The notes below the pieces were generated by a model. That model had not been told where the DNA came from. It was given only the letters and a program-made list of their open reading frames with translations, and searched no databases. Positions 1 to 64,000 of a stretch of DNA of 64,000 nucleotides are shown here, piece by piece. The stretch lies in the IMG/VR virus record IMGVR_UViG_3300044825_001015, positions 1 to 64,000 of that record; one strand, given 5' to 3'. The translations under genes were made by a program, and so were the position numbers. This stretch comes from a virus. The first letter of the stretch is position 1, and every line of letters begins with the position of its first letter.

Positions 1-140
1 GCGAAGCGACCTGTGAGGCTACGGTTCGCGTAGCGAAGGTAGGTCATGGCCTCGCCATGGGTAATCCAACGAGTGACGGGCACACGCCCATAGATCGAAG
101 CGTGATCCAAGCGGACTACGCGGTATCCATTGTAAGCCAT
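1..140 (-). CDS. Partial small phage protein, function unknown
   Basis: The minus strand reads from an ATG at 140-138 without a stop to the window edge, so only the first 46 codons are present (starts MAYNGYRVVRLDH). An AAAGGGG ribosome-binding site lies about 7 nt upstream of the ATG. I recognise no family; the visible part is basic and probably compact. It lies in the leftward gene group and has its own promoter-like motif at 161-190. The gene is real by start and SD quality, but its function cannot be read from this fragment. Confidence 0.6.
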   Translation of the reverse strand, partial: MAYNGYRVVRLDHASIYGRVPVTRWITHGEAMTYLRYANRSLTGRF

Positions 141-160
141 TTGCTTACCCCTTTCTTTCT

Positions 161-190
161 ACCCTAAGACTAGCATAGGGGTCTGACAGT
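161..190 (-). promoter_or_regulatory. Leftward promoter-like element with TGTCAGACCCC motif
   Basis: On the minus strand the motif TGTCAGACCCC (plus 188-178) is followed by TATGCTAG and then TAGGGT. CTGTCA could be the -35 and TAGGGT (166-161, 17-nt spacer) or TATGCT the -10. The same 11-mer occurs upstream of the next leftward gene at 439-429, at a similar distance from its ATG, so a shared early promoter or operator is likely. Assignment of the hexamers is inference. Confidence 0.45.
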
Positions 191-243
191 CTGGCCTAGG
201 GCTCACCCGTCTAGCGGTTTATTTGCCTAGGAATATTTAGTTG

Positions 244-387
244 TTAGGCGAAAGCCTTAGCCATGTGGCAGTTAGCGCAGATGATGGTCTCATCCACGAT
301 AGCCATGGCATCGGGGTTAGCCGTTCCACAGTCTGAGCAACGTGCATTCTTGACGATGCTCCGAAGGGTAGCCTTAGTGATTCTCAT
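244..387 (-). CDS. 47-aa zinc-finger protein
   Basis: Minus-strand ORF of 47 codons, ATG at 387-385 and TAA at 246-244. A strong SD (GGAGG) sits 8 nt upstream. The protein has two CxxC pairs, C17-x2-C20 and C37-x2-C40, the classic spacing of a four-cysteine zinc ribbon. Tiny zinc-ribbon proteins of this kind are common in the early regions of actinobacteriophages, where they may bind DNA or protein. The target is unknown. It is preceded by its own promoter-like motif and so may be transcribed alone or with the partial gene to its left. Confidence 0.75.
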   Translation of the reverse strand: MRITKATLRSIVKNARCSDCGTANPDAMAIVDETIICANCHMAKAFA

Positions 388-741
388 TCCTTTCACCTCC
401 CTTGCTTTCATGTATCTATCTAATCATGGGGGTCTGACAATGACAATACGGTGGGGGGTATACATAGTGGGGCGTATCGGACATTATTTATAACGGTTAG
501 GTAACATCGTCTAGAAATCGTATGGTCGCACCATTTGTCCGATTTGCGTATTTCTAGAATGTGTATCATCCAAATAACACAGCCATTAACATTTTCATCA
601 AATTAAAATATAACATTTTTATAACGGCAAACGGTACAGTAGAAGTTTGGCAAATGGTCTAGTTGTCATAGATAGAAGATATCTTTCAGTTATGATAAGT
701 AAAATCGGAACGATAGTGCCTATATTGCACTACAATGCCGT
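388..741. other. Intergenic region with promoter motif and nested inverted repeats
   Basis: About 350 nt with no convincing gene on either strand. It holds the leftward promoter-like element (413-446) and an inverted repeat, TCTAGAAAT at 510-518 against ATTTCTAGA at 550-558. Inside that repeat is a small hairpin, ATGGT-cgc-ACCAT (522-534). The rest is A+T-rich and featureless to the eye. The nested repeat could be an operator, RNA element or replication site; nothing decides between them. Confidence 0.5.
413..446 (-). promoter_or_regulatory. Leftward promoter-like element, second copy
   Basis: On the minus strand a tandem TTGTCATTGTCA (446-435) runs into GACCCCCATGATTAGATAG. TTGTCA is a plausible -35 and TAGATA (418-413, 16-nt spacer) a plausible -10. 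The 11-mer TGTCAGACCCC is identical to that at 188-178. The element lies about 50 nt upstream of the zinc-protein ATG. Sequence repetition is seen directly; the promoter role is inferred. Confidence 0.5.
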
Positions 742-776
742 AAAAAGTAAAAAATACTGCACTATAATGCAGTATT
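742..776 (-). terminator. Rho-independent terminator for the leftward operon
   Basis: Perfect 9-bp inverted repeat AATACTGCA (753-761) / TGCAGTATT (768-776) with a 6-nt loop, followed on the minus strand by a T-rich run (TTTTACTTTTTA). It overlaps the TAA stop of the HNH gene, as expected for the end of the thyX-to-HNH leftward transcript. Confidence 0.8.
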
Positions 777-1143
777 AGGCAAGATCATTCCTATTGATAG
801 ATATTTTATGTTCATTATAGGAAGCGCGGGTATCACGGGAATGTCTAGCATGACATAACTTACATATGACACGACATTTCTTTATCTCTTTGGCAATAGT
901 TTCCCAAGCATAGTCAGATCGGATCAGATCTGATACATTTGCTTTCTTGGTATTAGGATCTATATGATCAAAGTCTAAATCGACAGATTCAAATTTAAAA
1001 TCGGGGGGAAGGGGACAAGATCCACTCTCACAACCTCTAGAAGTCTTTACTAGTCCAGATATAGACCATTTGATCTTACGATCTCTATTTCGCTTTTCAT
1101 TTCGTGTCATTACTTTTTCCAAGTCATAGCAAGAGTAAGACAT
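775..1143 (-). CDS. HNH endonuclease-like protein
   Basis: 122 aa from an ATG at 1143-1141; an in-frame ATG at residue 12 is an alternative, and neither has a strong SD. Seen features: a cysteine pair C38/C43, an LDFDHID motif with D59-H60, then CRVICKLCHARHS with C94-x2-C97 and a final H101. This is the layout of zinc-supported HNH (beta-beta-alpha metal) nucleases. Free-standing HNH genes are frequent in phages, as homing enzymes or packaging helpers. It is last in the leftward operon, with a terminator at its stop. The fold is fairly sure, the role is not. Confidence 0.7.
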   Translation of the reverse strand: MSYSCYDLEKVMTRNEKRNRDRKIKWSISGLVKTSRGCESGSCPLPPDFKFESVDLDFDHIDPNTKKANVSDLIRSDYAWETIAKEIKKCRVICKLCHARHSRDTRASYNEHKISINRNDLA

Positions 1144-1185
1144 ACAGCAGATGCTAGAAATAAAATCAAAAATTGAATATCGACA

Positions 1186-1377
1186 CTACTCATCTTCATC
1201 ATCCATAATTAAAGCGGGGGCGGGAGCAAAGACTTTTCCTTCTTTGTGTCTATTGTACATTTCAAGCATCTTTTCTTGATTAGAAGTACTTATACACAAC
1301 ATATCGTAATTGCGTGCTAATTGGATATATATTGCTGATAATAACTCTTGAACAATTTCAAACTGCTCATCAGTCAT
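1186..1377 (-). CDS. Small phage protein, function unknown
   Basis: 63 aa starting MTDEQFEIVQELL. I chose the ATG at 1377-1375 over one five codons upstream because a GAGGAG SD lies 7 nt before it. It overlaps the preceding gene by 8 nt (ATGACTGA), indicating translational coupling in the thyX operon. The N-terminal half looks helical (EIVQELLSAIYIQL) and the tail is acidic (MDDEDE). No family recognised. Confidence 0.6.
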   Translation of the reverse strand: MTDEQFEIVQELLSAIYIQLARNYDMLCISTSNQEKMLEMYNRHKEGKVFAPAPALIMDDEDE

Positions 1378-1537
1378 TGTCTTGCTCCTCATCTATTACA
1401 TCTATTGTATCAAACTCTATATGCCAGGGTAATGGTCTACATGGAATACCATGGGCTTCTACTATCTCCCCGCCCTCATATACATCGATTTCGATGAAAC
1501 ATGTTATGTCATCATCATTTTCGATCCAGGCTCTCAT
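1370..1537 (-). CDS. 55-aa acidic phage protein, function unknown
   Basis: Minus-strand ORF starting MRAWIENDDD and ending DEEQDND. Its ATG overlaps the thyX stop as ATGA (1537-1534) and its stop overlaps the next gene's ATG, so it fits tightly into the operon. Strongly acidic with many beta-favouring residues in the centre. The translational coupling on both sides is the main evidence that it is real. No family recognised. Confidence 0.6.
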   Translation of the reverse strand: MRAWIENDDDITCFIEIDVYEGGEIVEAHGIPCRPLPWHIEFDTIDVIDEEQDND

Positions 1538-2235
1538 TCGACCAAACTCAATGAATAAGGAAATGCTTCCTGCGCGAGCGACTTCATTGCAAGAGCATAT
1601 TCTGTAATTTCTTTCTGTGCATCATGGGCTAATCTCTGCTGAAGGAAGTGCATAATTCCATGAAGTGAGGTTGTCCACCTGTATCGCACATACATGCCAT
1701 ATGCAGGAAGGAATAATCTAGCCTGTTCTGCACATACACCAAGTTCCAGGGCGTTGTTGTATTCCTGTTCAGCGGCCTCAATTAAGTTGAATAATCTCAT
1801 GGTGAGTTCTATCCCTAGACCGTAATTAATTGGATCTCCTGATCCCTGCTTAGAGTTCTCAGGGGCACTTCTCCAGTCTTCCGCCGTGGGGATATAGAAG
1901 GCGGGTTCCTCTGTGATGTATCTGCGTGACGACTCATTCCATCCGTTCTGATCATCTACGAATGTGGAAGCAACCGCATACTTCCAATGTTGTCGTGCTA
2001 CCATAAGTGGCGCATAAATCTCAAAAGAAAGTACACAATGTCTGAATGGTGAGGTATGTTCTTCTTTCCAAAGGAAGTCAATCAGTTTCTTATCTTTAGT
2101 TTTCAAAAGACCAGTCATATCTAATTCACTTCTTTTATCAAAGGAGACTCTAGCAGCATTAGCAACTTCTAAATCATCTCCCATAGTTGAAACTAAGCCT
2201 ACATAACCTAGATTCAAAACATCAATCTTCTTCAT
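1534..2235 (-). CDS. thyX: Flavin-dependent thymidylate synthase ThyX
   Basis: 233 aa, within the usual ThyX length. ThyX methylates dUMP to dTMP using methylenetetrahydrofolate, FAD and NADPH. Seen: HTSPFRH at 60-66, the signature region R81 to Y106 (RQHWKYAVAS followed by WNESSRRY), which contains an insertion relative to the short RHRxxSxNxxSxRY form, then EQARLFLP at 170-177 and a C-terminal helix QQRLAHDAQKEI. Phage ThyX proteins often carry such an expanded signature. The start overlaps the upstream gene by 14 nt. Together with the class II reductase it gives the phage its own dTTP supply. Confidence 0.95.
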   Translation of the reverse strand: MKKIDVLNLGYVGLVSTMGDDLEVANAARVSFDKRSELDMTGLLKTKDKKLIDFLWKEEHTSPFRHCVLSFEIYAPLMVARQHWKYAVASTFVDDQNGWNESSRRYITEEPAFYIPTAEDWRSAPENSKQGSGDPINYGLGIELTMRLFNLIEAAEQEYNNALELGVCAEQARLFLPAYGMYVRYRWTTSLHGIMHFLQQRLAHDAQKEITEYALAMKSLAQEAFPYSLSLVE

Positions 2236-2464
2236 CGATTTCCAATTCTTCTAAAATAAACTCAATATTGTTATATAACTCTAATCCTGGATATAACTTA
2301 AAATTACAGTCAAGACAGTATAAGTATATGATATCGTTATCATCTTCATCAATCCATAGACGAGGAACCAACATCGGATGTTCTGGATCGATTCCACAGG
2401 GGATTGGTAGTACTTTATCTTTTAAAGCATATTGATAATATTTACTAAATACTCTTATGTCCAT
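2222..2464 (-). CDS. Small phage protein with putative metal-binding cysteines
   Basis: 80 aa, first gene of the leftward thyX operon, about 32 nt downstream of the predicted start of transcription. A CGIDPEHP segment near residue 23 and a YCLDCNF (CxxC) pair give three cysteines plus a histidine, perhaps a small zinc site. The C-terminus is acidic (EELEIDEED) and overlaps the thyX start. The SD is a weak AAAGAAAG. No named family recognised. Confidence 0.6.
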   Translation of the reverse strand: MDIRVFSKYYQYALKDKVLPIPCGIDPEHPMLVPRLWIDEDDNDIIYLYCLDCNFKLYPGLELYNNIEFILEELEIDEED

Positions 2465-2501
2465 ATTGTTTCTTTCTTTATATATTGCAATTGTACATAT
2501 G

Positions 2502-2510
2502 ATCTTACCA
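2502..2510 (-). promoter_or_regulatory. Leftward extended -10 promoter for the thyX operon
   Basis: Minus strand TGG-TAAGAT (2510-2502), an extended -10 of the TGnTAnnnT type; the identical 9-mer precedes the gene at 26886. Transcription would start near 2495, about 30 nt upstream of the first ATG at 2464. No clear -35 is seen. Confidence 0.5.
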
Positions 2511-2544
2511 TAACTCTAATATTAAAAATGTGACTTAGCGCACA

Positions 2545-2573
2545 TAGACACTTTATTACTGTAATGCTATACT
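2545..2573 (+). promoter_or_regulatory. Rightward promoter, probably leaderless
   Basis: TAGACA (2545-2550), 17-nt spacer, then TGC-TATACT (2565-2573). Exactly 6 nt follow the -10 before the ATG at 2580, so the predicted first transcribed base is the A of the start codon. No SD is present. It is divergent from the thyX promoter. Confidence 0.65.
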
Positions 2574-2579
2574 TTTGAC

Positions 2580-3596
2580 ATGCATATCTCTTTTTCAACT
2601 GCCGCCGAAAACATGTCTAGACTTCCAGATGATAGAAAAGACTACATGGGCTATAGCCATGCTTCATATGAGATTATCAAAACTTTAAAGCACTTTGGTA
2701 TAGAGTCTTCAATCTTAGATAGATCATGTCCAATAGGAATATCTATGGGATTCCCAACTGATTATAAGTTTTTTCCAAATCAATACCGTATTGGTTACAC
2801 CGCTTGGGAATCAACAGAGTTAAGAGATATGTGGCTAGAAAGAATGCTTGCCGTTAATGAACTATGGGCAACATCAACTTGGACAGCAGAAGTATTTAAG
2901 AACACTACTGGTAGAGAAGATATTCACGTTTTCCCGCATGGCATTAGCGAGGACTGGAAACCTGTAAAAAGAAATGTTTCAGAAACATTTAGATTCCTTC
3001 ATGTTGGAGAGCCGCAGGCTAGAAAGAATGGTCAACTAGTTGTAGATTCGTTCATAGAACTTTTTGGGAACGATAATAAATTTCAATTAGTGATGAAGTG
3101 CAGTAATATCAATACAACCAGAGTTTATCTTCCAGATGGAAGCATTGCAGGAAGTCCAGATTCAAGATACAGAAATATATTGCTAATACCTGATTCATTC
3201 TCTCATGAAAAGATGATTCAATTATTCCACAAGACACATGCTATGGTATATCCAACAATGGGCGAGGGCTTTGGATTTATCCCGCTTCAGGCTTTGGCAA
3301 CTGGTATGCCAACTGCTACTACATATGATTGGGCAGAGTATAAAGAATATATAACAGTACCAATTAAATCTAAACTATCTGAATCTGAGTATCCACAACT
3401 TCATCCAGGAAAAGTTTTTAATGTAACTAAGGAAGATGTTAAAAAGTCCATGATTGATTTAGTAAACAATTATGATAAATATCAACTTCAGGCATACAAA
3501 AACTCTTTTAAAATACACATGGATTTTGACTGGAAAAAAGTAACTCATCCAACTGCTGAAAAAATAAAAAATATTTTAAAAATTCGCGGTTTTTGA
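2580..3596 (+). CDS. Glycosyltransferase, GT4-like
   Basis: 338 aa with the two-Rossmann (GT-B) look of glycosyltransferase family 4. Seen: TAWESTELRDMW in the N-terminal half, NELWATSTWTAEVF (93-106), FPHGI (118-122), a Rossmann start FRFLHVGEPQARKN (137-150), then VYPTMGEGFGFIPLQALATG. In GT4 enzymes the EGFG stretch carries the EX7E motif; here it reads E229-x7-Q237, a variation. Such enzymes transfer a sugar from a nucleotide donor. The acceptor is unknown: host envelope polymer, phage protein or modified DNA are all possible. Start chosen by the promoter, which predicts a leaderless mRNA. Confidence 0.85.
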   Translation: MHISFSTAAENMSRLPDDRKDYMGYSHASYEIIKTLKHFGIESSILDRSCPIGISMGFPTDYKFFPNQYRIGYTAWESTELRDMWLERMLAVNELWATSTWTAEVFKNTTGREDIHVFPHGISEDWKPVKRNVSETFRFLHVGEPQARKNGQLVVDSFIELFGNDNKFQLVMKCSNINTTRVYLPDGSIAGSPDSRYRNILLIPDSFSHEKMIQLFHKTHAMVYPTMGEGFGFIPLQALATGMPTATTYDWAEYKEYITVPIKSKLSESEYPQLHPGKVFNVTKEDVKKSMIDLVNNYDKYQLQAYKNSFKIHMDFDWKKVTHPTAEKIKNILKIRGF

Positions 3597-3605
3597 TTCC
3601 GCAAA

Positions 3606-3614
3606 TGATACTAT
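3606..3614 (+). promoter_or_regulatory. Extended -10 promoter for the reductase gene
   Basis: TGA-TACTAT in the 66-nt gap after the glycosyltransferase. Transcription would start near 3621, giving a leader of about 40 nt that contains a small hairpin (GCCCA 3635-3639 / TGGGC 3645-3649) immediately before the AGGGAG SD at 3651-3656. The hairpin might limit access to the SD. Confidence 0.45.
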
Positions 3615-3662
3615 AGAGATTATCTAAATTTATTGCCCACATGTTGGGCCAGGGAGAATTGT

Positions 3663-5594
3663 ATGTCACAAGGTATTGATAACCACTATGAAAACTTTAT
3701 TGCTTTAAGCCGTTATGCTAGATGGCTTTCTGATGAAAATCGCCGCGAAACTTGGGGTGAAACTGTAGATAGATATTTCACTTTTATGCGTATGCATCTA
3801 AGAGAAGAGTGCGGTTACGAGCCTTCTGAAGATCTTATTTCAGAGTTAAGAGAGGCTGTTTTCAATAGAAATGTCATGCCTTCAATGCGAGCAATCATGA
3901 CTTCTGGCCCAGCACTAGAGAGGGACAATGTGGCAGGATATAACTGCTCATTCCTACCAGTAGATAGCCTTAGATCCTTTGACGAGGCAATGTACATTCT
4001 TATGTGCGGTACTGGTGTTGGATTCTCTGTAGAGAGTGTATATGTCGATAAACTTCCTACTATTAACGAACATTTTGAGCCTACAAATACCACTATTGTC
4101 GTAGAAGACTCTAAGGCTGGATGGGCTAAGGCATTAAGAGAACTGCTCGCATTATTGTGGCAAGGACAGGTTCCAACATGGGACGTTTCTAAGGTTAGGC
4201 CAGCAGGGGCAAGACTAAAGACTTTTGGGGGTCGTGCATCTGGTCCAGAGCCACTAGTTCAGTTGTTCGATTTTTGCGTAAACATAATTAAGGGTGCAGC
4301 AGGAAGAAAATTAAGACCTTTAGAGGCACATGATATTATGTGTAAGATTGGAGAAGTAGTTGTAGTTGGAGGCGTTCGTCGTTCTGCTATGATTTCACTT
4401 TCTGATCTTAATGATCATGATATGGCCCGTGCAAAGCACGGTGCATGGTGGGAGTATAACTCACAACGGGCACTATCAAATAACTCTGTTGCATACTCAG
4501 GTCGTCCAAGCATGTCTGATTTTATGTCAGAGTGGAAGAACCTTTACGAAAGCAAGTCTGGCGAGCGCGGAATTTATAATGTAGGTGCTGCTCAGGGTCA
4601 GGCCGCTAAGTATGGACGCAGAGATCCAGAAATAAGATACGGAACAAATCCATGCTCTGAAATCATTCTCCGACCATATCAATTCTGTAATCTATCAGAG
4701 GTAGTTGTTAGGCCAAACGATACAGAAAAGACATTAATGCGTAAGGTAGAACTTGCAACGATCCTTGGAACTTGGCAGTCAACTCTTACTAATTTCAAGT
4801 ATTTAAGAAAGATTTGGAAGGATAACACAGAAGAAGAAAGACTTCTTGGAGTTTCCATAACTGGGCAATTTGGAAATAAGTTAATGTCTGGTCAAGAAGG
4901 ATTAGTCAAACTTAGTAATGTGTTAAATAACTTGAGACTACATGCTGTAAAGGTTAATGAAGAAGAGGCCAAGGTTCTTGGAATTAATCCTTCCGCAGCC
5001 ATTACATGTGTTAAGCCTTCTGGAACAGTTTCTCAGTTAACAGGTGTTTCTTCTGGTATGCATCCATGGCATAACGATTACTACATTCGTACTGTCCGTG
5101 GAGACAAGAAAGATCCTCTGACTAACTTCCTCGTCGATGCTGGAATACCAGCAGAAGATGATGTTATGAAGCCAAATGACACTACTGTATTCTCATTCCC
5201 AATTAAGGCTCCAGATAATGCTGTATTAAGAAATGATTTATCAGCAGTAGAGCATCTAGATATTTGGCTAACTTATCAGCGTGCATGGTGCGAGCATAAG
5301 CCATCAATTACTGTTTCTGTTAAAGAAGATGAGTGGATGGACGTTGGGGCGTGGGTCTGGAAAAATTTTGATGAAGTTTCTGGTATTTCATTCTTGCCAT
5401 ACTCAGATCATACCTACAAGCAGGCACCATATCAAGATACTACTAAGGAAGAGTACGAAGAACTTCTTGCTAAGATGCCAAAAGATATTCGTTGGTCTGA
5501 CATGGTATTCTATGAAACAGAGGATGGTACTAAAGGATCTCAGGAACTTGCTTGTAGTGCAGATACTGGGTGTGAAATTGTTGACATAGGATAA
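3663..5594 (+). CDS. nrdJ: Class II (adenosylcobalamin-dependent) ribonucleoside-triphosphate reductase, monomeric type
   Basis: 643 aa from ATG 3663 (SD AGGGAG 6 nt upstream); a TTG 30 nt further up is unlikely. Class II reductases make dNTPs through a thiyl radical generated with adenosylcobalamin, independent of oxygen. Compared with the Lactobacillus leichmannii enzyme I see the thiyl cysteine C331 in GTNPCSEI with E333, and the reducing pair C95 (GYNCSF) and C342 (11 residues after C331, the same spacing as in that enzyme). A C-terminal pair C-x5-C (ACSADTGCEI) can relay electrons. No separate activating subunit is needed. The host must supply B12 coenzyme. It pairs functionally with thyX. 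Confidence 0.93.
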   Translation: MSQGIDNHYENFIALSRYARWLSDENRRETWGETVDRYFTFMRMHLREECGYEPSEDLISELREAVFNRNVMPSMRAIMTSGPALERDNVAGYNCSFLPVDSLRSFDEAMYILMCGTGVGFSVESVYVDKLPTINEHFEPTNTTIVVEDSKAGWAKALRELLALLWQGQVPTWDVSKVRPAGARLKTFGGRASGPEPLVQLFDFCVNIIKGAAGRKLRPLEAHDIMCKIGEVVVVGGVRRSAMISLSDLNDHDMARAKHGAWWEYNSQRALSNNSVAYSGRPSMSDFMSEWKNLYESKSGERGIYNVGAAQGQAAKYGRRDPEIRYGTNPCSEIILRPYQFCNLSEVVVRPNDTEKTLMRKVELATILGTWQSTLTNFKYLRKIWKDNTEEERLLGVSITGQFGNKLMSGQEGLVKLSNVLNNLRLHAVKVNEEEAKVLGINPSAAITCVKPSGTVSQLTGVSSGMHPWHNDYYIRTVRGDKKDPLTNFLVDAGIPAEDDVMKPNDTTVFSFPIKAPDNAVLRNDLSAVEHLDIWLTYQRAWCEHKPSITVSVKEDEWMDVGAWVWKNFDEVSGISFLPYSDHTYKQAPYQDTTKEEYEELLAKMPKDIRWSDMVFYETEDGTKGSQELACSADTGCEIVDIG

Positions 5595-5595
5595 A

Positions 5596-6222
5596 ATGTA
5601 TAAAGATTTAAAAATCATAGAAAATTTTATTGATTTAGAAAGATGTAGATCATTATCCAATGAACTGAGAAAGCAAATTATTTATAATAGCAATACTAAT
5701 TCTAAATCTTTATTTCCTGGAAATGGATTCTATCTTATAGATAAAGATTTGAAAGAATTAATGCCATTAACTAAAGATTCTATGATTAGTGTTGGCTACC
5801 TTAAATATGGAATATCAAAAGAAATAAATGATTTTAACGAAAATATTTTTAACTGTATAAAAGATATTCAAAAAGAGGTAGAATTATTTTTTAATAAAAA
5901 TATTAGTGTGGTCCACGGTGGATATCATTTAATGTGTCCAGGATCAAATAATAATATACATAGAGATGAATATTTGCCATCTAAAGATGGTGCTATGAAT
6001 TATGTAGTTTCTCACTCAGCACTTTTATATTTAAATTCTAACGAAGAAGATTATTCTGGAGGAGAGATTGTTTTTCCAGAAAAAAGCATTAGTTTAAAAA
6101 CCAAAGCAGGAACTTTAATAATTTTTACTGCACAGGAGCCACATGGCGTTACAGAAGTTCTTACTGGTTTGAGAGATGTAATAATATTGTTTTTCCTAAC
6201 TGTAGATGATATACTTAATTAG
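5596..6222 (+). CDS. 2-oxoglutarate/Fe(II)-dependent oxygenase
   Basis: 208 aa, prolyl-4-hydroxylase-like double-stranded beta-helix. The iron triad is visible as H122-x-D124 (IHRDEY) and H183 (EPHGV), with R193 ten residues later to hold 2-oxoglutarate. GGEIVFPEKSISLKTKAGTL is the usual strand pattern between the iron ligands. The ATG follows the reductase stop by 1 nt, with GGAT as a weak SD. This copy is more A+T-rich and diverged than the three in the fibre locus and is the only one with Arg at the cosubstrate position. The substrate is unknown: protein side chain, nucleotide or DNA base. Confidence 0.88.
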   Translation: MYKDLKIIENFIDLERCRSLSNELRKQIIYNSNTNSKSLFPGNGFYLIDKDLKELMPLTKDSMISVGYLKYGISKEINDFNENIFNCIKDIQKEVELFFNKNISVVHGGYHLMCPGSNNNIHRDEYLPSKDGAMNYVVSHSALLYLNSNEEDYSGGEIVFPEKSISLKTKAGTLIIFTAQEPHGVTEVLTGLRDVIILFFLTVDDILN

Positions 6223-6231
6223 GAGGTAATT

Positions 6232-6462
6232 ATGTGGAATTGGATTAATAATACAGACCTAGGAAGAGCGGTACGTTCCTATGTAGTTTCTTTCGTAACC
6301 GTAGTACTAGGACTATTTATCGCAGACGGAGCAGACGTTTTTGCCGTTTCAACAACAGATTTGAAGGCTTGGTTGGCAGCAGGATTAGCCGCTGTCCTTC
6401 CAGTAGTAGTTACAGCATTGAATAAAAGTGATCCTCGTTATGGACTGAAGTCTCATGAGTGA
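6232..6462 (+). CDS. Putative holin, two membrane segments
   Basis: 76 aa with strong SD (AGGAGG, 5 nt). Two hydrophobic segments at about 14-32 (SYVVSFVTVVLGLFIA) and 46-63 (WLAAGLAAVLPVVVTAL), with charged ends. Small two-segment proteins next to an endolysin are normally holins, which form membrane holes that release the lysin at the end of infection. Here it lies 100 nt before the amidase. Function is inferred from size, topology and position. Confidence 0.72.
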   Translation: MWNWINNTDLGRAVRSYVVSFVTVVLGLFIADGADVFAVSTTDLKAWLAAGLAAVLPVVVTALNKSDPRYGLKSHE

Positions 6463-6583
6463 TCAAATAGGAGCATTTGACCTGGCAGATTTTGATATAG
6501 ACCAGGCACCAAAAGATTTTGTACCAGAAATTGTAGAGCCAGATGGAAATTGTATAGATAGAGGTGAGGACGACAATGGCTAA
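6455..6583 (+). CDS. 42-aa acidic protein between holin and endolysin
   Basis: ATG at 6455 overlaps the holin stop by 8 nt; the TAA at 6581-6583 overlaps the endolysin start. Starts MSDQIGAFDLADFDID, is strongly acidic and has one cysteine. It could be a small lysis accessory or just a coupling peptide that carries ribosomes to the endolysin start. Real by overlap on both sides; no family recognised. Confidence 0.5.
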   Translation: MSDQIGAFDLADFDIDQAPKDFVPEIVEPDGNCIDRGEDDNG

Positions 6584-7514
6584 TCTCAATCCATCCTCAT
6601 GGGAACTCAGACAGGCTCTACTTGATTATGGAGTAGATGTTAACTTTTATAAAGGCTGGGATACAATAGGAAGGCCATGGAAGGGTCCAGATAATTCCCC
6701 AGGTCTTATGGGTGGAGTAATTCATCACACCGCCAACCCAAATGCTCGCCCAGGAAACATTAATAATATTCTAGGTTGGGCAGTAACAGCATACGATAAG
6801 CCAGTATGCAATATGCTTATTGGCAAAGCCCCAGGAGAATCTTTCTTGCTCGCCGCAGGATCAGTTTATCATTGCGGATTGGGAGGGCCAGTCCCAGCAC
6901 TAGGTGTTCCATCACATGGATTCTTTGGTCAAACTAGACTGTTTGGAATAGAAATCGATGATCCTGGAGTTAAGGTTGGAACAATTACAGATTATCAAAT
7001 TGAAAATACTTCAAAAACTATGGCAGCATTAGCAGATTTATCTGGATGGGATATTGACAAAGCAATAGGTACTCATAAGTGCTATACAGATGGATGCCAT
7101 GGATGGAATCCAAAGGGACCGTCCCCAAGTGTTGGAAGAAAAAACGACACTATTGATGGTCCATGGGCAAGTTATCCAGGAAATTCAAATCCAGAGCCTT
7201 ATAATGCTCCATGGTGGAGAGAAAAGATTAAGGGTGTTTCTGGTAAAAATACTTGGGATGGAACTATTCCAACACAATCAGCAGCATTAAGAGCAGCAAC
7301 AGAAGGTCTTAAGAATAAGGCTGCATGGAGAGTTGCTTCTAGACTTTATGATATTGGAGTCAGAGAAAGGGAGGCTCTTCCATTAGGTGAACAAGAGTAT
7401 CCTTTAAGAGCAATGAAGAGATATCAAGAACAAATAGGAATAAAGCCAGAACGCCGTGACGGATTGCCAAATAAAACAACATGGATTAAATTATTTGGCT
7501 CAAGCAAGCCATAA
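6576..7514 (+). CDS. Endolysin, N-acetylmuramoyl-L-alanine amidase
   Basis: 312 aa from ATG 6576, preceded by GAGGTG at 9 nt; a GTG 12 nt upstream is less likely. Amidases of this type cut between N-acetylmuramic acid and L-Ala of peptidoglycan. Seen: zinc-site residues H50-H51 in VIHHTAN, E126 in FGIEID, H167 (GTHKCYTDGCHG, with C174/H175) and a GRKND motif at 187-191. This is the amidase_2 arrangement. A C-terminal domain from about 235 to 308 (SRLYDIGV to TTWIKLFG) resembles a peptidoglycan-binding helical domain. A paralogous catalytic domain occurs in the tail protein at 46665. A terminator follows. Confidence 0.88.
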   Translation: MANLNPSSWELRQALLDYGVDVNFYKGWDTIGRPWKGPDNSPGLMGGVIHHTANPNARPGNINNILGWAVTAYDKPVCNMLIGKAPGESFLLAAGSVYHCGLGGPVPALGVPSHGFFGQTRLFGIEIDDPGVKVGTITDYQIENTSKTMAALADLSGWDIDKAIGTHKCYTDGCHGWNPKGPSPSVGRKNDTIDGPWASYPGNSNPEPYNAPWWREKIKGVSGKNTWDGTIPTQSAALRAATEGLKNKAAWRVASRLYDIGVREREALPLGEQEYPLRAMKRYQEQIGIKPERRDGLPNKTTWIKLFGSSKP

Positions 7515-7531
7515 AATAATAAATTGCAGAC

Positions 7532-7557
7532 AGCCCACCCTAAGCGGTGGGCTTTCT
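7532..7557 (+). terminator. Terminator after the endolysin gene
   Basis: Perfect 8-bp stem AGCCCACC (7532-7539) / GGTGGGCT (7546-7553) with a 6-nt loop and a short T-rich tail (TTTCT). It separates the lysis group from the fibre locus; the next promoter follows 20 nt later. Confidence 0.85.
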
Positions 7558-7574
7558 GTATTAGTCTTGATAGA

Positions 7575-7583
7575 TGATATAAT
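7575..7583 (+). promoter_or_regulatory. Extended -10 promoter for the tail-fibre locus
   Basis: TGA-TATAAT directly after the endolysin terminator. The same 9-mer recurs at 31489, 47935 and 54842. Predicted start near 7590; SD GAAGGAG follows at 7591. No -35 of normal quality. Confidence 0.65.
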
Positions 7584-7610
7584 TTTACTTGAAGGAGATT
7601 AATCAAATCT

Positions 7611-7952
7611 ATGGATGAAGTAAATTTTAATGTTGTTCAGGGCGATACTTTTACTATTAGAGTAGAGTATAGAGATGAGTCTAATCAGCCTATAGACATT
7701 ACTGGATACTCTGCAATAATGATTGTAAGAGATAAGCCTGGTGGCAAAGTAGTATGCGCTCAGGTAGATAGCACTTCAGGAATTGTTATAGATGGACCAA
7801 ATGGAGGACTAGATATTACAATTCTTCCAGAACAAACTAGAAAATTTACAGCACCAAGAGCAAGATATCAAATTCAAATAATAAGTGATCAGGGAGTGAA
7901 GACAACTGTGCTAAGTGGGTACTTTGCAGTATCTACTACAGTTATAAGATGA
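7611..7952 (+). CDS. Baseplate/minor tail beta-domain protein
   Basis: 113 aa. It starts MDEVNFNVVQGDTFTIRVEY and is all-beta: VQGDTF, an ITGYSAIMIVRD turn, and a closing YFAVSTTVIR. This resembles the N-terminal domain of upper baseplate (BppU-like) and fibre-attachment proteins, which plug receptor-binding proteins into the tail tip. GAAGGAG lies a rather long 13 nt before the ATG. First gene of the fibre operon; overlaps the next gene as ATGA. Family assignment is tentative. Confidence 0.55.
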   Translation: MDEVNFNVVQGDTFTIRVEYRDESNQPIDITGYSAIMIVRDKPGGKVVCAQVDSTSGIVIDGPNGGLDITILPEQTRKFTAPRARYQIQIISDQGVKTTVLSGYFAVSTTVIR

Positions 7953-8344
7953 CAGTAGTTGAAGTTACTGAGAATAAAGTAGTAGTATCAGCCGTTGGTC
8001 TTCAAGGTCCAAGGGGAAGAGGTATTTTAAATGGTACAGGCGCTCCTCCAAATTCTTTAGGAATTGATGGAGACTTTTATATAGATACAAATCTAAATAA
8101 AATTTATGGTCCCAAAACAAATGGTGACTGGCCTGAAGCCGTTAACCTAGGAGGAACATATGTTCATGTTCAAGGAACTCCATCAGCAACCTGGACAATA
8201 AATCACAATCTTGATTTCTACCCTAGTGTTGAAATTGTTAATTCTGCTGGGGTAGCAGTAATAGGTGATTATGAGTATTTAAATACAAATACAATAGTTG
8301 CTAGATTTACAGATCCTTTCGCTGGAAAGGCATATTTATCATGA
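7949..8344 (+). CDS. Tail fibre/adhesin protein
   Basis: 131 aa, ATGA-coupled to the gene before. A short beta N-terminus leads to GLQGPRGRGI, a brief collagen-like GxY segment often used as a trimeric connector in phage fibres, then GDFYIDTNLNKIYGP, typical of fibre repeats. The C-terminus (WTINHNLDFYPSVEIV) is a small beta domain seen at fibre ends. Probably a short trimeric fibre; function inferred. Confidence 0.6.
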   Translation: MTVVEVTENKVVVSAVGLQGPRGRGILNGTGAPPNSLGIDGDFYIDTNLNKIYGPKTNGDWPEAVNLGGTYVHVQGTPSATWTINHNLDFYPSVEIVNSAGVAVIGDYEYLNTNTIVARFTDPFAGKAYLS

Positions 8345-8359
8345 GAGGTGGAATAGAAA

Positions 8360-9412
8360 ATGGCTAAGAGATTCTTAGTTAGTTTAGACCTCGGCACCAA
8401 TGAATTGCAGAATGCCGTAATTCAGAATTTGCCTGCGGCTTCAGAGCCATCTGGCGTAAAGGGTCGGGTCTACTTTGATTCAACTAATAATAAGTTGAAA
8501 GTTTACGATGGTACAACATGGCAACCATTGGCATTCGGTGCTAATGCAGCATCAACAGTTACATTGCAAGGAGATGTTGCTGGTACTGCAAATGTAAGTA
8601 ATGGTGTTATCACAATTGATACTACCATTCAGGCAAATTCAGTTGCATTGGGTACAGATACAACAGGAAACTACCTTATAGATCTTTCTGCTGGAACTGG
8701 TGTTACTGTAACACATACACAAGGAGAAGGCTCTACAGCAACAGTTGCAATTGGTCAAGCAGTAGCGACCACAGATTCACCAACATTTGCTGGTCTTACT
8801 TCTAGCGGTGATGTAGCAGTTAATGGTGGGGATCTTACAACAACATCTACCACCGCTTCACTATTTAATGCAAATGCAACTACATTAAATATTGGTGGAG
8901 CAGCAACAACACTATCAATAGGAGCAGCAACTGGTACAACTACGGTAAATAACAATCTTGTTGTTACTGGAAACCTTACTGTTGATGGAACTACCACAGT
9001 ATTGAATACCGCGACACTTGAGGTAGAAGACAATGTTGTTCTTCTGAACAAGGGTGTTACTGGAGTACCTTCATTAAATGCTGGTCTAGAAGTTGAAAGA
9101 GGAGACTCTGCTAACGTATCCATACTTTGGAACGAAACTCTAGATTCATGGTCATTTACTAATGATGGAACAACATACTACAACATGGTTCGCAAGTTTG
9201 CTTCTGATCTTACTGGTGACGGAGCAACAAGTGCATTTACTGTAACTCACGGACTAGGAACTAGAGATGTGCAAGTTGAAGTTTACGATGCTGCATCTCC
9301 ATACGACTGTATAGTAGTTGATGTTGAAAGAACATCTACTTCTGCAGTAACTGTGAGATTCGCAACTGCTCCAGTTATTGGAGTAAATTATAGGGTAGTA
9401 GTAGTAGGATAG
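8360..9412 (+). CDS. Tail fibre protein
   Basis: 350 aa with SD GAGAGGTGG. N-terminal MAKRFLVSLDLGTNELQNAV, then GRVYFDSTNNKLKVYDGTTW, a motif common in fibre N-terminal regions. The centre is Gly/Thr/Ala-rich and repetitive (LNIGGAATTLSIGAATGTTT, NNNLVVTGNLTVDGTTTVLN), the triple-beta-spiral-like pattern known from long tail fibres of T4-like cyanophages. The last 90 residues (SDLTGDGATSAFTVTHGLGT onward) form a small beta domain comparable to the end of the protein at 7949. Role: adsorption, by composition and location. Confidence 0.75.
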   Translation: MAKRFLVSLDLGTNELQNAVIQNLPAASEPSGVKGRVYFDSTNNKLKVYDGTTWQPLAFGANAASTVTLQGDVAGTANVSNGVITIDTTIQANSVALGTDTTGNYLIDLSAGTGVTVTHTQGEGSTATVAIGQAVATTDSPTFAGLTSSGDVAVNGGDLTTTSTTASLFNANATTLNIGGAATTLSIGAATGTTTVNNNLVVTGNLTVDGTTTVLNTATLEVEDNVVLLNKGVTGVPSLNAGLEVERGDSANVSILWNETLDSWSFTNDGTTYYNMVRKFASDLTGDGATSAFTVTHGLGTRDVQVEVYDAASPYDCIVVDVERTSTSAVTVRFATAPVIGVNYRVVVVG

Positions 9413-9418
9413 TTTTGG

Positions 9419-9444
9419 TGGGTGGGGGAGAAATCCCCCACCCA
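9419..9444 (+). terminator. Strong GAAA-tetraloop hairpin
   Basis: 11-bp perfect stem (9419-9429 / 9434-9444) of mostly G-C pairs with a GAAA loop, between two fibre genes and 4 nt before the AAGGAG SD of the next gene. There is no T-run after it, so it may be a weak terminator, an RNA-stability element or a processing site. A similar hairpin occurs at 61771-61798. Confidence 0.55.
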
Positions 9445-9459
9445 AACTAAGGAGATAAA

Positions 9460-11124
9460 GTGTCTAAAAGATTTTTTACGCCGATAGACCTTACGGGTAC
9501 AATTAGTGATTCTCCTGCTTCAGAAAGATCAATGAAGTGGTCAGATGGAGAAGGTACCTTAGAATTAGGACTAAAGGGTGGAAATGTAAAATTAGAAGTA
9601 GGTCAACAAGAGGTTGCATTATGCTATAACGGTACTGGCTCTACCATACCAAAAGGTAGTGTCGTCTATATCTCTGGCGCACAAGGTCAACGACCAAGGA
9701 TATCCCTTGCCTCAGCGTCATCTGAAATATCTTCATCTAAAACTTTTGGAATTACCTCAGAGCAAATATTAAATGGCGCAGAGGGATTTGTAACTACATT
9801 TGGAATTATTAGAAATGTAAATACTTCTGGATATACGCCAGGGCAGGCACTTTGGCTATCTACTACTGCAGGAGCATATACAAATACTGCTCCTGTAGTA
9901 CCAAACCACTCAGTATTTGTAGGCTATTGTATTAAGGCTAATGCAAGTTCTGGTCAAATTTTTGTCAATATTCAAAATGGATATGAACTTCAAGAACTTC
10001 ACAATGTTTTCATAGAAAATCCATTAAATGGACAAGCACTAAGATATAATTCTACTACTGGTCTATGGGAAAACGAATCTATTGACGGAGGAGTTTTTGA
10101 GGTATTTTATCAACCCTCCGCACCATCATCACCACTACTAGGTGATATCTGGGTAGATTCTGATGAATCTATTCCTACATATAATGCTTTAACAATTAAT
10201 GATCTTCTTCCTAATCAATCTAGCAACTCTGGTAAGTTTTTAACAACAAATGGTTCCTCCCCTTCTTGGGCCACAATAGATTTATCTACATATGCAACTT
10301 TAAACTCACCATCACTTACTGGTACGCCGATTGCCCCAACTGCTTCAGCGGGGACTAATACAACTCAAATTGCAACCACCGCTTTCGTTAGAACAGAAGT
10401 TACAAATTTAGTTGCCTCCGCCCCAAGCGCCCTAGATACTCTAGATGAACTTGCCGCAGCACTAGGTGATGATGCCAATTTTGCTACAACAGTAACTAAT
10501 TCACTTGCTGGGAAAGAGCCAACTATTACTTCTGGAACAACATCTCAGTACTGGCGCGGAGACAAAACATGGCAAACACTTAATAAATCATCTGTCGGAC
10601 TTTCTAATGTAGAAAATACTGCCTTATCAACATGGGCTGGAAGTTCAAATATAACTACTCTAGGCACAATTTCTTCTGGCACATGGCAAGGGTCTTCTAT
10701 TTCATCAACGTATATTGACCCAGCAATAGCAAGATTATCAAGTCCTACGTTTACTGGAACAGCAAATGCAGAAAGACTCTCTGTTGATTCAACAGCGTAT
10801 ATTGATACTATAACAACAACCGTATCATCTACAAGCGCTACAGAGATAGACTCATTCGTTCAATCATTATTCTCTTCCTGTGAATATTTAATTCAAATTA
10901 AACAAGGCTCTAAGGTTACAATACTCAAAGCATTGATGACTTCGGTGGACCTTGATATAGTTCAGTATGGAATAGTAGAATCTGGAGGAACTATCCCTTA
11001 TACAATAACTACAGACAGTTTTATCCCAGGTGGTGGATCAGTCACTAACAAATTATTAATTACAATAACTGATGCCAATTCTACCTCTGCGACAGTTAAG
11101 GTTGTAAGAACATCCGTGGTATAA
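9460..11124 (+). CDS. Tail fibre protein with repeat modules
   Basis: 554 aa, GTG start with SD AAGGAG 5 nt upstream. N-terminal fibre-attachment-like region (MSKRFFTPIDLTG), a beta region around 50-190 (VALCYNGTGSTIPKGSVVYI), then a module at about 265-420: NSGKFLTTNGSSPSW, SPSLTGTPIAPTASAGTN, IATTAFV, LDELAAALGDDANFATT, KSSVGLSNVENTALSTW. That module recurs almost line by line in the gene at 15671. Such repeats form elongated trimeric shafts in phage fibres. The C-terminal 120 residues are a different beta domain, probably receptor-binding. Confidence 0.8.
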   Translation: MSKRFFTPIDLTGTISDSPASERSMKWSDGEGTLELGLKGGNVKLEVGQQEVALCYNGTGSTIPKGSVVYISGAQGQRPRISLASASSEISSSKTFGITSEQILNGAEGFVTTFGIIRNVNTSGYTPGQALWLSTTAGAYTNTAPVVPNHSVFVGYCIKANASSGQIFVNIQNGYELQELHNVFIENPLNGQALRYNSTTGLWENESIDGGVFEVFYQPSAPSSPLLGDIWVDSDESIPTYNALTINDLLPNQSSNSGKFLTTNGSSPSWATIDLSTYATLNSPSLTGTPIAPTASAGTNTTQIATTAFVRTEVTNLVASAPSALDTLDELAAALGDDANFATTVTNSLAGKEPTITSGTTSQYWRGDKTWQTLNKSSVGLSNVENTALSTWAGSSNITTLGTISSGTWQGSSISSTYIDPAIARLSSPTFTGTANAERLSVDSTAYIDTITTTVSSTSATEIDSFVQSLFSSCEYLIQIKQGSKVTILKALMTSVDLDIVQYGIVESGGTIPYTITTDSFIPGGGSVTNKLLITITDANSTSATVKVVRTSVV

Positions 11125-11125
11125 T
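11117..11125 (+). promoter_or_regulatory. Extended -10 promoter inside the fibre locus
   Basis: TGG-TATAAT overlapping the last codons and stop of the fibre gene. Predicted start near 11132, about 25 nt before the GTG at 11158. Confidence 0.5.
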
Positions 11126-11157
11126 AAAACTATCAAATCCTGGGGAGAGTGAACTGG

Positions 11158-11694
11158 GTGCCCGACAAGAATTTTAAAGTCAAGAATGCCCTTGAATTAG
11201 GAACCGCGTCGATTGTGACGCCTGGTGGGACTCTATCATTACCAAGTTCAACAGATACTGTTGTGGGCAGGGCGACAAGTGATATTTTAAGCAATAAGAC
11301 TTTACAAAGCGTAGAAGAAATAACTACTATATCAGCCATCGCAGCAACGGGAACTATAAACTTTGATGCAGTTACTTCATCGATGTTATATTACACATCT
11401 AATTCAACTGCTAACTGGACATTAAATGTTAGAGGAAATTCTGGCACTACACTTAATTCTATCCTTCCAGTAGGAAGTTCATTAACAATAGTTTTTATGG
11501 CTACTAATGGTACTACCGCATACTATCAAACTGGGTTTCAAATAGATGGAGCATCTCAAACTTTGAGATGGCAAGGAGGATCTGCTCCAACTGAAGGAAC
11601 TGCTTCTGCTATAGATGTATATTCATTCTCTATAACAAAAACTGCAGCAACTCCAACATATGTAGTATTGGCAAGTGTGGCAGGTTTTGCGTAA
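11158..11694 (+). CDS. Fibre-end protein, first paralogue
   Basis: 178 aa. I use the GTG at 11158, with SD GGGGAGAG 8 nt before it; a GTG at 11149 would overlap that SD. Starts VPDKNFKVKNALELG. The C-terminal 130 residues (YYTSNSTANWTLNVRGNS to TYVVLASVAGFA) match the gene at 19932 (YYVNNSSANWTFNFRASD to TFVVLGSFARFA), clearly a duplicated gene. The next gene starts within its stop (TAATG), also as in the second copy. Probably the terminal or connector domain of a fibre; its exact role is not known. Confidence 0.7.
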   Translation: MPDKNFKVKNALELGTASIVTPGGTLSLPSSTDTVVGRATSDILSNKTLQSVEEITTISAIAATGTINFDAVTSSMLYYTSNSTANWTLNVRGNSGTTLNSILPVGSSLTIVFMATNGTTAYYQTGFQIDGASQTLRWQGGSAPTEGTASAIDVYSFSITKTAATPTYVVLASVAGFA

Positions 11695-12809
11695 TGCCAT
11701 TAATGTCATCCCGTGCGGGAGGCTCTGCAAGAGCATTTGGATTGACAATCCTATCAGCGCTTACCCTTGTCCTTGAAACATTTAATAGGTCTGACCAGTC
11801 TGGTCTTGGTTCGGTTCGCGGTCAAAGATGGAGAGTCTTACGAGGAGTATGGTCAATTGTTGGGAATAAAGCCCTATCTTCAACTGCTGCTGGAGACAAT
11901 GCTTTAGCAACATTAAGATTTACTAAAACAGACGTTACAATTAGTGTATCTGGTGCAGATCCAGGAGTAGGAGCAGCATTCTGGGTTACAGATGCAAATA
12001 ATTGGTATGCTTCTGTTTATACTCAAACAGAAACATGTCAAACATGTTCAAATTGTAATTCTTTTAGTGGTGGTAATTGTGCTGCTGCCACCCCAGGAAA
12101 TTGTAATGCATTTACTCCAGGAACTTGTAATCAAAATGCTACAGGAAATTGTGCGAATGGAACATTCTGCTGTGCAGCGCCGACGCCAGGAACGTGTATT
12201 TCTTTTACATGCCTAGGTGGATTTACCCCAGGAAACTGTAAAGTATTTAATAGTGCTAATACAGGAAATAGAAATCCACCCTTCGGATTTTGCCACGCAC
12301 CATTAGGATTCAACCCTCCAACATGTAATACTTCTATAGTTTGTGCAAATAGCAACCCTCCAACATGTAATGCTGGTCAATGTTGTAACGGAAATTTCCC
12401 TACATGGTCGCCATATTGTGCTGGATTTTTTAATTCTCCTACTTGCCCACCAATAAACTTTAACGCACCAGTTTGTAATTCATTTAATCCAGTAGTTTGT
12501 AATGCATTTTTTACATTTTCCTGCAACTGTACTACTGAACATAGAATTTCAATACTCAGGTCTTTAGCGGGTACAGTTTCTAATATAAGCAATAATTTAT
12601 TTAGTGCAGCAATACAATCATTTAGAGTAATACTTTCTGGAAACCAGGCTACAATACAATCATTTTCAACTGCTTCTTATACATCTCAAATAGGAAATTC
12701 AGTTGTGCAATCTATAACTAGTCCACAAAAAACAACTCAGCATGGTATAATTAAGTCTACTTCAAGTTTTCAGCAAGGAACATCAATAAACGAATTCGGA
12801 GTAAATTGA
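11694..12809 (+). CDS. ConA/LamG-like virion protein with a 24-cysteine insert
   Basis: 371 aa, TAATG-coupled to the gene before. Residues about 30-110 (LETFNRSDQSGLG to NNWYASVYTQ) and about 285-371 (HRISILRSLAG to EFGVN) together look like one jelly-roll domain of the concanavalin/LamG type. Between them lies a segment of roughly 170 residues containing 24 cysteines in short repeats such as TPGNCN, PPTCN and GNCANG, rich in Asn, Pro, Thr and Phe. The insert may be a disulphide- or metal-stabilised spike. The MPLMSSRAGG start resembles the MPFISKFSGH start at 20564. Adhesin role inferred. Confidence 0.65.
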   Translation: MPLMSSRAGGSARAFGLTILSALTLVLETFNRSDQSGLGSVRGQRWRVLRGVWSIVGNKALSSTAAGDNALATLRFTKTDVTISVSGADPGVGAAFWVTDANNWYASVYTQTETCQTCSNCNSFSGGNCAAATPGNCNAFTPGTCNQNATGNCANGTFCCAAPTPGTCISFTCLGGFTPGNCKVFNSANTGNRNPPFGFCHAPLGFNPPTCNTSIVCANSNPPTCNAGQCCNGNFPTWSPYCAGFFNSPTCPPINFNAPVCNSFNPVVCNAFFTFSCNCTTEHRISILRSLAGTVSNISNNLFSAAIQSFRVILSGNQATIQSFSTASYTSQIGNSVVQSITSPQKTTQHGIIKSTSSFQQGTSINEFGVN

Positions 12810-13102
12810 TGAAAAAAAGAGATACTTATAAATCATATTTAATTAAAAAAATATTAGGCGTAGACACTACATACTACAAGCCTAACCCAAAATTTACTAG
12901 ATCAGATCAAGTTCCTATGCATCTTGCACTAGTAATTGATGGGGTAGTTGAAGATATAATTCATTGTGACGAAAGACTTGGCTATATATTATTAAGCAAT
13001 CCAGATATTATTGATATAAAAGATAAATTTAGAAAAGTTAATATATCTGATATATATGATGAAGAATCGAACACTTTTTCTAAGGAAGTAAAAAATGTCT
13101 GA
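12809..13102 (+). CDS. Small protein, paralogue of the 13327 gene
   Basis: 97 aa, ATG overlapping the previous stop (TGATG). Core motif LALVIDGVVEDIIHCDERLG followed by ILLSNPDIIDI. The gene at 13327 has the same core (LAFVIDGKVERVMRFDEANA, FLSNPNVIDI). Short proteins with this VIDG...SNP.xxDI pattern occur in tail regions of other environmental phages, to my memory including cyanophages. Function unknown. Confidence 0.6.
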   Translation: MKKRDTYKSYLIKKILGVDTTYYKPNPKFTRSDQVPMHLALVIDGVVEDIIHCDERLGYILLSNPDIIDIKDKFRKVNISDIYDEESNTFSKEVKNV

Positions 13103-13334
13103 AAGGCAAGTAAGACCATGGGATCTTTTTAATAAAAAAATGGGTAGAGTAGACAATGAAACCTATAAAAAAAGATTAGAAATTTGTCAAACATGCCCTG
13201 AATTAATAAAAACTACATTTCAATGTAAAAAGTGTGGATGCTTTATGAAACAAAAAAATAAATTAGCAGATGCAAGTTGCCCGCTAAAAAAGTGGGGAGT
13301 TCATAAGATAGAGGAGGTGTCAACAAATGAATGA
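13095..13334 (+). CDS. Zinc-ribbon protein
   Basis: 79 aa, SD AAGGAAG. Two CxxC pairs: C32-x2-C35 (EICQTCPE) and C45-x2-C48 (QCKKCGC), plus C50 and a later cysteine (DASCPLKKW). The segment RLEICQTCPE...CGCFMKQK is a recurrent small zinc-ribbon found near phage structural genes. It sits between the two VIDG/SNP paralogues with 8-nt overlaps on both sides, so the three are co-translated. Role unknown; perhaps assembly or metal handling. Confidence 0.65.
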   Translation: MSERQVRPWDLFNKKMGRVDNETYKKRLEICQTCPELIKTTFQCKKCGCFMKQKNKLADASCPLKKWGVHKIEEVSTNE

Positions 13335-13530
13335 AAGAGTTTTAGCATTTGTCATTGATGGTAAGGTAGAAAGAGTCATGAGATTTGATGAAGCCAATGC
13401 TGCTATTTTCTTATCAAATCCTAATGTCATTGATATAACAGATGTTCAAGTGACTGAATCATGGAATTACGATCCATCAAAGGGATTTTATGCAGATATA
13501 GACGGAACAGAACTGGTTATTCCTAAATGA
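13327..13530 (+). CDS. Small protein, paralogue of the 12809 gene
   Basis: 67 aa with a very strong SD (GAGGAGGTG). Shares the VIDGxVE...DE...FLSNPNVIDI core with the protein at 12809 but is 30 residues shorter and has a different C-terminus (WNYDPSKGFYADIDG). Ends in an ATGA overlap with the next gene. Function unknown. Confidence 0.6.
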   Translation: MNERVLAFVIDGKVERVMRFDEANAAIFLSNPNVIDITDVQVTESWNYDPSKGFYADIDGTELVIPK

Positions 13531-14279
13531 TAAAAAGAATTAGATTTGTTCCAAATGATCTATATGCATATGAAAATATAGATCCACCCGTACCATCTAA
13601 AGCACTTGTACCAGATTGGTATAGGTCTGGAGAAATTGCTGTACATGCAGATACGGGTAAAATAGCAAAGACAAGCGATAATCATATAATTGGTGGCATG
13701 AAATCATGCATCCCATTTTTAGACGCAATTATTTCAGGGTACTCAATATGTCTATGGGAAGATTTATATGTAGCAACTACTGATAAGGTAGAAAAATTTT
13801 ATTCAGTTGAAAAAAACCCATATACCGATAATTATGAAGAAAAGCAACAACCATATCTTCCAATGGTAGAAGAAAGAACTGGAGATAGTGGCTATACGAT
13901 TCCTAGACCAAATGGATATTGCCATAACCATATGATTTTTAAGGGTCAATGGGGAGTAAGACTTCCAAAAGGCTGGAGCCTTGAAGTTACACATCCATTA
14001 AATAGGTTTGATCTTCCATTTATTACTACATCTGGTATCATTGATTCAGATGAATGGTGGACTGGAGGAAACATTCCATTTTTCTTCCAGAAGGATTTTG
14101 AAGGAGTTATTCCTAAAGGAACGCCAATAGCACAGTTAATTCCAATAAAAAGAAGTTCATGGATTTCTTATGTTAGTGAATTAAGTGCTTCAAGAAGTAG
14201 ATATATTTCTAATAAAGTTAGATCTGTACCTATGGGATGGTATAAAAATAATATTTGGGTTAAGAAAGAGTACAACTAG
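13527..14279 (+). CDS. DUF6065-like beta-fold protein, copy A
   Basis: 250 aa. One of four related genes (others at 14281, 22928, 23631). Shared with two of them: an N-terminal ALVPDWYRS motif, a central THPLNRFDLPFITTSGIIDSD strand-turn, a closing FEGVIPKGTPIAQLIPIKR, and a C-terminal WYKNNIWVKKEY. The GIIDSD...GTPIAQLIP pattern resembles the barrel of DUF6065 and, more distantly, dUTPase/dCTP deaminase folds. I see no clear dUTPase active-site set, so enzymatic activity is doubtful. Position among fibre genes suggests a structural or fibre-modifying role. Confidence 0.55.
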   Translation: MIKRIRFVPNDLYAYENIDPPVPSKALVPDWYRSGEIAVHADTGKIAKTSDNHIIGGMKSCIPFLDAIISGYSICLWEDLYVATTDKVEKFYSVEKNPYTDNYEEKQQPYLPMVEERTGDSGYTIPRPNGYCHNHMIFKGQWGVRLPKGWSLEVTHPLNRFDLPFITTSGIIDSDEWWTGGNIPFFFQKDFEGVIPKGTPIAQLIPIKRSSWISYVSELSASRSRYISNKVRSVPMGWYKNNIWVKKEYN

Positions 14280-14280
14280 A

Positions 14281-15036
14281 ATGTCTAAAGAATCATTAAA
14301 TATAGAGTTTCTTCCAGTTGAGAATTTTGGTGTCGGATGTATTGAACCTGTCCCAGCATCTAGAGAAATACCTAAATGGTATAAAAAAATGCCTTCACTA
14401 AGGAAATTTTGGAATCAGGAGGACCCAGATGAAAAAGCAGACTATACAGCAAAAAAATGTATACCAATATTAGATGCATTTACAACTGGATATTATTTAG
14501 TGACTAAATATGATTCATATTGGAGTGTAGATGAAGATGGCACACATGAATGTAAATGCGATGCTAAATTAGTAGAAGGCGGGTCCAAGCCTATCACTAT
14601 GCATCCATATGAGCAGATTAGGGGAATAGAACTCGGAGGCATCTATAACGAATATGCCTATAAGTTTACAAACCCTTTTGTCATTAAAACACCTCCTGGA
14701 TATAGTTGTATGTTTACACATCCATTTAATCAAGTATCTCCATTTCTAACCCTTACTGGAGTGGTAGATACAGATATGCATCCATTGGCAGTACAATTTC
14801 CATTTCTTATGTTAAAGAATTATGAAGGAGTAATCAAATCAGGAACTCCTATTGTTCAAATAATTCCATTTAAGAGAGATGATTGGACGTACTCAGTAAG
14901 AAAGCCAAATAACTTAGATGTTCAGGAAAGTTCTTTAAGGCACAGCCAGTTTGGTTCTACTAGATATGATAAGGACGGAAACCCAACTGGTGGAGAATAC
15001 AAAAAGAAATATCGCGTTAAAAAGAAATATTTGTAG
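14281..15036 (+). CDS. DUF6065-like beta-fold protein, copy B
   Basis: 251 aa from ATG 14281, 1 nt after the previous stop; SD is weak, so translation is probably coupled. Contains PASREIPKWYKKMP near the N-terminus, FTHPFNQVSPFLTLTGVVDTD, then YEGVIKSGTPIVQIIPFKRDDW, and ends KKKYRVKKKYL. It has about three extra cysteines in the middle (ECKCDA). Clear paralogue of the previous gene by motif order. Function unknown; see copy A. Confidence 0.55.
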   Translation: MSKESLNIEFLPVENFGVGCIEPVPASREIPKWYKKMPSLRKFWNQEDPDEKADYTAKKCIPILDAFTTGYYLVTKYDSYWSVDEDGTHECKCDAKLVEGGSKPITMHPYEQIRGIELGGIYNEYAYKFTNPFVIKTPPGYSCMFTHPFNQVSPFLTLTGVVDTDMHPLAVQFPFLMLKNYEGVIKSGTPIVQIIPFKRDDWTYSVRKPNNLDVQESSLRHSQFGSTRYDKDGNPTGGEYKKKYRVKKKYL

Positions 15037-15044
15037 GAGATATT

Positions 15045-15641
15045 GTGGCTATTGAAATATTCCCAGGAGCAGTACAATTCGATTTTTCTAAATCTTTAGC
15101 AAAAGAAATAATTAAGCAAGCAGAAAAATCTAAGTATCCATGGATGGACTCAGCAGTAGGAACGGGGTCTGGTTCTATTGCTAAACATGTTCGATCCAGC
15201 CTATCCCTTGGACTAGATGCCCTAGAAATATCACAAAAAGAAGTAAGACCATACATTTATGAATGTGTAAAACAATATACATCATATTATGATGTAGAGG
15301 TTACAAAAGATGACGGACTTACTCTGCTAAAGTATGAATCTTATGATAAATATCAATTTCATATTGATTATGGTCCAGGTAATTATAGAGAAGTATCATG
15401 TTTAATTTATCTTAATCCAGGTGAATATGAAGGTGGAGGAACAACATTTAAGCATTTTAATTACACTATACAGCCAGAAGAACCTACACTAGTTCTTTTC
15501 CCTTCAAACTACCCATATTTGCACGCAGCAGAACCAGTATCTAAAGGGAGAAAGTATATAATAGTAACATGGATGACAAATCAAATAGATAATATGATGA
15601 CGCATGGATCTGCATGTTCATGTGGGCTTAATCATTTATAA
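15045..15641 (+). CDS. 2-oxoglutarate/Fe(II) oxygenase, fibre-locus copy 1
   Basis: 198 aa, GTG start with SD TAGGAGA. Prolyl-4-hydroxylase-like: H106-x-D108 (FHIDYG), H160 (YLHAAEPV), K170 ten residues later for 2-oxoglutarate, and the GEYEGGGTTFKHFNYTIQPE strand pair. The C-terminus carries two cysteines (GSACSCGLNHL). Closes the first accessory cassette after two DUF6065-like genes. A hydroxylase acting on fibre proteins or host surface peptides is possible but unproven. Confidence 0.88.
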   Translation: MAIEIFPGAVQFDFSKSLAKEIIKQAEKSKYPWMDSAVGTGSGSIAKHVRSSLSLGLDALEISQKEVRPYIYECVKQYTSYYDVEVTKDDGLTLLKYESYDKYQFHIDYGPGNYREVSCLIYLNPGEYEGGGTTFKHFNYTIQPEEPTLVLFPSNYPYLHAAEPVSKGRKYIIVTWMTNQIDNMMTHGSACSCGLNHL

Positions 15642-15658
15642 AAAAGTAATTTTTGAGT

Positions 15659-15664
15659 TATAAT
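15659..15664 (+). promoter_or_regulatory. Leaderless promoter -10
   Basis: TATAAT followed by exactly 6 nt and then ATG at 15671. There is no SD between the previous stop (15641) and this ATG, so the mRNA should start at the initiation codon. Confidence 0.6.
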
Positions 15665-15670
15665 AATAAT

Positions 15671-16852
15671 ATGGCAAAAGTAGCAAGAGTATGGGATGGT
15701 TCTGAATGGGTTGTACTCTCTCCTGCGACTATAAATCCATACCCATCCCAAACAGGAAATTCTGGTAAATTTTTAAGCACAGATGGGTCTGCAGTATCAT
15801 GGCAAACAGTAGATTTATCTAGTAAGGCTAATATAAATTCTCCAGAATTTACTGGAATTCCAACTGCTCCAACTGCTGCACCAGGAACAAATAGCACCCA
15901 GATTGCTACTACAGGATTTGTTTATAATGAAATATCGCTATTGATAGATGCCGCCCCAGCAGCATTAAATACTTTAAATGAATTAGCAGCAGCACTAGGT
16001 GACGATGCAAATTTTGCCACCACAATAACAAATGCCGTATCAGGCAAAGAGCCTAGTATTCCAACAGGAACTACCCAACAATATTGGAGGGGAGATAAAA
16101 GTTGGCAAACATTAGATAAAAATGCGGTAGGATTAAGCAACGTAGAAAATACTGCTTTAAGTACATGGGCAGGATCAACAAATATAACTACTGTAGGAAC
16201 ATTAACAAATCTAACCGTAACAAATACTATTACAGGAAGTATTACTGGTAATGCTGGAACAGTAACAAATGGGGTATACACTACAGGATCATACTCTAAT
16301 CCATCCTGGATCACATCTCTTTCTGAAACAAAAGTTCTTCCAAGTCAGACAGGAAATTCTGGAAAGTATTTAACTACCAACGGAACGTCCACTTCTTGGA
16401 CAGAACTTAATGTATCTTTTAACTCACCATCTTTTACTGGGACACCTACTGCACCAACTCCTCCAACTGGAAATAATTCCACAAGAATAGCAACCACAGA
16501 ATTTGTTCAAAAGACTCTAGAAATAACACAACTAGATACATTTACGTTCGACGGGAAGACTTTAAGATTTCTTCCAACCTATCTGGGTCAGGTAGTGGAA
16601 ATAGACCACCCACTTAGGCTTTTACTAAACATTAATGGTATAATTCAGATAGTAGCCGAAAAACCAAGCACAGTCTGGCTATCTGGAATGGCAAGTTATG
16701 GTTATTACATAGATGATGAAGGATATGTAGTACTTCCAGAGCCACCAGAACCAGGATCGTACTTTGAGGCTAGGCTATTTCCAGGAGTGGATTTGCAAAA
16801 AAGACCAGAAACTTATCCATTCAGGGCAATTGATATATACTTAGGAGATTAA
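15671..16852 (+). CDS. Tail fibre protein sharing modules with the 9460 gene
   Basis: 393 aa from ATG 15671; an in-frame TTG 18 nt earlier lies inside the promoter and is rejected. Short N-terminus (MAKVARVWDGSEWVVLSP), then module one (NSGKFLSTDGSAVSW, SPEFTGIPTAPTAAPGTN, LNELAAALGDDANFATT, KNAVGLSNVENTALSTW) closely matching the 9460 protein. A shorter second copy follows (NSGKYLTTNGTSTSW, SPSFTGTPTAPTPPTGNN). The last 110 residues (FDGKTLRFLPTYLG to RAIDIYLGD) are a distinct beta domain, probably the tip. Confidence 0.8.
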   Translation: MAKVARVWDGSEWVVLSPATINPYPSQTGNSGKFLSTDGSAVSWQTVDLSSKANINSPEFTGIPTAPTAAPGTNSTQIATTGFVYNEISLLIDAAPAALNTLNELAAALGDDANFATTITNAVSGKEPSIPTGTTQQYWRGDKSWQTLDKNAVGLSNVENTALSTWAGSTNITTVGTLTNLTVTNTITGSITGNAGTVTNGVYTTGSYSNPSWITSLSETKVLPSQTGNSGKYLTTNGTSTSWTELNVSFNSPSFTGTPTAPTPPTGNNSTRIATTEFVQKTLEITQLDTFTFDGKTLRFLPTYLGQVVEIDHPLRLLLNINGIIQIVAEKPSTVWLSGMASYGYYIDDEGYVVLPEPPEPGSYFEARLFPGVDLQKRPETYPFRAIDIYLGD

Positions 16853-16856
16853 TTTA

Positions 16857-19800
16857 ATGGCTAGAAGAGTAATTGCAGAGGGTTATAGTTTTGATCCTGC
16901 TGAATCAACAATTGTTATAAATAGATTTATTAGACAAGAGCATTTGACTCTTATTACAAATGTGACCAGAAATACAGTTATCTTCAACTTTTCTGATCCA
17001 GCACTTAATGCTGTCACATATAATGCTCAGACATTAAATACCCGTCAGGGAGCGGTTCTTGATAGAGATACACTAACTTACTCACCGTCTTCAGGAACTA
17101 CAACAATAGAACTTAACTACAATACCTCTGGAATGTCTTCTACAGATAAATTACAGATTCTTGTAGACGAGCCATCAGAAACATTTAGACCAGATGAGGT
17201 TTATAGAGATCCTGTTGACAAACTAAGAGTCTCAACTCCACAGTCATTAATTGATACAGACTTTGAATACTCTCCACAGCCATCAAAATGGGAATCCCTA
17301 AGTTTAAGCCTAAATTATCCTTCATTTTATTCTAGAACGTCTGGAGCCTCAACGTTCGATCTTAATGCTATCTCTGGAGGAGGACAATCTCCAAGATCAA
17401 CAATTACAGTAACAACGAATGTTGCACATGGACTTAATGTTGGTGATGTAGTAGTTGTTCAAGATTCACTTAATCAACTAGCAGAGGGAACATTCTTAGT
17501 AGATACAGTTCCATCATCTACACAACTTACCTATACCGCTGCTGGAGTTGTAAATGGGTCTATTATAGATGGCTCCTACACAACAGTATATGGCGGAGGC
17601 ATCTTTGACGGTGCTAGAATTCCTATTGCTAATTCTGCTTCAGCAATTACATATTCTGGAACAAGAATTACAGTAGCAACAGCCGCACCACACGGACTTT
17701 TGCCTGGAACACCAATTCTTCTTAGAAATATTAGTGCAACCACAAATGCGCCAAATGGAAACTGGGTTGTAGATACAGTAGCAACACCAACAACATTTTC
17801 ATTTACTGCTGCAGCAACACCAACTGGAACACTATCATCTGGAACAAATTTCCAAAGCGCACTTCTTTATGTAAGACCAGAAGGATATCAGCAGCATAGA
17901 GCATTAGATGGTGGTGTTCTAATCACTACTGGAGGTCCATCTAATGGATCTCAAATTATTCGTCAAACAAGACGCTATTTCAGATATCAGTCTGGAAAAG
18001 GAATTCAGTACTCTACTGGCGTTAAATTTACTCCAACATTCGATATTGAATCAATATCAGCAACAGGAAATATTGTAACTATTACTACTATTCAAGATCA
18101 TAATTTGCAAGTTGGAACATCAATAAAAGTAGAGGGAATTATTTCAGCCGCTGGAAATGCAGATAGTGATATTTATAATATTACTGCTGTAGTAGCATCT
18201 ATTACTGGATCTAAGTCATTTACATATAATACAACTTCTGTTCCAACAGATACTGCTCCAGGTGGAACTAATATCTATGTTACAGCAGTAAACTGGAAGG
18301 GATCTGCAGTAAGGGCTGGACTGTTTGATGATCAGAACGGATTCTTCTTTGAGTATGATGGTCAAACATTATATGCATGTAGAAGAGACTCAGTAAAGGA
18401 ATTATTTGGTAGAGTAAGTGTTACCAATGGATCAAGTTCAGTTACTGGAACAGGAACAAGATTTACAGAGCAAGTGGTTGCTGGAGAATATGTTGTAATC
18501 AAGGGTCAAAGTTATATGGTTACATCAATTATTTCTAACACATCCATGACAATTGCACCAGCATACCGTGGAGCAACAAGATCAAATTGTAGATATCTTA
18601 AGACTCAAACTTATAAGATTCCTCAATCTGCATGGAATATGGACCCTGTGGATGGAACTGGCCCATCTGGATACAATATAGATGTTTCAAAGATGCAGAT
18701 GGTTTACATCGATTACACTTGGTATGGTGCAGGACACATTAGATTTGGATTCCGTGGACCTAATGGAGATATTTATTATGCCCATAAGATGCCAAATAAC
18801 AATGTAAATACCGCAGCATATATGCGCTCTGGAAACTTGCCAGGTAGATTTGAGGCTATTAACTATGGCCCAACTACAAGATTAGTTGCTGGTGCAACAG
18901 TCGCAAGAGGTTCTGCATTGTTACCAGCGCATGGAACATTGTATGTAGAGGATGCTGCAAATTGGCCTTCAGAGGGATATATTCTAGTTAAAGACAATGT
19001 AAATTGTGAAATGATAAGGTACCAGAGCCTTGGAGAATATAATGTTTTAGCAAGAGGGTACCCACTATCTAATTTAACTAGAAGAGTTACATATTCATAT
19101 GCTGGAATTAATCCATCAGGATCATTCTCTTCAACAGCATATACTTTATCTGGAACTACTTCAAACGTTACATTCACTCCAGATTCTGGAATGGGTGGAG
19201 TAGGAACTGATGGGCAAGTTTCTGTACAGTATATTTATAGTGATTGTGCCCCAGTTGTTAGCCATTGGGGTGTGTCTGTAATCATGGACGGTAGATATGA
19301 TGATGATAAGTCTATTATTTTCACCGCTGGTATGAATAGATATATGTCAATTGCTGCTGGTGCCCAAAGACCGCTCCTAGCAATTAGAATTGCACCTTCA
19401 GTTGATGCCGGAATTGGAAAGAACTTTGGAATTAGAGAAATTGTAAATAGAATGCAGTTAACTCTTAACTCCATGGAAGTTTTCTCACAGGGACAGTTTT
19501 TGATTGAAGGAATTCTTAATCCACAGACAATCGGCGGCGGCAGTTTAACACTTCCTGCAAACTGGGAAACTATATCAGTAGGATCAGGATCATTGGCCCA
19601 GGTTGTATACTTCGATGGAACTGCCCCATATAGTGCAACTGCAGCAACAGCAAGTGGTACATTTACTGGAGGAGACAGGGTGTTTGCTTTCTATGCAGAA
19701 AACTCTGGTGGAACAAACCCATCTGCTACCTCGTTTGATCTATCAAAGGCTAGAGATCTAGGAACATCTATTCTAAGTGGTGACGGACAGGCTGGAAATA

Positions 19801-19916
19801 TCAATCCTGGATTCCCAGCAGGCCCAGATATTCTACTTATCACAGCAAGAAACCTTGCGGCTACTGGAAATGCTAATATTGCTGCAAGAATTTCATGGAC
19901 AGAAGCACAGGCATAA
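16857..19916 (+). CDS. Large virion/tail fibre protein with repeated HG-loop domains
   Basis: 1019 aa, SD AGGAG. Starts MARRVIAEGYSFDPAESTIV. Three repeats of one beta domain are visible: TTNVAHGLNVGDVVVVQ (about 183-199), ATAAPHGLLPGTPILLRN (about 275-292) and TTIQDHNLQVGTSIKVEG (about 408-425). The pattern of a loop H-G/N-L then V/PGxxhxh is like small barrels found in fibre and baseplate proteins. The C-terminal half, with conserved-looking WYGAGHIRFGFRGPNG and HWGVSVIMDGRYDDDKSIIF, resembles large structural proteins of cyanophages and other marine myoviruses. Likely a major component of the adsorption apparatus. Confidence 0.7.
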   Translation: MARRVIAEGYSFDPAESTIVINRFIRQEHLTLITNVTRNTVIFNFSDPALNAVTYNAQTLNTRQGAVLDRDTLTYSPSSGTTTIELNYNTSGMSSTDKLQILVDEPSETFRPDEVYRDPVDKLRVSTPQSLIDTDFEYSPQPSKWESLSLSLNYPSFYSRTSGASTFDLNAISGGGQSPRSTITVTTNVAHGLNVGDVVVVQDSLNQLAEGTFLVDTVPSSTQLTYTAAGVVNGSIIDGSYTTVYGGGIFDGARIPIANSASAITYSGTRITVATAAPHGLLPGTPILLRNISATTNAPNGNWVVDTVATPTTFSFTAAATPTGTLSSGTNFQSALLYVRPEGYQQHRALDGGVLITTGGPSNGSQIIRQTRRYFRYQSGKGIQYSTGVKFTPTFDIESISATGNIVTITTIQDHNLQVGTSIKVEGIISAAGNADSDIYNITAVVASITGSKSFTYNTTSVPTDTAPGGTNIYVTAVNWKGSAVRAGLFDDQNGFFFEYDGQTLYACRRDSVKELFGRVSVTNGSSSVTGTGTRFTEQVVAGEYVVIKGQSYMVTSIISNTSMTIAPAYRGATRSNCRYLKTQTYKIPQSAWNMDPVDGTGPSGYNIDVSKMQMVYIDYTWYGAGHIRFGFRGPNGDIYYAHKMPNNNVNTAAYMRSGNLPGRFEAINYGPTTRLVAGATVARGSALLPAHGTLYVEDAANWPSEGYILVKDNVNCEMIRYQSLGEYNVLARGYPLSNLTRRVTYSYAGINPSGSFSSTAYTLSGTTSNVTFTPDSGMGGVGTDGQVSVQYIYSDCAPVVSHWGVSVIMDGRYDDDKSIIFTAGMNRYMSIAAGAQRPLLAIRIAPSVDAGIGKNFGIREIVNRMQLTLNSMEVFSQGQFLIEGILNPQTIGGGSLTLPANWETISVGSGSLAQVVYFDGTAPYSATAATASGTFTGGDRVFAFYAENSGGTNPSATSFDLSKARDLGTSILSGDGQAGNINPGFPAGPDILLITARNLAATGNANIAARISWTEAQA

Positions 19917-19931
19917 GAAAGGAATATTTAA

Positions 19932-20564
19932 ATGCCAATTAATAGAATTAGATTAGATGATGTTGATATTAGAAACATTACGTCTACTACATCATTGCTA
20001 AATACTACATTAGGTCAGGTTCAAGAAGATGTGGCAAATAATCTAATATCTACTAATAACTCTATTGCACAACTACAATCAGATTTAAGAAATCTTGATG
20101 GGGAAGTAGATACAAAGGCAAATATAAATAGTCCTACATTTACTGGTACCGTAACTGCTGGAAGCACATTAATTACAAATGAAGTAGTTGAAAATTACTT
20201 ACTTCGTGGTGAAGGTGCTACTGGAACTTTAAATATAAATATTTCAGATTCATCAATACACTACTATGTAAATAATTCTAGTGCTAACTGGACATTTAAT
20301 TTTAGAGCAAGTGATTCTGTTTCTTTAAACACATTCCTTTCTGGTGGTCAGGCGGTAACTGCAACAATATTAATTACTAATGGTGCTACCCCATTTAGAC
20401 CAACAGCATTTCAAGTAGATGGAGTTTCAACTACCGTAAGATGGGCAGACGCTCTTGTACCAGCATCTGGAAATGCAAATAGTATTGATATTTATTCATT
20501 TAGTATACTTAAGACAGGAAACAACACATTTGTTGTGCTAGGTAGTTTTGCAAGGTTTGCGTAA
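19932..20564 (+). CDS. Fibre-end protein, second paralogue
   Basis: 210 aa, SD GAAAGGA. N-terminal helical stretch (LLNTTLGQVQEDVANNL to LRNLDGEVDT) likely to trimerise, a single fibre repeat SPTFTGTVTAG, then a C-terminal domain of about 130 residues homologous to the protein at 11158 (YYVNNSSANWTFNFR, FQVDGVSTTVRW, VLGSFARFA). Stop overlaps the next start as TAATG, again as in the first copy. Confidence 0.7.
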   Translation: MPINRIRLDDVDIRNITSTTSLLNTTLGQVQEDVANNLISTNNSIAQLQSDLRNLDGEVDTKANINSPTFTGTVTAGSTLITNEVVENYLLRGEGATGTLNINISDSSIHYYVNNSSANWTFNFRASDSVSLNTFLSGGQAVTATILITNGATPFRPTAFQVDGVSTTVRWADALVPASGNANSIDIYSFSILKTGNNTFVVLGSFARFA

Positions 20565-21481
20565 TGCCTTTTATATCTAAGTTTAGTGGACATGGGAGGG
20601 TTCCTGGAATTCATAAGCCAGAGGCACCACCAACTCCTACACTATCCGCAACTGCTTCAACAATAAACAGCCTAACATTTACGATAAATAACTATGTTGC
20701 AAATTGGACATATGTAATAAGCATATCTCCTAGTGCTGGAACAATATCTCGTACTGATGGAACAGTAAGTGTTACTGGGTTAAATTCAAGTACAACATAT
20801 ACTCTTACTGTAACAGCAAGAAATTCTGGAGGCGAGGCCACAAATACTGTAAATGGAACTACTGGAACTCCACCACCATTCTTCCCTTCATTTGCTCCAT
20901 TCTTTCCCTTCTTCCCAAGTTTTCCCTTCTTCCCATTTTTCCCAAGTTTTCCGTTCTTCCCATTTTTCCCAAGTTTTCCGTCGTTTCCATTCTTCCCCAA
21001 CTTTGTTAGGCCAGGGCCAGCACCAGTAAAAACTGCACCATCTGCAGCGTTATCAGATATACAAAGCATACAAATATTAACATCAGAATATGGATATTTG
21101 GATGCAAAGTATTTAACTGAAGAGGACAAATTAAAGTCATATGCATTAGAAGGAATCGGTACCAATAAAGTAAACATTATTGAAGACATAGATACTGAAA
21201 TAATAAAAATAGATTCTCATAGTGATGTTAGTAATATTTATTTTATTAATAACGAGGGCTATTCTTCAAACTGCTACCTACTCTGTAGAAGGAACGATAT
21301 AATAGATTTTATTAATGTTAAAGAGATAAGCGAATCTGACAAAATTTTTAATTACGAAAATAAAGATTTTGTTGATATAAAATCTTATAGATCAGAAAGC
21401 GTTTCTGGTATTATTTATAATATAGAATGTCTACCAATTAACTACTATGTGATACACAGTAGTTTAGGTTACTTTAAATAA
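20564..21481 (+). CDS. FnIII-like protein with Phe-Pro repeats and possible Hint-like C-terminus
   Basis: 305 aa. Residues 20-105 look like a fibronectin III/Ig domain (PTLSATASTINSLTFTINNY, GLNSSTTYTLTVTARNSGG). Residues about 106-148 are nearly pure Phe, Pro and Ser in a 9-residue repeat (FFPSFPFFP), encoded by a 27-nt tandem repeat. The C-terminal 135 residues (SIQILTSEYGYLDAKYL, then CYLLCRRNDIIDFINVKEIS and SGIIYNIECLPINYYVIH) resemble the later strands of Hint (intein/hedgehog) domains, but no N-terminal catalytic cysteine or block-B histidine is clear. TAATG-coupled to the fibre-end protein. Hint assignment is tentative. Confidence 0.55.
   Translation: MPFISKFSGHGRVPGIHKPEAPPTPTLSATASTINSLTFTINNYVANWTYVISISPSAGTISRTDGTVSVTGLNSSTTYTLTVTARNSGGEATNTVNGTTGTPPPFFPSFAPFFPFFPSFPFFPFFPSFPFFPFFPSFPSFPFFPNFVRPGPAPVKTAPSAALSDIQSIQILTSEYGYLDAKYLTEEDKLKSYALEGIGTNKVNIIEDIDTEIIKIDSHSDVSNIYFINNEGYSSNCYLLCRRNDIIDFINVKEISESDKIFNYENKDFVDIKSYRSESVSGIIYNIECLPINYYVIHSSLGYFK
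20912..20990 (+). repeat. 27-nt tandem repeat in a polypyrimidine tract
   Basis: The 12-mer TTCCCAAGTTTT occurs at 20912, 20939 and 20966, an exact 27-nt period, inside about 125 nt that are almost all C and T on the plus strand. It codes the FFPSFPFFP repeat. The tract may expand or contract by slippage, and such mirror-like pyrimidine runs can in principle form triplex DNA. Confidence 0.85.
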
Positions 21482-21496
21482 AGAAAGAAAATAAAT

Positions 21497-22225
21497 ATGA
21501 ATGAGTGGCTTGATAAGTCTCGTGAAGAGACTGATACTAGGCGTATGCCAGATAAATATTTAGACGAAATTATTGTATCCAACCCAGCATTAGGAATTAA
21601 TGTATATAGAAATGCTATACCTAAAGATTCATGTAAAAAAACTATATCAACTTTAGAAAAGGTTCTTAACTCTACTGGTCCTTATAGTTGGCAGCCAGCA
21701 AATGTTACTGAATCTGATGACCCGTTATTAGAGGCAAGATACTGTGTTGATTTTAAAATTGGTCAAAAAAATCTAGGTGAAGTAAATCAATATAATAAAA
21801 AATTGTATGAATTACATGAAGACATATTCCAGTATGTCTATAAGTGTTCTGTAGATTATGGAAGATACTGGGGTGTCGGACTGAACTACTTTGAGGTATT
21901 TAATTTTGTTAGATATGAAAGTCCTGGTCAACACTTTAATATTCATGCAGATCATGGACCAGCATATGTAACAACAATATCTGCAGTAGCATACTTAAAT
22001 GATGACTATGAAGGTGGAGAGTTATATTTCCCTAGATTTAATTTAACAATAAAGCCAGAGGCTGGAGATATAGTATTTTTCCCATCTACATTTATTTATG
22101 AGCATTCATCTGAGCCAATGATATCTGGAACTAAATATTCAGTAGTTATAATGACTGATTATAATTCTAGAGGTGGTCTTAGGTATTACCCATACAGACA
22201 AAATGAAGAAACTTTAATTTATTAG
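21497..22225 (+). CDS. 2-oxoglutarate/Fe(II) oxygenase, fibre-locus copy 2
   Basis: 242 aa. Iron ligands H150-x-D152 (FNIHADHG) and H203 (YEHSSEP), cosubstrate lysine K213 ten residues later, and the DDYEGGELYFPRFNLTIKPEAGD strand pair typical of prolyl-4-hydroxylase-type enzymes. Weak SD (AAAGAAAG). The C-terminal part adds a Tyr/Arg-rich tail (GGLRYYPYRQNEE). Closely related to the next gene, so a tandem duplication is likely. Confidence 0.88.
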   Translation: MNEWLDKSREETDTRRMPDKYLDEIIVSNPALGINVYRNAIPKDSCKKTISTLEKVLNSTGPYSWQPANVTESDDPLLEARYCVDFKIGQKNLGEVNQYNKKLYELHEDIFQYVYKCSVDYGRYWGVGLNYFEVFNFVRYESPGQHFNIHADHGPAYVTTISAVAYLNDDYEGGELYFPRFNLTIKPEAGDIVFFPSTFIYEHSSEPMISGTKYSVVIMTDYNSRGGLRYYPYRQNEETLIY

Positions 22226-22232
22226 GATTTAT

Positions 22233-22931
22233 ATGGAAGATATAAAAGATATAGAAAATAATATTAAAAATTTTTATTCTTATTCTGGACAAACATGGTC
22301 TTCATATGAAGAGGTTGCAAATGGTATATATGTTTTCCATGACTTAATCCCTAGTGTATCGGTAAAAATGCTAGAAGATGTTATGTCTGATACCTATAAT
22401 CCATATTCTTATTCCAAGGCTATGGTGGGGTATCAAATGCATATACCAGAGTACAGAGATTGCTTGGACTTTAAATATAAAAAAACAGATATTGAAAATG
22501 ACAATAGTATATCTGGAATGATGCTTAAGAAACTATGGGATATGATTTATAACAAATCATTGCCTGCCGTTAAAAAATATTGTGAAGATTTTAATATAGG
22601 AGAACTTAGGTACTGGGAGTCTATGAATTTTGTTAAGTATGGCCCTGGTCAACATTTTCAGGAGCATCATGACCATGGTTTTTCTTATAATTGTGTAGTT
22701 TCTTTAGTAGGATATCCAAATGATGATTATGAGGGTGGAGAGATATATTTTAGAAGGCAGGGTTTAGAAATAAAGCCAAAAGCAGGGGACCTGTTTGTGT
22801 TTCCATCAAATTTCATGTATCCACATAGAGCAATGCCAGTAAAAAGCGGTAATAAGTACTCTATAGTCACGATGCTTGATTACTCAGATAAGTTTCACAA
22901 GCCAGAATTTTATCAGGAAACCAATTCATGA
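22233..22931 (+). CDS. 2-oxoglutarate/Fe(II) oxygenase, fibre-locus copy 3
   Basis: 232 aa, 7 nt after copy 2, SD AGGA. Iron ligands H145-x-D147 (QEHHDHG) and H198 (MYPHRAMPV), K208 ten residues later, strand pair DDYEGGEIYFRRQGLEIKPKAGD. Shares with copy 2 the region before the triad (RYW...NFV-Y-PGQHF). ATGA overlap with the next gene. All catalytic residues are intact, so activity is expected; substrate unknown. Confidence 0.88.
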   Translation: MEDIKDIENNIKNFYSYSGQTWSSYEEVANGIYVFHDLIPSVSVKMLEDVMSDTYNPYSYSKAMVGYQMHIPEYRDCLDFKYKKTDIENDNSISGMMLKKLWDMIYNKSLPAVKKYCEDFNIGELRYWESMNFVKYGPGQHFQEHHDHGFSYNCVVSLVGYPNDDYEGGEIYFRRQGLEIKPKAGDLFVFPSNFMYPHRAMPVKSGNKYSIVTMLDYSDKFHKPEFYQETNS

Positions 22932-23641
22932 ATTTAATAGATGCATATCAATCAGAAGAATCAGTTGTAAATATTGATCAACTTCCTATGTCAAGAGACT
23001 GGATGGATAGGACATTTAGTAAGCATTCCTATCATTGCTTTCCGATGACTTTATCTAATAGATTAGGATGGGGAATATCCTTAAAACATGACTTCTGCTT
23101 TATATGGGATGGTGAAGAGTCTTCTAGTTCTCATCATATTAATATAATTAAAGGTCAAGATTATGTAAGTAATCTTAGAGGAAACAAAACAATAAGCATA
23201 GATACTGGACTATATATTTCTCCACAAAAAAATATTTCAATATTAACTATGCCTCCTCCCAATATTTTTATTGAAGGTCTGCAATGCATAAGTACTATTA
23301 TTAGCACATCTGCAATGGTCGGGCCTCTTCCAATAGCATTGATGGCTAATATTCCAAACAAAAAAATCTATATTAAGGCAGGAACAATATTGGCTAGCAT
23401 CCTTCCTGTTAAACTTTCTGAAATGAATGAGACAGAACTTCACATTAAAAAAGGAATACCTCCCTTTATGATGACTAAAGAATGGACAGACAACTTTGAA
23501 GAAAGAAGTAAAGTTTCAATGGAGGTAAATTCCAAGGGAGGGTGGAATGATTTTTATAGAGATGCTATAGACCATAGAGGTGTAAGGCATGGAGAGCATG
23601 AGGCTAAAAAAATAATTATGAAGGTAGTCCATGAAGATTAA
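22928..23641 (+). CDS. DUF6065-like beta-fold protein, copy C
   Basis: 237 aa. This copy best fits DUF6065: MSRDWMDRTFSKHSYHCFPM, LSNRLGWGISLKHDFCFIWDG, a beta segment SILTMPPPNIFIEGLQCIS, and IPNKKIYIKAGTILASILPVK, then a charged helical C-terminus. It lacks the PxWY and GVVDTD motifs of copies A, B and D but keeps the order of strands. ATGA-coupled to an oxygenase and overlapping copy D by 11 nt. Function unknown. Confidence 0.55.
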   Translation: MNLIDAYQSEESVVNIDQLPMSRDWMDRTFSKHSYHCFPMTLSNRLGWGISLKHDFCFIWDGEESSSSHHINIIKGQDYVSNLRGNKTISIDTGLYISPQKNISILTMPPPNIFIEGLQCISTIISTSAMVGPLPIALMANIPNKKIYIKAGTILASILPVKLSEMNETELHIKKGIPPFMMTKEWTDNFEERSKVSMEVNSKGGWNDFYRDAIDHRGVRHGEHEAKKIIMKVVHED

Positions 23642-24353
23642 TTTCATATCTAATAGGCCATGGTTAAATAAAAAAAGTAAAACTAATCCAGAACCCTCAG
23701 TAAAAAATATACCTGACTGGTATATAAAAGAGAGTAGATATGTTAAAGATGATTTAGGAAACTATACCCTAGATCAATACGGACATAAAGTTCCTTCCTG
23801 GAAAGGCTGTCCAGCAATATATGACATTATTGGTACTGGGTATGTATTGAAAACACCATGTGACATTGAATTTTACCAAGATGGCGATGATTTTAAAGTA
23901 AAACTTAACAAAAGATATTCAGATTTCATACAGTATAGGCCAGACTGGTCATTGCATGGATTTCCTAAGCCAGAGGGATATAGAAAGGACCACTTTGCTT
24001 GGTGGCCTGATTGGGCAATAGAAGTTCCAGATGGATATAGCGTTTTATACTCTCAGCCATTCAATAGATTTGACCTACCATTTTTAAATACTACTGGAAT
24101 TGTAGACAACGATAAGGTAAACCTTCCAGGAACTATGCCATTTTTTGTAAGAGAGGGATGGGAGGGAGTAATAAAGCAAGGTACCCCATATCTACAAATT
24201 TTACCATTTAAAAGAGAAGATTGGGATTCTGACTATATTTTCCCAGATGAATACGAAATGTATGAAAAAAATATGAAGAATATTGAAAAGTATAGAGTAC
24301 CTGGAGGGGGAGTCTATCTTAATCAAGTATGGTCTAAGAGAAGGTACTCATAG
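23631..24353 (+). CDS. DUF6065-like beta-fold protein, copy D
   Basis: 240 aa. N-terminal KNIPDWYIKESRY, central SQPFNRFDLPFLNTTGIVDND, closing WEGVIKQGTPYLQILPFKREDW, and C-terminal GGVYLNQVWSKRRY: the same motif order as copy A (13527), with which it shares NRFDLPF word for word. Last gene of the second accessory cassette. Confidence 0.55.
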   Translation: MKINFISNRPWLNKKSKTNPEPSVKNIPDWYIKESRYVKDDLGNYTLDQYGHKVPSWKGCPAIYDIIGTGYVLKTPCDIEFYQDGDDFKVKLNKRYSDFIQYRPDWSLHGFPKPEGYRKDHFAWWPDWAIEVPDGYSVLYSQPFNRFDLPFLNTTGIVDNDKVNLPGTMPFFVREGWEGVIKQGTPYLQILPFKREDWDSDYIFPDEYEMYEKNMKNIEKYRVPGGGVYLNQVWSKRRYS

Positions 24354-24377
24354 TTCATACTAATTTTGCCATAAATA

Positions 24378-24386
24378 GGATATAAT
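24378..24386 (+). promoter_or_regulatory. Leaderless promoter -10
   Basis: GGA-TATAAT, then exactly 6 nt, then ATG at 24393. The nearest GGA is part of the promoter and too far for an SD. Predicted leaderless transcript for the 811-aa virion protein. Confidence 0.6.
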
Positions 24387-24392
24387 TATAAT

Positions 24393-26828
24393 ATGTCATA
24401 TTCCCAGTTAGTTTTATCAGAAAAGCCCTATGGATATTGGGACTGCTCTAGCATAGTCTCTGGAGCGCTTGATGATCTAACTACATTTAGCAATAATGCT
24501 ACTTTAACTAATGCATATCCTAATAAAAAGCCGATAATTTATGGCCCAGAATCTTCAGTAATGCTTTTAGAAAATTCTTTAATTTCTATAGATAATATCT
24601 ATAAGGTCTTTTTTAAAGGATCAGAGGATAAACCATTTAGCATAGAATTATTCTTTTCTATTATAAATTCATCAACTACTCCACATCAAATTCTAAAAAT
24701 AGGAAGTTTTATTGAATGCTATGTCATTTCAGATCGAATTTATATTAAAAGCAATAATCAGGTGTCTAGCATTAAAGTAAAAAACTGGGAAACATCCAAC
24801 TACCTTTGTTTAAGATATGGTTCTGGGTCTGTTAGTATAACTTTAAATAATTTAAACACAGCGGCAATAAATCTAGGTACAGAATTTTCTTTCGTAGATG
24901 AAACACCACCAGATTTCATTTTTGGTCCATCTGCTGGATATGACAGTCCTCTATATATTAATTCAATAGCATTCTATAGTTTTTCTCTAATAGATTCTGA
25001 AATGCTGATTAGACAGTCATGGGCAATGTATGATTCAAAGTCTGAGAGAATAGCGATAGCAAATAATGCAGATATAATTAATCCTTCAGTAGACGAACTG
25101 ATTCCAAACTTTTCCTATTCTATAGATACAAAAGATAGATTTTTGCAGGGTTACTCTCAAAATATAATTTTTAAAGATAACTATATAACCCTACCATCAG
25201 AGCCTCCAGTACAAATTGTATCCTTAGATAATAATCCTCAGTTCAACATTGATTTAAATGGAATATCTCTGAGTGGAGATTCATATGTTGATCTTTCTAA
25301 TGCATATAAGTATTTTTCAGGCGACTATAATGTTATAAGACAACAGGTTACGTTTGATGGCCTATCTACCAAACAGTCTATCTTGCACATTGGCCCAATG
25401 CTAGATAGATCATCTATGCATTTATATAAGTCTACATCTAATACAATAGTTTTAGAATCCATAAGTAGTTCTGGGACTGCAACAACTATTTCTGAAAGTG
25501 GTTCATTGGGATCAGACTTCACCCAGCCGTTTGACATATCACTAGCCTTCCTTGATGGATTTGTAACCCTATCAGTAAATGATATTTCAGAAGATCCAGA
25601 ATCATCTGCCTACCCAGCACCAGGATTTGACTTCTATCTAGGAAATTCATTTTCTTTAAATACTCCTCTTACTAGTAAAATAAAGAATTTCTCCATAGAT
25701 TCCTATGAAGATGGGGATGAAATTATATTTACCAATACTGGAGACTATACACTAAAGTTTAATAATTCTCTTTCTGTTTCTCAAAGAGGTCTATGGAACT
25801 ATCAAATTGAAATACCAGAGAATTCTATAACAAGTTTAATAAATTATAACTATGCAAGTAAAAACTGCTACTTGTATGTGAATGATTCATTTATTGAAAA
25901 AACAACCCTGATTCCAAATATATCCTATGACTCTAAAAATATTTTAAACATTGAAGTAGAATTAAGAACAGATGATTCATTTAACTACCCATCAGTATTT
26001 TCTGGAGTTTCAATACTTACATATGACTCTGTAAACATTCCATCATCTAACGGAATATATAGAATAGAGCCAATAGAAAAAAGTCAATCAGAAAACTATG
26101 TATCTACAGATCCATTTTTAATTAGATATACTAGAGCAACCCCATTAGATAGACCACTAAGCCTAGGAATAACATTCAATTCAATTGTCCCAACGGCGGG
26201 GGACTACCTAGACGATCTTGAGGCAGAATCATGGACACCAACACAATCACAAGTAACATCTGGAGCGAACCTAGTTATAAATAACACATCAAGCAACCAA
26301 GATATAGCCATGCTTGAATTTTTAATAAAATTAAACAGAACTCCTTCTACTGGCGAGCAGTTTGTGATATTTGATGTTGACGGTTCTACCATAGATCTTA
26401 AGTACTCTGATACTGGAATTGTCTTGTCATCTGGATATACGCTATATATTGATGGTCAGGAAGCCTCCGCTGGACAAGATTTAGAGGAGTTTGAGTTTTA
26501 CCACTTCCTAGTTAGATTTACAACACCAGTATCATCAGTAATTAAACTTGGAGTAAATAGTGAAAGAACGGTTGGACTAGATGGATCTATGGGATTCTTT
26601 GCGGCACACAGTTCCGTTCCATCAAATTTTGAATCATACTTATCACTAAGATATAACTCAATTATAGGAAGGCCATCTATATCTAAAACAGATCCAGATT
26701 CAATACAAATTACTGATTTTTCAGGATCTCCTCAAGAATATGAATATAGTCAAGATGGCAAGTACTTTGCCATGAAACAACTTCCTAAGGTTAAAATAGT
26801 ACAAAACAAGTGGCAAACCATTAAATAA
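24393..26828 (+). CDS. Large LamG/ConA-like virion protein
   Basis: 811 aa, leaderless start. N-terminal domain (SEKPYGYWDCSS, SSVMLLENSLISIDNIYKVF, PFSIELFFSI, INSIAFYSFSLIDSEML) is a concanavalin/LamG jelly roll; a second similar one lies around 285-430 (YVDLSNAYKYFSGDYNVIRQ, LTSKIKNFSIDSYED) and a third around 625-760 (IAMLEFLIKLNRTPSTGEQF). Such domains bind carbohydrate in many phage and bacterial surface proteins. It ends the fibre locus. A side-fibre or capsid-decorating adhesin is plausible; the exact place in the virion is unknown. Confidence 0.65.
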   Translation: MSYSQLVLSEKPYGYWDCSSIVSGALDDLTTFSNNATLTNAYPNKKPIIYGPESSVMLLENSLISIDNIYKVFFKGSEDKPFSIELFFSIINSSTTPHQILKIGSFIECYVISDRIYIKSNNQVSSIKVKNWETSNYLCLRYGSGSVSITLNNLNTAAINLGTEFSFVDETPPDFIFGPSAGYDSPLYINSIAFYSFSLIDSEMLIRQSWAMYDSKSERIAIANNADIINPSVDELIPNFSYSIDTKDRFLQGYSQNIIFKDNYITLPSEPPVQIVSLDNNPQFNIDLNGISLSGDSYVDLSNAYKYFSGDYNVIRQQVTFDGLSTKQSILHIGPMLDRSSMHLYKSTSNTIVLESISSSGTATTISESGSLGSDFTQPFDISLAFLDGFVTLSVNDISEDPESSAYPAPGFDFYLGNSFSLNTPLTSKIKNFSIDSYEDGDEIIFTNTGDYTLKFNNSLSVSQRGLWNYQIEIPENSITSLINYNYASKNCYLYVNDSFIEKTTLIPNISYDSKNILNIEVELRTDDSFNYPSVFSGVSILTYDSVNIPSSNGIYRIEPIEKSQSENYVSTDPFLIRYTRATPLDRPLSLGITFNSIVPTAGDYLDDLEAESWTPTQSQVTSGANLVINNTSSNQDIAMLEFLIKLNRTPSTGEQFVIFDVDGSTIDLKYSDTGIVLSSGYTLYIDGQEASAGQDLEEFEFYHFLVRFTTPVSSVIKLGVNSERTVGLDGSMGFFAAHSSVPSNFESYLSLRYNSIIGRPSISKTDPDSIQITDFSGSPQEYEYSQDGKYFAMKQLPKVKIVQNKWQTIK

Positions 26829-26870
26829 TGGTGCATATATGTATCACTTTTTCCTATTAACAGAAAGAAA

Positions 26871-26879
26871 TGGTAAGAT
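26871..26879 (+). promoter_or_regulatory. Leaderless promoter for the head operon
   Basis: TGG-TAAGAT, then exactly 6 nt, then ATG at 26886; no SD. The 9-mer is the same as that of the leftward thyX promoter. Confidence 0.55.
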
Positions 26880-26885
26880 ATTCAT

Positions 26886-27233
26886 ATGAAAAAGAAAAAT
26901 AATCATAGAGTAACTATGGTCGATGAAAGCGACTATGGGTTATATTTATGGCAGACTATAGATGGTAAATTAGTCTGTGATGAAGATGCAAACTATCTAA
27001 ACATACCATCAAAAAAGGGCGACAAGGAAAAAATAAAACTTCTAGAATTAGCCGCAAAAGATTGCGGGATAATTGGAGGTCAGCCAGTATTTTTCTCTGG
27101 GAATAGAAGAGTTACTGATGAAGAATATGAATATCAAAAGCAGAGAATGGAATGGGGTCTGGTCCCAGACGAACTTGACTACGGAGCAGCACGCGAAGAA
27201 TTAATGAATTATAAAAAGGCTAAGGGTCTATAA
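26886..27233 (+). CDS. Small protein upstream of portal
   Basis: 115 aa, basic N-terminus (MKKKNNHRV), then DYGLYLWQTIDGKLVCDEDANYLNIPS and a charged helical C-terminus. The TAA overlaps the portal ATG (TAATG). In many phages the large terminase stands here; this protein is far too small and has no Walker motif. Co-expression with portal suggests a head function. No family recognised. Confidence 0.6.
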   Translation: MKKKNNHRVTMVDESDYGLYLWQTIDGKLVCDEDANYLNIPSKKGDKEKIKLLELAAKDCGIIGGQPVFFSGNRRVTDEEYEYQKQRMEWGLVPDELDYGAAREELMNYKKAKGL

Positions 27234-28810
27234 TGTCATCTGAATATGTAGAAGATACTGTATCTGAAGAAATTTCTATAGTTTCATCTAACGACTTTTT
27301 CAAAAATTCATCATCAGACTACAGGGATGTTTTCTTAGAGCAGGGTGACATATTAAATAAATACAATGGGCTATCTTCAAATTTTAAAAGAAGAAATACT
27401 AGGCAACTACAAAAATATCATCAGGGCGTAGACGGAGTAAAGTCTAAGAAGATTGAAGATCCAGATGTAACTGGATACGTCATGTTTGAGGTAGTTGAAC
27501 CTCCATATAATATGGATTATCTTTCTAAGGTGTATGAAGTTTCTTCACCCCACCATGCCGCAGTAGACGCAAAAGTGTCTAATACAGTAGGACTAGGATA
27601 CGATTTTGTAGAAAGTTCTGCAACAAAAGAAAAAATAGAAGAAGTTGATGACTCAGACGTAGAAAGATTAAGTTTTCTACGCAGAAAGATAGCAAGATCT
27701 AAGGCAGCACTATTAGAAAAGATAGATTCTTTAAATGAAGATGAATCATTTACAGAAACTATGAAAAAGATTGATACCGACTATGAGGCTACTGGAAATG
27801 CTTATATGGAAATAGGCAGAAAAGTAGATGGAACAATAGGCTACCTAGGACACATACCTTCTGCAAATATGAGAGTAAGAAGAAATCGTGACGGTTTCGT
27901 TCAAATAGTTAACAATAAAATTGTTTACTTCAGAAACTTTGGGGATACTAATACAAAGAATCCAATTGGAGATGATCCAAGACCTAATGAAGTAATACAT
28001 TTTAAAAAGTATACTCCAACCAATAATTACTATGGAGTTCCAGACATTATTCCAGCCCTCCCAGCATTAGCAGGAGATGAGTTCGCATCTAAGTTCAATC
28101 TTGATTACTTTGAGAACAAGGCTGTTCCAAGATATATTATCGTGGTAAAAGGCGCTAAACTGTCTGATGATTCACAAAGAAAACTTTTAGAGTTTTTCCA
28201 AACTGGGCTTAAAGGAAAGAATCATAGGTCTTTATACATACCTATGCCAGCCGATGACGGACAAACAAAAGTGTCATTTGAGATGAATCCAGTAGAGGCT
28301 GGAATACAAGATTCTTCATTTAGAAATTATAGAGTGGAAAACCGTGATGAGATACTAATGGCTCATAGAGTTCCTGTAACTAAGGTAAGCATGGCTAACG
28401 GTGTATCTTTGGCGGCTGCTAGAGATGCTGATAAAAACTTTAGAGAACAGGTTACTAAGCCAACCCAAGACTACTTCCAAAAGAAGATAAATAAGATAAT
28501 TCGTGAATTTACAGATATGTTTTATCTAAAGTTCAATGAATTAACTCTTACAGATGAAGATACCCAGTCAAAGATCGATGAAAGATATCTTAGAATGCAA
28601 GTTCTGGTACCAAATGAAGTTAGGGCTAGAAATGGACTGCCAGCACTTGACGGAGGAGACTCCCCCATTGTTCTTAATGCACAGGCAAGAGCAGAGCAAA
28701 ATGCTCAGGCAACTAGAAATAGGCAAAGAGATCAAGAAAGACAAAACAACCAGCCTGATGTTAGTGGAGAAGCAAGAAATCCACAGGGCGAGGGAAGAAC
28801 TGTGCAATAA
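27233..28810 (+). CDS. Portal protein
   Basis: 525 aa. The portal is the dodecameric ring at one capsid vertex through which DNA enters and leaves. Phage portal (SPP1/PBSX-type) features: HHAAVDAKVSNTVGLGYDF, a central beta/loop part GIGRKVDGTIGYLGHIP-like, RPNEVIHFKKYTPTNNYYGV (about 250-270), LPALAGDEFASKFNLDYFENKAVPRYII, and MAHRVPVTKVS. The last 60 residues are Gln/Asn/Arg-rich and probably disordered. It is followed by the prohead protease, as usual. Confidence 0.9.
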   Translation: MSSEYVEDTVSEEISIVSSNDFFKNSSSDYRDVFLEQGDILNKYNGLSSNFKRRNTRQLQKYHQGVDGVKSKKIEDPDVTGYVMFEVVEPPYNMDYLSKVYEVSSPHHAAVDAKVSNTVGLGYDFVESSATKEKIEEVDDSDVERLSFLRRKIARSKAALLEKIDSLNEDESFTETMKKIDTDYEATGNAYMEIGRKVDGTIGYLGHIPSANMRVRRNRDGFVQIVNNKIVYFRNFGDTNTKNPIGDDPRPNEVIHFKKYTPTNNYYGVPDIIPALPALAGDEFASKFNLDYFENKAVPRYIIVVKGAKLSDDSQRKLLEFFQTGLKGKNHRSLYIPMPADDGQTKVSFEMNPVEAGIQDSSFRNYRVENRDEILMAHRVPVTKVSMANGVSLAAARDADKNFREQVTKPTQDYFQKKINKIIREFTDMFYLKFNELTLTDEDTQSKIDERYLRMQVLVPNEVRARNGLPALDGGDSPIVLNAQARAEQNAQATRNRQRDQERQNNQPDVSGEARNPQGEGRTVQ

Positions 28811-28843
28811 CTGTGGAAAGAATTTTGTATTAACTTACTAACT

Positions 28844-28852
28844 TGATAGAAT
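28844..28852 (+). promoter_or_regulatory. Extended -10 promoter before the protease gene
   Basis: TGA-TAGAAT with a 9-nt gap to ATG 28862, which predicts a leader of only 2-3 nt. No SD is present. Confidence 0.45.
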
Positions 28853-28861
28853 TTATTTGAC

Positions 28862-30406
28862 ATGGAAATAATTAAGTCTTATTGGCATAGTGATGGCGAC
28901 AGAATTAACTTGTCGGTTCCATTCTTTAAGGTGGATGAAGAGAGAAGAATTGTCTCTGGATTCGCCACTTTAGACAATGTAGATAGACATAGAGATATTG
29001 TAGATACTGACGCATCAATAAAAGCATTTGAGTCCTTTAGAGGCAATTTAAGGGAAATGCATCAGCCAATAGCAGTAGGAAAAGTTACGAATTTCCGCGA
29101 GGAACAGTTCTTTGACAAAGAAACTGGACAAACATATCGTGGAGTATTTGTAGATACTTATGTTTCTAAGGGTGCCCAAGATACCTGGGAAAAGGTTCTT
29201 GATGGTACCCTTTCTGGATTCTCCATAGGTGGAAATATTACTAAGGTAGATCAGGTTCAAAAGGGTGACGACATAGTTCGCGTCATTAAAGAATATGAAT
29301 TAGTAGAACTTTCACTAGTAGATAGTCCAGCAAACCAACTTGCTAATATCTTTGCCATACAGAAGTCAGATGGAGTTAATAGTATTACTGGAATTGCTGT
29401 AGATGTAACAATGGAGAATGTTTTCTGGTGCGAAACAGATCAAATTGCTATTTCTAAAGATAGTGACTCCTCACAATGTTTAGTATGTGAAAAAGAAATG
29501 CAAAACATTGGATGGGTAGAGTCTAATGACGTTTCAAAGAACGAAGAAATAGGCAAGGCAGTTGATCGTCATATTCTTAAGGCTGCGGCAGGCACGCTAA
29601 GAGTAGGAGACTTTGTTTCCTGGAATTCTAGTGGAGGCACAGCAAGAGGCAAAATAGAGCGAATCGTATCATCTGGATCTATAGACGTTCCTGGTTCTGA
29701 TTTCACTATTAATGCAGAAGAGGATAACCCAGCAGTTCTTATCAGAGTATACAGAGAAAGTGAGTCTGGGTGGGAGCCAACAGATACAAGAGTTGGTCAC
29801 AAGATGAGTACTCTGAGAAAGATAGATTCATTGCCTGAAGCCAACAAAGTAGCAAAACAGGCAGACAATGAAACCATTAATGAAGGAGGTGCAGTAGAAA
29901 TGGAAATTGAAAAGAGTGAAGAAATCGAAGTTACTGAAGAACTATCAGAAGAGGTAGAAAAGGCAGCAGTTGTTGCTGAAGAGGCCACAGAAGAAGTTGA
30001 GGCTGTAACAGAAGAGGTTTCTGAAGAAGAGGTAGAAGAAGTTGAAAAGGCTGCTGCCATCTCTGAGGTTGAGGTTGAAGAGCCAGATTTTGTTAAAATG
30101 TTGGACGACCTCAAGACATTCTTTGGCGATAATCTAACAAAGAGCGCTGAAGAGACAAAGACCACAGTAGATGAACTAAGCAAGAGCCTAGATGCTCGCA
30201 TTACAGAATTGGCTGAGAGACATGATGAACTCAGCAAGGCAGTTAAAGATATAAAAAGCGCCATTGACACAATCGAAAAAAGAGTCGATATGGTCGAAGG
30301 TGAAACTGCTGTTAAGAAGTCCGGCGATCTTGATGGGTCAAAGGAAGAAACAACAATAAGAAAAGGTATCTGGAGCGGATCATTCCTCGGTATCCGTGAT
30401 CTATGA
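28862..30406 (+). CDS. Prohead protease fused to a Tudor-like domain and scaffold
   Basis: 514 aa with three parts. Residues 1-170: XkdF/S78-like prohead protease, with H67 (LREMHQP) and S118/S121 (GTLSGFSIGG) as candidate catalytic residues, then YELVELSLVDSPAN. Residues 185-220 hold C190, C206 and C209, a possible metal knuckle. Residues 245-320 (LRVGDFVSWNSSGGTARGKI to VGHKMSTLRKI) match the DUF2945/HVA1 Tudor-like domain. Residues 347-514 are acidic and coiled coil, as in scaffolds. The protease cleaves scaffold and capsid protein during head maturation. An internal start likely produces the scaffold separately. Confidence 0.85.
   Translation: MEIIKSYWHSDGDRINLSVPFFKVDEERRIVSGFATLDNVDRHRDIVDTDASIKAFESFRGNLREMHQPIAVGKVTNFREEQFFDKETGQTYRGVFVDTYVSKGAQDTWEKVLDGTLSGFSIGGNITKVDQVQKGDDIVRVIKEYELVELSLVDSPANQLANIFAIQKSDGVNSITGIAVDVTMENVFWCETDQIAISKDSDSSQCLVCEKEMQNIGWVESNDVSKNEEIGKAVDRHILKAAAGTLRVGDFVSWNSSGGTARGKIERIVSSGSIDVPGSDFTINAEEDNPAVLIRVYRESESGWEPTDTRVGHKMSTLRKIDSLPEANKVAKQADNETINEGGAVEMEIEKSEEIEVTEELSEEVEKAAVVAEEATEEVEAVTEEVSEEEVEEVEKAAAISEVEVEEPDFVKMLDDLKTFFGDNLTKSAEETKTTVDELSKSLDARITELAERHDELSKAVKDIKSAIDTIEKRVDMVEGETAVKKSGDLDGSKEETTIRKGIWSGSFLGIRDL
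29900..30406 (+). CDS. Nested scaffold protein from an internal start
   Basis: 168 aa in the same frame as the protease. The internal ATG at 29900 (codon 347) is preceded by AAGGAGGTG at 29883-29891, one of the strongest SDs in the window, with 8-nt spacing; a strong SD there has no other purpose. The product is very acidic (EVTEELSEEVEKAA, EEVEAVTEEVSEEE) followed by a heptad-like coiled coil (VDELSKSLDARITELAERHD). This matches the known lambda design in which Nu3 scaffold starts inside protease gene C. Not yet shown for this phage. Confidence 0.75.
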   Translation: MEIEKSEEIEVTEELSEEVEKAAVVAEEATEEVEAVTEEVSEEEVEEVEKAAAISEVEVEEPDFVKMLDDLKTFFGDNLTKSAEETKTTVDELSKSLDARITELAERHDELSKAVKDIKSAIDTIEKRVDMVEGETAVKKSGDLDGSKEETTIRKGIWSGSFLGIRDL

Positions 30407-30410
30407 TATT

Positions 30411-30430
30411 TATAATCCGAAAGGTAGGTG
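30411..30430 (+). promoter_or_regulatory. Capsid gene promoter candidate and shared 16-nt leader
   Basis: TATAAT at 30411-30416 lies just after the protease stop. It overlaps ATCCGAAAGGTAGGTG (30415-30430), which is identical to 34597-34612 upstream of the tail tube gene. GTAGGTG is the SD, 9 nt before ATG 30440. Identical leaders before the two most abundant virion proteins suggest a translation enhancer. Confidence 0.6.
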
Positions 30431-30439
30431 AAAAGCAAG

Positions 30440-31432
30440 ATGAGTAACGAACTTTTACAAAAAGTTATCGACACAACAACAGTCGGTGCAGACAATGGTG
30501 GTCTTTTGAAGCCAGAGCAATCTAACCGCTTCATTGACTACATGTTTGATGCAACTATTTTGACACGCGCTGCTCGCACAATTCGTATGCGTGCAGACAC
30601 AACTGAGATCGATAAGGTTGGTGTTGGCGAGCGTCTGATGGTCTTGGCTACAGAAGGTAGCGCAGCAGGACAAACAGACCGTGGAGCAACATTCACCAAG
30701 GTTTCACTCACAACAAAGAAGTTGCGTCTTGACTGGGAACTTTCAAGCGAGTCTCTTGAAGATAATATCGAAGGAGCCGACCTTGAAGACCATATTGCAC
30801 GCCTTATGGCAACACAGGCAGGCAATGACGTTGAAGATTTAGCAATCAATGGTGACACAGCACTTTCATCCAACAATCTCCTCAAGGCATTTAATGGATT
30901 CCGCAAGTTAGCCCTTAATGGAGGAAATGTAGTTGATGCTGGTGGTGCAACAATCACCAAGGCAGTCTTCAACAACGCACTAAAGAATATGCCAAGAAAA
31001 TACAAGCAACGTCGTAACCAGTTGCGCTTCTTCACCGGAAGCAACTTGGTTCAAGACTACTTGTACAACCTCACAACAGTTGGATCTACTCCAGAGGATA
31101 TCGCTTCAAGCATCCTCCGTGGTAACCCAGCCGCACCAGATGGTGCCCCAGGTGGCGTAATCCCATTTGCGTTTGGAATTCCAGTTGTCGAAGTTCCACT
31201 AATTGACGAGACTCGCGCAGGCGATTACTCAGGCGCTACAGGCCAACACGGTGAAGTTCATTTGACATTCCCAAATAACTTCATCATCGGCATCAAGCGT
31301 GACGTAACCGTTTACCGTGAGTTCAAGCCAAAGAAGGATACAATCGAATACACACTCTTCATTCGTGTTGGTGTTGCAGTCGAGAACCTTGATTCTTTCG
31401 TAGTCGTTAAGAATGTTAAGGTAGCATCCTGA
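30440..31432 (+). CDS. Major capsid protein, HK97 fold
   Basis: 330 aa from ATG 30440; a GTG 12 nt earlier is part of the SD. Typical HK97-type arrangement: N-terminal arm, TILTRAARTIRM, LTTKKLRLDWELSSESLEDN (spine helix region), a GNDVEDLAINGD motif, FFTGSNLVQDYLYNL, GIPVVEVPLIDE and FPNNFIIGIKRDVTVYREFKPKKDTIEYTLFIRVGVAV near the end. Forms the icosahedral shell. Codon use is unlike its neighbours: 18 of 19 arginines are CGT/CGC, one is AGA. Terminator follows. Confidence 0.92.
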   Translation: MSNELLQKVIDTTTVGADNGGLLKPEQSNRFIDYMFDATILTRAARTIRMRADTTEIDKVGVGERLMVLATEGSAAGQTDRGATFTKVSLTTKKLRLDWELSSESLEDNIEGADLEDHIARLMATQAGNDVEDLAINGDTALSSNNLLKAFNGFRKLALNGGNVVDAGGATITKAVFNNALKNMPRKYKQRRNQLRFFTGSNLVQDYLYNLTTVGSTPEDIASSILRGNPAAPDGAPGGVIPFAFGIPVVEVPLIDETRAGDYSGATGQHGEVHLTFPNNFIIGIKRDVTVYREFKPKKDTIEYTLFIRVGVAVENLDSFVVVKNVKVAS

Positions 31433-31454
31433 AGTTAAAACTTCATAGCGCGTC

Positions 31455-31480
31455 AGGGGAGGATAAAATCCTCCCCTTTC
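31455..31480 (+). terminator. Terminator after the major capsid gene
   Basis: 10-bp perfect stem AGGGGAGGAT (31455-31464) / ATCCTCCCCT (31468-31477), 3-nt loop, short T tail. It isolates the capsid message from the connector genes. Confidence 0.88.
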
Positions 31481-31488
31481 GCCATTTC

Positions 31489-31497
31489 TGATATAAT
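31489..31497 (+). promoter_or_regulatory. Extended -10 promoter for the connector operon
   Basis: TGA-TATAAT just after the capsid terminator; predicted start near 31504 and SD GGAG before ATG 31520. Confidence 0.65.
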
Positions 31498-31519
31498 TAT
31501 TGTGAGGATAGGAGATTTT

Positions 31520-31915
31520 ATGTCTTTTAGCAATATGAAAGTTTCAGAATTAAGAGATATTGCAGAGTATTTTGCAGTAGATCTAGATGGCAATACAAAG
31601 GCTTCAAAGCCAGTAATTTTGGCTGCCTTAGAAGAAGATGGAGTATCATACGAAATGTATGAAAAGTTCCTCAATTCAGAAAAGGCTGAAGCAGAAGTAG
31701 AACTTCCAAAGCCTAAGAAGAAGCCATCTGCAGATGCAACACTAGTTCTTGTAAGAATGGATAGAGAGAATCCAAGGTACGAAGTAAATGGATATGTATT
31801 TACAAAAGATCACCCGTTTGTCGCAATGACAGAAGATGATGCTGAATTTATATTTACTACGCAACAGGGATTCAGAATGGCTACTCCAAGGGAAATACAA
31901 GAATATTATAATTAA
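31520..31915 (+). CDS. Head-tail region protein with SAP/HeH-like N-terminus
   Basis: 131 aa from ATG 31520 (SD GGAG, 5 nt); an upstream in-frame GTG is within the leader. Residues 5-50 (MKVSELRDIAEYFAVDLDGN, KPVILAALEEDGVSYEMYEKF) form a helix-extended-helix of the SAP/HeH type, often nucleic-acid binding. A Lys/Pro linker (PKPKKKP) leads to a small beta domain (RYEVNGYVFTKDHPFVAM). Small proteins like this are regular neighbours of actinophage capsid genes. Function unknown. Confidence 0.6.
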   Translation: MSFSNMKVSELRDIAEYFAVDLDGNTKASKPVILAALEEDGVSYEMYEKFLNSEKAEAEVELPKPKKKPSADATLVLVRMDRENPRYEVNGYVFTKDHPFVAMTEDDAEFIFTTQQGFRMATPREIQEYYN

Positions 31916-31928
31916 TGGAGTGATTTAA

Positions 31929-32876
31929 TTGATAGAAGTTTATACTGGTGCTGTTGGAAAAATATATTTAACTACATATTCTTCAGATGGATTCCCATCT
32001 GCACCAAGTTCAACTCCAACAGTAGTAATTACAGATGCACAAACTGGAGCATCTGTAGTAACTGGTACTGCAACTTTAATAGACTCTGACTATGAGGGGG
32101 ACTATGAGTATGAACTTCCATCAACAGCAACTAACTTTGATAGAGTCCTAAAGGCAGTATGGTCTTATTCAAAAAATGGCAAGAACATAACCGAAACAGA
32201 GTATATTTATGTTGTTACTCCTTATGCAACAATAGACGAAATAGTTGCTGAATTAGGATACTCTTCAAGGCCAGAGGATAGTAATTACTTCCCATTTGAG
32301 AAAGTAACATCTGCCGAAAGAGCAGCGAGAATGATCATAAATAATGAACTAGGCTTTGAAATGACTAGATCATTAAAGACCGTTTCTGCATACGGCTCTG
32401 GCGCAGATACACTAGTACTTCCAGAAAGAATAATTTCTATTAATACATTAACTCAAAATGATGAGTTGATGATAGACATACCAAATAATTACAATAACTT
32501 TGGTTACGAGGTAGAAATTACAGAGACTAGTTATGGAATTAGAATTATTCCAACAACTATCGGTGACGATGTTTCAGAGAGCGAGCAACTTGAAGCCTTA
32601 GGAATTGATACTGGAAGATTTAAAAATGGATATAGATACGACGTTACTGGTATATTTGGATGGAGTTACATTCCAGCAGAAATAAAACAATGTGTGTTCC
32701 TTTTAGTTAATGATTTGCTGTGTAATGAATCAATGTGGCGATCAAAATATATCAATAAGATAAATAGTGGCTCAATGTCAGTAGAGTTTTCTAATTTATC
32801 ATTTACTGGTACTGGAAACGCTTTAGTTGATGCTATTCTACAAAAATTTAAAATGATACAGGCCGTGATTATTTAA
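31929..32876 (+). CDS. Head-tail connector (adaptor) protein
   Basis: 315 aa, TTG start with GGAG 8 nt upstream. N-terminal Ig-like beta domain (VYTGAVGKIYLTTYSSDG to EYIYVVTPY), then from about 100 a helical adaptor-like part (ATIDEIVAELGYSS, AERAARMIINNELGFEM) with an inserted beta section and closing helices (IPAEIKQCVFLLVNDLLCNE). Helical adaptors of the HK97 gp6 type dock under the portal. Position between capsid and tail terminator supports this. Confidence 0.7.
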   Translation: MIEVYTGAVGKIYLTTYSSDGFPSAPSSTPTVVITDAQTGASVVTGTATLIDSDYEGDYEYELPSTATNFDRVLKAVWSYSKNGKNITETEYIYVVTPYATIDEIVAELGYSSRPEDSNYFPFEKVTSAERAARMIINNELGFEMTRSLKTVSAYGSGADTLVLPERIISINTLTQNDELMIDIPNNYNNFGYEVEITETSYGIRIIPTTIGDDVSESEQLEALGIDTGRFKNGYRYDVTGIFGWSYIPAEIKQCVFLLVNDLLCNESMWRSKYINKINSGSMSVEFSNLSFTGTGNALVDAILQKFKMIQAVII

Positions 32877-33301
32877 TGTATGGATGCCTTCAGAGTTCTT
32901 TATTTTCTATGACGGCAGAAATTCTACAACAAACTAGCCATCAGAATGAAAAAACAAATTCGGTAACTAGAAAATGGCAATTGTTAAAAAACATTAATTG
33001 CTTAGTTGTTCCTATTAGAGAGAGTGGTGGATCTGCCACTTCAGACAACAAAACATTTTCTAAAGAATATATGGAGGATTTGGAAATAAAACTTCATACT
33101 TCTGAAAGATTAAGTAAAAGATGGCGAGTAACAAAGATTTTAAACAGAAAAAATGAAGAACTTTATGTTGAGATAGATAGAATATCCAACCCAAGCACGA
33201 TATTTGAAGTGTATGCATCCCACCCGATATTTGATGTATTTGGAAACATACAGTACTTTGAAAATCATTTAAAGAGGGTAACTGTACAAAATAATGATTA
33301 A
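32876..33301 (+). CDS. Probable head-tail stopper protein
   Basis: 141 aa, start overlapping the previous stop (TAATG). All-beta core (LEIKLHTSERLSKRWRVTKIL, EELYVEIDRIS, TIFEVYASHPIFDVFGN) with the size and position of stoppers, the ring that closes the capsid exit. Assignment rests mainly on gene order. Confidence 0.55.
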   Translation: MYGCLQSSLFSMTAEILQQTSHQNEKTNSVTRKWQLLKNINCLVVPIRESGGSATSDNKTFSKEYMEDLEIKLHTSERLSKRWRVTKILNRKNEELYVEIDRISNPSTIFEVYASHPIFDVFGNIQYFENHLKRVTVQNND

Positions 33302-34019
33302 GATGAGAGTAGATCAAATATCTGCAAATAAAATGTATCTAGAAATACAGAATAAAATAGATGGCATTAAAGAACTTGATTCTTCTTTAACAAAAAGACA
33401 ACTAATGGATGTTGCATTTTCTGCAGCAGCAATAAAATTTGTTAAAAGAACAAATATGACTGCTAGGTCTAATAAAGCAGCATTTCACCACGTTTATGAA
33501 TGGGGTGGAGTAGGTGCTGAAACATCTAGATTGTTTAGAATTCTAAAAAGAAATGCATCTCCTGGATCTGCAGAAGTTTACTACAAATTTCTTAACTCAA
33601 GAAAAAATGCTCCAATTGCTCCAGCGCTAAAAAGCCCAGGTAGAACTGGCAGAGTAGTAAGTAAAAGTGGTGTTTTTAAAAGAAAAGCAGAAGTCATGGA
33701 AAGTGGCTCAGGAGTTTCATTTGTCACTTCAAGAACCATTGCTATGGCACCAGGAGGCTCAATTGTATTCGTACCCCCAGGTAAGACTATAAATATTAAA
33801 AATCCTGGAGGCCCAGCAACAGCAGGATCATTTGGCAGACACTTTAGACAATGGTGGGAAGTAAACTTTCCTCATATACTTGATGAAAAAGGAATAACGA
33901 CAAAATTAGAGAAGAGTGTTGCTGCTGCACTTCAAAGAAAAGGCGCGGGTAAAGATGCTGCTAGGAGAGCAATATCCAGTACTCTAAATAGATACAAAGT
34001 TATAGGAAGTGTATTATAA
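33294..34019 (+). CDS. Neck/tail completion protein, HK97 gp10-like
   Basis: 241 aa, 8-nt overlap with the gene before. Basic, with N-terminal helices (LDSSLTKRQLMDVAFSAAAI), HHVYEWGGVGAETSRLFRI, and a long helical end (KSVAAALQRKGAGKDAARRA). This is the usual look of the gp10-family proteins located before the tail terminator. TAATG overlap with the next gene. Confidence 0.6.
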   Translation: MIKMRVDQISANKMYLEIQNKIDGIKELDSSLTKRQLMDVAFSAAAIKFVKRTNMTARSNKAAFHHVYEWGGVGAETSRLFRILKRNASPGSAEVYYKFLNSRKNAPIAPALKSPGRTGRVVSKSGVFKRKAEVMESGSGVSFVTSRTIAMAPGGSIVFVPPGKTINIKNPGGPATAGSFGRHFRQWWEVNFPHILDEKGITTKLEKSVAAALQRKGAGKDAARRAISSTLNRYKVIGSVL

Positions 34020-34528
34020 TGGCAGACTACAATGAAAATGCAAGATATGTAATTAATGCTTTCTTATGGGATGAACTAAAGTCATCTGGAATTTTAAATG
34101 AAAGTGATTACAGACCAGACGGGTTTTTACAAACAATTATTCCAATAGTGCCATCACAAGAAATACCAGAGTTTAATAACTTACTACCTAATGCTACATA
34201 TATTATTTATGACTATGAAGTAGAGGGATATTCAGATGACTGGTTTATATGTGAAGAAATAATGTCTTATACGATAGTATCCTCAGAATATGAGAAAATA
34301 TCACAAATATCAGAATTTATGATTGATTTATTTAGAAGAGTAGATGCATCTGGTAAAGATGTTCAAAGATTTAATCCAGAAAGTTCTATCCTTAAGTTTT
34401 ATACAGTTTCATTGAATAGCGTATCTTCTCCGACTCCATACGAGTCTGAAAATGGAAGAATGGCAGGGGCAGTAGAAATAGCATATAAATACTCCAGAAT
34501 ACTAAATTCTTCTGGTAGGTTCGCTTAA
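34019..34528 (+). CDS. Tail terminator protein
   Basis: 169 aa. N-terminal helix (NARYVINAFLWDELKSSGIL), beta strands (ATYIIYDYEVEGYSDDWFI, EEIMSYTIVSS), a helix (ISQISEFMIDLFRRVDA) and SPTPYESENGRMAGAVEIAYKY: the alpha/beta layout of tail terminators, which cap the tube. Directly upstream of the tail tube gene, the expected place. Confidence 0.65.
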   Translation: MADYNENARYVINAFLWDELKSSGILNESDYRPDGFLQTIIPIVPSQEIPEFNNLLPNATYIIYDYEVEGYSDDWFICEEIMSYTIVSSEYEKISQISEFMIDLFRRVDASGKDVQRFNPESSILKFYTVSLNSVSSPTPYESENGRMAGAVEIAYKYSRILNSSGRFA

Positions 34529-34581
34529 TCTTTGTCCCATCTATGTATCATGTTATTATATAGATGAGGAATGATCCAACT

Positions 34582-34612
34582 GGATATTAAATTAATATCC
34601 GAAAGGTAGGTG
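34582..34612 (+). promoter_or_regulatory. Hairpin plus shared 16-nt leader of the tail tube gene
   Basis: GGATATTA-aat-TAATATCC (34582-34600) is a perfect hairpin ending in the ATCCGAAAGGTAGGTG element (34597-34612), which is identical to the capsid gene leader. ATG follows 7 nt later at 34620. A promoter is likely upstream around 34551-34556 (TATATAG) but is not sharply defined. Confidence 0.55.
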
Positions 34613-34619
34613 TAAATTA

Positions 34620-35330
34620 ATGGCCGATAAGGGTGAAGTTAGGAATATTATCGTTGGAGCCGCACAGGTCTTCATCTCAAAGGGAGACTCAACAGCCCCA
34701 ACAAATTACAAGAAGTCAATGCCAGTCTTTGGAACAGCAAAAAGCGCTGCTTCATACCTGGAGAGTGACGATGTAGCAAATTGGAGAAACGTAGGCTTTA
34801 CATCAGAAGGTTTTGAGATTTCTTACGAACCACAATATGGTGAAGTTGAAGTTGACCAGTTGCTTGACTCTGCTCGTATCTTCAAGACCCAGTTGAGAGT
34901 TATGCTTCGTACCTCTATGTCTGAGGGTACTCTTCAAAATGTTCGTACTGCTTTTGGTCAGGCTAATGACACTCAGGTAAATACTGTTTACTCTGACGGT
35001 GGCGCAGCCTCAACAGCAGCATCAGCATACGGAGGTACCCTTGATGCTGGTGGAACAAGCAACGTATTGAGACTTTCTGCAGGATCTCTAGGTGAGGCTC
35101 CTGTTGAAAGATCATTGATTGCTGTCGGTCCTGGACCAACAACAGCAACCAATACAACAAAGACAGAAAGAGTTTATCTCGCTCGTCGTGTTCTTTCCAT
35201 GGAGACTGTATCCCACGCTCTCCGTAGAAACGAGGCTACCGTATACCCAGTTACATTCCGTTGTCTCCCAGATGACGATTATGTAAATGCAGAATATGGT
35301 GAAATTTTAGACCGTGTATACACAGCCTAA
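34620..35330 (+). CDS. Major tail tube protein
   Basis: 236 aa. Starts MADKGEVRNIIVGAAQVFIS, contains GFEISYEPQYGEVEVDQLLDSARI (about 64-87), a mostly beta body with a low-complexity Ala/Thr/Gly loop (STAASAYGG), and PVTFRCLPDDDYVNAEYG near the end: the standard motifs of siphovirus tail tube subunits in actinophages. Hexamer rings stack into the tube. Flanked by its own leader and terminator, giving a short, probably highly expressed message. Confidence 0.88.
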   Translation: MADKGEVRNIIVGAAQVFISKGDSTAPTNYKKSMPVFGTAKSAASYLESDDVANWRNVGFTSEGFEISYEPQYGEVEVDQLLDSARIFKTQLRVMLRTSMSEGTLQNVRTAFGQANDTQVNTVYSDGGAASTAASAYGGTLDAGGTSNVLRLSAGSLGEAPVERSLIAVGPGPTTATNTTKTERVYLARRVLSMETVSHALRRNEATVYPVTFRCLPDDDYVNAEYGEILDRVYTA

Positions 35331-35361
35331 ATCCTAATAACTAAATAGTTTTAAGGTAGAC

Positions 35362-35390
35362 ACCCCGCTCAAAAGGCGGGGTTCTATCTT
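35362..35390 (+). terminator. Terminator after the tail tube gene
   Basis: 7-bp GC-rich stem ACCCCGC (35362-35368) / GCGGGGT (35376-35382) with T-rich tail (TCTATCTTT). Confidence 0.82.
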
Positions 35391-35410
35391 TATGTCTTTG
35401 CCCCCTATTT

Positions 35411-35419
35411 TGGTATAAT
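35411..35419 (+). promoter_or_regulatory. Extended -10 promoter for the tail-assembly operon
   Basis: TGG-TATAAT, 25 nt before the TTG start at 35444, whose SD AGGAGG is at 35434-35439. Confidence 0.65.
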
Positions 35420-35443
35420 TTAATTAAGTTATTAGGAGGAAAA

Positions 35444-35779
35444 TTGGCTACTGTTATTTATGATACAGCAGAGTTAGAATTAGAAAATGGCGAGGTTATT
35501 GTAGTTAAGCCTCTGCCAATCAAGACCCTAAAGAAGTTTATGTCTGTCATTCAAGAGATGGATTCAGAGAATATTAAGACTGAAGAAGATGCAATGAATG
35601 TTTTCATCAAAGCAGCCATGGTTTGCTTAGAAAAGACAGCACCAGAATTGTCAAAGGACAGAGAGGCTTTTGAGGAAGCAGTCAATGTACCAACAATGAT
35701 GAAAATTCTGGAGGTTTGTGGAGGTCTGAAACTTAACGACCCAAACCTTCTAGGGGCGGCTCTAGTTGGGACGAACTAG
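35444..35779 (+). CDS. Tail assembly chaperone G
   Basis: 111 aa, TTG start with AGGAGG 4 nt before it. All-helical after a beta start (VIYDTAELELENGEVIVVKPL); KTLKKFMSVIQEMDSE and MKILEVCGGLKLNDPN. Small acidic protein right after the tail tube and before the tape measure: the classic place of lambda gpG-type chaperones that coat the tape measure. Its end contains a -1 slip site. Confidence 0.82.
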   Translation: MATVIYDTAELELENGEVIVVKPLPIKTLKKFMSVIQEMDSENIKTEEDAMNVFIKAAMVCLEKTAPELSKDREAFEEAVNVPTMMKILEVCGGLKLNDPNLLGAALVGTN

Positions 35780-36060
35780 ATCTAGCAGCCCTAGAGTCTG
35801 AGGTGTTCTTAATTGGTAACTGGAAAAGTTACGATGAACTTGAAGAACAATTGTCCATCGATGAATTGCTTGCCACACTCAATTCAATCAGAAAGCAAAA
35901 AAGAGAGGAGCAAAAGTTTCTTGCAGCGTTACAAGGGGTTGACCTCTCCGATACTGAGCCAGCAGACATTACAGAACTTTCTGGCTACCATGCTGCAGAG
36001 GCAGGCTTTGGTATAGGAATGGGTATTGGACATGCTAAGGTGGAGGTAGTTGATGTATGA
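35444..36060 (+). CDS. Tail assembly chaperone GT, -1 frameshift fusion
   Basis: Reading starts at 35444, slips back one base at CCCAAAC (35740-35746) and continues in the -1 frame to TGA 36058-36060. This gives about 205 aa: 101 shared with G, then NPSRGGSSWDELDLAALE leading into VFLIGNWKSYDELEEQLSID. The -1 frame is open from 35737 onward, so the slip must occur at or after that point, and only this heptamer fits there. The T part has no good start of its own. The G/GT pair made by frameshift is universal in lambda-like tails. The stop overlaps the tape measure ATG (ATGA). Confidence 0.88.
35740..35794 (+). promoter_or_regulatory. Programmed -1 frameshift site with downstream RNA structure
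   Basis: Slippery heptamer C-CCA-AAC at 35740-35746 in the correct phase of the G frame (X-XXY-YYZ). Downstream, CTAGGG (35750-35755) can pair with CCCTAG (35789-35794), enclosing a second stem CTAGTT (35762-35767) / AACTAG (35774-35779). The structure starts 3 nt after the heptamer, near the normal spacing, and the inner stem contains the G stop codon. Confidence 0.88.
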
Positions 36061-39000
36061 GCCGTATAGATCTTAATATTGTTGCGACTGGGCAGTTTGG
36101 ACAAGTAGAAACTGCTCTATCTAGATTAAGGGCACAAGTTGCTGCTCTTAATACACAGATGGCTGGGATAGGTGGAGTTGACCCAGCAACAATAAGATCT
36201 GTTCAATCATACGTTAATAGTTTTAATGAAGTAATAGATAGAAGCGGAATGTTTGATCGTCATATGGTAAATATGACGACAGAAACAGAAAGATTTGGAC
36301 GCAGCCTACAGCAAAATAGACTTAGATTAAGCGAATACTCTAGAGCAATTAGAGAATTCCGCAGAGGCGAGATGGGCCAAATCAAGCAACTTGCTAGAGA
36401 GCAAGTTAGAATGATGAACGCTACATCAATGATGATGCCTGATGGTAGAGCGCAAGTTATAGTTCCCAGAGGCATTGATGAGGCAATAGATAAGCAAAAA
36501 ATTCTTAATCAAGAATACAGAATTTTTAGACAAACTGTTCAAGGTGCCTCTACTCAATTAATTAACTGGGGTAAGAATACACAATGGGCTGGTCGTCAAT
36601 TAACTGTAGGTCTTACCGTTCCACTCACCATCTTTGGAGCAGCCGCTGGCAAGATGTTCATGGATGTTGATAAGGAACTGACAAGACTAGGCAAGGTTTA
36701 TGGAGGAACTGCTGGTAAAATTGCTAGCCCAACTCAGGTCGCTGCAATTAGAGAACAAACACAGGCACTCGCTAAAGAACTTGCAGCATCTATGGGAATT
36801 GCCGCACAGGAAACAGCAGGACTCGCTGCTGATATCGCTGCTACTGGCGCAGAGGGCGCGGACCTAATTGCAGCAACTAGAGAGTCTGTTAGATTATCAG
36901 TACTTGGTGAAGTCGATAGGCAAGAGGCCATGAGAGCAACCCTTGCTATTCAAAGCGTATTTAAGAAAAGTAATGAAGAGTTAGCAGACTCTATTAACTT
37001 CCTTAACTCAGTAGAAAACCAAACATCAACAACTCTGAATGATTTAGTAACTGGAATTGTTAAGGCTGGTCCAGTAGTTGAAGGTCTTGGCGGAAGTATT
37101 CAAGATCTTGCTATGATGATGGTTGCTATGCGTGAAGGTGGAGTTCCTGCTGCCGAAGCCGCCAACGCTATTAAATCTTCAATGGGTTCTTTAATTAATC
37201 CAACAAAAGTAACCTCAGAGCAGTTTAAAGAAATGGGAATTAACCTAAGAGGTTTAGTAGATAAGAATGCTGGAGATTTAATTGGAACACTTAAAGCATT
37301 ACAAGATGAATTAAGCACACTTGATGAACTAAGTCGTCAGCGTGCTATTGAGCAACTGTTTGGAAAGTATCAGTTCGCTAGAATAAATGCATTGCTTGAT
37401 AATCTTGGAAGAGCAGGAAGCCAGACAGAAGAAGTAACTAAACTAGCGGCACTTAGCGCAGAACAGTTAGCAAAAACTGCAGAAAACGAGTTAAAGGTTC
37501 TTACAGAATCAGCAAGCATGAGATTCCAAAGAGCATTAGAAACAATTAAGGCAAATCTTATTCCTATCGGAGAGACATTTGTCAATATTGGAACCGTTCT
37601 TTTAGAAATAGGAAATAGAGTATTCGAAATATTTAATAGTCTTCCACAGCCAGTACAAAACTTTATCAAGGGTCTTGGCTTGTTTGTTGGACTTGCTGGA
37701 CCAATTATTATGATTACTGGCGTTATGGGCAACTTCCTTGGATACATAGTCAAGGGTGCGGGGGCCATGCTTGCCCTAAAGAGAGCGGGAAGAGGAGCAT
37801 TTGAATACTTTACTCCAGAATCAGTTGCTGCTAGAACAGCAAGCGAACTTTTGACAGGCGCAGTTTATAACCAAACAGAAGCATTTGGAGTTATGAATGC
37901 AGCCCTAGAAACGCTTAACCAAAATCTTAAAGAAATGTCTATGAACTTAAGAAATGCACAAAATGCATCTACTGGAATGGCTGGAGCAGCCATGGCTGCC
38001 GCAGAAGGATCAGCAGTAGTTAGTGGTGGTCGTATAGATCCAGAAAGCATTACTGGAACAATGTATTATGATGAGCATTCAAAGTACAGAGGCTTTGAAA
38101 GAAGTCATAATATTCCAGTACTGACTGGCATGGAGCGCGACTATCAAACATCTGCAATTATTTTGCCAGACTACATGACTGCTGAAAGATCATTCCAAAG
38201 TGCCTCAAAGACTTGGACCCCACAATTCTATGATCCAAGTTCTGGTATGACTAGAAGAGAGTTCCTTGCTCAAAATGCTGATACCGCAGCAGCAAGAAAT
38301 CTTATTTCTAACCCTAAGTCTGCTTTTACAGATGAGGGACTAGCGAGACTTGCTCCAACCAGAGAGGAATATAAGCAAAGTGCTACCGCCTATCTTGCTG
38401 GTCTTAAAACTCTAGTAAATAATACTAACAAAGAGACTATGGATGCCCTAAAGAGTGCTAAGGCCAGGGGTGACTTTGCTGGAATGCGAGCAATAATTGA
38501 AAGAGCGATTTCTGAAAATAAAATAGCCTATCAAGGCTATGTAAACGAAATTTCAACTTCCTTAGACGCATCTGGTCAAACAATGGAGCAGATGACTAAG
38601 GCCGCTATGGGGCTAGAGAGCCAGATCAGTCCAAAGTCTGGAATGTTCGCTACAATCAAAGAAGGTCGCGGATTTAATGCCTACTTATACTCACTTATGG
38701 GAGGAGGCATAGCAGATGTTAATAATCAAATGATGGCTGCTGCCCAGGCTCTTATTAATCCTGTAGGATCACAAGCATCTCAATTTATATCTCAAGCAAG
38801 AGCAGCGGGCATGAAGTTGGCTGGATACACTAGCGCTAAGGGTAAAAAATATATAGTAGACTTCACAAATGGTATAGAGCAGGCAACAGTATATGCAGTT
38901 AATAGTTCTACTGGTCAAATTGAAAAAGTTATAAAGGGTGCAGTAGCAAAGAAGATGGCCTCCTCTCCACAGGCTCAGGCTGCAATTGCTAGACATGACT

Positions 39001-42000
39001 CCGCAGTAGCGAGACTTGATGCTATGACAAAGGCTGATATAGATTCTGCAACTGCCGCACTTAATGCAGCATCTGGACAGAACACTCCAGGAGTGCCAGC
39101 CCCAGGACGACAGCCAGGAAGATTTAGTAGGTTTATGGGTGGCGCTGGAGGAATGGGTCTTATGGGTGGAATGTCTGCCCTCTCCATGCTAGGTGGTGCC
39201 ACTCAGGGTAATGCTGCCATGAGCATTCTAGGAACAACTGGAATGGGTGCCTCATTAGGAATGATGGCTGGACCTAAAGGTGCCGCTGCTGGAGCCGCCA
39301 TAGGCGCACTCGCAGGAACATTTATGTCAGCAAAATCTAATATGGATGAAGTTAGGGCCAATGCAAAGAAGTTAGCAGATAGCATGTCACTTAGCGCTAG
39401 CGCTCTAGATCAAACCGCAGAGTTCTTTGGCAATACAACTATGGTTAGTAGAGCATCTGCAGAAAGTGTTCTTGAAGGTACTGGGATTAGACAAAAGCAA
39501 CTGACTCAGGGACAAGAGTACCTTGCTAGCGAGGCAGGGCAAAAGTTTGTAGAAGGATTCTCACAAGGAATTAATTCTTATGGATTCAATACTGCATTAG
39601 ATGGAATGGCTAGAAACCTAGCAACAATGGTTATGCAAGGCGCACTCTCCTTTGAGGATGCTGAAGGAATTTCTGCTGCTATGGCAGAACAATTGAATAT
39701 GCCTACACTAACTGCAAAAGTTCAAGGTGAATTGACCAGCATACTTGGTCCAGATGGAAGAGATGTGTTGAAGAGGCCAATTACTGTAGCCTTAGAAATA
39801 CAAGAAGAGAATATGAGGCAAGCCGCCCAAATGCAGGCAGCCGTATTAAGCCAAGAAATTGGTGATATCCAGCCAACCATTACACAGTCCATACTTACAG
39901 GGATACTTGGGCCTACTGGAATTGCGCTTCAAGAAATAGGAAATATGGACATACCAGGACTTTCTGGATGGGTTAGAGATTTAAGAGGTTTTGTAAATCA
40001 AGATTATTCTACTGCGGTAGCAGGAGTTACTGCATTAGGAAAGACCATAGGGAACCAATTAAGAACTGCATATGACAACATCAATGTTGCAAAGCAAAGA
40101 TACAATGATCTAGAAAAAGAAGCCCTTGCTATGGAAAAGGGTCCAGAAAGAAAGCGGGCCTTAGCAGAACTAGATAGAGAAAAGAGAAAAATTGGTGAAC
40201 TAGAGCAATCATATGAAGAGATGAGAAAGCAATCAAGCGAGTACTTTGGAGATATACTTGCTCAAGATGCTGGACTTGCGGCTGAATACTTAGGTTCTAT
40301 GTCAGAATCAGTTAAAGAGATGTTTGCTGGAACTGCAGAAGATCCTGCAGCACAGGCTTTAATTGGACTATTGTCTGGAATGGATCAGCAACTTCAAGCA
40401 GATGTTATGCTCAATATATCTTCTGGACAAATGTCTCCTACTGCTGCTATGTCATTTATAAACATGCTCGGAGGCGGAGAGGATGCTGTTAAGGCATTTA
40501 ATATTGTTGTAGAGTCACAAGGAATAACTGGCGCAAATGAGATGCTACTAAAATTAATGCAAATTGAAGATGAAGAGTTAAGAAAGACATTAATTCTACA
40601 ATTAGTAGCAGAATCTGGCGGAGAAGACTATGCTATGGGAATGACTGATGAAGAGAAGGCAACCCTAGAATCAGATTTAGAAGATCTTAAGCAAAAAAGA
40701 GATGACTTGCTTAATAGGAAAGAAAAAGGAACACTATTCTCTGCAGTTAAGCCAGATTTTTACGATGACGACATTGCAGATGTTGAGGCAGATATTGCTA
40801 GCATAGAGCAAAGATTGGCAGATGCGGAAGCACGGGCTAATCAAGTAGCATCAGAAACTGATGGTGGATACACTATGCCAGTAGATTCCGCACGGTACGC
40901 AGCACAGATTCCAGGTGCTGATGTTAAAGATATAATCGCTCCAAGTTTAAAGACAGTAACAGACTATAATCTAGCATTACAGGAACTTGATAAATTAAAT
41001 GTAGCGCCAGATGTAGATCTAAGCCAAGTAGATGGTATGACCCAGGAAACATTGTCTAATGTAACCAGCATCCTTCAAGAAATTTTAGCGCTACCAGATG
41101 ACATTGTAAAAAGTATAGATGTTAACGCCGTATCAGCAATGGGAGATCTTTCCAGATTTGAAGTTAATTGGAAGAAAGTAGATTCATTCCAAGATATAGA
41201 AAAGCAACTAGGAATGGCAGACAACTTCTCTGACACATTTAATAAATTTGGAATAAATTACTCAGAGTTTGCAGCACTTCCAAATATTGTTAAGTACATG
41301 ATTATGTACTATGTTGAACTTTTAATGAAAATTAATGCTCAAATTACAGCATTAGCAGGAACTGCAGCAACTGAGGGTCCAGAGGCTGGAAATAGAGCAA
41401 TTGAAGGATTAAGAACCCAAGCCGCAACTATTATGGATACTGTAAAGGGAATTATTTCTTCTGCTCAAGGATCTGGATATACTCCAAGCACTACTACTAG
41501 TCCTCCAAGCACTACTTCTGGTGGAGATGGCGGGTCTGGAGGAGGAGGAAAAGATAAGAATCCATATGAAGATCTTATCAAGCAACAAAATAAACTTATA
41601 GATGGAATAAGAAGAGAAAGAGAAGAGAGGCAAAGAGTTTTAAGACTTCAAGAAGAATCTCTTAATTTTATGCTGAAGCAGCAAGGTCTGCAAAATCAAA
41701 TTGCCCGTGCTAGGGCGGAGGGCAACCTTGCAGAAGCAGCATTATTACAGGCACAAAAAGATATAGATGCACAGCAGAGAGAGCGCGAACTTGAAGAAGA
41801 GAGAAGGCAGCAAGCAGAAGATCGTGAAATCCGCAAGAGAGAGCAAATTATTGAAATTCTTGAAAAGGGAGGAAAGTTTGCTGAAAAACTTGCTGCTGCA
41901 ATAAAGAGACTTGATGGTGCTATCCCATATAGCCTTTTAGATGGTCGCGGAGGTAAGGGTAAAGGCAAGGGTAAGGGTAAAGCATTTGGAGGAATGATTT

Positions 42001-42365
42001 CTGGTCCAGGAGGCCCAAGAGATGACCTTATACCTGTAATGCTTTCAAACGGAGAATTTGTTGTTCAGGCTTCTGCCGTAGATAAGTATGGCGTTGGATT
42101 TATGCAAATGATTAATAATAAGCAACTTGATGGATTTGCTGGCGGAGGCTACTCATCAAGATACCCAGGAATGGTTGCTAAGATGGCTATTGGTGGTCAA
42201 GTAATGAGAGCGTCTGGAAGTGCATTGTTAGCAAACAATAATACAGAGTATAATATAGAAGTAAATGTTGCTGGAACAAATGCTTCCCCAGATGATATTG
42301 CAACAGAAGTTATTAGAGCCATTGAAAGAAGACAAAGAATGAAGGGGACGATGATCAGAATATGA
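36057..42365 (+). CDS. Tape measure protein
   Basis: 2102 aa, the longest gene. Starts MSRIDLNIVATGQFGQVETA with coiled coil, then a TP901-type region (about 150-480; WAGRQLTVGLTVPLTIFGAA, AAEAANAIKSSMGSLINPTK), a hydrophobic segment near 540 (GLFVGLAGPIIMITGVMG), a Gly/Ala/Met-rich hydrophobic region near 1020-1100 (GLMGGMSALSMLGG), and a C-terminal coiled coil (REREERQRVLRLQEESLNF) followed by FGGMISGPGGPRDDLIPVML. Tape measures set tail length; at roughly 0.15 nm per residue this implies a tail around 300 nm. No lytic domain was recognised. Confidence 0.93.
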   Translation: MSRIDLNIVATGQFGQVETALSRLRAQVAALNTQMAGIGGVDPATIRSVQSYVNSFNEVIDRSGMFDRHMVNMTTETERFGRSLQQNRLRLSEYSRAIREFRRGEMGQIKQLAREQVRMMNATSMMMPDGRAQVIVPRGIDEAIDKQKILNQEYRIFRQTVQGASTQLINWGKNTQWAGRQLTVGLTVPLTIFGAAAGKMFMDVDKELTRLGKVYGGTAGKIASPTQVAAIREQTQALAKELAASMGIAAQETAGLAADIAATGAEGADLIAATRESVRLSVLGEVDRQEAMRATLAIQSVFKKSNEELADSINFLNSVENQTSTTLNDLVTGIVKAGPVVEGLGGSIQDLAMMMVAMREGGVPAAEAANAIKSSMGSLINPTKVTSEQFKEMGINLRGLVDKNAGDLIGTLKALQDELSTLDELSRQRAIEQLFGKYQFARINALLDNLGRAGSQTEEVTKLAALSAEQLAKTAENELKVLTESASMRFQRALETIKANLIPIGETFVNIGTVLLEIGNRVFEIFNSLPQPVQNFIKGLGLFVGLAGPIIMITGVMGNFLGYIVKGAGAMLALKRAGRGAFEYFTPESVAARTASELLTGAVYNQTEAFGVMNAALETLNQNLKEMSMNLRNAQNASTGMAGAAMAAAEGSAVVSGGRIDPESITGTMYYDEHSKYRGFERSHNIPVLTGMERDYQTSAIILPDYMTAERSFQSASKTWTPQFYDPSSGMTRREFLAQNADTAAARNLISNPKSAFTDEGLARLAPTREEYKQSATAYLAGLKTLVNNTNKETMDALKSAKARGDFAGMRAIIERAISENKIAYQGYVNEISTSLDASGQTMEQMTKAAMGLESQISPKSGMFATIKEGRGFNAYLYSLMGGGIADVNNQMMAAAQALINPVGSQASQFISQARAAGMKLAGYTSAKGKKYIVDFTNGIEQATVYAVNSSTGQIEKVIKGAVAKKMASSPQAQAAIARHDSAVARLDAMTKADIDSATAALNAASGQNTPGVPAPGRQPGRFSRFMGGAGGMGLMGGMSALSMLGGATQGNAAMSILGTTGMGASLGMMAGPKGAAAGAAIGALAGTFMSAKSNMDEVRANAKKLADSMSLSASALDQTAEFFGNTTMVSRASAESVLEGTGIRQKQLTQGQEYLASEAGQKFVEGFSQGINSYGFNTALDGMARNLATMVMQGALSFEDAEGISAAMAEQLNMPTLTAKVQGELTSILGPDGRDVLKRPITVALEIQEENMRQAAQMQAAVLSQEIGDIQPTITQSILTGILGPTGIALQEIGNMDIPGLSGWVRDLRGFVNQDYSTAVAGVTALGKTIGNQLRTAYDNINVAKQRYNDLEKEALAMEKGPERKRALAELDREKRKIGELEQSYEEMRKQSSEYFGDILAQDAGLAAEYLGSMSESVKEMFAGTAEDPAAQALIGLLSGMDQQLQADVMLNISSGQMSPTAAMSFINMLGGGEDAVKAFNIVVESQGITGANEMLLKLMQIEDEELRKTLILQLVAESGGEDYAMGMTDEEKATLESDLEDLKQKRDDLLNRKEKGTLFSAVKPDFYDDDIADVEADIASIEQRLADAEARANQVASETDGGYTMPVDSARYAAQIPGADVKDIIAPSLKTVTDYNLALQELDKLNVAPDVDLSQVDGMTQETLSNVTSILQEILALPDDIVKSIDVNAVSAMGDLSRFEVNWKKVDSFQDIEKQLGMADNFSDTFNKFGINYSEFAALPNIVKYMIMYYVELLMKINAQITALAGTAATEGPEAGNRAIEGLRTQAATIMDTVKGIISSAQGSGYTPSTTTSPPSTTSGGDGGSGGGGKDKNPYEDLIKQQNKLIDGIRREREERQRVLRLQEESLNFMLKQQGLQNQIARARAEGNLAEAALLQAQKDIDAQQRERELEEERRQQAEDREIRKREQIIEILEKGGKFAEKLAAAIKRLDGAIPYSLLDGRGGKGKGKGKGKAFGGMISGPGGPRDDLIPVMLSNGEFVVQASAVDKYGVGFMQMINNKQLDGFAGGGYSSRYPGMVAKMAIGGQVMRASGSALLANNNTEYNIEVNVAGTNASPDDIATEVIRAIERRQRMKGTMIRI

Positions 42366-42835
42366 CCTTCTCAACACCAAGCGTTATAAAACTTTCTGTA
42401 GTTGGAGGAAATGCTACAGAATTTGATAATTTAAATTCAGGCGGCGCCCTCACATTGTCTGATCATTCTAGATCCCCATTGTCCGTATCCTATGATGTTT
42501 TGAGCAAGTCTGACAGAATGGCAGATGGAACATTGAAGAGATATGTTGTCGCTAGAAAGAAAATAATTCAATGTCAATGGTCTATGCTTCCAACAATCAG
42601 AAGCCAGGTTGCAGATGGAAATGCTGATGCAAGAGACATGAAAGAGTTTTATGAGTCTAATTTATATAGGCCCATGAGTATGACTTTATACTATAATAGA
42701 AATACTGCAGAGCGATCTGGCGGGGCGTATGCAGAAACACTATCAGTCTATTGGAACAATTTCACATTTGATGTAGTAAAAAGATATAAGAACTTTGACT
42801 ACTGGAATGTAACAGCAGAATTTTTGGAGATATAA
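42362..42835 (+). CDS. Distal tail/minor tail protein
   Basis: 157 aa, ATGA overlap with the tape measure. Beta-rich: SYDVLSKSDRMADGTLKRYVVARKK, IIQCQWSMLP, MTLYYNRN, and the end VKRYKNFDYWNVTAEFLEI, a frequent finish of small distal tail and tube-related proteins. Gene order (directly after the tape measure) supports a role at the tail tip. Not a full-length Dit. Confidence 0.6.
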   Translation: MTFSTPSVIKLSVVGGNATEFDNLNSGGALTLSDHSRSPLSVSYDVLSKSDRMADGTLKRYVVARKKIIQCQWSMLPTIRSQVADGNADARDMKEFYESNLYRPMSMTLYYNRNTAERSGGAYAETLSVYWNNFTFDVVKRYKNFDYWNVTAEFLEI

Positions 42836-45800
42836 TGCTAGGCAATACTACAGTCAGAAACTCAATTAATGGGTCTGATGTTGTTGAAGCGAAGCCAAAA
42901 ATTATTGCTGAATGGAATATGAATTCCATTGCAAGCCCATTTATTCATGGTACTGAAACTCATCCAATATCTTTTACCCCGCTAACTCTTCAAAAGGGGG
43001 CGGCAGCGCCAAACATTACAAGTATTACTGAAACTTCAAACTTTGATAGAACTTTCTATAGTCCAGTTTTTAATGATAATACATCTCAATTAATTATTGC
43101 TTCTTCAAGTTCTACTTCTGCTCTAGTGTCTGGATATGCTATGGCTAATGGAACAGCATCTTTAATTTTAAAAAACAAGATACCAATTTCTAATGGCGAT
43201 AGTATTCAAGTTTCTGGAGTAGGTCAACTTTTCGACGGCTCATATGTAGTTGCATCACAACTAGGTGGAGTCCTTTTATCTTACGTTACAAATAATTCAT
43301 CAAGTAATGTAAGCCTTACATCATCTCCAATACAAGGTAGAGTATCTGCCAATATTTCAGAATATTATGTAGACTTTACAGTATCTACGTTTGCTAGCAG
43401 AGCAGCAAAAATATTTTTTAAATTGAAGTCTGACTATCAATTTCAATCACAAAGTTCTCAATTATTTTTAGAAGAATTTAATGTGACTCTTAGGGCGGTA
43501 GGTCTGAAAGATGGAGTCCCTGTATATACACAATCAATAACAAAGAATTACACAGTCAATTCAACTTCATGGACAGATGCATATATATCATTTGCAAATC
43601 CAGATAGCCAGGTAGATGTTGTTAGAGTTTATATCTCTATGGAAGTTTCAAATGATTATCGTGCCGCGTTGATAGTGGATCAGATATTTGGAGCGAACGT
43701 ATCAGACTTTGAAGTGTATACAGAAGATAGAACCCCACTCTCAGAAGTTTTTGATGTTTATAGGCCAGGAGAAGTACTGCTAGATGCTGGGCCAAAAAAT
43801 GTAGAAATAAACTCTACATTGACATATCCACAACAATGCACACCAACTCAGATGGCGCACAAGTATGCTATTGGTGATTTATATCAAAAGGTGCAGCGCA
43901 GCATAACCCCATTCGCTGGCAATCCATATAGTTACTATGTTTCTGCAACTGGGTGGGGTAGCAAAAGAATCTGGTGCATATACGATAAAGAAATTTCTGT
44001 AAATAAATTAGTAATAAAAGTCAATGCAATTGCAGCAAAGCCAGCGGTGGACTCTTTTGTAATAAAAATATTAGTAAATAAGCAATGGGAAACTATTCAA
44101 ACAACTTCTATGGCATTTACTAATAATGGATTATTAACCCTCTATTATAACGGTACTTCATGGAGTACAACACCATGGTCACTAGTTCCAACAATATCTG
44201 AAGCGACAGGACAAATAGATAAAAGAAGAATCATACAGGGCGTAGCGTTTGAATGCATTAATCAATCATACACTATAGAAAATAGTCCACTAAACAAGCC
44301 CGACGCTTTGCAAACATTAGAGTTGATAGAAATATCACCAAGACTAGAACTTGATTTATCTAAGTTTGTTTCAGGACTTTCAGTAAATAAAGAGTTAGAT
44401 AGTTCTGATATTCCGCTACCTCTAGGATCTATTACATCAAATACTGCTACTATAGATTTTTCAAATATTCCAATAATTATCTCAAGTTCAGACATGAACA
44501 CCGCAGAAGTTAATGATGTTGTTCCTATTAGCAATTATGCATCTACATCTCCATTAAAAAATCTTTTAGTTAAGGGTGTCAAACTAAAAGGATCTTTTGA
44601 CATTAATACTGGTGTAACATCTGGAACACAGAGTATTGTAAATGTACCATCCTTTATCATGTATGTAGAAAGATGGAAAGAGACAACAGACATTGTTTCT
44701 GCTGAATGCTATGATTCTGTTAAAAGATTACAAAATATAAAATCTAGACCTTTATATCTAAAAGATAAATCCATCAATGAAATAATATATAGCATACTTG
44801 ACTCAGTAGGATTTGGAGACTACTACTTTGACGAACTAAGTAAATTAAAGATAGTAAAGTATGAAAATGATCAATCTTCAATATCTGCTTCTACAACTTT
44901 AAATCAAAATATCGAATACTTCTGGGCAGTAGATGAAGATTCTATTACAGATACCCTTAATGATTTATTAAAACCTTATCAAGTTTCCATATATACAGAT
45001 GAGTATGGAGCATTAAGGTTCTTATCTCTGTATGAAATAAATACAAAAGCAAATTCTGTTGCAGAATCAGATGTTTTATATATTCAAGATCTAAATCAAG
45101 TTCCACAGGGTGGAACTGTAAGAAGAAGCAATTTAATGTCCCTAGAGTTTGAAGAGATAGAAAGACCAGAGAAAGTAACTATTAAATATAAAAGACCTAT
45201 GCCAAGCCTTTCTGACTATAGGCAGGCTAAAGACAGGCCGTATGCATCTATGACTGAGAGTGCCACAGATATTGTTTGGGAACCAGAGCAGCAGGCACAA
45301 GTACTCTCATTCTTTGAAATAGCAAGTCCAGGAATATTAACAGAAACACAGAATAGAATACCTTTCGACATTAATAGTGTTTCTAGAATAAATCGTGCGA
45401 TAGAAAATTCTGGGTATTTATTGATTGATCAGGAAATAGTTAAGTATGATGGATTAGAGTATATATTTACATTTACTAATTCTACTGGAACATCTCAGTC
45501 AAGAACTGAAGTTATTAGAAATAGTGCAGATATAAATAGAGTTATTTCAGAAATTTATCAATTAAATGAAGTTTCAAATATAACATGGAGTCCTTCAGGA
45601 TACATGGTAAATGTAGAAAGAGGCTGCTTTGGCACAGAGCCAGCAAAGCATATTGTTTTATCTAATGGAAGTAGAAGCGGGTGGCTTGGTAGAGAATTCA
45701 ATGCAGCATATAAACAAGTATCAAGTATAGATGAGGCAGACGGAACATTTGGTGCTTCTAACGGTAATATTTCTATTAAGTGTGAAAAAGAAAGCGGAGG

Positions 45801-46665
45801 AATTTTAATATACCCATCTATTAATAATTTAGTAGGTAATAAGAGAAGATTCTTTGCAAGGTATGTATTAAATAATGTTCCTTCTGGGAAAACGGGATAT
45901 TTAGGTTCTGTTGTCGGATTAAAAATAATTTCTAACCAGATACTTGATGGACTATTTGTATGGACTGGAGTTACAAATAAAAATAAGCAAACAACAATTA
46001 CAATATCAATTGTTCAGGTTGTTAATGGAAATGTAAAAGTTATTTCAGAACCGAAAGACTTTGAGTTTACTGAAGATCTTTTCTCTGAAAATGAAGCACT
46101 TGAGATTTATATGGAATTTAATGATCCAATGAATAGGCTAAAAGTATTTATAGGATCAACATCACTATTTGAAGTAGTTAGATCAAAGGATAAAGAGAAT
46201 GATCCTGGTAAGAGAAAGGTCGCATTTAAAACTTTAACAATACCGATCTCTTCAATTAATAAGGATGGCTTCTTTGGCTTTGCTGCCTTACAAAAGGGTC
46301 GTGGAACATTAGATGCTTTAGCGTTTACGGCTAGTTCTGATCCAAGAAATCTTAATAATATATCAATAAATTCATTAGATGGTGATTACTACGCTTCATC
46401 AAGTACCACTCCAGCATACTACGCAAATGCAAATACATTATTAAATCAAATGGTTTACAACCAGTTCGTGCCTGGATTTAGCACATTCCAAGATTCGTTT
46501 GTATTTACTGGAGCGCCAGTAGCCAGAGGGATTAAGATATTCGACGTAGAATATCAGGACTATCCAGTAATAGCATCACCAGAAGTTGAATTTTTGGGCT
46601 ACTCATATAATATAGATGCTATCAGAGGATCTACTCCAATAACTGGTACGGAGGCAAATAAATAA
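42835..46665 (+). CDS. Tail hub/baseplate protein
   Basis: 1276 aa, TAATG-coupled. N-terminal beta domains with carbohydrate-binding-module look (FTVSTFASRAAKIFFKLKSD), then around 590-760 a section resembling hub proteins (FIMYVERWKETTDIVSAECY, SIYTDEYGALRFLSLYEINT), and a C-terminal LamG-like region near 960-1160 (KRRFFARYVLNNVPSGKTGY). Size and place after the distal tail gene fit the tail-associated hub. Several acquired beta domains suggest it also displays binding surfaces. Confidence 0.65.
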   Translation: MLGNTTVRNSINGSDVVEAKPKIIAEWNMNSIASPFIHGTETHPISFTPLTLQKGAAAPNITSITETSNFDRTFYSPVFNDNTSQLIIASSSSTSALVSGYAMANGTASLILKNKIPISNGDSIQVSGVGQLFDGSYVVASQLGGVLLSYVTNNSSSNVSLTSSPIQGRVSANISEYYVDFTVSTFASRAAKIFFKLKSDYQFQSQSSQLFLEEFNVTLRAVGLKDGVPVYTQSITKNYTVNSTSWTDAYISFANPDSQVDVVRVYISMEVSNDYRAALIVDQIFGANVSDFEVYTEDRTPLSEVFDVYRPGEVLLDAGPKNVEINSTLTYPQQCTPTQMAHKYAIGDLYQKVQRSITPFAGNPYSYYVSATGWGSKRIWCIYDKEISVNKLVIKVNAIAAKPAVDSFVIKILVNKQWETIQTTSMAFTNNGLLTLYYNGTSWSTTPWSLVPTISEATGQIDKRRIIQGVAFECINQSYTIENSPLNKPDALQTLELIEISPRLELDLSKFVSGLSVNKELDSSDIPLPLGSITSNTATIDFSNIPIIISSSDMNTAEVNDVVPISNYASTSPLKNLLVKGVKLKGSFDINTGVTSGTQSIVNVPSFIMYVERWKETTDIVSAECYDSVKRLQNIKSRPLYLKDKSINEIIYSILDSVGFGDYYFDELSKLKIVKYENDQSSISASTTLNQNIEYFWAVDEDSITDTLNDLLKPYQVSIYTDEYGALRFLSLYEINTKANSVAESDVLYIQDLNQVPQGGTVRRSNLMSLEFEEIERPEKVTIKYKRPMPSLSDYRQAKDRPYASMTESATDIVWEPEQQAQVLSFFEIASPGILTETQNRIPFDINSVSRINRAIENSGYLLIDQEIVKYDGLEYIFTFTNSTGTSQSRTEVIRNSADINRVISEIYQLNEVSNITWSPSGYMVNVERGCFGTEPAKHIVLSNGSRSGWLGREFNAAYKQVSSIDEADGTFGASNGNISIKCEKESGGILIYPSINNLVGNKRRFFARYVLNNVPSGKTGYLGSVVGLKIISNQILDGLFVWTGVTNKNKQTTITISIVQVVNGNVKVISEPKDFEFTEDLFSENEALEIYMEFNDPMNRLKVFIGSTSLFEVVRSKDKENDPGKRKVAFKTLTIPISSINKDGFFGFAALQKGRGTLDALAFTASSDPRNLNNISINSLDGDYYASSSTTPAYYANANTLLNQMVYNQFVPGFSTFQDSFVFTGAPVARGIKIFDVEYQDYPVIASPEVEFLGYSYNIDAIRGSTPITGTEANK

Positions 46666-47933
46666 TGGGAAATACTAATCCAAATGCACAGGAAGTAAGA
46701 GATGCACTTAGAGACTATAAAGTAGACTTTCAAACAATAGGTCCATGGGATACTGTAGGAAGTGCCTGGAATAATACAGGTGGAGGTCTATATGGATGTA
46801 TCATGCATCATACTGGGGCTGGAGTTCAGGGATATAAAGGGGCACCCTCTCTTACATGGATGAGAAATCCAGTAATTGATGGACAGCCGCTTGGAAAGCC
46901 TGCATGTAATATTTTGGTAGGGCGCGGTAAAGGAGATACATATTTAATTTCAGCGCTAGCAGTTCTTCATTCTGGCCTAGGCGGACCTTGGCCTGCTATT
47001 GGAATTAATTCTGCAGGATATGGGGCAGAGTCCAGAACCTTTGGGGTAGAAATAGAAGGTTCTACGGCATATGCAAATATTCCAGAAAGTCGTCCGTACT
47101 TTACTGAATATCAAGAAGAGAATTCTGCAAGAATAGCAGCAGCACTTTGGGATCTTTGCGGCTGGCCTGCAGATGGCTCCCGTATTGTCACACATGCTGA
47201 CTGGACAGATTCTGGTAAATATTTAGGAACAAATAATTACGGACCATATCTAGGAAGAAAGCCTGATACTAGAAGGTCTACACACTCTGGTAAATACTGG
47301 AGAAAGATGGCTGCAAAATATTTAGATCCATCTAAGGCAGGATCTGAACCATCTGGAAATACACAAAATGACGGCGGCAAAAAGGGATCAGACAATAAAA
47401 CAGATGATAATGTTGTAGATTTAGCAAGACAGGTAAAGCCAAATGCAGTTGCAAAATCTGTTGTAGCAGGCACTCCTCAAAGAGCCAGGTTTGCATTGAT
47501 GAATATGGCTAATGAATCTATATATCTATCTGAAGGAGAAACATCAGTACTTTCTGGAAGCGGCGAGGGGATACTTTGGGTTAAGGCAAGGACATTAATA
47601 GATGGAGAATCCTACGAAGTATCAAGAAAAATTTCAGACAAGTCTGCAAATGGAGATGTTACGATAGAAACTAATTGGATTCAAAATGATACATCTGCGG
47701 AAGCAGCCCTATCCCTCATAACAGACTCTTTTGATTTTAAATTTAAGTCTGTGACAGTACAGATTTTTGGCAATCCATTGATTCAATTAGGAGATTTGGT
47801 AAAACTTACATACAAGACTGGGAAGATATCATTTGATGACTCAAAATACTATATAGTAACAAAGGTATCCCAGTCTTTTGATATAGGTCTGTCAACAACC
47901 GTGTCACTCAGCCCTGTGAATAAATTCTCTTAA
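46665..47933 (+). CDS. Tail-borne amidase fused to a tail hub domain
   Basis: 422 aa, TAATG-coupled. Residues 1-220 are an amidase_2-like domain related to the endolysin: GPWDTVGSAW (compare GWDTIGRPW), H48-H49 (IMHHTG), E129 (FGVEIE), H177 (VTHADW) and GRKPDTRRS. A polar Gly/Lys/Asp linker (about 222-245) leads to a beta domain (VKPNAVAKSVVAGTPQRARF to LSTTVSLSPVNKF) whose end looks like hub-type proteins. Probably cuts peptidoglycan locally during DNA injection. Zinc residues are intact, so activity is expected. Confidence 0.8.
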   Translation: MGNTNPNAQEVRDALRDYKVDFQTIGPWDTVGSAWNNTGGGLYGCIMHHTGAGVQGYKGAPSLTWMRNPVIDGQPLGKPACNILVGRGKGDTYLISALAVLHSGLGGPWPAIGINSAGYGAESRTFGVEIEGSTAYANIPESRPYFTEYQEENSARIAAALWDLCGWPADGSRIVTHADWTDSGKYLGTNNYGPYLGRKPDTRRSTHSGKYWRKMAAKYLDPSKAGSEPSGNTQNDGGKKGSDNKTDDNVVDLARQVKPNAVAKSVVAGTPQRARFALMNMANESIYLSEGETSVLSGSGEGILWVKARTLIDGESYEVSRKISDKSANGDVTIETNWIQNDTSAEAALSLITDSFDFKFKSVTVQIFGNPLIQLGDLVKLTYKTGKISFDDSKYYIVTKVSQSFDIGLSTTVSLSPVNKFS

Positions 47934-47934
47934 A

Positions 47935-47943
47935 TGATATAAT
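47935..47943 (+). promoter_or_regulatory. Extended -10 promoter within the tail operon
   Basis: TGA-TATAAT beginning right after the amidase stop; start near 47950, ATG at 47959, SD AGGTG. Confidence 0.6.
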
Positions 47944-47958
47944 TTTAATAGGTGACCT

Positions 47959-48417
47959 ATGAATAAAAAAAAGCCAGATCCAAAGCCAGGTGTGTTTAAA
48001 AGACAAATTCTGAGATCTGCTAATGCATATACAGATGATAGAATTGATGAAGTTCTGAGGCGTATTGAGTTATCAGAAGATACTGAGCCAGGTGACGGCG
48101 ATGATGATAAAGATCCTAATAAGCCAAAACCACCAGGAGGTGGCGGAGGCGGTGGTGGACTAGGGGTAATTTTCCCACCAGAAACCCCTACCCCATGGGT
48201 AATACCAAGACCTCCAGTTAGAGAAGTTTCTGAAGTTGGTAAGGTTACTTCAATAAAATTCCAAGAAGGTGCTAGTCAGTTTACATATGACACAACTAAA
48301 ACCTATGGAACTATGTACTTATCATCGGACGGATCTCTTGCAGCAAATGTAACAATAGAAATAGATGGGGAAGGCGAGATTGAAGATTACGAGGTACAGG
48401 TGACTAAAGTTGAGTAG
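47959..48417 (+). CDS. Minor tail protein with Gly-rich linker
   Basis: 152 aa. N-terminal basic region and helix (KRQILRSANAYTDDRIDEVL), an acidic/proline/glycine linker (DGDDDKDPNKPKPP then eight glycines) and a C-terminal beta domain (VTSIKFQEGASQFTYDTTK). The linker suggests a flexible connector. Its stop overlaps the next TTG start by 8 nt. No family recognised. Confidence 0.6.
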   Translation: MNKKKPDPKPGVFKRQILRSANAYTDDRIDEVLRRIELSEDTEPGDGDDDKDPNKPKPPGGGGGGGGLGVIFPPETPTPWVIPRPPVREVSEVGKVTSIKFQEGASQFTYDTTKTYGTMYLSSDGSLAANVTIEIDGEGEIEDYEVQVTKVE

Positions 48418-49336
48418 CGGAAGGTATATATTAAGCATTGACAATCAGATAATTTCTGAGTCATATAATGCTATTACAGATGAAGGACTTAATTTAATTA
48501 GATCATATCTAGCAAACCCTACATCTAATTGGGCAGGCGCTATCAGCGTGGGTGCTATGAATAGCACACAGTCAGCATCAACTAATACCTCCATGGACTT
48601 TGAATTAGCAAGGGTTCCAGTATTACTTAGATCTGTAGAAAATAATGAAATTGTAATAAAGGGGGTGCTAGACTCAGATTTTTCTGGAAAGATATTTGAA
48701 TTAGGCTTATACCCAGAAGTATTTAATATAGTTTCAAGCGGCTTTGATGATAAATTAATTTTAAATTTTGATGAACTATGGTTAAATACTTCAGATAATT
48801 TACAAATCAATTCTTCTAATTTTAGTTTAGATAGCAGGGCAGGAGAAAATAATCTAAAGATAGGAACCGCAGCGTTAGATATATACACTAACATAGGATT
48901 AAATATATCTGGCTACACGAACTTTGATGTAACATCTTTAATGTATAACGTTACTGCTACTGGAACAAATAGATCATTTAGAGTAACGTTTATAGACAAT
49001 CAGTTACCTACTCCTGGAACTAAATATGCAGACTTCATGCTAAACTGCGCCTCCGTTGGCTATAAAAAGATAAATAAGTTGATCGGTGATTTTGTAGAAA
49101 CTGGAAACTTTAATTCAGAAATCATAAAAATTAACATAACAGCATCTTCATATGCAAATACTGCTAGAGTTGAACTGGATGCATTTAGAATAAATGACGC
49201 AGATGAAACTAATCCAGATTTCGCGTTAGTTAGTAGATCATTAATAGGTACACAAAATGGATCTTCAGCATCAGATTATGTATACAAGCCAGGTGGTGTT
49301 GAAGTAGATATTGAATATAGGGTGCAGTTACTCTAA
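48410..49336 (+). CDS. Minor tail protein
   Basis: 308 aa, TTG start. N-terminal GRYILSIDNQIISESYNAIT, then SVGAMNSTQSASTNTSMDFE, motifs seen in tail-tip proteins with the fibre-N domain, and a C-terminal CBM-like jelly roll (NIGLNISGYTNFDVTSLMYN, YKKINKLIGDFVETGNF). All-beta. TAATG overlap with the next gene. Probably part of the tail-tip complex; function inferred from composition and place. Confidence 0.6.
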   Translation: MSSGRYILSIDNQIISESYNAITDEGLNLIRSYLANPTSNWAGAISVGAMNSTQSASTNTSMDFELARVPVLLRSVENNEIVIKGVLDSDFSGKIFELGLYPEVFNIVSSGFDDKLILNFDELWLNTSDNLQINSSNFSLDSRAGENNLKIGTAALDIYTNIGLNISGYTNFDVTSLMYNVTATGTNRSFRVTFIDNQLPTPGTKYADFMLNCASVGYKKINKLIGDFVETGNFNSEIIKINITASSYANTARVELDAFRINDADETNPDFALVSRSLIGTQNGSSASDYVYKPGGVEVDIEYRVQLL

Positions 49337-52305
49337 TGAAAAAAGTAATACAAGTACAAGACTTACAGCCAGGTACAAAATATCTTATTCGTGCCCGTGC
49401 AAAAAATCAGTATGATTTTTTTTCTGAGTGGTCACAAACATACGAATTAAATGTTGTCAAAGATAACGTAAAGCCCTCCAAGCCAGCGAAACCAACTATA
49501 CAGATTGCTGGTCCTCAAAAGGTTATTGTGTCTCATGATAACACTAAGCAGGGAGGCGGCAACCTAGAATTTGATGTAACTGCATATAAAGTTTATACAA
49601 ATACTACTGCCTCAAATACTGGCGGCACTCTAATACATACAATGTCTGCAACCAGGCCAGGAAGCGGAATTAACTCTTTTGCCACAATCAATGTAAATGC
49701 TCCATTATCAGGAGGGTCTGCACAAACCCTTTACTTTTATGTCACAGCAGTAGATAGTGGGGGAAATGAGTCTGATCCATCAGATGCTACAACAGGAACC
49801 GCTATAACTTACTTTGACTCTGCTTATATTTCTGAACTTACTGCAGATAAAATTAGAACAGGAACATTGCAGGCTAATCAATCTATTAGCGTGGGCACAC
49901 TTTCACCTATCATAATTAAGTCAAATGAAACCAGTCCTCGCGGTCAAATATACATAGGAACTACAGTAAATCCAACTGGTGCAGTAGGTAGTGGATACAA
50001 AGATCCATCTACTGCATTTTATGTAGATTCTACAGGAAAGTTTTCTCTTAAAGATAAACTATATTGGGACGGAAATACTTTAACGATAGATGGATATTTC
50101 CAAATAGGTGATGAAGAAACAACTATTAGCGGTAATCAGATTCGTACTGGTAATCTAATATCAACTAACTATGTTTCTAATGTATCTGGGCAGCCACAGG
50201 CAAAGTCTACTGAATATACTACAGAGGGAACGTGGATTGATTTAGACGATGGAGAGATATACAGTAAAAACTTTTATCTAACTAGTGCTGGTGACGCAGT
50301 ATTTAGAGGAAACATTTTTGGGTCTAGAGGTATATTTAATGGAGAACTTCCTGTATCTAAAATACCAGGATTACAGAATCCAGAAGGTGCAAGAGTTCCT
50401 ACTGTTATTGTAGAATCAACAAATACCGACGATGGATATTTAGTATTCTTTAAAAATACTGGAACTGATTCTGGAGCAGAATTCTATGTTAAGCAAGGCG
50501 ACGGTACAAATTGGAGAAGAGGCTCATTAGCGCATTTAGATGATGTTGCTGGCGGCTTCCTTAGGCTTGGAGCATATCCATCATCTACTGGAATCACCCC
50601 AGGAAGAATAAGAATCTTTGCTGAAAGTGCTGGAACTAAGCAAGGAGAAATTTACCTAGATGCAAGAAGAACTTTTGCTCAGAAAATATTTCTTACTCAG
50701 CCATCTACAACAGGAGACTGGGCAACCGACCCAGTAACCAATTTTTGGAAAGATCCTGATGGAGTTTCTAATGGTCAGGATTTTTTTAAGGTAGGCTCTA
50801 CTACTGGGTCTGCTATTACTGTAAAGAAAACATCAACAGGAGCAAATAAGGTAGTCATAAAAGACTACGAAATAGAAGGCGTTTCAGAAGTTGTTGATAA
50901 TTCAAAAATTACAGTTAATACTGTAGAAATAGGTAAAGGTGTTGGAGGATCTGGAAAGCATGGCATAAAAATAGATAGTAATAATTATTGGTATGACCCT
51001 GCACCACTATCTTCGTCCGATATTGTTTTTAGAGCGGGAGGTTCTGGTAATGATTCCTTAATAGTTAGAAAAAATGGATCAGTAGAATTTGAAGGAACTA
51101 CCAATCCGACTGGCGGAGAAATTAAAGGTCTGCTAGTAATCAAAAATGTCTCTGATCAAACTACATTTTCTATAGGTAAAAATGTATTAACTGGGGGAAG
51201 GGACGGAATTCTATTAAATAGTAATAATTACTGGACTTTATCACAAACTGGACTAACTGCTAATTTTAGAGTAGGTGGGGCATCAAGATTCCTTGAATGG
51301 ACTGGATCAGCATTAAATATATCTACAGATTCTATTTTTATTAGCGGAGATCCTGCAGCAACACAAGCATTTGCTAGTAGTACTGCTACTTCTGCTGCAA
51401 ATAACGCAGTAGCAACCTTCTCGCTTGTAGATAAGTGGAACGGAAGTATTTCTGGTGTAAATATTCAAGCATCTGGAATAATTCAAAGCATATACCAGGG
51501 AGTTGCTAAAACATATGGAAGTGCAACAAATGGGTGGATATTAGACAATAGCGGCTCTCTTCCTAGATTTGATATAGGAACTTCTAATTTTTATCTTAGA
51601 TGGACTGGTCTTGGACTAAGCATAAAAGGAACTATAGATTCTGGAACATCAATCCCAGGAGGAGCATTCCAAGATGGTGGAGGGGCAGGATCTGGTCTGC
51701 AACTTGGCTCTAATAGAGTAGTTATTACAGATGGCTATGGTGGAGGAATAGTTTCATTTACTGATGGCGCAGTTCCAACACCAGGACAACTAGGTACTAT
51801 TCAAGCAGTATCACCAGACACCAATTCAAAATTCTCTGGTCTAGAAGGCGGAAGAGGAATTCTACTTGGAAATATAGCCTATCCATTTATAGAAATTGGA
51901 AAAAATCCTTCTCAAGAAAATAAAATATTACTTCTTACAGCAGCAAGCGTAGGTCTAGAAATTAGACCAACACATTTTATTTTAAGGGGAGGTTCATCTT
52001 CAAGAATTAGAGGAATACCATCCACTAGTAGCCAGCCATCAGGTAAAAAAGTTTTATATGGAGATGAAAATGAAACTTTAGAGTGGGGTCCTGCTCCAAC
52101 TGGTGGTGGAGGAACTACATATCAGGCTGGTGCAGGCATAGAAATTGATACATCAACAAATCCAGATAGTATAGTAAATACTGGATATAGGATGTTTGGA
52201 AATACCTCTGGTTCTGGAGGTAGAATATCTAATAATAATAGAATATATTTTTCGGTACAACCAACTAACGGAATGCAAGACGGCGACCTTTTGGTAGAAT
52301 TTTAA
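49336..52305 (+). CDS. Central tail fibre/minor tail protein with FnIII domain
   Basis: 989 aa. Opens with the last strands of a fibronectin III domain (VQDLQPGTKYLIRARAKNQY) and a second complete one (about 45-155), then YISELTADKIRTGTLQANQS, the fibre-shaft signature common to gpJ-like proteins, and GDEETTISGNQIRTGNLIST. A long repetitive beta shaft follows (NSNNYW repeated at about 552, 634), then ETLEWGPAPTGGGGTTYQAG, typical of the shaft-to-tip transition. Short tip domain at the end. Confidence 0.75.
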   Translation: MKKVIQVQDLQPGTKYLIRARAKNQYDFFSEWSQTYELNVVKDNVKPSKPAKPTIQIAGPQKVIVSHDNTKQGGGNLEFDVTAYKVYTNTTASNTGGTLIHTMSATRPGSGINSFATINVNAPLSGGSAQTLYFYVTAVDSGGNESDPSDATTGTAITYFDSAYISELTADKIRTGTLQANQSISVGTLSPIIIKSNETSPRGQIYIGTTVNPTGAVGSGYKDPSTAFYVDSTGKFSLKDKLYWDGNTLTIDGYFQIGDEETTISGNQIRTGNLISTNYVSNVSGQPQAKSTEYTTEGTWIDLDDGEIYSKNFYLTSAGDAVFRGNIFGSRGIFNGELPVSKIPGLQNPEGARVPTVIVESTNTDDGYLVFFKNTGTDSGAEFYVKQGDGTNWRRGSLAHLDDVAGGFLRLGAYPSSTGITPGRIRIFAESAGTKQGEIYLDARRTFAQKIFLTQPSTTGDWATDPVTNFWKDPDGVSNGQDFFKVGSTTGSAITVKKTSTGANKVVIKDYEIEGVSEVVDNSKITVNTVEIGKGVGGSGKHGIKIDSNNYWYDPAPLSSSDIVFRAGGSGNDSLIVRKNGSVEFEGTTNPTGGEIKGLLVIKNVSDQTTFSIGKNVLTGGRDGILLNSNNYWTLSQTGLTANFRVGGASRFLEWTGSALNISTDSIFISGDPAATQAFASSTATSAANNAVATFSLVDKWNGSISGVNIQASGIIQSIYQGVAKTYGSATNGWILDNSGSLPRFDIGTSNFYLRWTGLGLSIKGTIDSGTSIPGGAFQDGGGAGSGLQLGSNRVVITDGYGGGIVSFTDGAVPTPGQLGTIQAVSPDTNSKFSGLEGGRGILLGNIAYPFIEIGKNPSQENKILLLTAASVGLEIRPTHFILRGGSSSRIRGIPSTSSQPSGKKVLYGDENETLEWGPAPTGGGGTTYQAGAGIEIDTSTNPDSIVNTGYRMFGNTSGSGGRISNNNRIYFSVQPTNGMQDGDLLVEF

Positions 52306-52306
52306 T

Positions 52307-54841
52307 ATGACAGTAAAAGCATTTAGATCAGCCTGGACATTAGTTAAAAATATAAAATCATTTAGATCTGGCATTGGATGGACAGATATTAAAAACATAC
52401 GCGCATGGCGCGACCCCAATGGGGATAATATTGGATTCTGGGATCTAGTTTATCCAGATTTACCAATATCTTCTGTAACTCCATTCGTATCTGGTACTGG
52501 GGAACCAGGAACTACATTTTCTCTATCCAATAATCAGCCATGGGTTAATGATGGGTATGTTAGAGTTCAAAATACTACTTACCAATGGGCTAGGTCAACA
52601 ACATCTGGAGGCCCATATACCAATGTTTCTGGTGCTACTTCATCAACATACAATATTCAATCATCAGACTTAAATAATTATTTTATATGTAGAATTACAG
52701 GAACTAATGCAAAAGGCTCTACAACAGTTAATTCTTCACAAAGTTTACTAGTTAGTGATCCAAATTACACCTTTAACTTTTTACAGGAATTTGGAGTCAA
52801 TGCTAACGCAATGATTATATTTGACAAAACAAATAATGTCTTCCCAGACACCGATATATTAATTATATCAGGAAGAGTACTCGCTTATTTCTTTGGGGAC
52901 TACAAGCATTTTGATTTATGGTATAGATCAGATGCGACTACATTTAGACTTTATCATAGGATGTATAGAAATGATAGAACAACTAGGCCATCAACACCAG
53001 ATATAGAATATGAAATAGTATTTACTAATGGTAGTAGAGTAGTAGATATATTTGTAATTAATCCAATAGCAACACAATACATATTAGATGATGTAGCATA
53101 CCTAAAAGATTTTTTCCAGCAATTTAAAAGTTATAATATAGCGAATTACGCAGCGGGAAGAAGATTTAGGGTTACTATGGATAGCACTACTGGAATATTT
53201 CAGGATTTCGCCTCGCCGTCAACAACAAGTCCTTCATTTACTGATGGATGGATATATATTTCTTCTGGTAATGATAGTACTACTGGTACTATTACTTTTA
53301 GTTCATTACAAAATTTTCCATCCCCGTTGTCACCAGCACAGACGTTTGTTGGTCCCTACTTTTCATTTAATAAGTCAAATATGTTTTTCCCAAGATCGGT
53401 TACTATTAATAATGTATCCTATTCTAGTACGACTCAAGCAAGCGTATCTTGGTCGTATGGCACTTCAAGTCCATTAAACGGAACTTCATATACTATAGAA
53501 GTTTTGAATTCATCACAAACATCTGTTTTATCTACTCAGAATACTACTTTAACTTCAGCAACAGTATCTGGACTTACAGTTGGAACATCATATGTAATTA
53601 GAGTTACCCCTAATTCAAGATCAGATTTTTTTGGTCAATATGGATTTCCTACTGTGTCAAATTATTTACATGCTACTGTTCCTGGTGCCCCAACTGGAGT
53701 AACGGGTACTTCTGGAAATACTCAGGTAGCATTAAGTTGGACAGCGCCAACCTCTAATGGTGGATCTAACATTACTGGATATAAAATAAGATATTCTACA
53801 AATGGTGGTGTTAGTTGGCTTCCAGCAACACCAATTTCTACTGGAAGCACAACAACTTCATTTACTGTAACTGGACTAACTAATGGGACTTCATATATAT
53901 TTCAGGTACTTGCTACCAATGCAATTGGAGATGGGGCATGGTCTTCATCCAGTTCATCAGTCACTCCGCAAGCAGTTGCTAGTAGAATTGGAGTAACGGT
54001 TTCCCCTGCTAGTGTACAAACTTTAAGTCAGACTGCTACATTTACTGCACAATTACAGGATAATGCAACTCCGCCTAATAATGTTTCTATAAGTGGTAGA
54101 AGTATAACTTTTACATTAAATCCAGCCGCTGGAGGAAGTATTAATACAACATCTGGGACAACAGATGCTAATGGCAGGGCGCAAGTTACATTTACTTCTG
54201 GATCACTAGGAGGAACTGCAACTGTTACTGCCACATCTACTGGATTAACTCAAGGTTCAGCAGATTTAACAGTAACCCTTAGAGATGCATTAAATCCAAC
54301 AATAACTGGAACTAGCACTACTAAAGGGGTCTCATTTTCAAATACGAATCGTGACGCTGCATGGACATATTCTAATTGGATTGGACCTACAGTTGGAACG
54401 CTAGAATCTGGGGACTCGTATAATAATGCACAGTTCGATATATTAGTTCCAAGAGTAAAAAATCAAAATCCAAGTCTGACTGTAAATAGAACTGTCGGAA
54501 GTGGAGGAAACGCAGAAACAACAGATACTACATTTAATGCTAATAGAAGCGTATCTATACAACTAATTTCATCAAGATCTGGGTATGCTTCTGGATTTAG
54601 TAATAGCGCTACCGCTACTGCTGGAGTTAGCATAGATGCTACTAGATCATATCAATGGCAACAATTTACTAATGGAACATGGAACACAAGTTTTGGAACA
54701 GCATTTTCAGGAATGCAAACCTTCAGATTGTCGTGGAGTAATAGAACCTTTACTTCTAGACAAATTAGATGTAGGGTAACTACTACATTTAGTGATGGCA
54801 CTTCTGATATATCATTCAGCAATGAGCCAACTATTCCATAA
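52307..54841 (+). CDS. Multi-domain Ig/FnIII tail protein
   Basis: 844 aa. N-terminus MTVKAFRSAWTLVKNIKSFR with W-rich repeats (WTDIKNIRAWRD) seen at the start of actinophage minor tail proteins. Then an Ig-like domain (about 65-145, TYQWARSTTSGGPYTNVSGA), a jelly-roll part (150-360), two FnIII domains (about 365-450 and 460-550, with GAPTGVTGTSGNTQVALSWT and ITGYKIRYSTNGG), a Big_1/invasin-like domain (about 560-665, TDANGRAQVTFTSGSLGGTA), and a final Ig-like domain. Likely carbohydrate-contacting tail appendage. Confidence 0.75.
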   Translation: MTVKAFRSAWTLVKNIKSFRSGIGWTDIKNIRAWRDPNGDNIGFWDLVYPDLPISSVTPFVSGTGEPGTTFSLSNNQPWVNDGYVRVQNTTYQWARSTTSGGPYTNVSGATSSTYNIQSSDLNNYFICRITGTNAKGSTTVNSSQSLLVSDPNYTFNFLQEFGVNANAMIIFDKTNNVFPDTDILIISGRVLAYFFGDYKHFDLWYRSDATTFRLYHRMYRNDRTTRPSTPDIEYEIVFTNGSRVVDIFVINPIATQYILDDVAYLKDFFQQFKSYNIANYAAGRRFRVTMDSTTGIFQDFASPSTTSPSFTDGWIYISSGNDSTTGTITFSSLQNFPSPLSPAQTFVGPYFSFNKSNMFFPRSVTINNVSYSSTTQASVSWSYGTSSPLNGTSYTIEVLNSSQTSVLSTQNTTLTSATVSGLTVGTSYVIRVTPNSRSDFFGQYGFPTVSNYLHATVPGAPTGVTGTSGNTQVALSWTAPTSNGGSNITGYKIRYSTNGGVSWLPATPISTGSTTTSFTVTGLTNGTSYIFQVLATNAIGDGAWSSSSSSVTPQAVASRIGVTVSPASVQTLSQTATFTAQLQDNATPPNNVSISGRSITFTLNPAAGGSINTTSGTTDANGRAQVTFTSGSLGGTATVTATSTGLTQGSADLTVTLRDALNPTITGTSTTKGVSFSNTNRDAAWTYSNWIGPTVGTLESGDSYNNAQFDILVPRVKNQNPSLTVNRTVGSGGNAETTDTTFNANRSVSIQLISSRSGYASGFSNSATATAGVSIDATRSYQWQQFTNGTWNTSFGTAFSGMQTFRLSWSNRTFTSRQIRCRVTTTFSDGTSDISFSNEPTIP

Positions 54842-54850
54842 TGATATAAT
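54842..54850 (+). promoter_or_regulatory. Extended -10 promoter after the tail operon
   Basis: TGA-TATAAT overlapping the end of the tail protein gene, followed by a strong AAAGGAGG SD and ATG 54867, so the leader would be about 10 nt. Confidence 0.62.
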
Positions 54851-54866
54851 ATAAAAGGAGGTAAAA

Positions 54867-55088
54867 ATGGAAGCATATCAAGTATTGACAAATGAAGAAA
54901 AAGCAACTTCTATTAGATCTAAGATAAAAAGTCTTCAGTACCAAAAGTACAGTTTTGAATTAGATTTAATTGCAGAAAACGCTATTAGCGAGCCAAATCA
55001 AACATCTATTTCTGAAATTCAAAAACAAATAGATAATTTAAATGATCGTCAGGCTGCTCTTCAATCTGAATTAGATAGCATATCTTAA
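54867..55088 (+). CDS. Small coiled-coil protein
   Basis: 73 aa with strong SD (AAAGGAGG). Mostly helical with heptad spacing (ATSIRSKIKSLQYQKYSFEL, EIQKQIDNLNDRQAALQSEL). No cysteine or aromatic cluster. Similar short coiled coils close tail operons of several phages and may cap or trimerise fibres. Function unknown. Confidence 0.6.
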   Translation: MEAYQVLTNEEKATSIRSKIKSLQYQKYSFELDLIAENAISEPNQTSISEIQKQIDNLNDRQAALQSELDSIS

Positions 55089-55089
55089 T

Positions 55090-55545
55090 ATGGAAAGCAT
55101 AGTAGTTGATACAGATATAGAATTAGGAGAGTGGCCTCAAGAATTTTCTGGCGCTTGGATGTATATCTACTACGATTTTCCTACTACAGATACAGTAATG
55201 TGCCTGTTTTTTGATTCAGATTTTGAAGAAGGAACTGTCATAGAAGGATATAGACCAACTATACAAATTCCATCAGCATATGTATCCTGGAAAGAAGATG
55301 GGGTATGCAGAGATATATTTGTACATCCAGATTTTAGAAGGCTTGGCGTAGGGTCAAAACTCTGCGCCTATGCTCGTTCTTATTTATTAAAAGAAGATAA
55401 AGTATTCAATGCTCCAGAAACAATGTCTGCTGCTGCTGACGGAATGTATGAAAAAATTTCAGAGGTATATGGAGAGCCTTATCACACTCCAAATGTAGTT
55501 TCACATCCAATACCGTATGGCTATTGGGGAGGATATTTAGTATAA
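55090..55545 (+). CDS. GNAT N-acetyltransferase
   Basis: 151 aa, 1 nt after the previous stop. Acetyl-CoA binding motif A is visible: CRDIFVHPDFRRLGVGSKLC, with R83-R84-L-G-V-G following the strand, as in R/QxxGxG/A. The N-terminal half is unusually short and acidic for the family. It could acetylate a host or phage protein or a small molecule; nothing points to a substrate. Confidence 0.75.
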   Translation: MESIVVDTDIELGEWPQEFSGAWMYIYYDFPTTDTVMCLFFDSDFEEGTVIEGYRPTIQIPSAYVSWKEDGVCRDIFVHPDFRRLGVGSKLCAYARSYLLKEDKVFNAPETMSAAADGMYEKISEVYGEPYHTPNVVSHPIPYGYWGGYLV

Positions 55546-55546
55546 T
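55541..55546 (+). promoter_or_regulatory. -10 element for the 55571 gene group
   Basis: TATAAT overlapping the GNAT stop codon; predicted start near 55553, SD AAAGGA follows at 55560, ATG at 55571. Confidence 0.45.
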
Positions 55547-55570
55547 GTACTTACTATTGAAAGGATTTTT

Positions 55571-55744
55571 ATGTCAAACACATTAGAGTTAGTAGTGCAA
55601 GAACTTCAAAATAGAATTGGTCAGATTACATCAAACTATGAACTTCAGATGGCTATGCTAAAGGCTCAAGCCACAGATGAGATTCAAAAGCGTGACGCAC
55701 AGATTCAAGAACTTCAAGAGGGCAAGCCAAAGGAAACTAAGTGA
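55571..55744 (+). CDS. 57-aa coiled-coil protein
   Basis: Starts MSNTLELVVQELQNRIGQIT. Almost wholly helical with Gln/Leu heptads (NYELQMAMLKAQATDEIQKR), ending in a basic tail. SD AAAGGA and a GTGA overlap with the next gene show it is translated with it. Likely oligomerises; possibly a partner of the coiled coil in the next protein. Function unknown. Confidence 0.6.
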   Translation: MSNTLELVVQELQNRIGQITSNYELQMAMLKAQATDEIQKRDAQIQELQEGKPKETK

Positions 55745-56136
55745 GTGCAATCAATGAAGCATATGCAAGAATAGATTTTGCATATCTTAGATCATTGGAA
55801 GAAAAAATAGCAGCGCTAGATAGTAAAGTTGCTGATCTAGATAAGCAAGTTGATAATCTAGATGGAGAAGATAATAGTTTTTCAAATAAAAGATTTGTTA
55901 CTAAAAGAATATCTTTAAATGCAAAAACTAATTCTGGTAAAGTTACTTTTAGCCCAGCGTTTGCTTCCGTTCCAGTAGTTGTATTCTCTGCCCAAGATGA
56001 TTCTGGTGTTTCTAGATCAATAACTATTACTGAAATTACTAAGGATTATGTTAAGTTTTCTGTAAAAGTTGTATCTGGAACATCTAAGACTGGTAAATAT
56101 TCAATTCATATGATGGCGTTGGGTAGAAGTAAGTAG
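55741..56136 (+). CDS. Coiled coil plus small beta domain, fibre-like
   Basis: 131 aa, GTG start overlapping the previous stop. Residues 1-45 are a coiled coil (LRSLEEKIAALDSKVADLDK), followed by a beta domain of about 75 residues (KRFVTKRISLNAKTNSGKVT, FASVPVVVFSAQDDSGVSRS, GKYSIHMMALGRSK), the layout of a short trimeric fibre with an H-type-lectin-like head. It stands outside the main fibre locus. Confidence 0.6.
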   Translation: MSAINEAYARIDFAYLRSLEEKIAALDSKVADLDKQVDNLDGEDNSFSNKRFVTKRISLNAKTNSGKVTFSPAFASVPVVVFSAQDDSGVSRSITITEITKDYVKFSVKVVSGTSKTGKYSIHMMALGRSK

Positions 56137-56396
56137 TGCCATACAAGCCAATAAATAATTGGTCTGGAAGAAAAACAAAAATACAAGATGGATATGTTTT
56201 AGTCTGGATTCCAGAGCATCCAAAATGTTTTGGTGGCGGGTGGTATTATGAACATCGACTAGTCATGGAAAAAAAGTATTCTAGAATACTAAAAGATTGG
56301 GAAACAGTACATCATATAAATGGTGACAAAGAATATAACGAGGAGTATAATCTTTTCGTATGTACTCGCGCCCAACATATGAAGGCGCATAAATAG
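56136..56396 (+). CDS. HNH endonuclease
   Basis: 86 aa, GTG start inside the previous stop (TAGTG). HNH motif: YEHRLVMEK, then H59-H60-I-N-G-D (VHHINGDKEYN), N-L at 72-73 and H81 (CTRAQHMKAH). Compact phage HNH of this kind is often a homing nuclease, which lacks the extra zinc cysteines of the protein at 775. Confidence 0.82.
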   Translation: MPYKPINNWSGRKTKIQDGYVLVWIPEHPKCFGGGWYYEHRLVMEKKYSRILKDWETVHHINGDKEYNEEYNLFVCTRAQHMKAHK

Positions 56397-56407
56397 ATAG
56401 GAATTTT

Positions 56408-57163
56408 ATGAATAACGATTTAAAGTGGATGATGGTTTCAGACGTTCACTTTCCTAGGCACGACCCGCGTAAGGTAGAACTATTTCTTAAAGTAATGAAA
56501 TGGTTTAAGCCAGATGCAGTAGACTTGCTTGGAGATATTGACGATGCAGATTCCACAAGTCGTTGGGCGGCTGATAAGCCGTTAGAAATGTCAATTTCAT
56601 TAGAAGATGGAGGGGTTCGTGAAACAAGACAGTTCCTCAAGGACATTAGAAAGATCGTACCCAATGCTGATTGTCATTTTCACGATGGGAATCATGGCTG
56701 GACTCGCCACGGCGAATACCTTGCTAAAAAAGCGCCACAATTCCTTGAATTAGTAACCGCAGATACATTATATGATTATTCAAATGCTGGGTTTGAGTGG
56801 CACAATTGGAATGAACCTCCAGTAAAAAGATTTGGAGACATGTATGGTCATCATGGAGAATCTATCTCTAAGCACGCTGGAGAATCAGTTCGTAATGACG
56901 TAAACAATTGGGGCGTTTCTCTAGTGCGAGGACATTCTCACAGAATGGGTGCATACTTCCAGACATATAATCTTTCTGGTCAAGAGTTGCGTGGCTATGA
57001 AATTGGGCATCTTTGTGATGAAGATCAGATGGACTACTCTATCCAAAAGAACTGGCAGGCAGGATTTGCTGTAGCCCATGTCGTAAATGATTATCCTCAC
57101 ATGCAACTAATTCAGATTCATGATTATACCTGTGTTGTAGATGGAAAGGTATTTACAGCATGA
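56408..57163 (+). CDS. Metallophosphoesterase
   Basis: 251 aa, SD AGGAA. Calcineurin-type signature complete: D12-x-H14 (SDVHFP), G42-D43 (LLGDIDD), G94-N95-H96 (DGNHGW) and G175-H176-S177-H178 (RGHSHR). Two metal ions hydrolyse phosphoesters. At the start of the replication module it may be a nuclease (SbcD/Mre11-like) or a nucleotide phosphatase; the short length favours a stand-alone phosphatase domain. Overlaps the next gene as ATGA. Confidence 0.85.
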   Translation: MNNDLKWMMVSDVHFPRHDPRKVELFLKVMKWFKPDAVDLLGDIDDADSTSRWAADKPLEMSISLEDGGVRETRQFLKDIRKIVPNADCHFHDGNHGWTRHGEYLAKKAPQFLELVTADTLYDYSNAGFEWHNWNEPPVKRFGDMYGHHGESISKHAGESVRNDVNNWGVSLVRGHSHRMGAYFQTYNLSGQELRGYEIGHLCDEDQMDYSIQKNWQAGFAVAHVVNDYPHMQLIQIHDYTCVVDGKVFTA

Positions 57164-57330
57164 ATCACAAAAAATGTGGCGGAAGTGTATTTATTGATAG
57201 AGTTTTTAGTCATGAATTAAGACTAGATTTATTCTGCCTCAGATGTGGTAATAGATGGTTTATTAAACGAAACAAAGGTGCTTTTGGAAGATGGTTAAGC
57301 GAAATAGAATTAAAAAAGGCTCTTCCCTAA
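57160..57330 (+). CDS. 56-aa zinc-ribbon-like protein
   Basis: Starts MNHKKCGGSVFIDRVFSHEL. C6 with C26-x2-C29 (LFCLRCGNRWF) and nearby histidines can bind zinc. Basic C-terminal half. ATGA-coupled to the phosphoesterase; the next gene begins 40 nt before its stop in another frame, an unusually long overlap. Confidence 0.55.
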   Translation: MNHKKCGGSVFIDRVFSHELRLDLFCLRCGNRWFIKRNKGAFGRWLSEIELKKALP

Positions 57331-57806
57331 GATACTTTTTTTTAAATGGTCAACATCATAAATGTTTAAGAATTAGTAGATCTGAAGATATCCTAGTTGC
57401 TTGGAATTACCCAGATGGTAAAAGAGTTACATATATTTGGTCTGTTGCTAAAAAAGATATAGGTCGTGCATTTACTGTTAAAATGGTATCAAATATATTC
57501 CAAAGAGACAGATTAATAATTCACGACTATATAAAAAATGGTAAGATAAAAAGACCAGCACAGACCTATTCTCTAGATGGAGAGAAAAGGCCAGGTAAGT
57601 TTTTATTTAGTGAAGATGATTTAAGAGATTTACATTCTTATTTATTGACTGTCCATAGGGGAAGGCCCAGAAAAGATGGACAAATAACTCAGTCTAAGGT
57701 AATGTCTAGGGCAGAACTAGAAGCACTAATGAGAGAAGATACTGTTTTATATACAAAAGACTCTGCTGGAGAATTTGTTCCAGTATGGAAGCAACCAGAT
57801 TGGTGA
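57291..57806 (+). CDS. Basic protein, possible DNA-binding
   Basis: 171 aa, start inside the preceding gene (40-nt overlap). Very basic N-terminus (MVKRNRIKKGSSLRYFFLNG), IWSVAKKDIGRAFTVKMVSN in the centre, and HRGRPRKDGQ, an AT-hook-like GRPRK core, at about residue 126. Aromatic C-terminus (VPVWKQPDW). The AT-hook-like motif and position in the replication module suggest DNA binding; no named family. Confidence 0.55.
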   Translation: MVKRNRIKKGSSLRYFFLNGQHHKCLRISRSEDILVAWNYPDGKRVTYIWSVAKKDIGRAFTVKMVSNIFQRDRLIIHDYIKNGKIKRPAQTYSLDGEKRPGKFLFSEDDLRDLHSYLLTVHRGRPRKDGQITQSKVMSRAELEALMREDTVLYTKDSAGEFVPVWKQPDW

Positions 57807-57808
57807 TT

Positions 57809-58042
57809 ATGGGTAAAAAGAAAAAGCAAGAAGATAAAATATTAGATCAAGATGGAATCCTTAGTGAGTGTGCAACATCGTTAGATACAGCATTTACTTA
57901 TGCTGTTGAGCATAGGGATGTTGAGGCTATGCTGGCAGTATCAGATAGATGGCTAAGACTTTATGCTATGCTATCCCAATTAGAAGAAGATCAAAAAGAA
58001 CAATTAAAGTTAGGATTTATTGATGACAACTCACAATCATGA
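57809..58042 (+). CDS. Small helical protein of the replication module
   Basis: 77 aa from ATG 57809 (MGKKKKQEDKILDQDG), 2 nt after the previous stop; an ATG 24 nt earlier is possible. After the basic start it is helical and acidic (ATSLDTAFTYAVEHRDVEAM, LSQLEEDQKEQLKLG). No family recognised. Confidence 0.55.
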   Translation: MGKKKKQEDKILDQDGILSECATSLDTAFTYAVEHRDVEAMLAVSDRWLRLYAMLSQLEEDQKEQLKLGFIDDNSQS

Positions 58043-58241
58043 ATCGACTAATGTCAGAGTAGAGTTACAGTTTGTAAGAAATCTTGGTAACTATGAAAGT
58101 TTAAGAGTGTCTATTGGAGTAGAAGACTATGTTCGTCAAGGAGAAACTGTTGACGCAGCAACCGATAGGGTGTATGATTTCGTAGAAGGAAAAATTGTAG
58201 AAAAGGTTTCAGATATTGAGAAGGAGTTAAAGAATGGCTAA
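58023..58241 (+). CDS. Small alpha/beta protein
   Basis: 72 aa from ATG 58023, preceded by AGGA at about 8 nt; overlaps the previous gene by 20 nt. Strand ESTNVRVELQFVRNLGNYES then VRQGETVDAATDRVYDFVEG and a helix. Looks like a small folded subunit; related short proteins occur in phages upstream of helicases. Function unknown. Confidence 0.55.
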   Translation: MTTHNHESTNVRVELQFVRNLGNYESLRVSIGVEDYVRQGETVDAATDRVYDFVEGKIVEKVSDIEKELKNG

Positions 58242-58557
58242 GGCTGATACCAAACAGCCATACGCACTTCTAAGCCTTTATGAAAAATTGTATACTGAAA
58301 AGTACAACAAAAGTGCCCGACTTAATAAGTTCAAAGAAAAGTGGGCTATGCAAGACGTTATTGAATCAGTCGGCTATGACAGGGCGAGAGAACTGCTTGA
58401 GTATTATTTTCGCGTTACTAAGCAGGGGCATCCGATTCAATGGTTCTTCTATAATTTCGACAGACTAGACGAAATGCTTCTTCAATCAGAAGAAGATGCA
58501 ATAAGGCGCAGGAAAATGCGCGAGGCTACTAAGAAGATGGTGGAGGAAAGACTATGA
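58234..58557 (+). CDS. Helicase loader/assembly factor candidate
   Basis: 107 aa, SD AAGGAG, ATGA overlap with the DnaB-like helicase gene. Wholly helical: YALLSLYEKLYTEKYNKSAR, DVIESVGYDRARELLEYYF, HPIQWFFYNFDRLDEMLLQS, and a charged end. Small helical proteins directly before phage replicative helicases usually load the helicase on SSB-coated DNA. Assignment is by place and size; no ATPase motif. Confidence 0.55.
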   Translation: MAKADTKQPYALLSLYEKLYTEKYNKSARLNKFKEKWAMQDVIESVGYDRARELLEYYFRVTKQGHPIQWFFYNFDRLDEMLLQSEEDAIRRRKMREATKKMVEERL

Positions 58558-59780
58558 ACACAGAAGCAGCAGTTATTACTTCAGTATGCAAGAATAAAGA
58601 TATCTCCACCATTCTTGCTGATAATGTAGATGAGATCTTCCAATCACATAGAGATGTGTGGGAAGGTCTAAAGTCGTATTACTATAAGTTCAAGTCTGTT
58701 CCAGAAGTTAATGTACTTCAAGAAAAGTTTAGGGATTTTGAGCCAGTAAACGTTACTGCTGAAACTGGATACTATGTTGATCAGTTAAAGAATGAATATC
58801 TTTCTTCTAGAATGAGAAATCTTCTCATGAAGAGTGGTGCATCTCTTAAGGATAATGCAGCATCAAGAGTTCTTTCAGATATGCAATCAGAAATTGCATC
58901 ACTATCTAGGCTTACAAATAATGTTCGTGACGTAGACCTTACGGATTATGAACTTGCAGAAAAGCATCTTATTGCTGTTAAAGAGCGCTCAGATGTTATG
59001 GGTGGAAGCCCAGGAATTAAAAGCGGATTTACCGCACTAGACTTAGCCTATCCTACAGGTATGGCACCAGGACACCTAATCGTCGCTATTGGCTGGCCTG
59101 GAAGGGGAAAGACATGGATGACCTCCTACCTTGCTTGCAAGGCTTGGGAGCAGGGCTTCAAGCCAATGATTGTATCTCTAGAGATGAGTCCTGAGAACAT
59201 GCGTGACCGTATTTACACAATGCTTGGTAGCGGTATGTTTAGGGCTTCTGATTTTTCACGCGGCAATATTAATATTGATGACTTCCATCATTGGGCTAAG
59301 AAGCGCTTTGATGATAAAAATGGATTTATTCTAGTATCAAACGAGGGAACAAATGAAGTTACTCCACAGACAGTACAAGGTAAGATCGATCAGCATCGCC
59401 CCGACCTTGTTATCCTTGATTATCACCAGTTGTTTAATGACACTAAGCGATCTAATTCTGAAGTTGAGCGGAACCGAAACATATCGCGGGAATTCAAACT
59501 ACTAGCAGTTCGTAATAACATTCCAGTAATTGATATTACTGCAGCCACAATGGATGACGTATCAGATCAAGATGCTCCACCATTACTATCACAGGTAGCA
59601 TGGTCAAAGGCTATTGAATATGATGCTGATATGGCTATGGCTGTACATCGTCATCCAGATACCAATATTATTGAGGTTGTCTCACGAAAGAATAGGCATG
59701 GTACAGATTTTGCCTTCTACCTTGATTGGGACATTGACCGAGGTATTGTTAAAGAGATTTACGATGATATACCAGTCTGA
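58554..59780 (+). CDS. DnaB-like replicative DNA helicase
   Basis: 408 aa. Short N-terminal helical domain (1-120), then RecA-type core: Walker A G180-WPGRGK-T187, VSLEMSPENMRDRI (206-220), Walker B RPDLVILDYHQ (D289), SREFKLLAVRNNIPVIDITA and a sensor part (YDADMAMAVHRHPDTNIIEV, SRKNRHGTDFAFYL). Unwinds DNA at the fork as a hexamer. The N-terminal domain is shorter and unlike host DnaB, which suits recruitment by its own loader. Confidence 0.92.
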   Translation: MNTEAAVITSVCKNKDISTILADNVDEIFQSHRDVWEGLKSYYYKFKSVPEVNVLQEKFRDFEPVNVTAETGYYVDQLKNEYLSSRMRNLLMKSGASLKDNAASRVLSDMQSEIASLSRLTNNVRDVDLTDYELAEKHLIAVKERSDVMGGSPGIKSGFTALDLAYPTGMAPGHLIVAIGWPGRGKTWMTSYLACKAWEQGFKPMIVSLEMSPENMRDRIYTMLGSGMFRASDFSRGNINIDDFHHWAKKRFDDKNGFILVSNEGTNEVTPQTVQGKIDQHRPDLVILDYHQLFNDTKRSNSEVERNRNISREFKLLAVRNNIPVIDITAATMDDVSDQDAPPLLSQVAWSKAIEYDADMAMAVHRHPDTNIIEVVSRKNRHGTDFAFYLDWDIDRGIVKEIYDDIPV

Positions 59781-59782
59781 TG

Positions 59783-59788
59783 TATAAT
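59783..59788 (+). promoter_or_regulatory. -10 element with very short leader
   Basis: TATAAT 9 nt before ATG 59798, predicting a leader of about 3 nt and no SD; same 9-nt gap as before the protease gene. Confidence 0.45.
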
Positions 59789-59797
59789 TGACTTATA

Positions 59798-60076
59798 ATG
59801 AATAAAAAACTGAAGAGTTTCGGAATGCAGGGACAGATTAATGATGATGCTGCTATTCCAAGGTTAAGATCTCAATATGAAGCATTAATAGAATCAGACA
59901 TGAGAGAGCAAGGATACGTCCCGATACTTGACCTAGAAACTCAGTTTTCTTTATCATATGTTGAAGAAAAAGACTTGTATGAATTTGATCTAATAGTGTA
60001 TGGTATATATGTGGGAAAGAAAAAGTCTCACATGTATGAAGGTTTCTCAGGACAAACATTAGTCCCTAAAAAATAA
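59798..60076 (+). CDS. Unknown protein between helicase and primase
   Basis: 92 aa (MNKKLKSFGMQGQINDDAAI). Helical N-terminal part (LRSQYEALIESDMREQGYVP) and a beta end (FSLSYVEEKDLYEFDLIVYG). Occurs exactly between helicase and primase, so a replication role is likely. No family recognised. Confidence 0.6.
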   Translation: MNKKLKSFGMQGQINDDAAIPRLRSQYEALIESDMREQGYVPILDLETQFSLSYVEEKDLYEFDLIVYGIYVGKKKSHMYEGFSGQTLVPKK

Positions 60077-60084
60077 GGAAATAA

Positions 60085-61044
60085 ATGCTATTGGAAACTT
60101 ACAGTCCCTCGCATATGCGAGCCATAGTAAGGCAACTTGGCCTACATGTTGTAAGTGAAACCTCTAATGACTTTTTATGTCTATGCCCATTTCATGGAAA
60201 TAGGCATACACCATCATTCTCAGTAAGTCATCAAAAGGGTTTATACCTCTGCTTTAATCCATCATGCGGTGCTAGTGGAACTATTGTAGAGTTGGTAAAG
60301 AATATGACTAAGAGAAATGAATATGAGGCTCTTAGATTTATTCTTTCTGCCCAAGTAGAAGCCGCAGCGCACTTTGAGGATGAGTTAGCAGAGATACTTG
60401 ATGATAAGCCTGAATACACCGACTTTGACCAGAATGTCTTAGATCGCCTATATTCTCAAATGAATGATAGGGCAAGAGAATACCTTAATGGACGAGGTAT
60501 TGATGATGAGTCCATTGATCATTTTAAACTAGGATACTCTGCTAGCCAGGACATGGTTATTGTTCCAGTACATTCACCAGATGGAATTCCTGTGGGTCTT
60601 GTAGGAAGATCAATAGAAGGCAAATCCTTTAAGAACAGTACTGGATTGCCAAGAAATAAAACTATGTTTAATATCCATCGTGCTAAGAGAATGGGTGGAT
60701 CAGTAATAATTGTGGAGTCTTCTTTCGATGCAATTAGAGTTCATCAGTCTGGGTATCCAAATGTTGTGGCTACACTAGGAGGATTCATGTCAAAAATCAA
60801 TATGCAGAATCTGAATAGGAACTTTACTAAAATAATAATTATGACTGACGCTGATCAGGCTGGAAGAGAACTTGGTAAAAATATAGCAGAGACTTTAAAG
60901 AATAAAGAAATCTTGTGGGCACACTATTCAAATGATATTCTATATCCACATGACGCAAAAGATGTAGGGGACATGACAGAAGAAGAGATTAGAATTTGCA
61001 TAGAAAATTCCCTTGCCGATTACGAATACAGAATGGTACAATAG
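60085..61044 (+). CDS. DNA primase, DnaG-type
   Basis: 319 aa, SD AAGGA. CHC2-type zinc finger: C34-x2-H37 (CPFHG) and C56-x4-C61 (CFNPSC). Toprim domain: E211 in VIIVESSFDAIR, D255-x-D257 in IIIMTDADQAG. Between them FKLGYSASQDMVIVPVHSPD fits the N-terminal part of the polymerase core. No C-terminal helicase-binding domain is present; the length is about half of host DnaG. Makes RNA primers for the DnaE-type polymerase. Confidence 0.92.
   Translation: MLLETYSPSHMRAIVRQLGLHVVSETSNDFLCLCPFHGNRHTPSFSVSHQKGLYLCFNPSCGASGTIVELVKNMTKRNEYEALRFILSAQVEAAAHFEDELAEILDDKPEYTDFDQNVLDRLYSQMNDRAREYLNGRGIDDESIDHFKLGYSASQDMVIVPVHSPDGIPVGLVGRSIEGKSFKNSTGLPRNKTMFNIHRAKRMGGSVIIVESSFDAIRVHQSGYPNVVATLGGFMSKINMQNLNRNFTKIIIMTDADQAGRELGKNIAETLKNKEILWAHYSNDILYPHDAKDVGDMTEEEIRICIENSLADYEYRMVQ
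61034..61042 (+). promoter_or_regulatory. Extended -10 promoter for the SSB gene
   Basis: TGG-TACAAT overlapping the end of the primase gene, with predicted start near 61049; the SD (AGGAGA) lies 7 nt before ATG 61089. Confidence 0.55.
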
Positions 61045-61088
61045 ATATACAGGGCATCCTATAGCCCAATACACTTAGGAGATATATT

Positions 61089-61754
61089 ATGGGATTAGTA
61101 AAAGGTCTTAAGGCCATGAACCAAACAATTGATCGCCCCGCTGCTTCTTCAGACGGCCCTCGCGGTCGCTGGCTAAAGTTGAACGATGGTCAGAGTGTTA
61201 AGATTAAATTTCTTCAGGAACTAGATCCTGATTCACCAAATTACAATGATAAGGCTGGACTAGCATTTATTGCTGTTGAGCATACCAACCCATCCGATTA
61301 CCGTCGCAAGGCTCTTTGTAGCATTGAAGATCAGGGTCGTTGCTTTGGATGCGAAATGCATCGTCGTGACCCCAAGGCTGGATGGAAGGGCCGTAGCCGA
61401 CTCTACTGCAACATTCTTGTAAATGATGGTAATGAAGATCCATACGTTGCAATTTTCTCTCAGGGTACTGGACCAAAGTCAGCAACGCCTGAGATTATTC
61501 AATATGCTGGAGAGACTGGAAGCATTACTTCCAACACCTGGCGATTGAAGCGCACAGGTGAGCGCACAGATACAAACTACAGCATTATTCCTCTACCTAC
61601 TGATTCAGATCCAGTAGATATTGATGAACTAGAACTGTTCGATCTTGAGAAGTTGGCAGTTCGTGATGTTCCTTACGATGAGCAAGAATCCTTCTACACA
61701 GGTGTTTCTGGTGGAGAAGAGAGCGGTTCATCATCATCAAATGTTGAATGGTAA
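61089..61754 (+). CDS. Single-stranded DNA-binding protein, gp32-like
   Basis: 221 aa. Basic N-terminus (KGLKAMNQTIDR), an OB-like core with zinc residues H65, C77, C85 and C88 (VEHTN, KALCSIE, RCFGCEM), a pattern like T4 gp32, then NILVNDGNEDPYVAIF and TWRLKRTGERTDTNYSIIPL. The C-terminus is acidic with a Ser run (EESGSSSSNVEW), as in proteins that recruit partners to SSB-coated DNA. Uses more CGT/CGC arginine codons than the tail genes, as expected for high expression. Confidence 0.85.
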   Translation: MGLVKGLKAMNQTIDRPAASSDGPRGRWLKLNDGQSVKIKFLQELDPDSPNYNDKAGLAFIAVEHTNPSDYRRKALCSIEDQGRCFGCEMHRRDPKAGWKGRSRLYCNILVNDGNEDPYVAIFSQGTGPKSATPEIIQYAGETGSITSNTWRLKRTGERTDTNYSIIPLPTDSDPVDIDELELFDLEKLAVRDVPYDEQESFYTGVSGGEESGSSSSNVEW

Positions 61755-61770
61755 ATAGAAGATATGCTAC

Positions 61771-61798
61771 GCTAGGGCGGTAGAAATACCGCCCTAGC
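61771..61798 (+). terminator. Strong GAAA-tetraloop hairpin
   Basis: Perfect 12-bp stem GCTAGGGCGGTA (61771-61782) / TACCGCCCTAGC (61787-61798) with loop GAAA, no T-run. As at 9419, it is immediately followed by an AGGAGA-type SD and a GTG start. May terminate the SSB message or act as an RNA stability/processing element. Confidence 0.6.
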
Positions 61799-61815
61799 AG
61801 CATTATAGGAGACAA

Positions 61816-64000
61816 GTGACTGATTTAGTACATCTACATGTTCATAGCCATTACAGTCTAATGGATGGCCTTTCCTCACCAGCAGAATTACTCGCTGCAG
61901 CAAAGGATCTTGGACAGACGGCTCTCGCTGTGACAGATCATGGCACACTATCTTCCCACCGCGATATGCAGAAATCAGCACGCGAGGCGGGACTAAAGCC
62001 AATCCTAGGTGTAGAGGCTTATATCTCAGAGACAGACAGATTCGACAAGCGAGATATTAAGAGTCGTGACGATAATACTCAGGTATTCAATCATATTATC
62101 CTTCTGGCTAAGGACCAGGCTGGTCTTCAGAATCTTCAGAAGTTATCTGAGTTAGCGTGGAATGAAGGATTCTACCGCAAGCCGCGCATCGACTTTGAAG
62201 TCTTGAGTGATTATGGTGATGGCCTTATTGTCCTGTCGGGATGCCTTAATGGGCTTATTTCTAAGGCTATCCAGCGAGGCGATGAGGCCAAGGCCCGTGA
62301 TATGCTTAGATTCTTTAAGAATCGATTCAATGATGACTTCTACATGGAAGTTCAGCCACATAATCCTCCAGAGATTAATCATGCTCTTCTTAATCTGGCT
62401 GACGAGTTTAAGATCAAACCAGTAACTACTTCAGACTGCCATTTTGCGCGGGAAGATCAAAGAGCCGTAGAAGAAGCCCTACTTATCCTTTCTACTAAGC
62501 CTAATATGAATAAGGATGCATCTTACGCATCTGGCAAGCAGATCAAGGATGTATTCGAACGTCTTAACCACCTGTATCCAGAGCGCCCGATTTCCTTTGA
62601 GGGGTGGGACTTGTTCATCCAGAGTCGCCTAGATATCGACACATGGTATAAGAAGTCTGGGATTGATCGTACCGATATCTACGAAAGCACGCTGGAGATT
62701 GCAGATAAGATCGGGGAATACGAATATTACGAAAACCTATCCCTGCTCCCACAGCCTAAGAAAGATCCTAATGTTCAGTTAGCAGAGATGTGTGGGTATG
62801 AACTTAGAGCAAAGGGGCTGGAGGCTGAAGAATACATTAATAGACTTAATGAAGAATTAGAGGTAATTAAGGACAAGGACTTTGCCTCCTACTTCTTAGT
62901 TGTTGCAGATATGATTCAGTATGCTAAGAAGAACAATATTTTAGTGGGTCCAGGACGAGGATCAGCAGCAGGATCACTAGTATGCTACTTGCTTGGAATC
63001 ACAGAAGTAGATCCTATTGAGTATGATTTACTGTTCTTCCGATTTATTAACCCAGAACGAAACGATTTCCCAGATATTGATACAGACTTTATGGATCGCC
63101 GTCGTAACGAGGTTAAGGAATACCTACGCAAAAAATTTAAAAACGTTGCTAGTATTTCTACCTTCCAATATTTTAAGGACAAGGGTGTCGTTCGTGATGC
63201 TTCTCGCGTATTTGCAGTACCACTAGGAGATGTAAACAAGGCTCTAAAGGGTATTGAGACTTGGGAAGATTTTGAATCAAATCCAAATACTAGATGGTTC
63301 CGCGATAAGTATCCAGAAGTTACAGATTTGGCTAGCAAACTTCGTGGAAGAATTCGCGCAGTTGGAGTTCATGCTGCAGGAGTGGTTGTTGCAAAGGAGC
63401 CTATTTCTAAGTACGCTCCTATGGAAACTAGAAGTGACACTAACGACAAGGTAAGTGGTCGCGTTCCAGTAGTTGCATATGACATGGAGCAAGCAGCGGA
63501 TATTGGATTGATTAAACTAGACGCCCTTGGCCTTAAAACTCTTTCAGTAGTTAAAGACACTCTAGACATTATCAAGGATAGGACTGGTAAAGATATTGAC
63601 TTGCATTCAATATCTTTAGATGATGAATTAGTTTATCAAGACCTATCTAATGGTTTTACCAAGGGTGTGTTCCAGGCAGAGGCAACTCCGTATACTAATT
63701 TGCTAATTAAGATGGGTGTAGAAAGATTTGAGGATTTAGTAGCCTCTAATGCACTTGTTCGCCCTGGCGCTATGAATACTGTAGGCGCTGCATATATCGC
63801 TCGTAAGCAGGGTAGAGAGCAAATTAAATATGTTCATGAGATAATGCGTCCTTTCACAGAACGAACATATGGTGTTATCATATATCAGGAGCAAGTTATG
63901 CAGGCTTGTGTTTACCTAGGTGGTATGACATGGGCAGAAGCAGATAAGGTCCGAAAAATTATTGGTAAGAAAAAGGATGCAAAAGAGTTTGAACAGTTCA
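61816..64000 (+). CDS. dnaE: DNA polymerase III alpha subunit (DnaE type), partial
   Basis: The GTG at 61816, with TAGGAGA 3 nt upstream, opens a frame that runs to the window end (728 codons, C-terminus missing). PHP domain: VHLHVHSHYSLMDG (metal-site H6, H8, H10) and TDHGTLSSHRD (D41-H42). Polymerase core: LVGPGRGSAAGSLVCYLLGI, then ERNDFPDIDTDFMDRRR with the two catalytic aspartates of PDIDTD, VHAAGVVVAKEPI, and VIIYQEQVMQACVYLGGMTW. A family C polymerase as replicase is found in a number of large actinophages. Main chain-extending enzyme of this genome. Confidence 0.95.
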   Translation, partial: MTDLVHLHVHSHYSLMDGLSSPAELLAAAKDLGQTALAVTDHGTLSSHRDMQKSAREAGLKPILGVEAYISETDRFDKRDIKSRDDNTQVFNHIILLAKDQAGLQNLQKLSELAWNEGFYRKPRIDFEVLSDYGDGLIVLSGCLNGLISKAIQRGDEAKARDMLRFFKNRFNDDFYMEVQPHNPPEINHALLNLADEFKIKPVTTSDCHFAREDQRAVEEALLILSTKPNMNKDASYASGKQIKDVFERLNHLYPERPISFEGWDLFIQSRLDIDTWYKKSGIDRTDIYESTLEIADKIGEYEYYENLSLLPQPKKDPNVQLAEMCGYELRAKGLEAEEYINRLNEELEVIKDKDFASYFLVVADMIQYAKKNNILVGPGRGSAAGSLVCYLLGITEVDPIEYDLLFFRFINPERNDFPDIDTDFMDRRRNEVKEYLRKKFKNVASISTFQYFKDKGVVRDASRVFAVPLGDVNKALKGIETWEDFESNPNTRWFRDKYPEVTDLASKLRGRIRAVGVHAAGVVVAKEPISKYAPMETRSDTNDKVSGRVPVVAYDMEQAADIGLIKLDALGLKTLSVVKDTLDIIKDRTGKDIDLHSISLDDELVYQDLSNGFTKGVFQAEATPYTNLLIKMGVERFEDLVASNALVRPGAMNTVGAAYIARKQGREQIKYVHEIMRPFTERTYGVIIYQEQVMQACVYLGGMTWAEADKVRKIIGKKKDAKEFEQF

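Follow-up and report, generated by a model that had tools for sequence, protein, structure and literature searches.

The window, by which we mean the whole 64,000-nucleotide stretch analysed here (positions 1 to 64,000 of IMG/VR record IMGVR_UViG_3300044825_001015), belongs to a 104,844-base virus contig that carries portal, head protease, capsid and tape-measure genes. No sheath gene was found among the genes tested in this 105-kb record, and the presence of head and tape-measure genes without one points to a siphovirus-like phage. The record also contains a WhiB gene (PF02467, E 1e-16; L053 16746-16976, minus strand), a marker used to recognize phages of actinobacterial hosts (PMC6802176, PMC10202952), which makes an actinobacterial host probable. 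An origin among T4-like cyanophages was considered and dropped in view of the tape measure, the HK97-type head genes and WhiB; the match that had supported it is to a single shared fibre-block protein. Elsewhere in the window, a 653-residue open reading frame at 3633-5594 matches class II ribonucleotide reductase domains only in part and may be divergent or incomplete.

The gene of interest encodes a 371-residue protein (Table 1) and is located in a fibre block between the endolysin and portal genes, with tail-fibre-like genes on both sides and the portal, head protease, capsid and tape-measure genes downstream. Given this neighbourhood, the protein is likely to be a component of the virion.

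Table 1. Coordinates and supporting evidence for the Cys-insert protein gene, its parts and its immediate neighbours in the window
Feature	Position	Strand	Basis
Upstream neighbour with phrog_5906 C-terminal fibre domain	11149..11694	+	PHROG match
Cys-insert beta-sandwich protein gene, 371 aa	11694..12809	+	Intact ORF; flanks and insert both under purifying selection; start overlapping the upstream gene's stop
First half of predicted ConA/LamG-like beta-sandwich, residues 25-114, with invariant WVTDAxN strand	11766..12035	+	AF2 pLDDT ~90-97; W97-A101 invariant in alignments
Insert, ascending arm, C115-C182, 12 Cys	12036..12239	+	Cys count
Central Cys-free tip KVFNSANTGNRNPPFGF, residues 183-199	12240..12290	+	Common to L001-L003; putative distal tip
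Insert, descending arm, C200-C279, 12 Cys	12291..12530	+	Cys count
Second half of predicted beta-sandwich, residues 280-371	12531..12806	+	AF2 pLDDT 92-97; HMM matches in 71 relatives
Small downstream protein	12806..13102	+	No Pfam/PHROG match above cut-off
DUF6171 (PF19668) six-Cys protein with PWDLFNK motif	13095..13334	+	Pfam match

Parts of this arrangement recur at the loci of relatives (described below). In the loci examined the family gene is often preceded by a fibre protein, and a C-terminus of the phrog_5906 type is found in the proteins directly upstream of the family genes at six other loci (L001, L005, L059, L063, L065 and L177), suggesting that the phrog_5906 neighbour is a partner of the Cys-insert protein. 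At L022, the fibre protein upstream of the family gene (2135-4087) bears CBM5/12 modules. Locus L012 has two tandem family genes, each followed by a small protein of the type found directly downstream in the window, an arrangement which suggests that the small protein is possibly a dedicated partner or chaperone. Related-looking small proteins (VIDGxV...DERLAAILLSNP) are encoded not only directly downstream of the window gene but again at 13327-13530, and in L012 at 6958-7299 and 8307-8591. At 41 of 65 family loci a protein of the DUF6171 type, recognized by PWD[LI]FN, is encoded no more than 2.6 kb downstream. Three genes for 2OG-Fe(II) oxygenases (PF13640) surround the fibre block of the window (5596-6222, 15045-15641 and 21497-22225); prolyl hydroxylation of the insert by these enzymes was considered and set aside, as the Pro content of inserts ranges from 1 to 19. 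A glutaredoxin (PF00462) was sought as a phage redox partner and none was found.

All 24 Cys residues of the window protein fall within residues 115-279 (nt 12036-12530) and none in its flanks, bearing out the first-pass annotation, which had drawn attention to 24 cysteines in a single insert. This segment has a Cys density of 14.5%, compared with 1.0% for the other open reading frames of the 105-kb record and 0.5% (69 Cys in 14,995 residues) over the other frames of the structural block; the probability of at least 24 Cys in 165 residues is ~1e-20, and the next-densest stretch of 165 residues in the record's other open reading frames has 10. The repeats that the annotation had listed are present, as one TPGNCN (with four TPGxC in all), two PPTCN and one GNCANG. 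The segment is in frame, and comparison with the relative L001 gives a dN/dS of 0.11 for the insert and 0.13 for the flanks, values that reflect purifying selection. In the same comparison, 20 aligned Cys pairs are kept, seven of them with a TGT/TGC change, against one case of Cys aligned with another residue.

To characterize the base of the protein we used AF2 models. For the window protein, the flanks form one beta-sandwich with pLDDT of 90-97, whereas the insert has pLDDT below 50 and no confident fold; strands 103-115 and 279-291 flank it, in agreement with the earlier description of an insert between two strands of one jelly roll. A more complete model was obtained for L078 (mean pLDDT 81), in which an 18-residue strand (106-123) and a 16-residue strand (204-219) continue the sandwich as a beta-ribbon that carries small modules and a tip beyond it. 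This model matches CBM66 (TM by target 0.63), GH43 C-terminal sandwiches, lectins and the central fibre of mycobacteriophage Douge, with E-values for PDB matches all above 0.001 (best 3e-3), and it matches annotated tail proteins (minor tail proteins of Gordonia and Arthrobacter phages) with E-values down to 1e-5. Since the PDB E-values exceed 0.001, we assign the base to the ConA-like lectin/LamG beta-sandwiches by its predicted fold, not by sequence.

A search for homologous inserts, which the first-pass annotation had proposed, uncovered a family. Loci were collected from IMG/VR scans, in which the window is L051, and from these environmental viral contigs HMMs of the two flanks extracted 71 distinct proteins in which both are present, counting that of the window. 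Every one has a Cys-rich insert at the equivalent site, 63 to 262 residues long, hypervariable in sequence and containing 4 to 28 Cys; the flanks are conserved, with W97, D100, A101 and G351 invariant. The family crosses tail types, as there is a sheath gene at the L008 locus and a baseplate wedge gene at the L150 locus. Querying 50,697 records of cultured phages with the window protein, either whole or as its N-terminal flank, and with two relatives turned up no member, the best result being a single marginal Aeromonas match (E 0.8), nor did a scan of GTDB genomes yield a relative. Searches of Pfam, PHROG and PDB sequences placed the window protein in no family, and PHROG gave no match to known fibre-tip families of the T-even gp38 type. 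Some members are deposited in UniProt/BFVD as uncharacterized proteins of uncultured Caudovirales, with neither function nor architecture assigned; one of them, A0A6J5MLT4, is 69% identical to L078 over its whole length.

The first-pass annotation had considered that homologues lacking conserved cysteines would speak against a role for them. Single Cys positions are indeed not conserved across the family; what is conserved is that their number is even. This holds for 71 of 71 inserts, with 13 different counts, while for the other residues that average at least two per insert an even count occurs in 39-59% of inserts. Sampling is not independent, many members having been recovered from related metagenomes; evenness is retained among 53, 36, 17 and 9 representatives with flank identity below 90, 70, 50 and 40%, respectively. 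Parsimony on a tree of the flanks requires at least 30 changes of Cys count, all of them in even steps, for which the probability would be ~2^-30 if odd and even steps were equally likely, a rough figure as the tree is approximate. Parity is a property of the insert and not universally of the whole protein, as the C-terminal flank contributes one extra Cys in six of the 71 relatives.

The simplest cause of such evenness would be complete disulphide pairing, and the counts strongly support the idea that all Cys of the insert are paired in this way. The earlier suggestion had been that the insert binds metals or forms disulphides, and the two halves of that suggestion fare differently. If, in the manner of zinc ribbons or metallothioneins, the Cys served as ligands of Zn, Cu or Fe-S within the reducing cytoplasm, one could account for the very high Cys density, for the occurrence of CxC, CC and CxxC in inserts and perhaps for the six-Cys DUF6171 protein encoded downstream. 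However, metal clusters do not demand universal evenness, and 28 of the 71 counts equal 2 modulo 4, so they do not come in the fours of Cys4 zinc sites; the Cys spacing in the main clade is mostly 5 or 8 residues rather than that of clustered CxxC pairs, His and acidic residues are scarce in the window insert, and the arms are matched across the tip. We regard metal binding as very unlikely.

Evenness could also arise by duplication of units with two Cys, and a functionless expansion of repeats by slippage would then explain both the repetitive arms and the counts. Such duplication may account for evenness in some clades, such as that of L087, with its near-perfect long repeats of four Cys per unit. 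Five inserts, those of the window, L058, L059, L145 and L177, have one Cys per repeat unit; duplication alone would not keep parity with such units, yet parity holds and the arms match. Furthermore, aligned Cys are kept through synonymous codon changes while their surroundings vary. For these reasons, functionless expansion appears extremely unlikely.

How the Cys might be paired is suggested by the organization of the insert into two arms. In the window clade, the tip can be set by a Cys-free motif (NSANTGNRNPPFG; WNNTAPKG in L058 and WSSANKN in L059), and the seven members have 12/12 (the window), 11/11, 11/11, 8/8, 11/11, 12/12 and, in one case, 13/11 Cys per arm. If all Cys are paired, arms with equal but odd numbers, such as 11/11, imply bonds across the arms. 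Equal splits obtained from scoring of mirror spacing partly reflect the scoring itself and were excluded as evidence. The spacing itself is mirrored in some relatives: counted from the tip, both arms of L059 have the spacings 8,8,5,5,6,5,5,5,7 (p ~1e-4), with nine matches in mirror order versus three in direct order, while L058 matches at 9 of 10 positions (p 0.0005-0.02) and L145 at 7 of 8 (p 0.003 before correction). Among the 41 relatives with at least 12 Cys to which this test was applied, only L059 and L058 survive correction, and for the window insert the mirror spacing is not significant (p 0.12). In addition, a [TV]FCCA-like element and a CCNGxxxxWSPY element occupy opposite arms at similar distances from the tip; L002 has them on the reverse arms compared with L001, L003 and the window, an exchange that is expected if the two face each other. 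The very regular family member L177 (3001-3849) has CYQT repeats going up and CNPYN repeats coming down, with six Cys on each arm and two at the tip. Collectively, the equal arms and the mirrored spacing of relatives support an arrangement in which the pairs of the window clade would mostly be cross-arm rungs of an antiparallel ladder, an arrangement that we extend to the window protein itself. Other clades, of the CPSGGTLSGTTC type, probably pair within modules and not across arms.

The tips show a different kind of variation. L023 and L026 have flanks that are 100% and 98% identical and nearly identical arms, but different tips, and L041, with flanks 87-88% identical to theirs, has a third. 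The L041 tip is in turn 66% identical to those of L157 and L174 (z ~16 versus shuffles), whose C-terminal flanks are only 27-28% identical to its own, and there is also a resemblance between the tip of L023 and those of L177 and L159. With every exchange the total number of Cys stays even. Going by these comparisons, tips appear to be exchangeable cassettes, with the same tip recurring on distant scaffolds. For two pairs, dN/dS is elevated in the insert (0.82 for L023/L026 and 0.74 for L161/L163) relative to their own flanks (0.15-0.17, with 0.15 for L023/L026); other pairs are under purifying selection throughout. Diversification by a DGR, as for Mtd, was rejected as there is no reverse transcriptase (RVT_1) in the 105-kb record, which may itself be incomplete.

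This exchange bears on what the insert is for. The first-pass annotation had envisaged a rigid spike, and the notion of a stalk-like projection agrees with the equal and partly mirrored arms and with the model of L078, whereas a tip that is an exchangeable cassette suggests a role in specificity and not in piercing. The disulphides might merely harden a fibre element or cross-link subunits, the insert making no contact with a receptor. Equal arms would suit a stiff rod, and the virion of Agrobacterium phage Milano owes its mechanical stability to disulphides, losing it with DTT (PMC10491603). However, a part with a purely mechanical role would not be expected to be hypervariable or to exchange its tips while the scaffold stays constant, and even counts within each insert favour closure within the insert over bonds between subunits, leaving this explanation unlikely. 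Milano also qualifies the earlier remark that high Cys content is rare in tailed-phage virions, which is correct as a generalization: it is a precedent for a tailed-phage virion rich in closed disulphides despite cytoplasmic assembly, although its bonds are mostly stabilizing cross-links between subunits and not part of a hypervariable finger within one chain, and the pairing in our family is deduced from sequence.

We consider it probable that the window protein is a phage tail or fibre adhesin with a disulphide-zipped stalk and a swappable binding tip. The ConA/LamG-like beta-sandwich would serve as the base, from which two adjacent strands would extend into a long two-armed finger whose Cys would be fully paired, the resulting ladder holding up the distal tip (residues ~183-199 in the window protein). 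The tip would most likely contact the host surface. Because tailed phages assemble in the reducing cytoplasm, closure of the disulphides would probably be delayed until lysis or later, in oxic water. A role in adhesion is supported by the fibre and tail genes nearby and by the similarity in fold to lectins, CBM66, the Douge central fibre and minor tail proteins of actinophages. Glycan binding is common among ConA-like bases, and in lake water the variable finger could instead attach to particles, polysaccharide, other cells or antagonists; the location in a fibre cluster and the exchange of cassettes are better explained by host recognition, and we judge such a non-receptor role to be quite unlikely.

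Both the base and the adhesin role are of known kinds. Minor tail proteins and fibres of actinophages (Gordonia phage Beenie, Arthrobacter phage GurgleFerb and gp20 of mycobacteriophage Douge) resemble the family in predicted base fold and tail location, and CBM66 and GH43 C-terminal sandwiches resemble it in predicted base fold, but identity in these structural matches is 10-14% and we know of no hypervariable Cys-paired insert in actinophage ConA/LamG-like tail proteins or in CBM66/GH43 sandwiches. For the finger, the nearest working analogue is the ultralong CDR H3 of bovine antibodies, in which a beta-ribbon stalk on a beta-sandwich bears a variable disulphide knob with a preference for even Cys numbers (PMC7366855, PMC6440498). 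The bovine germline segment IGHD8-2, which starts SCPDGYSYGYGC, even resembles the phage tips CPGGYTYHGIC of L078/L113, a matter of convergence only: the two systems are not homologous, and diversity is generated by somatic mutation in the cow and by viral evolution and cassette exchange in the phages. The tip adhesins of T-even tail fibres (gp38; PMC12892980) likewise present hypervariable specificity loops on a conserved scaffold, but do so with glycine-rich PGII helices. No description of such a phage protein, or of any phage counterpart of a disulphide-paired, tip-swapping finger, came to light in the open-access literature.

A more far-reaching proposal is that these proteins constitute a family of freshwater phage adhesins in which a constant sandwich and a disulphide-laddered ribbon present exchangeable even-Cys knobs that fold only after release, in the presence of oxygen. 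We put this forward tentatively, as a possibility that may well prove too strong. If true, release itself would switch the adhesin on, the problem of variable recognition would have been solved as in the cow antibody, and the family would be an undescribed and widespread one among freshwater phages.

Phage receptor-binding proteins are normally poor in Cys, a consequence of virion assembly in a reducing cytoplasm. That a whole family has kept its Cys numbers even while the count changed at least 30 times indicates that in some phages a hypervariable part depends on closed disulphides, and the timing of disulphide formation in virions becomes testable with this family. The family also represents a natural library of disulphide-constrained binders, and offers a handle on the host range of phages that infect abundant, hard-to-culture lake bacteria.

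Follow-up and report, generated by a model that had tools for sequence, protein, structure and literature searches.

Organization of the head gene locus

The window analyzed here, a stretch of 64,000 nucleotides (positions 1 to 64,000) of the 104,844-base virus record IMGVR_UViG_3300044825_001015, carries on one strand the genes for a portal protein, a fusion of a protease with a candidate scaffold, and a major capsid protein, one after the other (Table 1). The front of the fusion is assigned to the S78 proteases on two grounds: the PF04586 profile scores 31.6 bits against a curated cut-off of 21, and HK97 gp4 aligns with the domain in hhalign (probability 91, E 9.4e-7). H67, S121, and E149, putative catalytic residues, are invariant in an alignment of 51 sequences. 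No S49 peptidase domain was found in this ORF by Pfam. A PDB sequence search with the protease alignment returned 13 matches that resemble coiled-coil noise, and Foldseek gave no match to the model of the whole protease-scaffold protein at E <= 0.001.

Table 1. Features of the protease-scaffold locus and its neighbors (positions in the window)
Feature	Position	Strand	Basis and remarks
Portal protein gene, directly upstream of the protease ORF	27233..28810	+	PF04860 E 1.1e-30; phrog_12
-35-like TTGTAT	28825..28830	+	16 nt before the -10-like box; comparative
-10-like TAGAAT	28847..28852	+	ends 9 nt before the protease ATG; comparative
Protease-scaffold fusion ORF, 514 aa	28862..30406	+	phrog_9427 E 2.8e-127
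S78-type protease core, ~residues 1-170	28862..29371	+	PF04586; HK97 gp4 profile match; invariant columns
Hva1_TUDOR domain, optional insert, residues 249-295	29606..29746	+	PF11160 E 1.6e-10
Internal Shine-Dalgarno sequence AAGGAGGTG	29883..29891	+	8-nt spacer to ATG 29900-29902
Nested candidate scaffold gene	29900..30406	+	168 aa, 18.7 kDa, pI 4.2; start ATG
Acidic N-terminal part of the scaffold, predicted disordered	29900..30088	+	AlphaFold; 28 D/E and 3 K/R in 63 residues
Single long helix, residues 410-483	30089..30310	+	AlphaFold
C-terminal tail, putative capsid-protein binding segment	30311..30403	+	invariant W504, G506, F508, L509 (51 sequences)
SD-like AGGTAGGTG of the capsid gene	30422..30430	+	-12.1 kcal/mol
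Major capsid protein gene, HK97 fold	30440..31432	+	phrog_1623, phrog_10; AlphaFold; Foldseek

The capsid protein comprises 330 residues, and its AlphaFold model (mean pLDDT 69) finds its best Foldseek match in the P4 procapsid (chain 7jw1_B, E 6e-15); a PDB sequence search with the capsid alignment gave no match. In the model, about 22 unordered N-terminal residues precede an ordered helix that begins at residue 25, so that the protein has no delta domain of its own, as expected of a system that relies on a scaffold.

Some relatives differ in the spacing of these genes. In six loci (L041, L048, L069, L080, L082, and L083), the portal and protease genes are separated by 454-476 nt, a gap that the window does not have and that is annotated in Streptomyces phages Bordeaux and Evy as a gene for a membrane or hypothetical protein.

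A probable internal start within the protease gene

The initial annotation proposed that a Shine-Dalgarno (SD) sequence with an 8-nt spacer precedes an in-frame ATG inside the protease gene, and this reading is borne out: the ATG is codon 347 of 514, in frame with the protease start, and the two forms end at a common stop codon. With the 16S tail as the anti-SD, the duplex at this site reaches -16.0 kcal/mol. Among the 466 internal in-frame NTG codons in the 52 window ORFs that encode 100 aa or more, it ranks first, followed by sites at -11.3 and -10.2. A count of the plain DNA pattern AGGAGG-N4-10-RTG shows only mild enrichment, with 11 matches in the window versus 6.1 +/- 2.4 in shuffles, so that a single site proves little by itself and conservation among relatives decides.

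The start was also said to lie exactly at the border between the Tudor-like domain and an acidic coiled coil, which is nearly right. The Pfam match to the Tudor domain ends at residue 295 and the model is ordered to about residue 331; Met347 does open the acidic run, but it lies 15 residues inside a linker that is predicted to be disordered from 332 to 407. What follows is indeed acidic, but "coiled coil" fits it less well than a division into an acidic disordered stretch (347-409), a long helix (410-483), and a conserved tail (484-514).

Conservation among relatives

We compared 83 genes, near copies among them: the best 80 of 598 from a scan of viral contigs, the window's own, and those of Bordeaux and Evy. 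Four (L018, L019, L042, and L051) were set aside as their contigs end before the border, leaving 79 spanning genes, every one of which has at the border an in-frame start (ATG in 53, GTG in 24, TTG in 2) preceded by an SD no weaker than -10 kcal/mol. Over all 83 genes, the median for the best internal site is -13.9 kcal/mol, and none of 982 other internal in-frame NTG codons in the relatives' protease genes reaches -10, the best being -9.3. The site is also present in all six further relatives, Streptomyces phages Faust, Coruscant, Mandalore, and Wakanda and Rhodococcus phages Weasels2 and Francesca, the last with a weaker SD (-11.9), and in four of four more sequences (a second copy of Weasels2, two virus contigs, and one contig of an Actinomycetota metagenome assembly). 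Two distant genes differ: in that of Brevundimonas phage Polewnik, the site was not found at a comparable place (best internal site, -6.5), and that of Roseobacter phage CRP-811 is without a comparable site, a -12.5 site at residue 130 preceding its Tudor domain. In a survey of S78 genes, 14 of 296 actinobacterial genomes had a match; strand and frame of the chosen ORF were checked only in L111, where the strong "internal" site, on reading, appears to mark the real beginning of the gene.

The part of the gene before the nested start ranges from 251 to 572 codons and the nested product from 159 to 210 aa in the 73 genes with complete 3' ends. The upstream part varies because inserts such as Hva1_TUDOR come and go; this domain is absent from many relatives, and the nested site is kept without it. 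One clade (L011, L013-L017, L020, and L075) has protease genes of about 718-749 aa with a long extra insert, the Tudor domain plus another segment, before the nested start. A gene of CRP-811 annotated as major capsid protein (L086, 2602-5052) opens with a Tudor domain 59% identical to the one described here.

Selection on the nucleotide sequence

The GGAGG core is written in two codon registers among the 79 spanning genes, as GGA-GGN (EGG, KGG) in 55 and as xxG-GAG-Gxx (KEV, EEV, KEE) in 24. On a tree of 41 protease domains, the register switched only once, and the start codon changed at least eight times, each time into another start codon. The 37 nonredundant sites among the 79 begin with Met, Val, or Leu, always written ATG (24), GTG (12), or TTG (1), a count made after choosing NTG sites, although no spanning gene is without one; elsewhere in the protease genes, 5.3% of all codons for Val are GTG and 10.7% of those for Leu are TTG. 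The use of two SD registers, of GTG for every Val, and of start codons alone in these exchanges indicates that selection acts on nucleotides.

A synonymous null, in which the protein was held fixed and codons were redrawn from each gene's own usage, gives the same picture. For 25 representatives of the 79 genes, chosen so that their nested products are less than 60% identical, the mean SD energy is -13.8 kcal/mol observed versus -9.0 expected (Fisher p 1.2e-14); the single tests range from p 0 to 0.18 and many are weak, the strength lying in their sum, which treats the representatives as independent. Ala occupies position 2 in 17 of the 37 nonredundant sites (p 2e-5), and among the relatives RNA around the nested start is less folded than elsewhere in the gene (-3.6 versus -7.7 kcal/mol per 50 nt); in the window alone, local folding is ordinary for its composition (z 0.46). 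Taken as sequence patterns, these results strongly support the view that the internal start is maintained throughout the phage group by nucleotide-level selection as a start signal, and internal initiation as first proposed gains the same strong support.

The nested product as a candidate scaffold

That the nested product is the scaffold, as the initial annotation had it, is supported by its predicted anatomy and by its position directly before the gene of a capsid protein that lacks a delta domain. An AlphaFold model built on a 51-row alignment (mean pLDDT 70) has a loose tail after the disordered linker and the helix; T482, A483, K486, and S487, around the start of the tail, are invariant in the 51 sequences, and in all 73 genes with complete 3' ends the product carries a net excess of acidic residues over its first 60 positions. 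The product is thus an extended acidic and helical protein with a conserved C-terminal segment, encoded beside the capsid gene, as scaffolds are. No Pfam or PHROG family model names the nested segment a scaffold.

A separate scaffold gene nearby was considered and rejected. The gap between the protease and capsid genes is 18-198 nt in the loci where both were found, which leaves no room for one of this size (misplaced capsid starts may account for the larger gaps). Eight other window genes that flank the head module, of which seven lie downstream of the capsid gene and one lies upstream of the portal gene, have no scaffold among their PHROG matches. Seven annotated records of the phage group that were opened list the protease and the capsid protein, mark no scaffold near them, and in no case mark the nested gene; the basis on which these heads assemble was thus left unmarked. 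From these sequence comparisons, the unmarked internal start very probably makes a separate scaffold protein for the virus head, and the nested gene would fill the scaffold gap with an exact start codon. In the open-access literature, we found no description of a nested arrangement for these phages; within a 2026 paper on Rhodococcus phages, a passage on Cluster CA names a scaffolding protein, and the passages seen on Cluster CB (Weasels2) name none (PMC13313380).

A promoter-like box at the protease start

The protease ATG has no SD of its own (-1.6 kcal/mol). Across 78 genes, three of them on contigs that end before the border, the median at the protease's own start is -1.45 kcal/mol, and the best internal site is stronger in all 78. 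What precedes this start instead is a -10-like box: TANNNT lies 5-10 nt upstream in 46 of 48 nonredundant upstream regions (drawn from 85), compared with a mean of 13.4 and a maximum of 24 in shuffles. Two regions were scored as misses, but by eye the box of L025 lies at 11 nt and that of L059 precedes an alternative upstream ATG. The same box precedes one of 40 capsid starts and none of the portal (38) or nested (42) starts. The full pattern, TTGNNN-N15-19-TANNNT, occurs before 32 of the 48 protease starts (shuffles: mean 1.4, largest 6) and before none of the capsid (0/40), portal (0/38), or nested (0/42) starts. A plain sigma-70 consensus scan of the window did not call the pair at 28825-28852, and the case for a promoter is therefore comparative.

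A -10 box that ends 6-9 nt ahead of the ATG would place the beginning of transcription about 0-3 nt upstream of the start codon and give a leaderless or nearly leaderless mRNA; in the window, the implied transcription start would fall near 28859, leaving a leader of about 3 nt. The protease start thus has the -10 element, placing the transcription start at or just before the start codon, that is expected of leaderless reading, and the long form is probably read from such an mRNA and the scaffold from an SD. For Cluster O mycobacteriophages, leaderless promoters have been predicted in which +1 coincides with the initial base of the start codon (PMC4351075). Four other gene starts in the window (2580, 24393, 52307, and 59798) combine a weak or absent SD with TANNNT 6-9 nt upstream and are further leaderless candidates.

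One gene, probably two proteins

We consider it highly probable that a single reading frame yields two proteins, a protease-scaffold fusion from the SD-less start at 28862 and a 168-aa scaffold from the AUG at 29900 and its SD. We posit that the promoter at 28825-28852 would produce one mRNA carrying both the protease-scaffold and the capsid genes, whose 5' end, at or a few bases before AUG 28862, would start the fusion. In vivo, ribosomes that bind the SD at 29883-29891 would initiate at AUG 29900 and yield scaffold without protease, probably in excess, and the SD at 30422 would start the capsid protein. An excess of scaffold over protease, which the initial annotation had envisaged, gains support from the protease start being without an SD. 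The fusion and the scaffold would share the helix and the C-terminal tail, which may bind the capsid protein; with these common tails, the two could co-assemble with the capsid protein and bring the protease inside, so that a procapsid would hold a few protease copies and many plain scaffolds. Removal of the scaffold by the protease would follow. We lean, by a narrow measure, toward the further proposal that two modes of initiation set the protease:scaffold ratio within a single gene: the fusion would start in leaderless fashion and the nested scaffold from an SD, with the promoter fused to the start codon of the long form. If this is true, a whole group of large phages from several actinobacterial genera would have conserved the two-mode start as a design.

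Other readings of the site deserve weighing. The full-length fusion could cut itself near the border and so supply most of the short scaffold, the internal start being minor, much as P2 gpO yields its short scaffold by cleaving itself. The fusion of protease and scaffold through a linker predicted to be disordered would suit such a route, and P2 O, whose best internal SD is -4.6, indicates that a phage can manage without a strong one; yet self-cleavage leaves unexplained the nucleotide-level conservation of a strong SD and a start codon in 79 of 79 genes, and we hold it improbable. Slightly more improbable again is that internal initiation is real and the short protein regulates the protease or is a minor component of the head. 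The scaffold function is a prediction and no scaffold family matches the product, which leaves space for such a role, but the adjoining capsid gene, the acidic-helical anatomy, the lack of a delta domain in the capsid protein, and the failure to find other scaffold candidates among the neighboring genes examined all speak against it.

Readings in which the SD-like stretch is not a start signal fare worse. SD-like stretches can slow ribosomes, and this one comes directly after folded domains, as would a pause site that aids the folding of the preceding domain; it could also stimulate frameshifting. Neither role accounts for a start codon that is always present at SD-like distance, is exchanged only for other start codons, and is often followed by Ala, and we judge them very unlikely. 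A frameshift site was rejected, since in all 8 representatives examined both alternative frames run into a stop no more than 28 codons past the site. Least credible, with next to no probability left to it, is a coding coincidence in which a conserved Glu-Gly-Gly linker happens to be written GAA GGA GGT: EGG or KGG is common at the site and makes a fairly strong SD by itself, as the null mean shows, but one clade spells the same GGAGG through KEV, EEV, or KEE in another register, and the observed energies exceed the protein-preserving expectation. None of the 79 spanning relatives has the SD-like codons without an NTG codon behind them, a pattern that would have favored coincidence. A linker motif at the amino-acid level was rejected on account of the two registers, and a chance SD on account of the conservation, the synonymous null, and the first rank among the NTG codons of the window.

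Relation to known systems

The proposed parallel with lambda C/Nu3 holds as a working principle: a protease gene with an in-frame internal scaffold start and a common C-terminus lies upstream of the decoration and capsid genes (C, 4418-5737, and nu3, 5132-5737, in NC_001416). It does not hold as homology, for lambda C is annotated as an S49 peptidase, whereas the protease here is of the S78 (HK97) type and matches HK97 gp4; by the tests made, the arrangement is like lambda's and not homologous to it. Scored in the same way with the E. coli anti-SD, the Nu3 site reaches -6.9 and ranks second in its gene, compared with -16 here, where the long form also has a promoter-like box at its start codon. 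Mu I/Z is similar in that Z is annotated with its "start site internal to gene I" and the major head gene T follows directly; the SD of Z, at -7.4, ranks first in gene I but is weaker than the one described here. With the annotated Nu3 start only second and that of Z first, both near -7, SD strength is an imperfect guide.

Herpesvirus UL26/UL26.5 likewise pairs a protease-scaffold fusion with an abundant nested scaffold of common C-terminus, but there the nested form is translated from a separate transcript, whereas here an SD within the gene would direct its synthesis. P2, too, encodes its scaffold, gpO, upstream of its capsid gene, N, and the P4 procapsid is the closest solved fold to the capsid protein of the window. 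HK97 shares with our locus a related protease (gp4) and the capsid fold; gp4, however, has 225 aa without a fused scaffold part, against 514 aa for the fusion. Neither P2 O nor HK97 gp4 has an internal SD stronger than -4.6 when scored with the E. coli anti-SD. Published work describes gpO as a scaffold with protease function and the HK97 scaffold as a delta domain of the capsid protein (PMC8508860).

The principle of an internal start was already known from lambda C/Nu3 and Mu I/Z, and the new element is the -10-like box at a protease start without an SD. The locus extends the lambda C/Nu3 solution to a group of phages whose protease belongs to another family, and it offers a natural case in which one gene is probably read by both leaderless and SD-led initiation, with cultured relatives in Streptomyces and Rhodococcus.

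Elsewhere in the window, two neighboring genes at 21497-22931 (242 and 232 aa) look alike and by eye resemble 2-oxoglutarate/iron dioxygenases.
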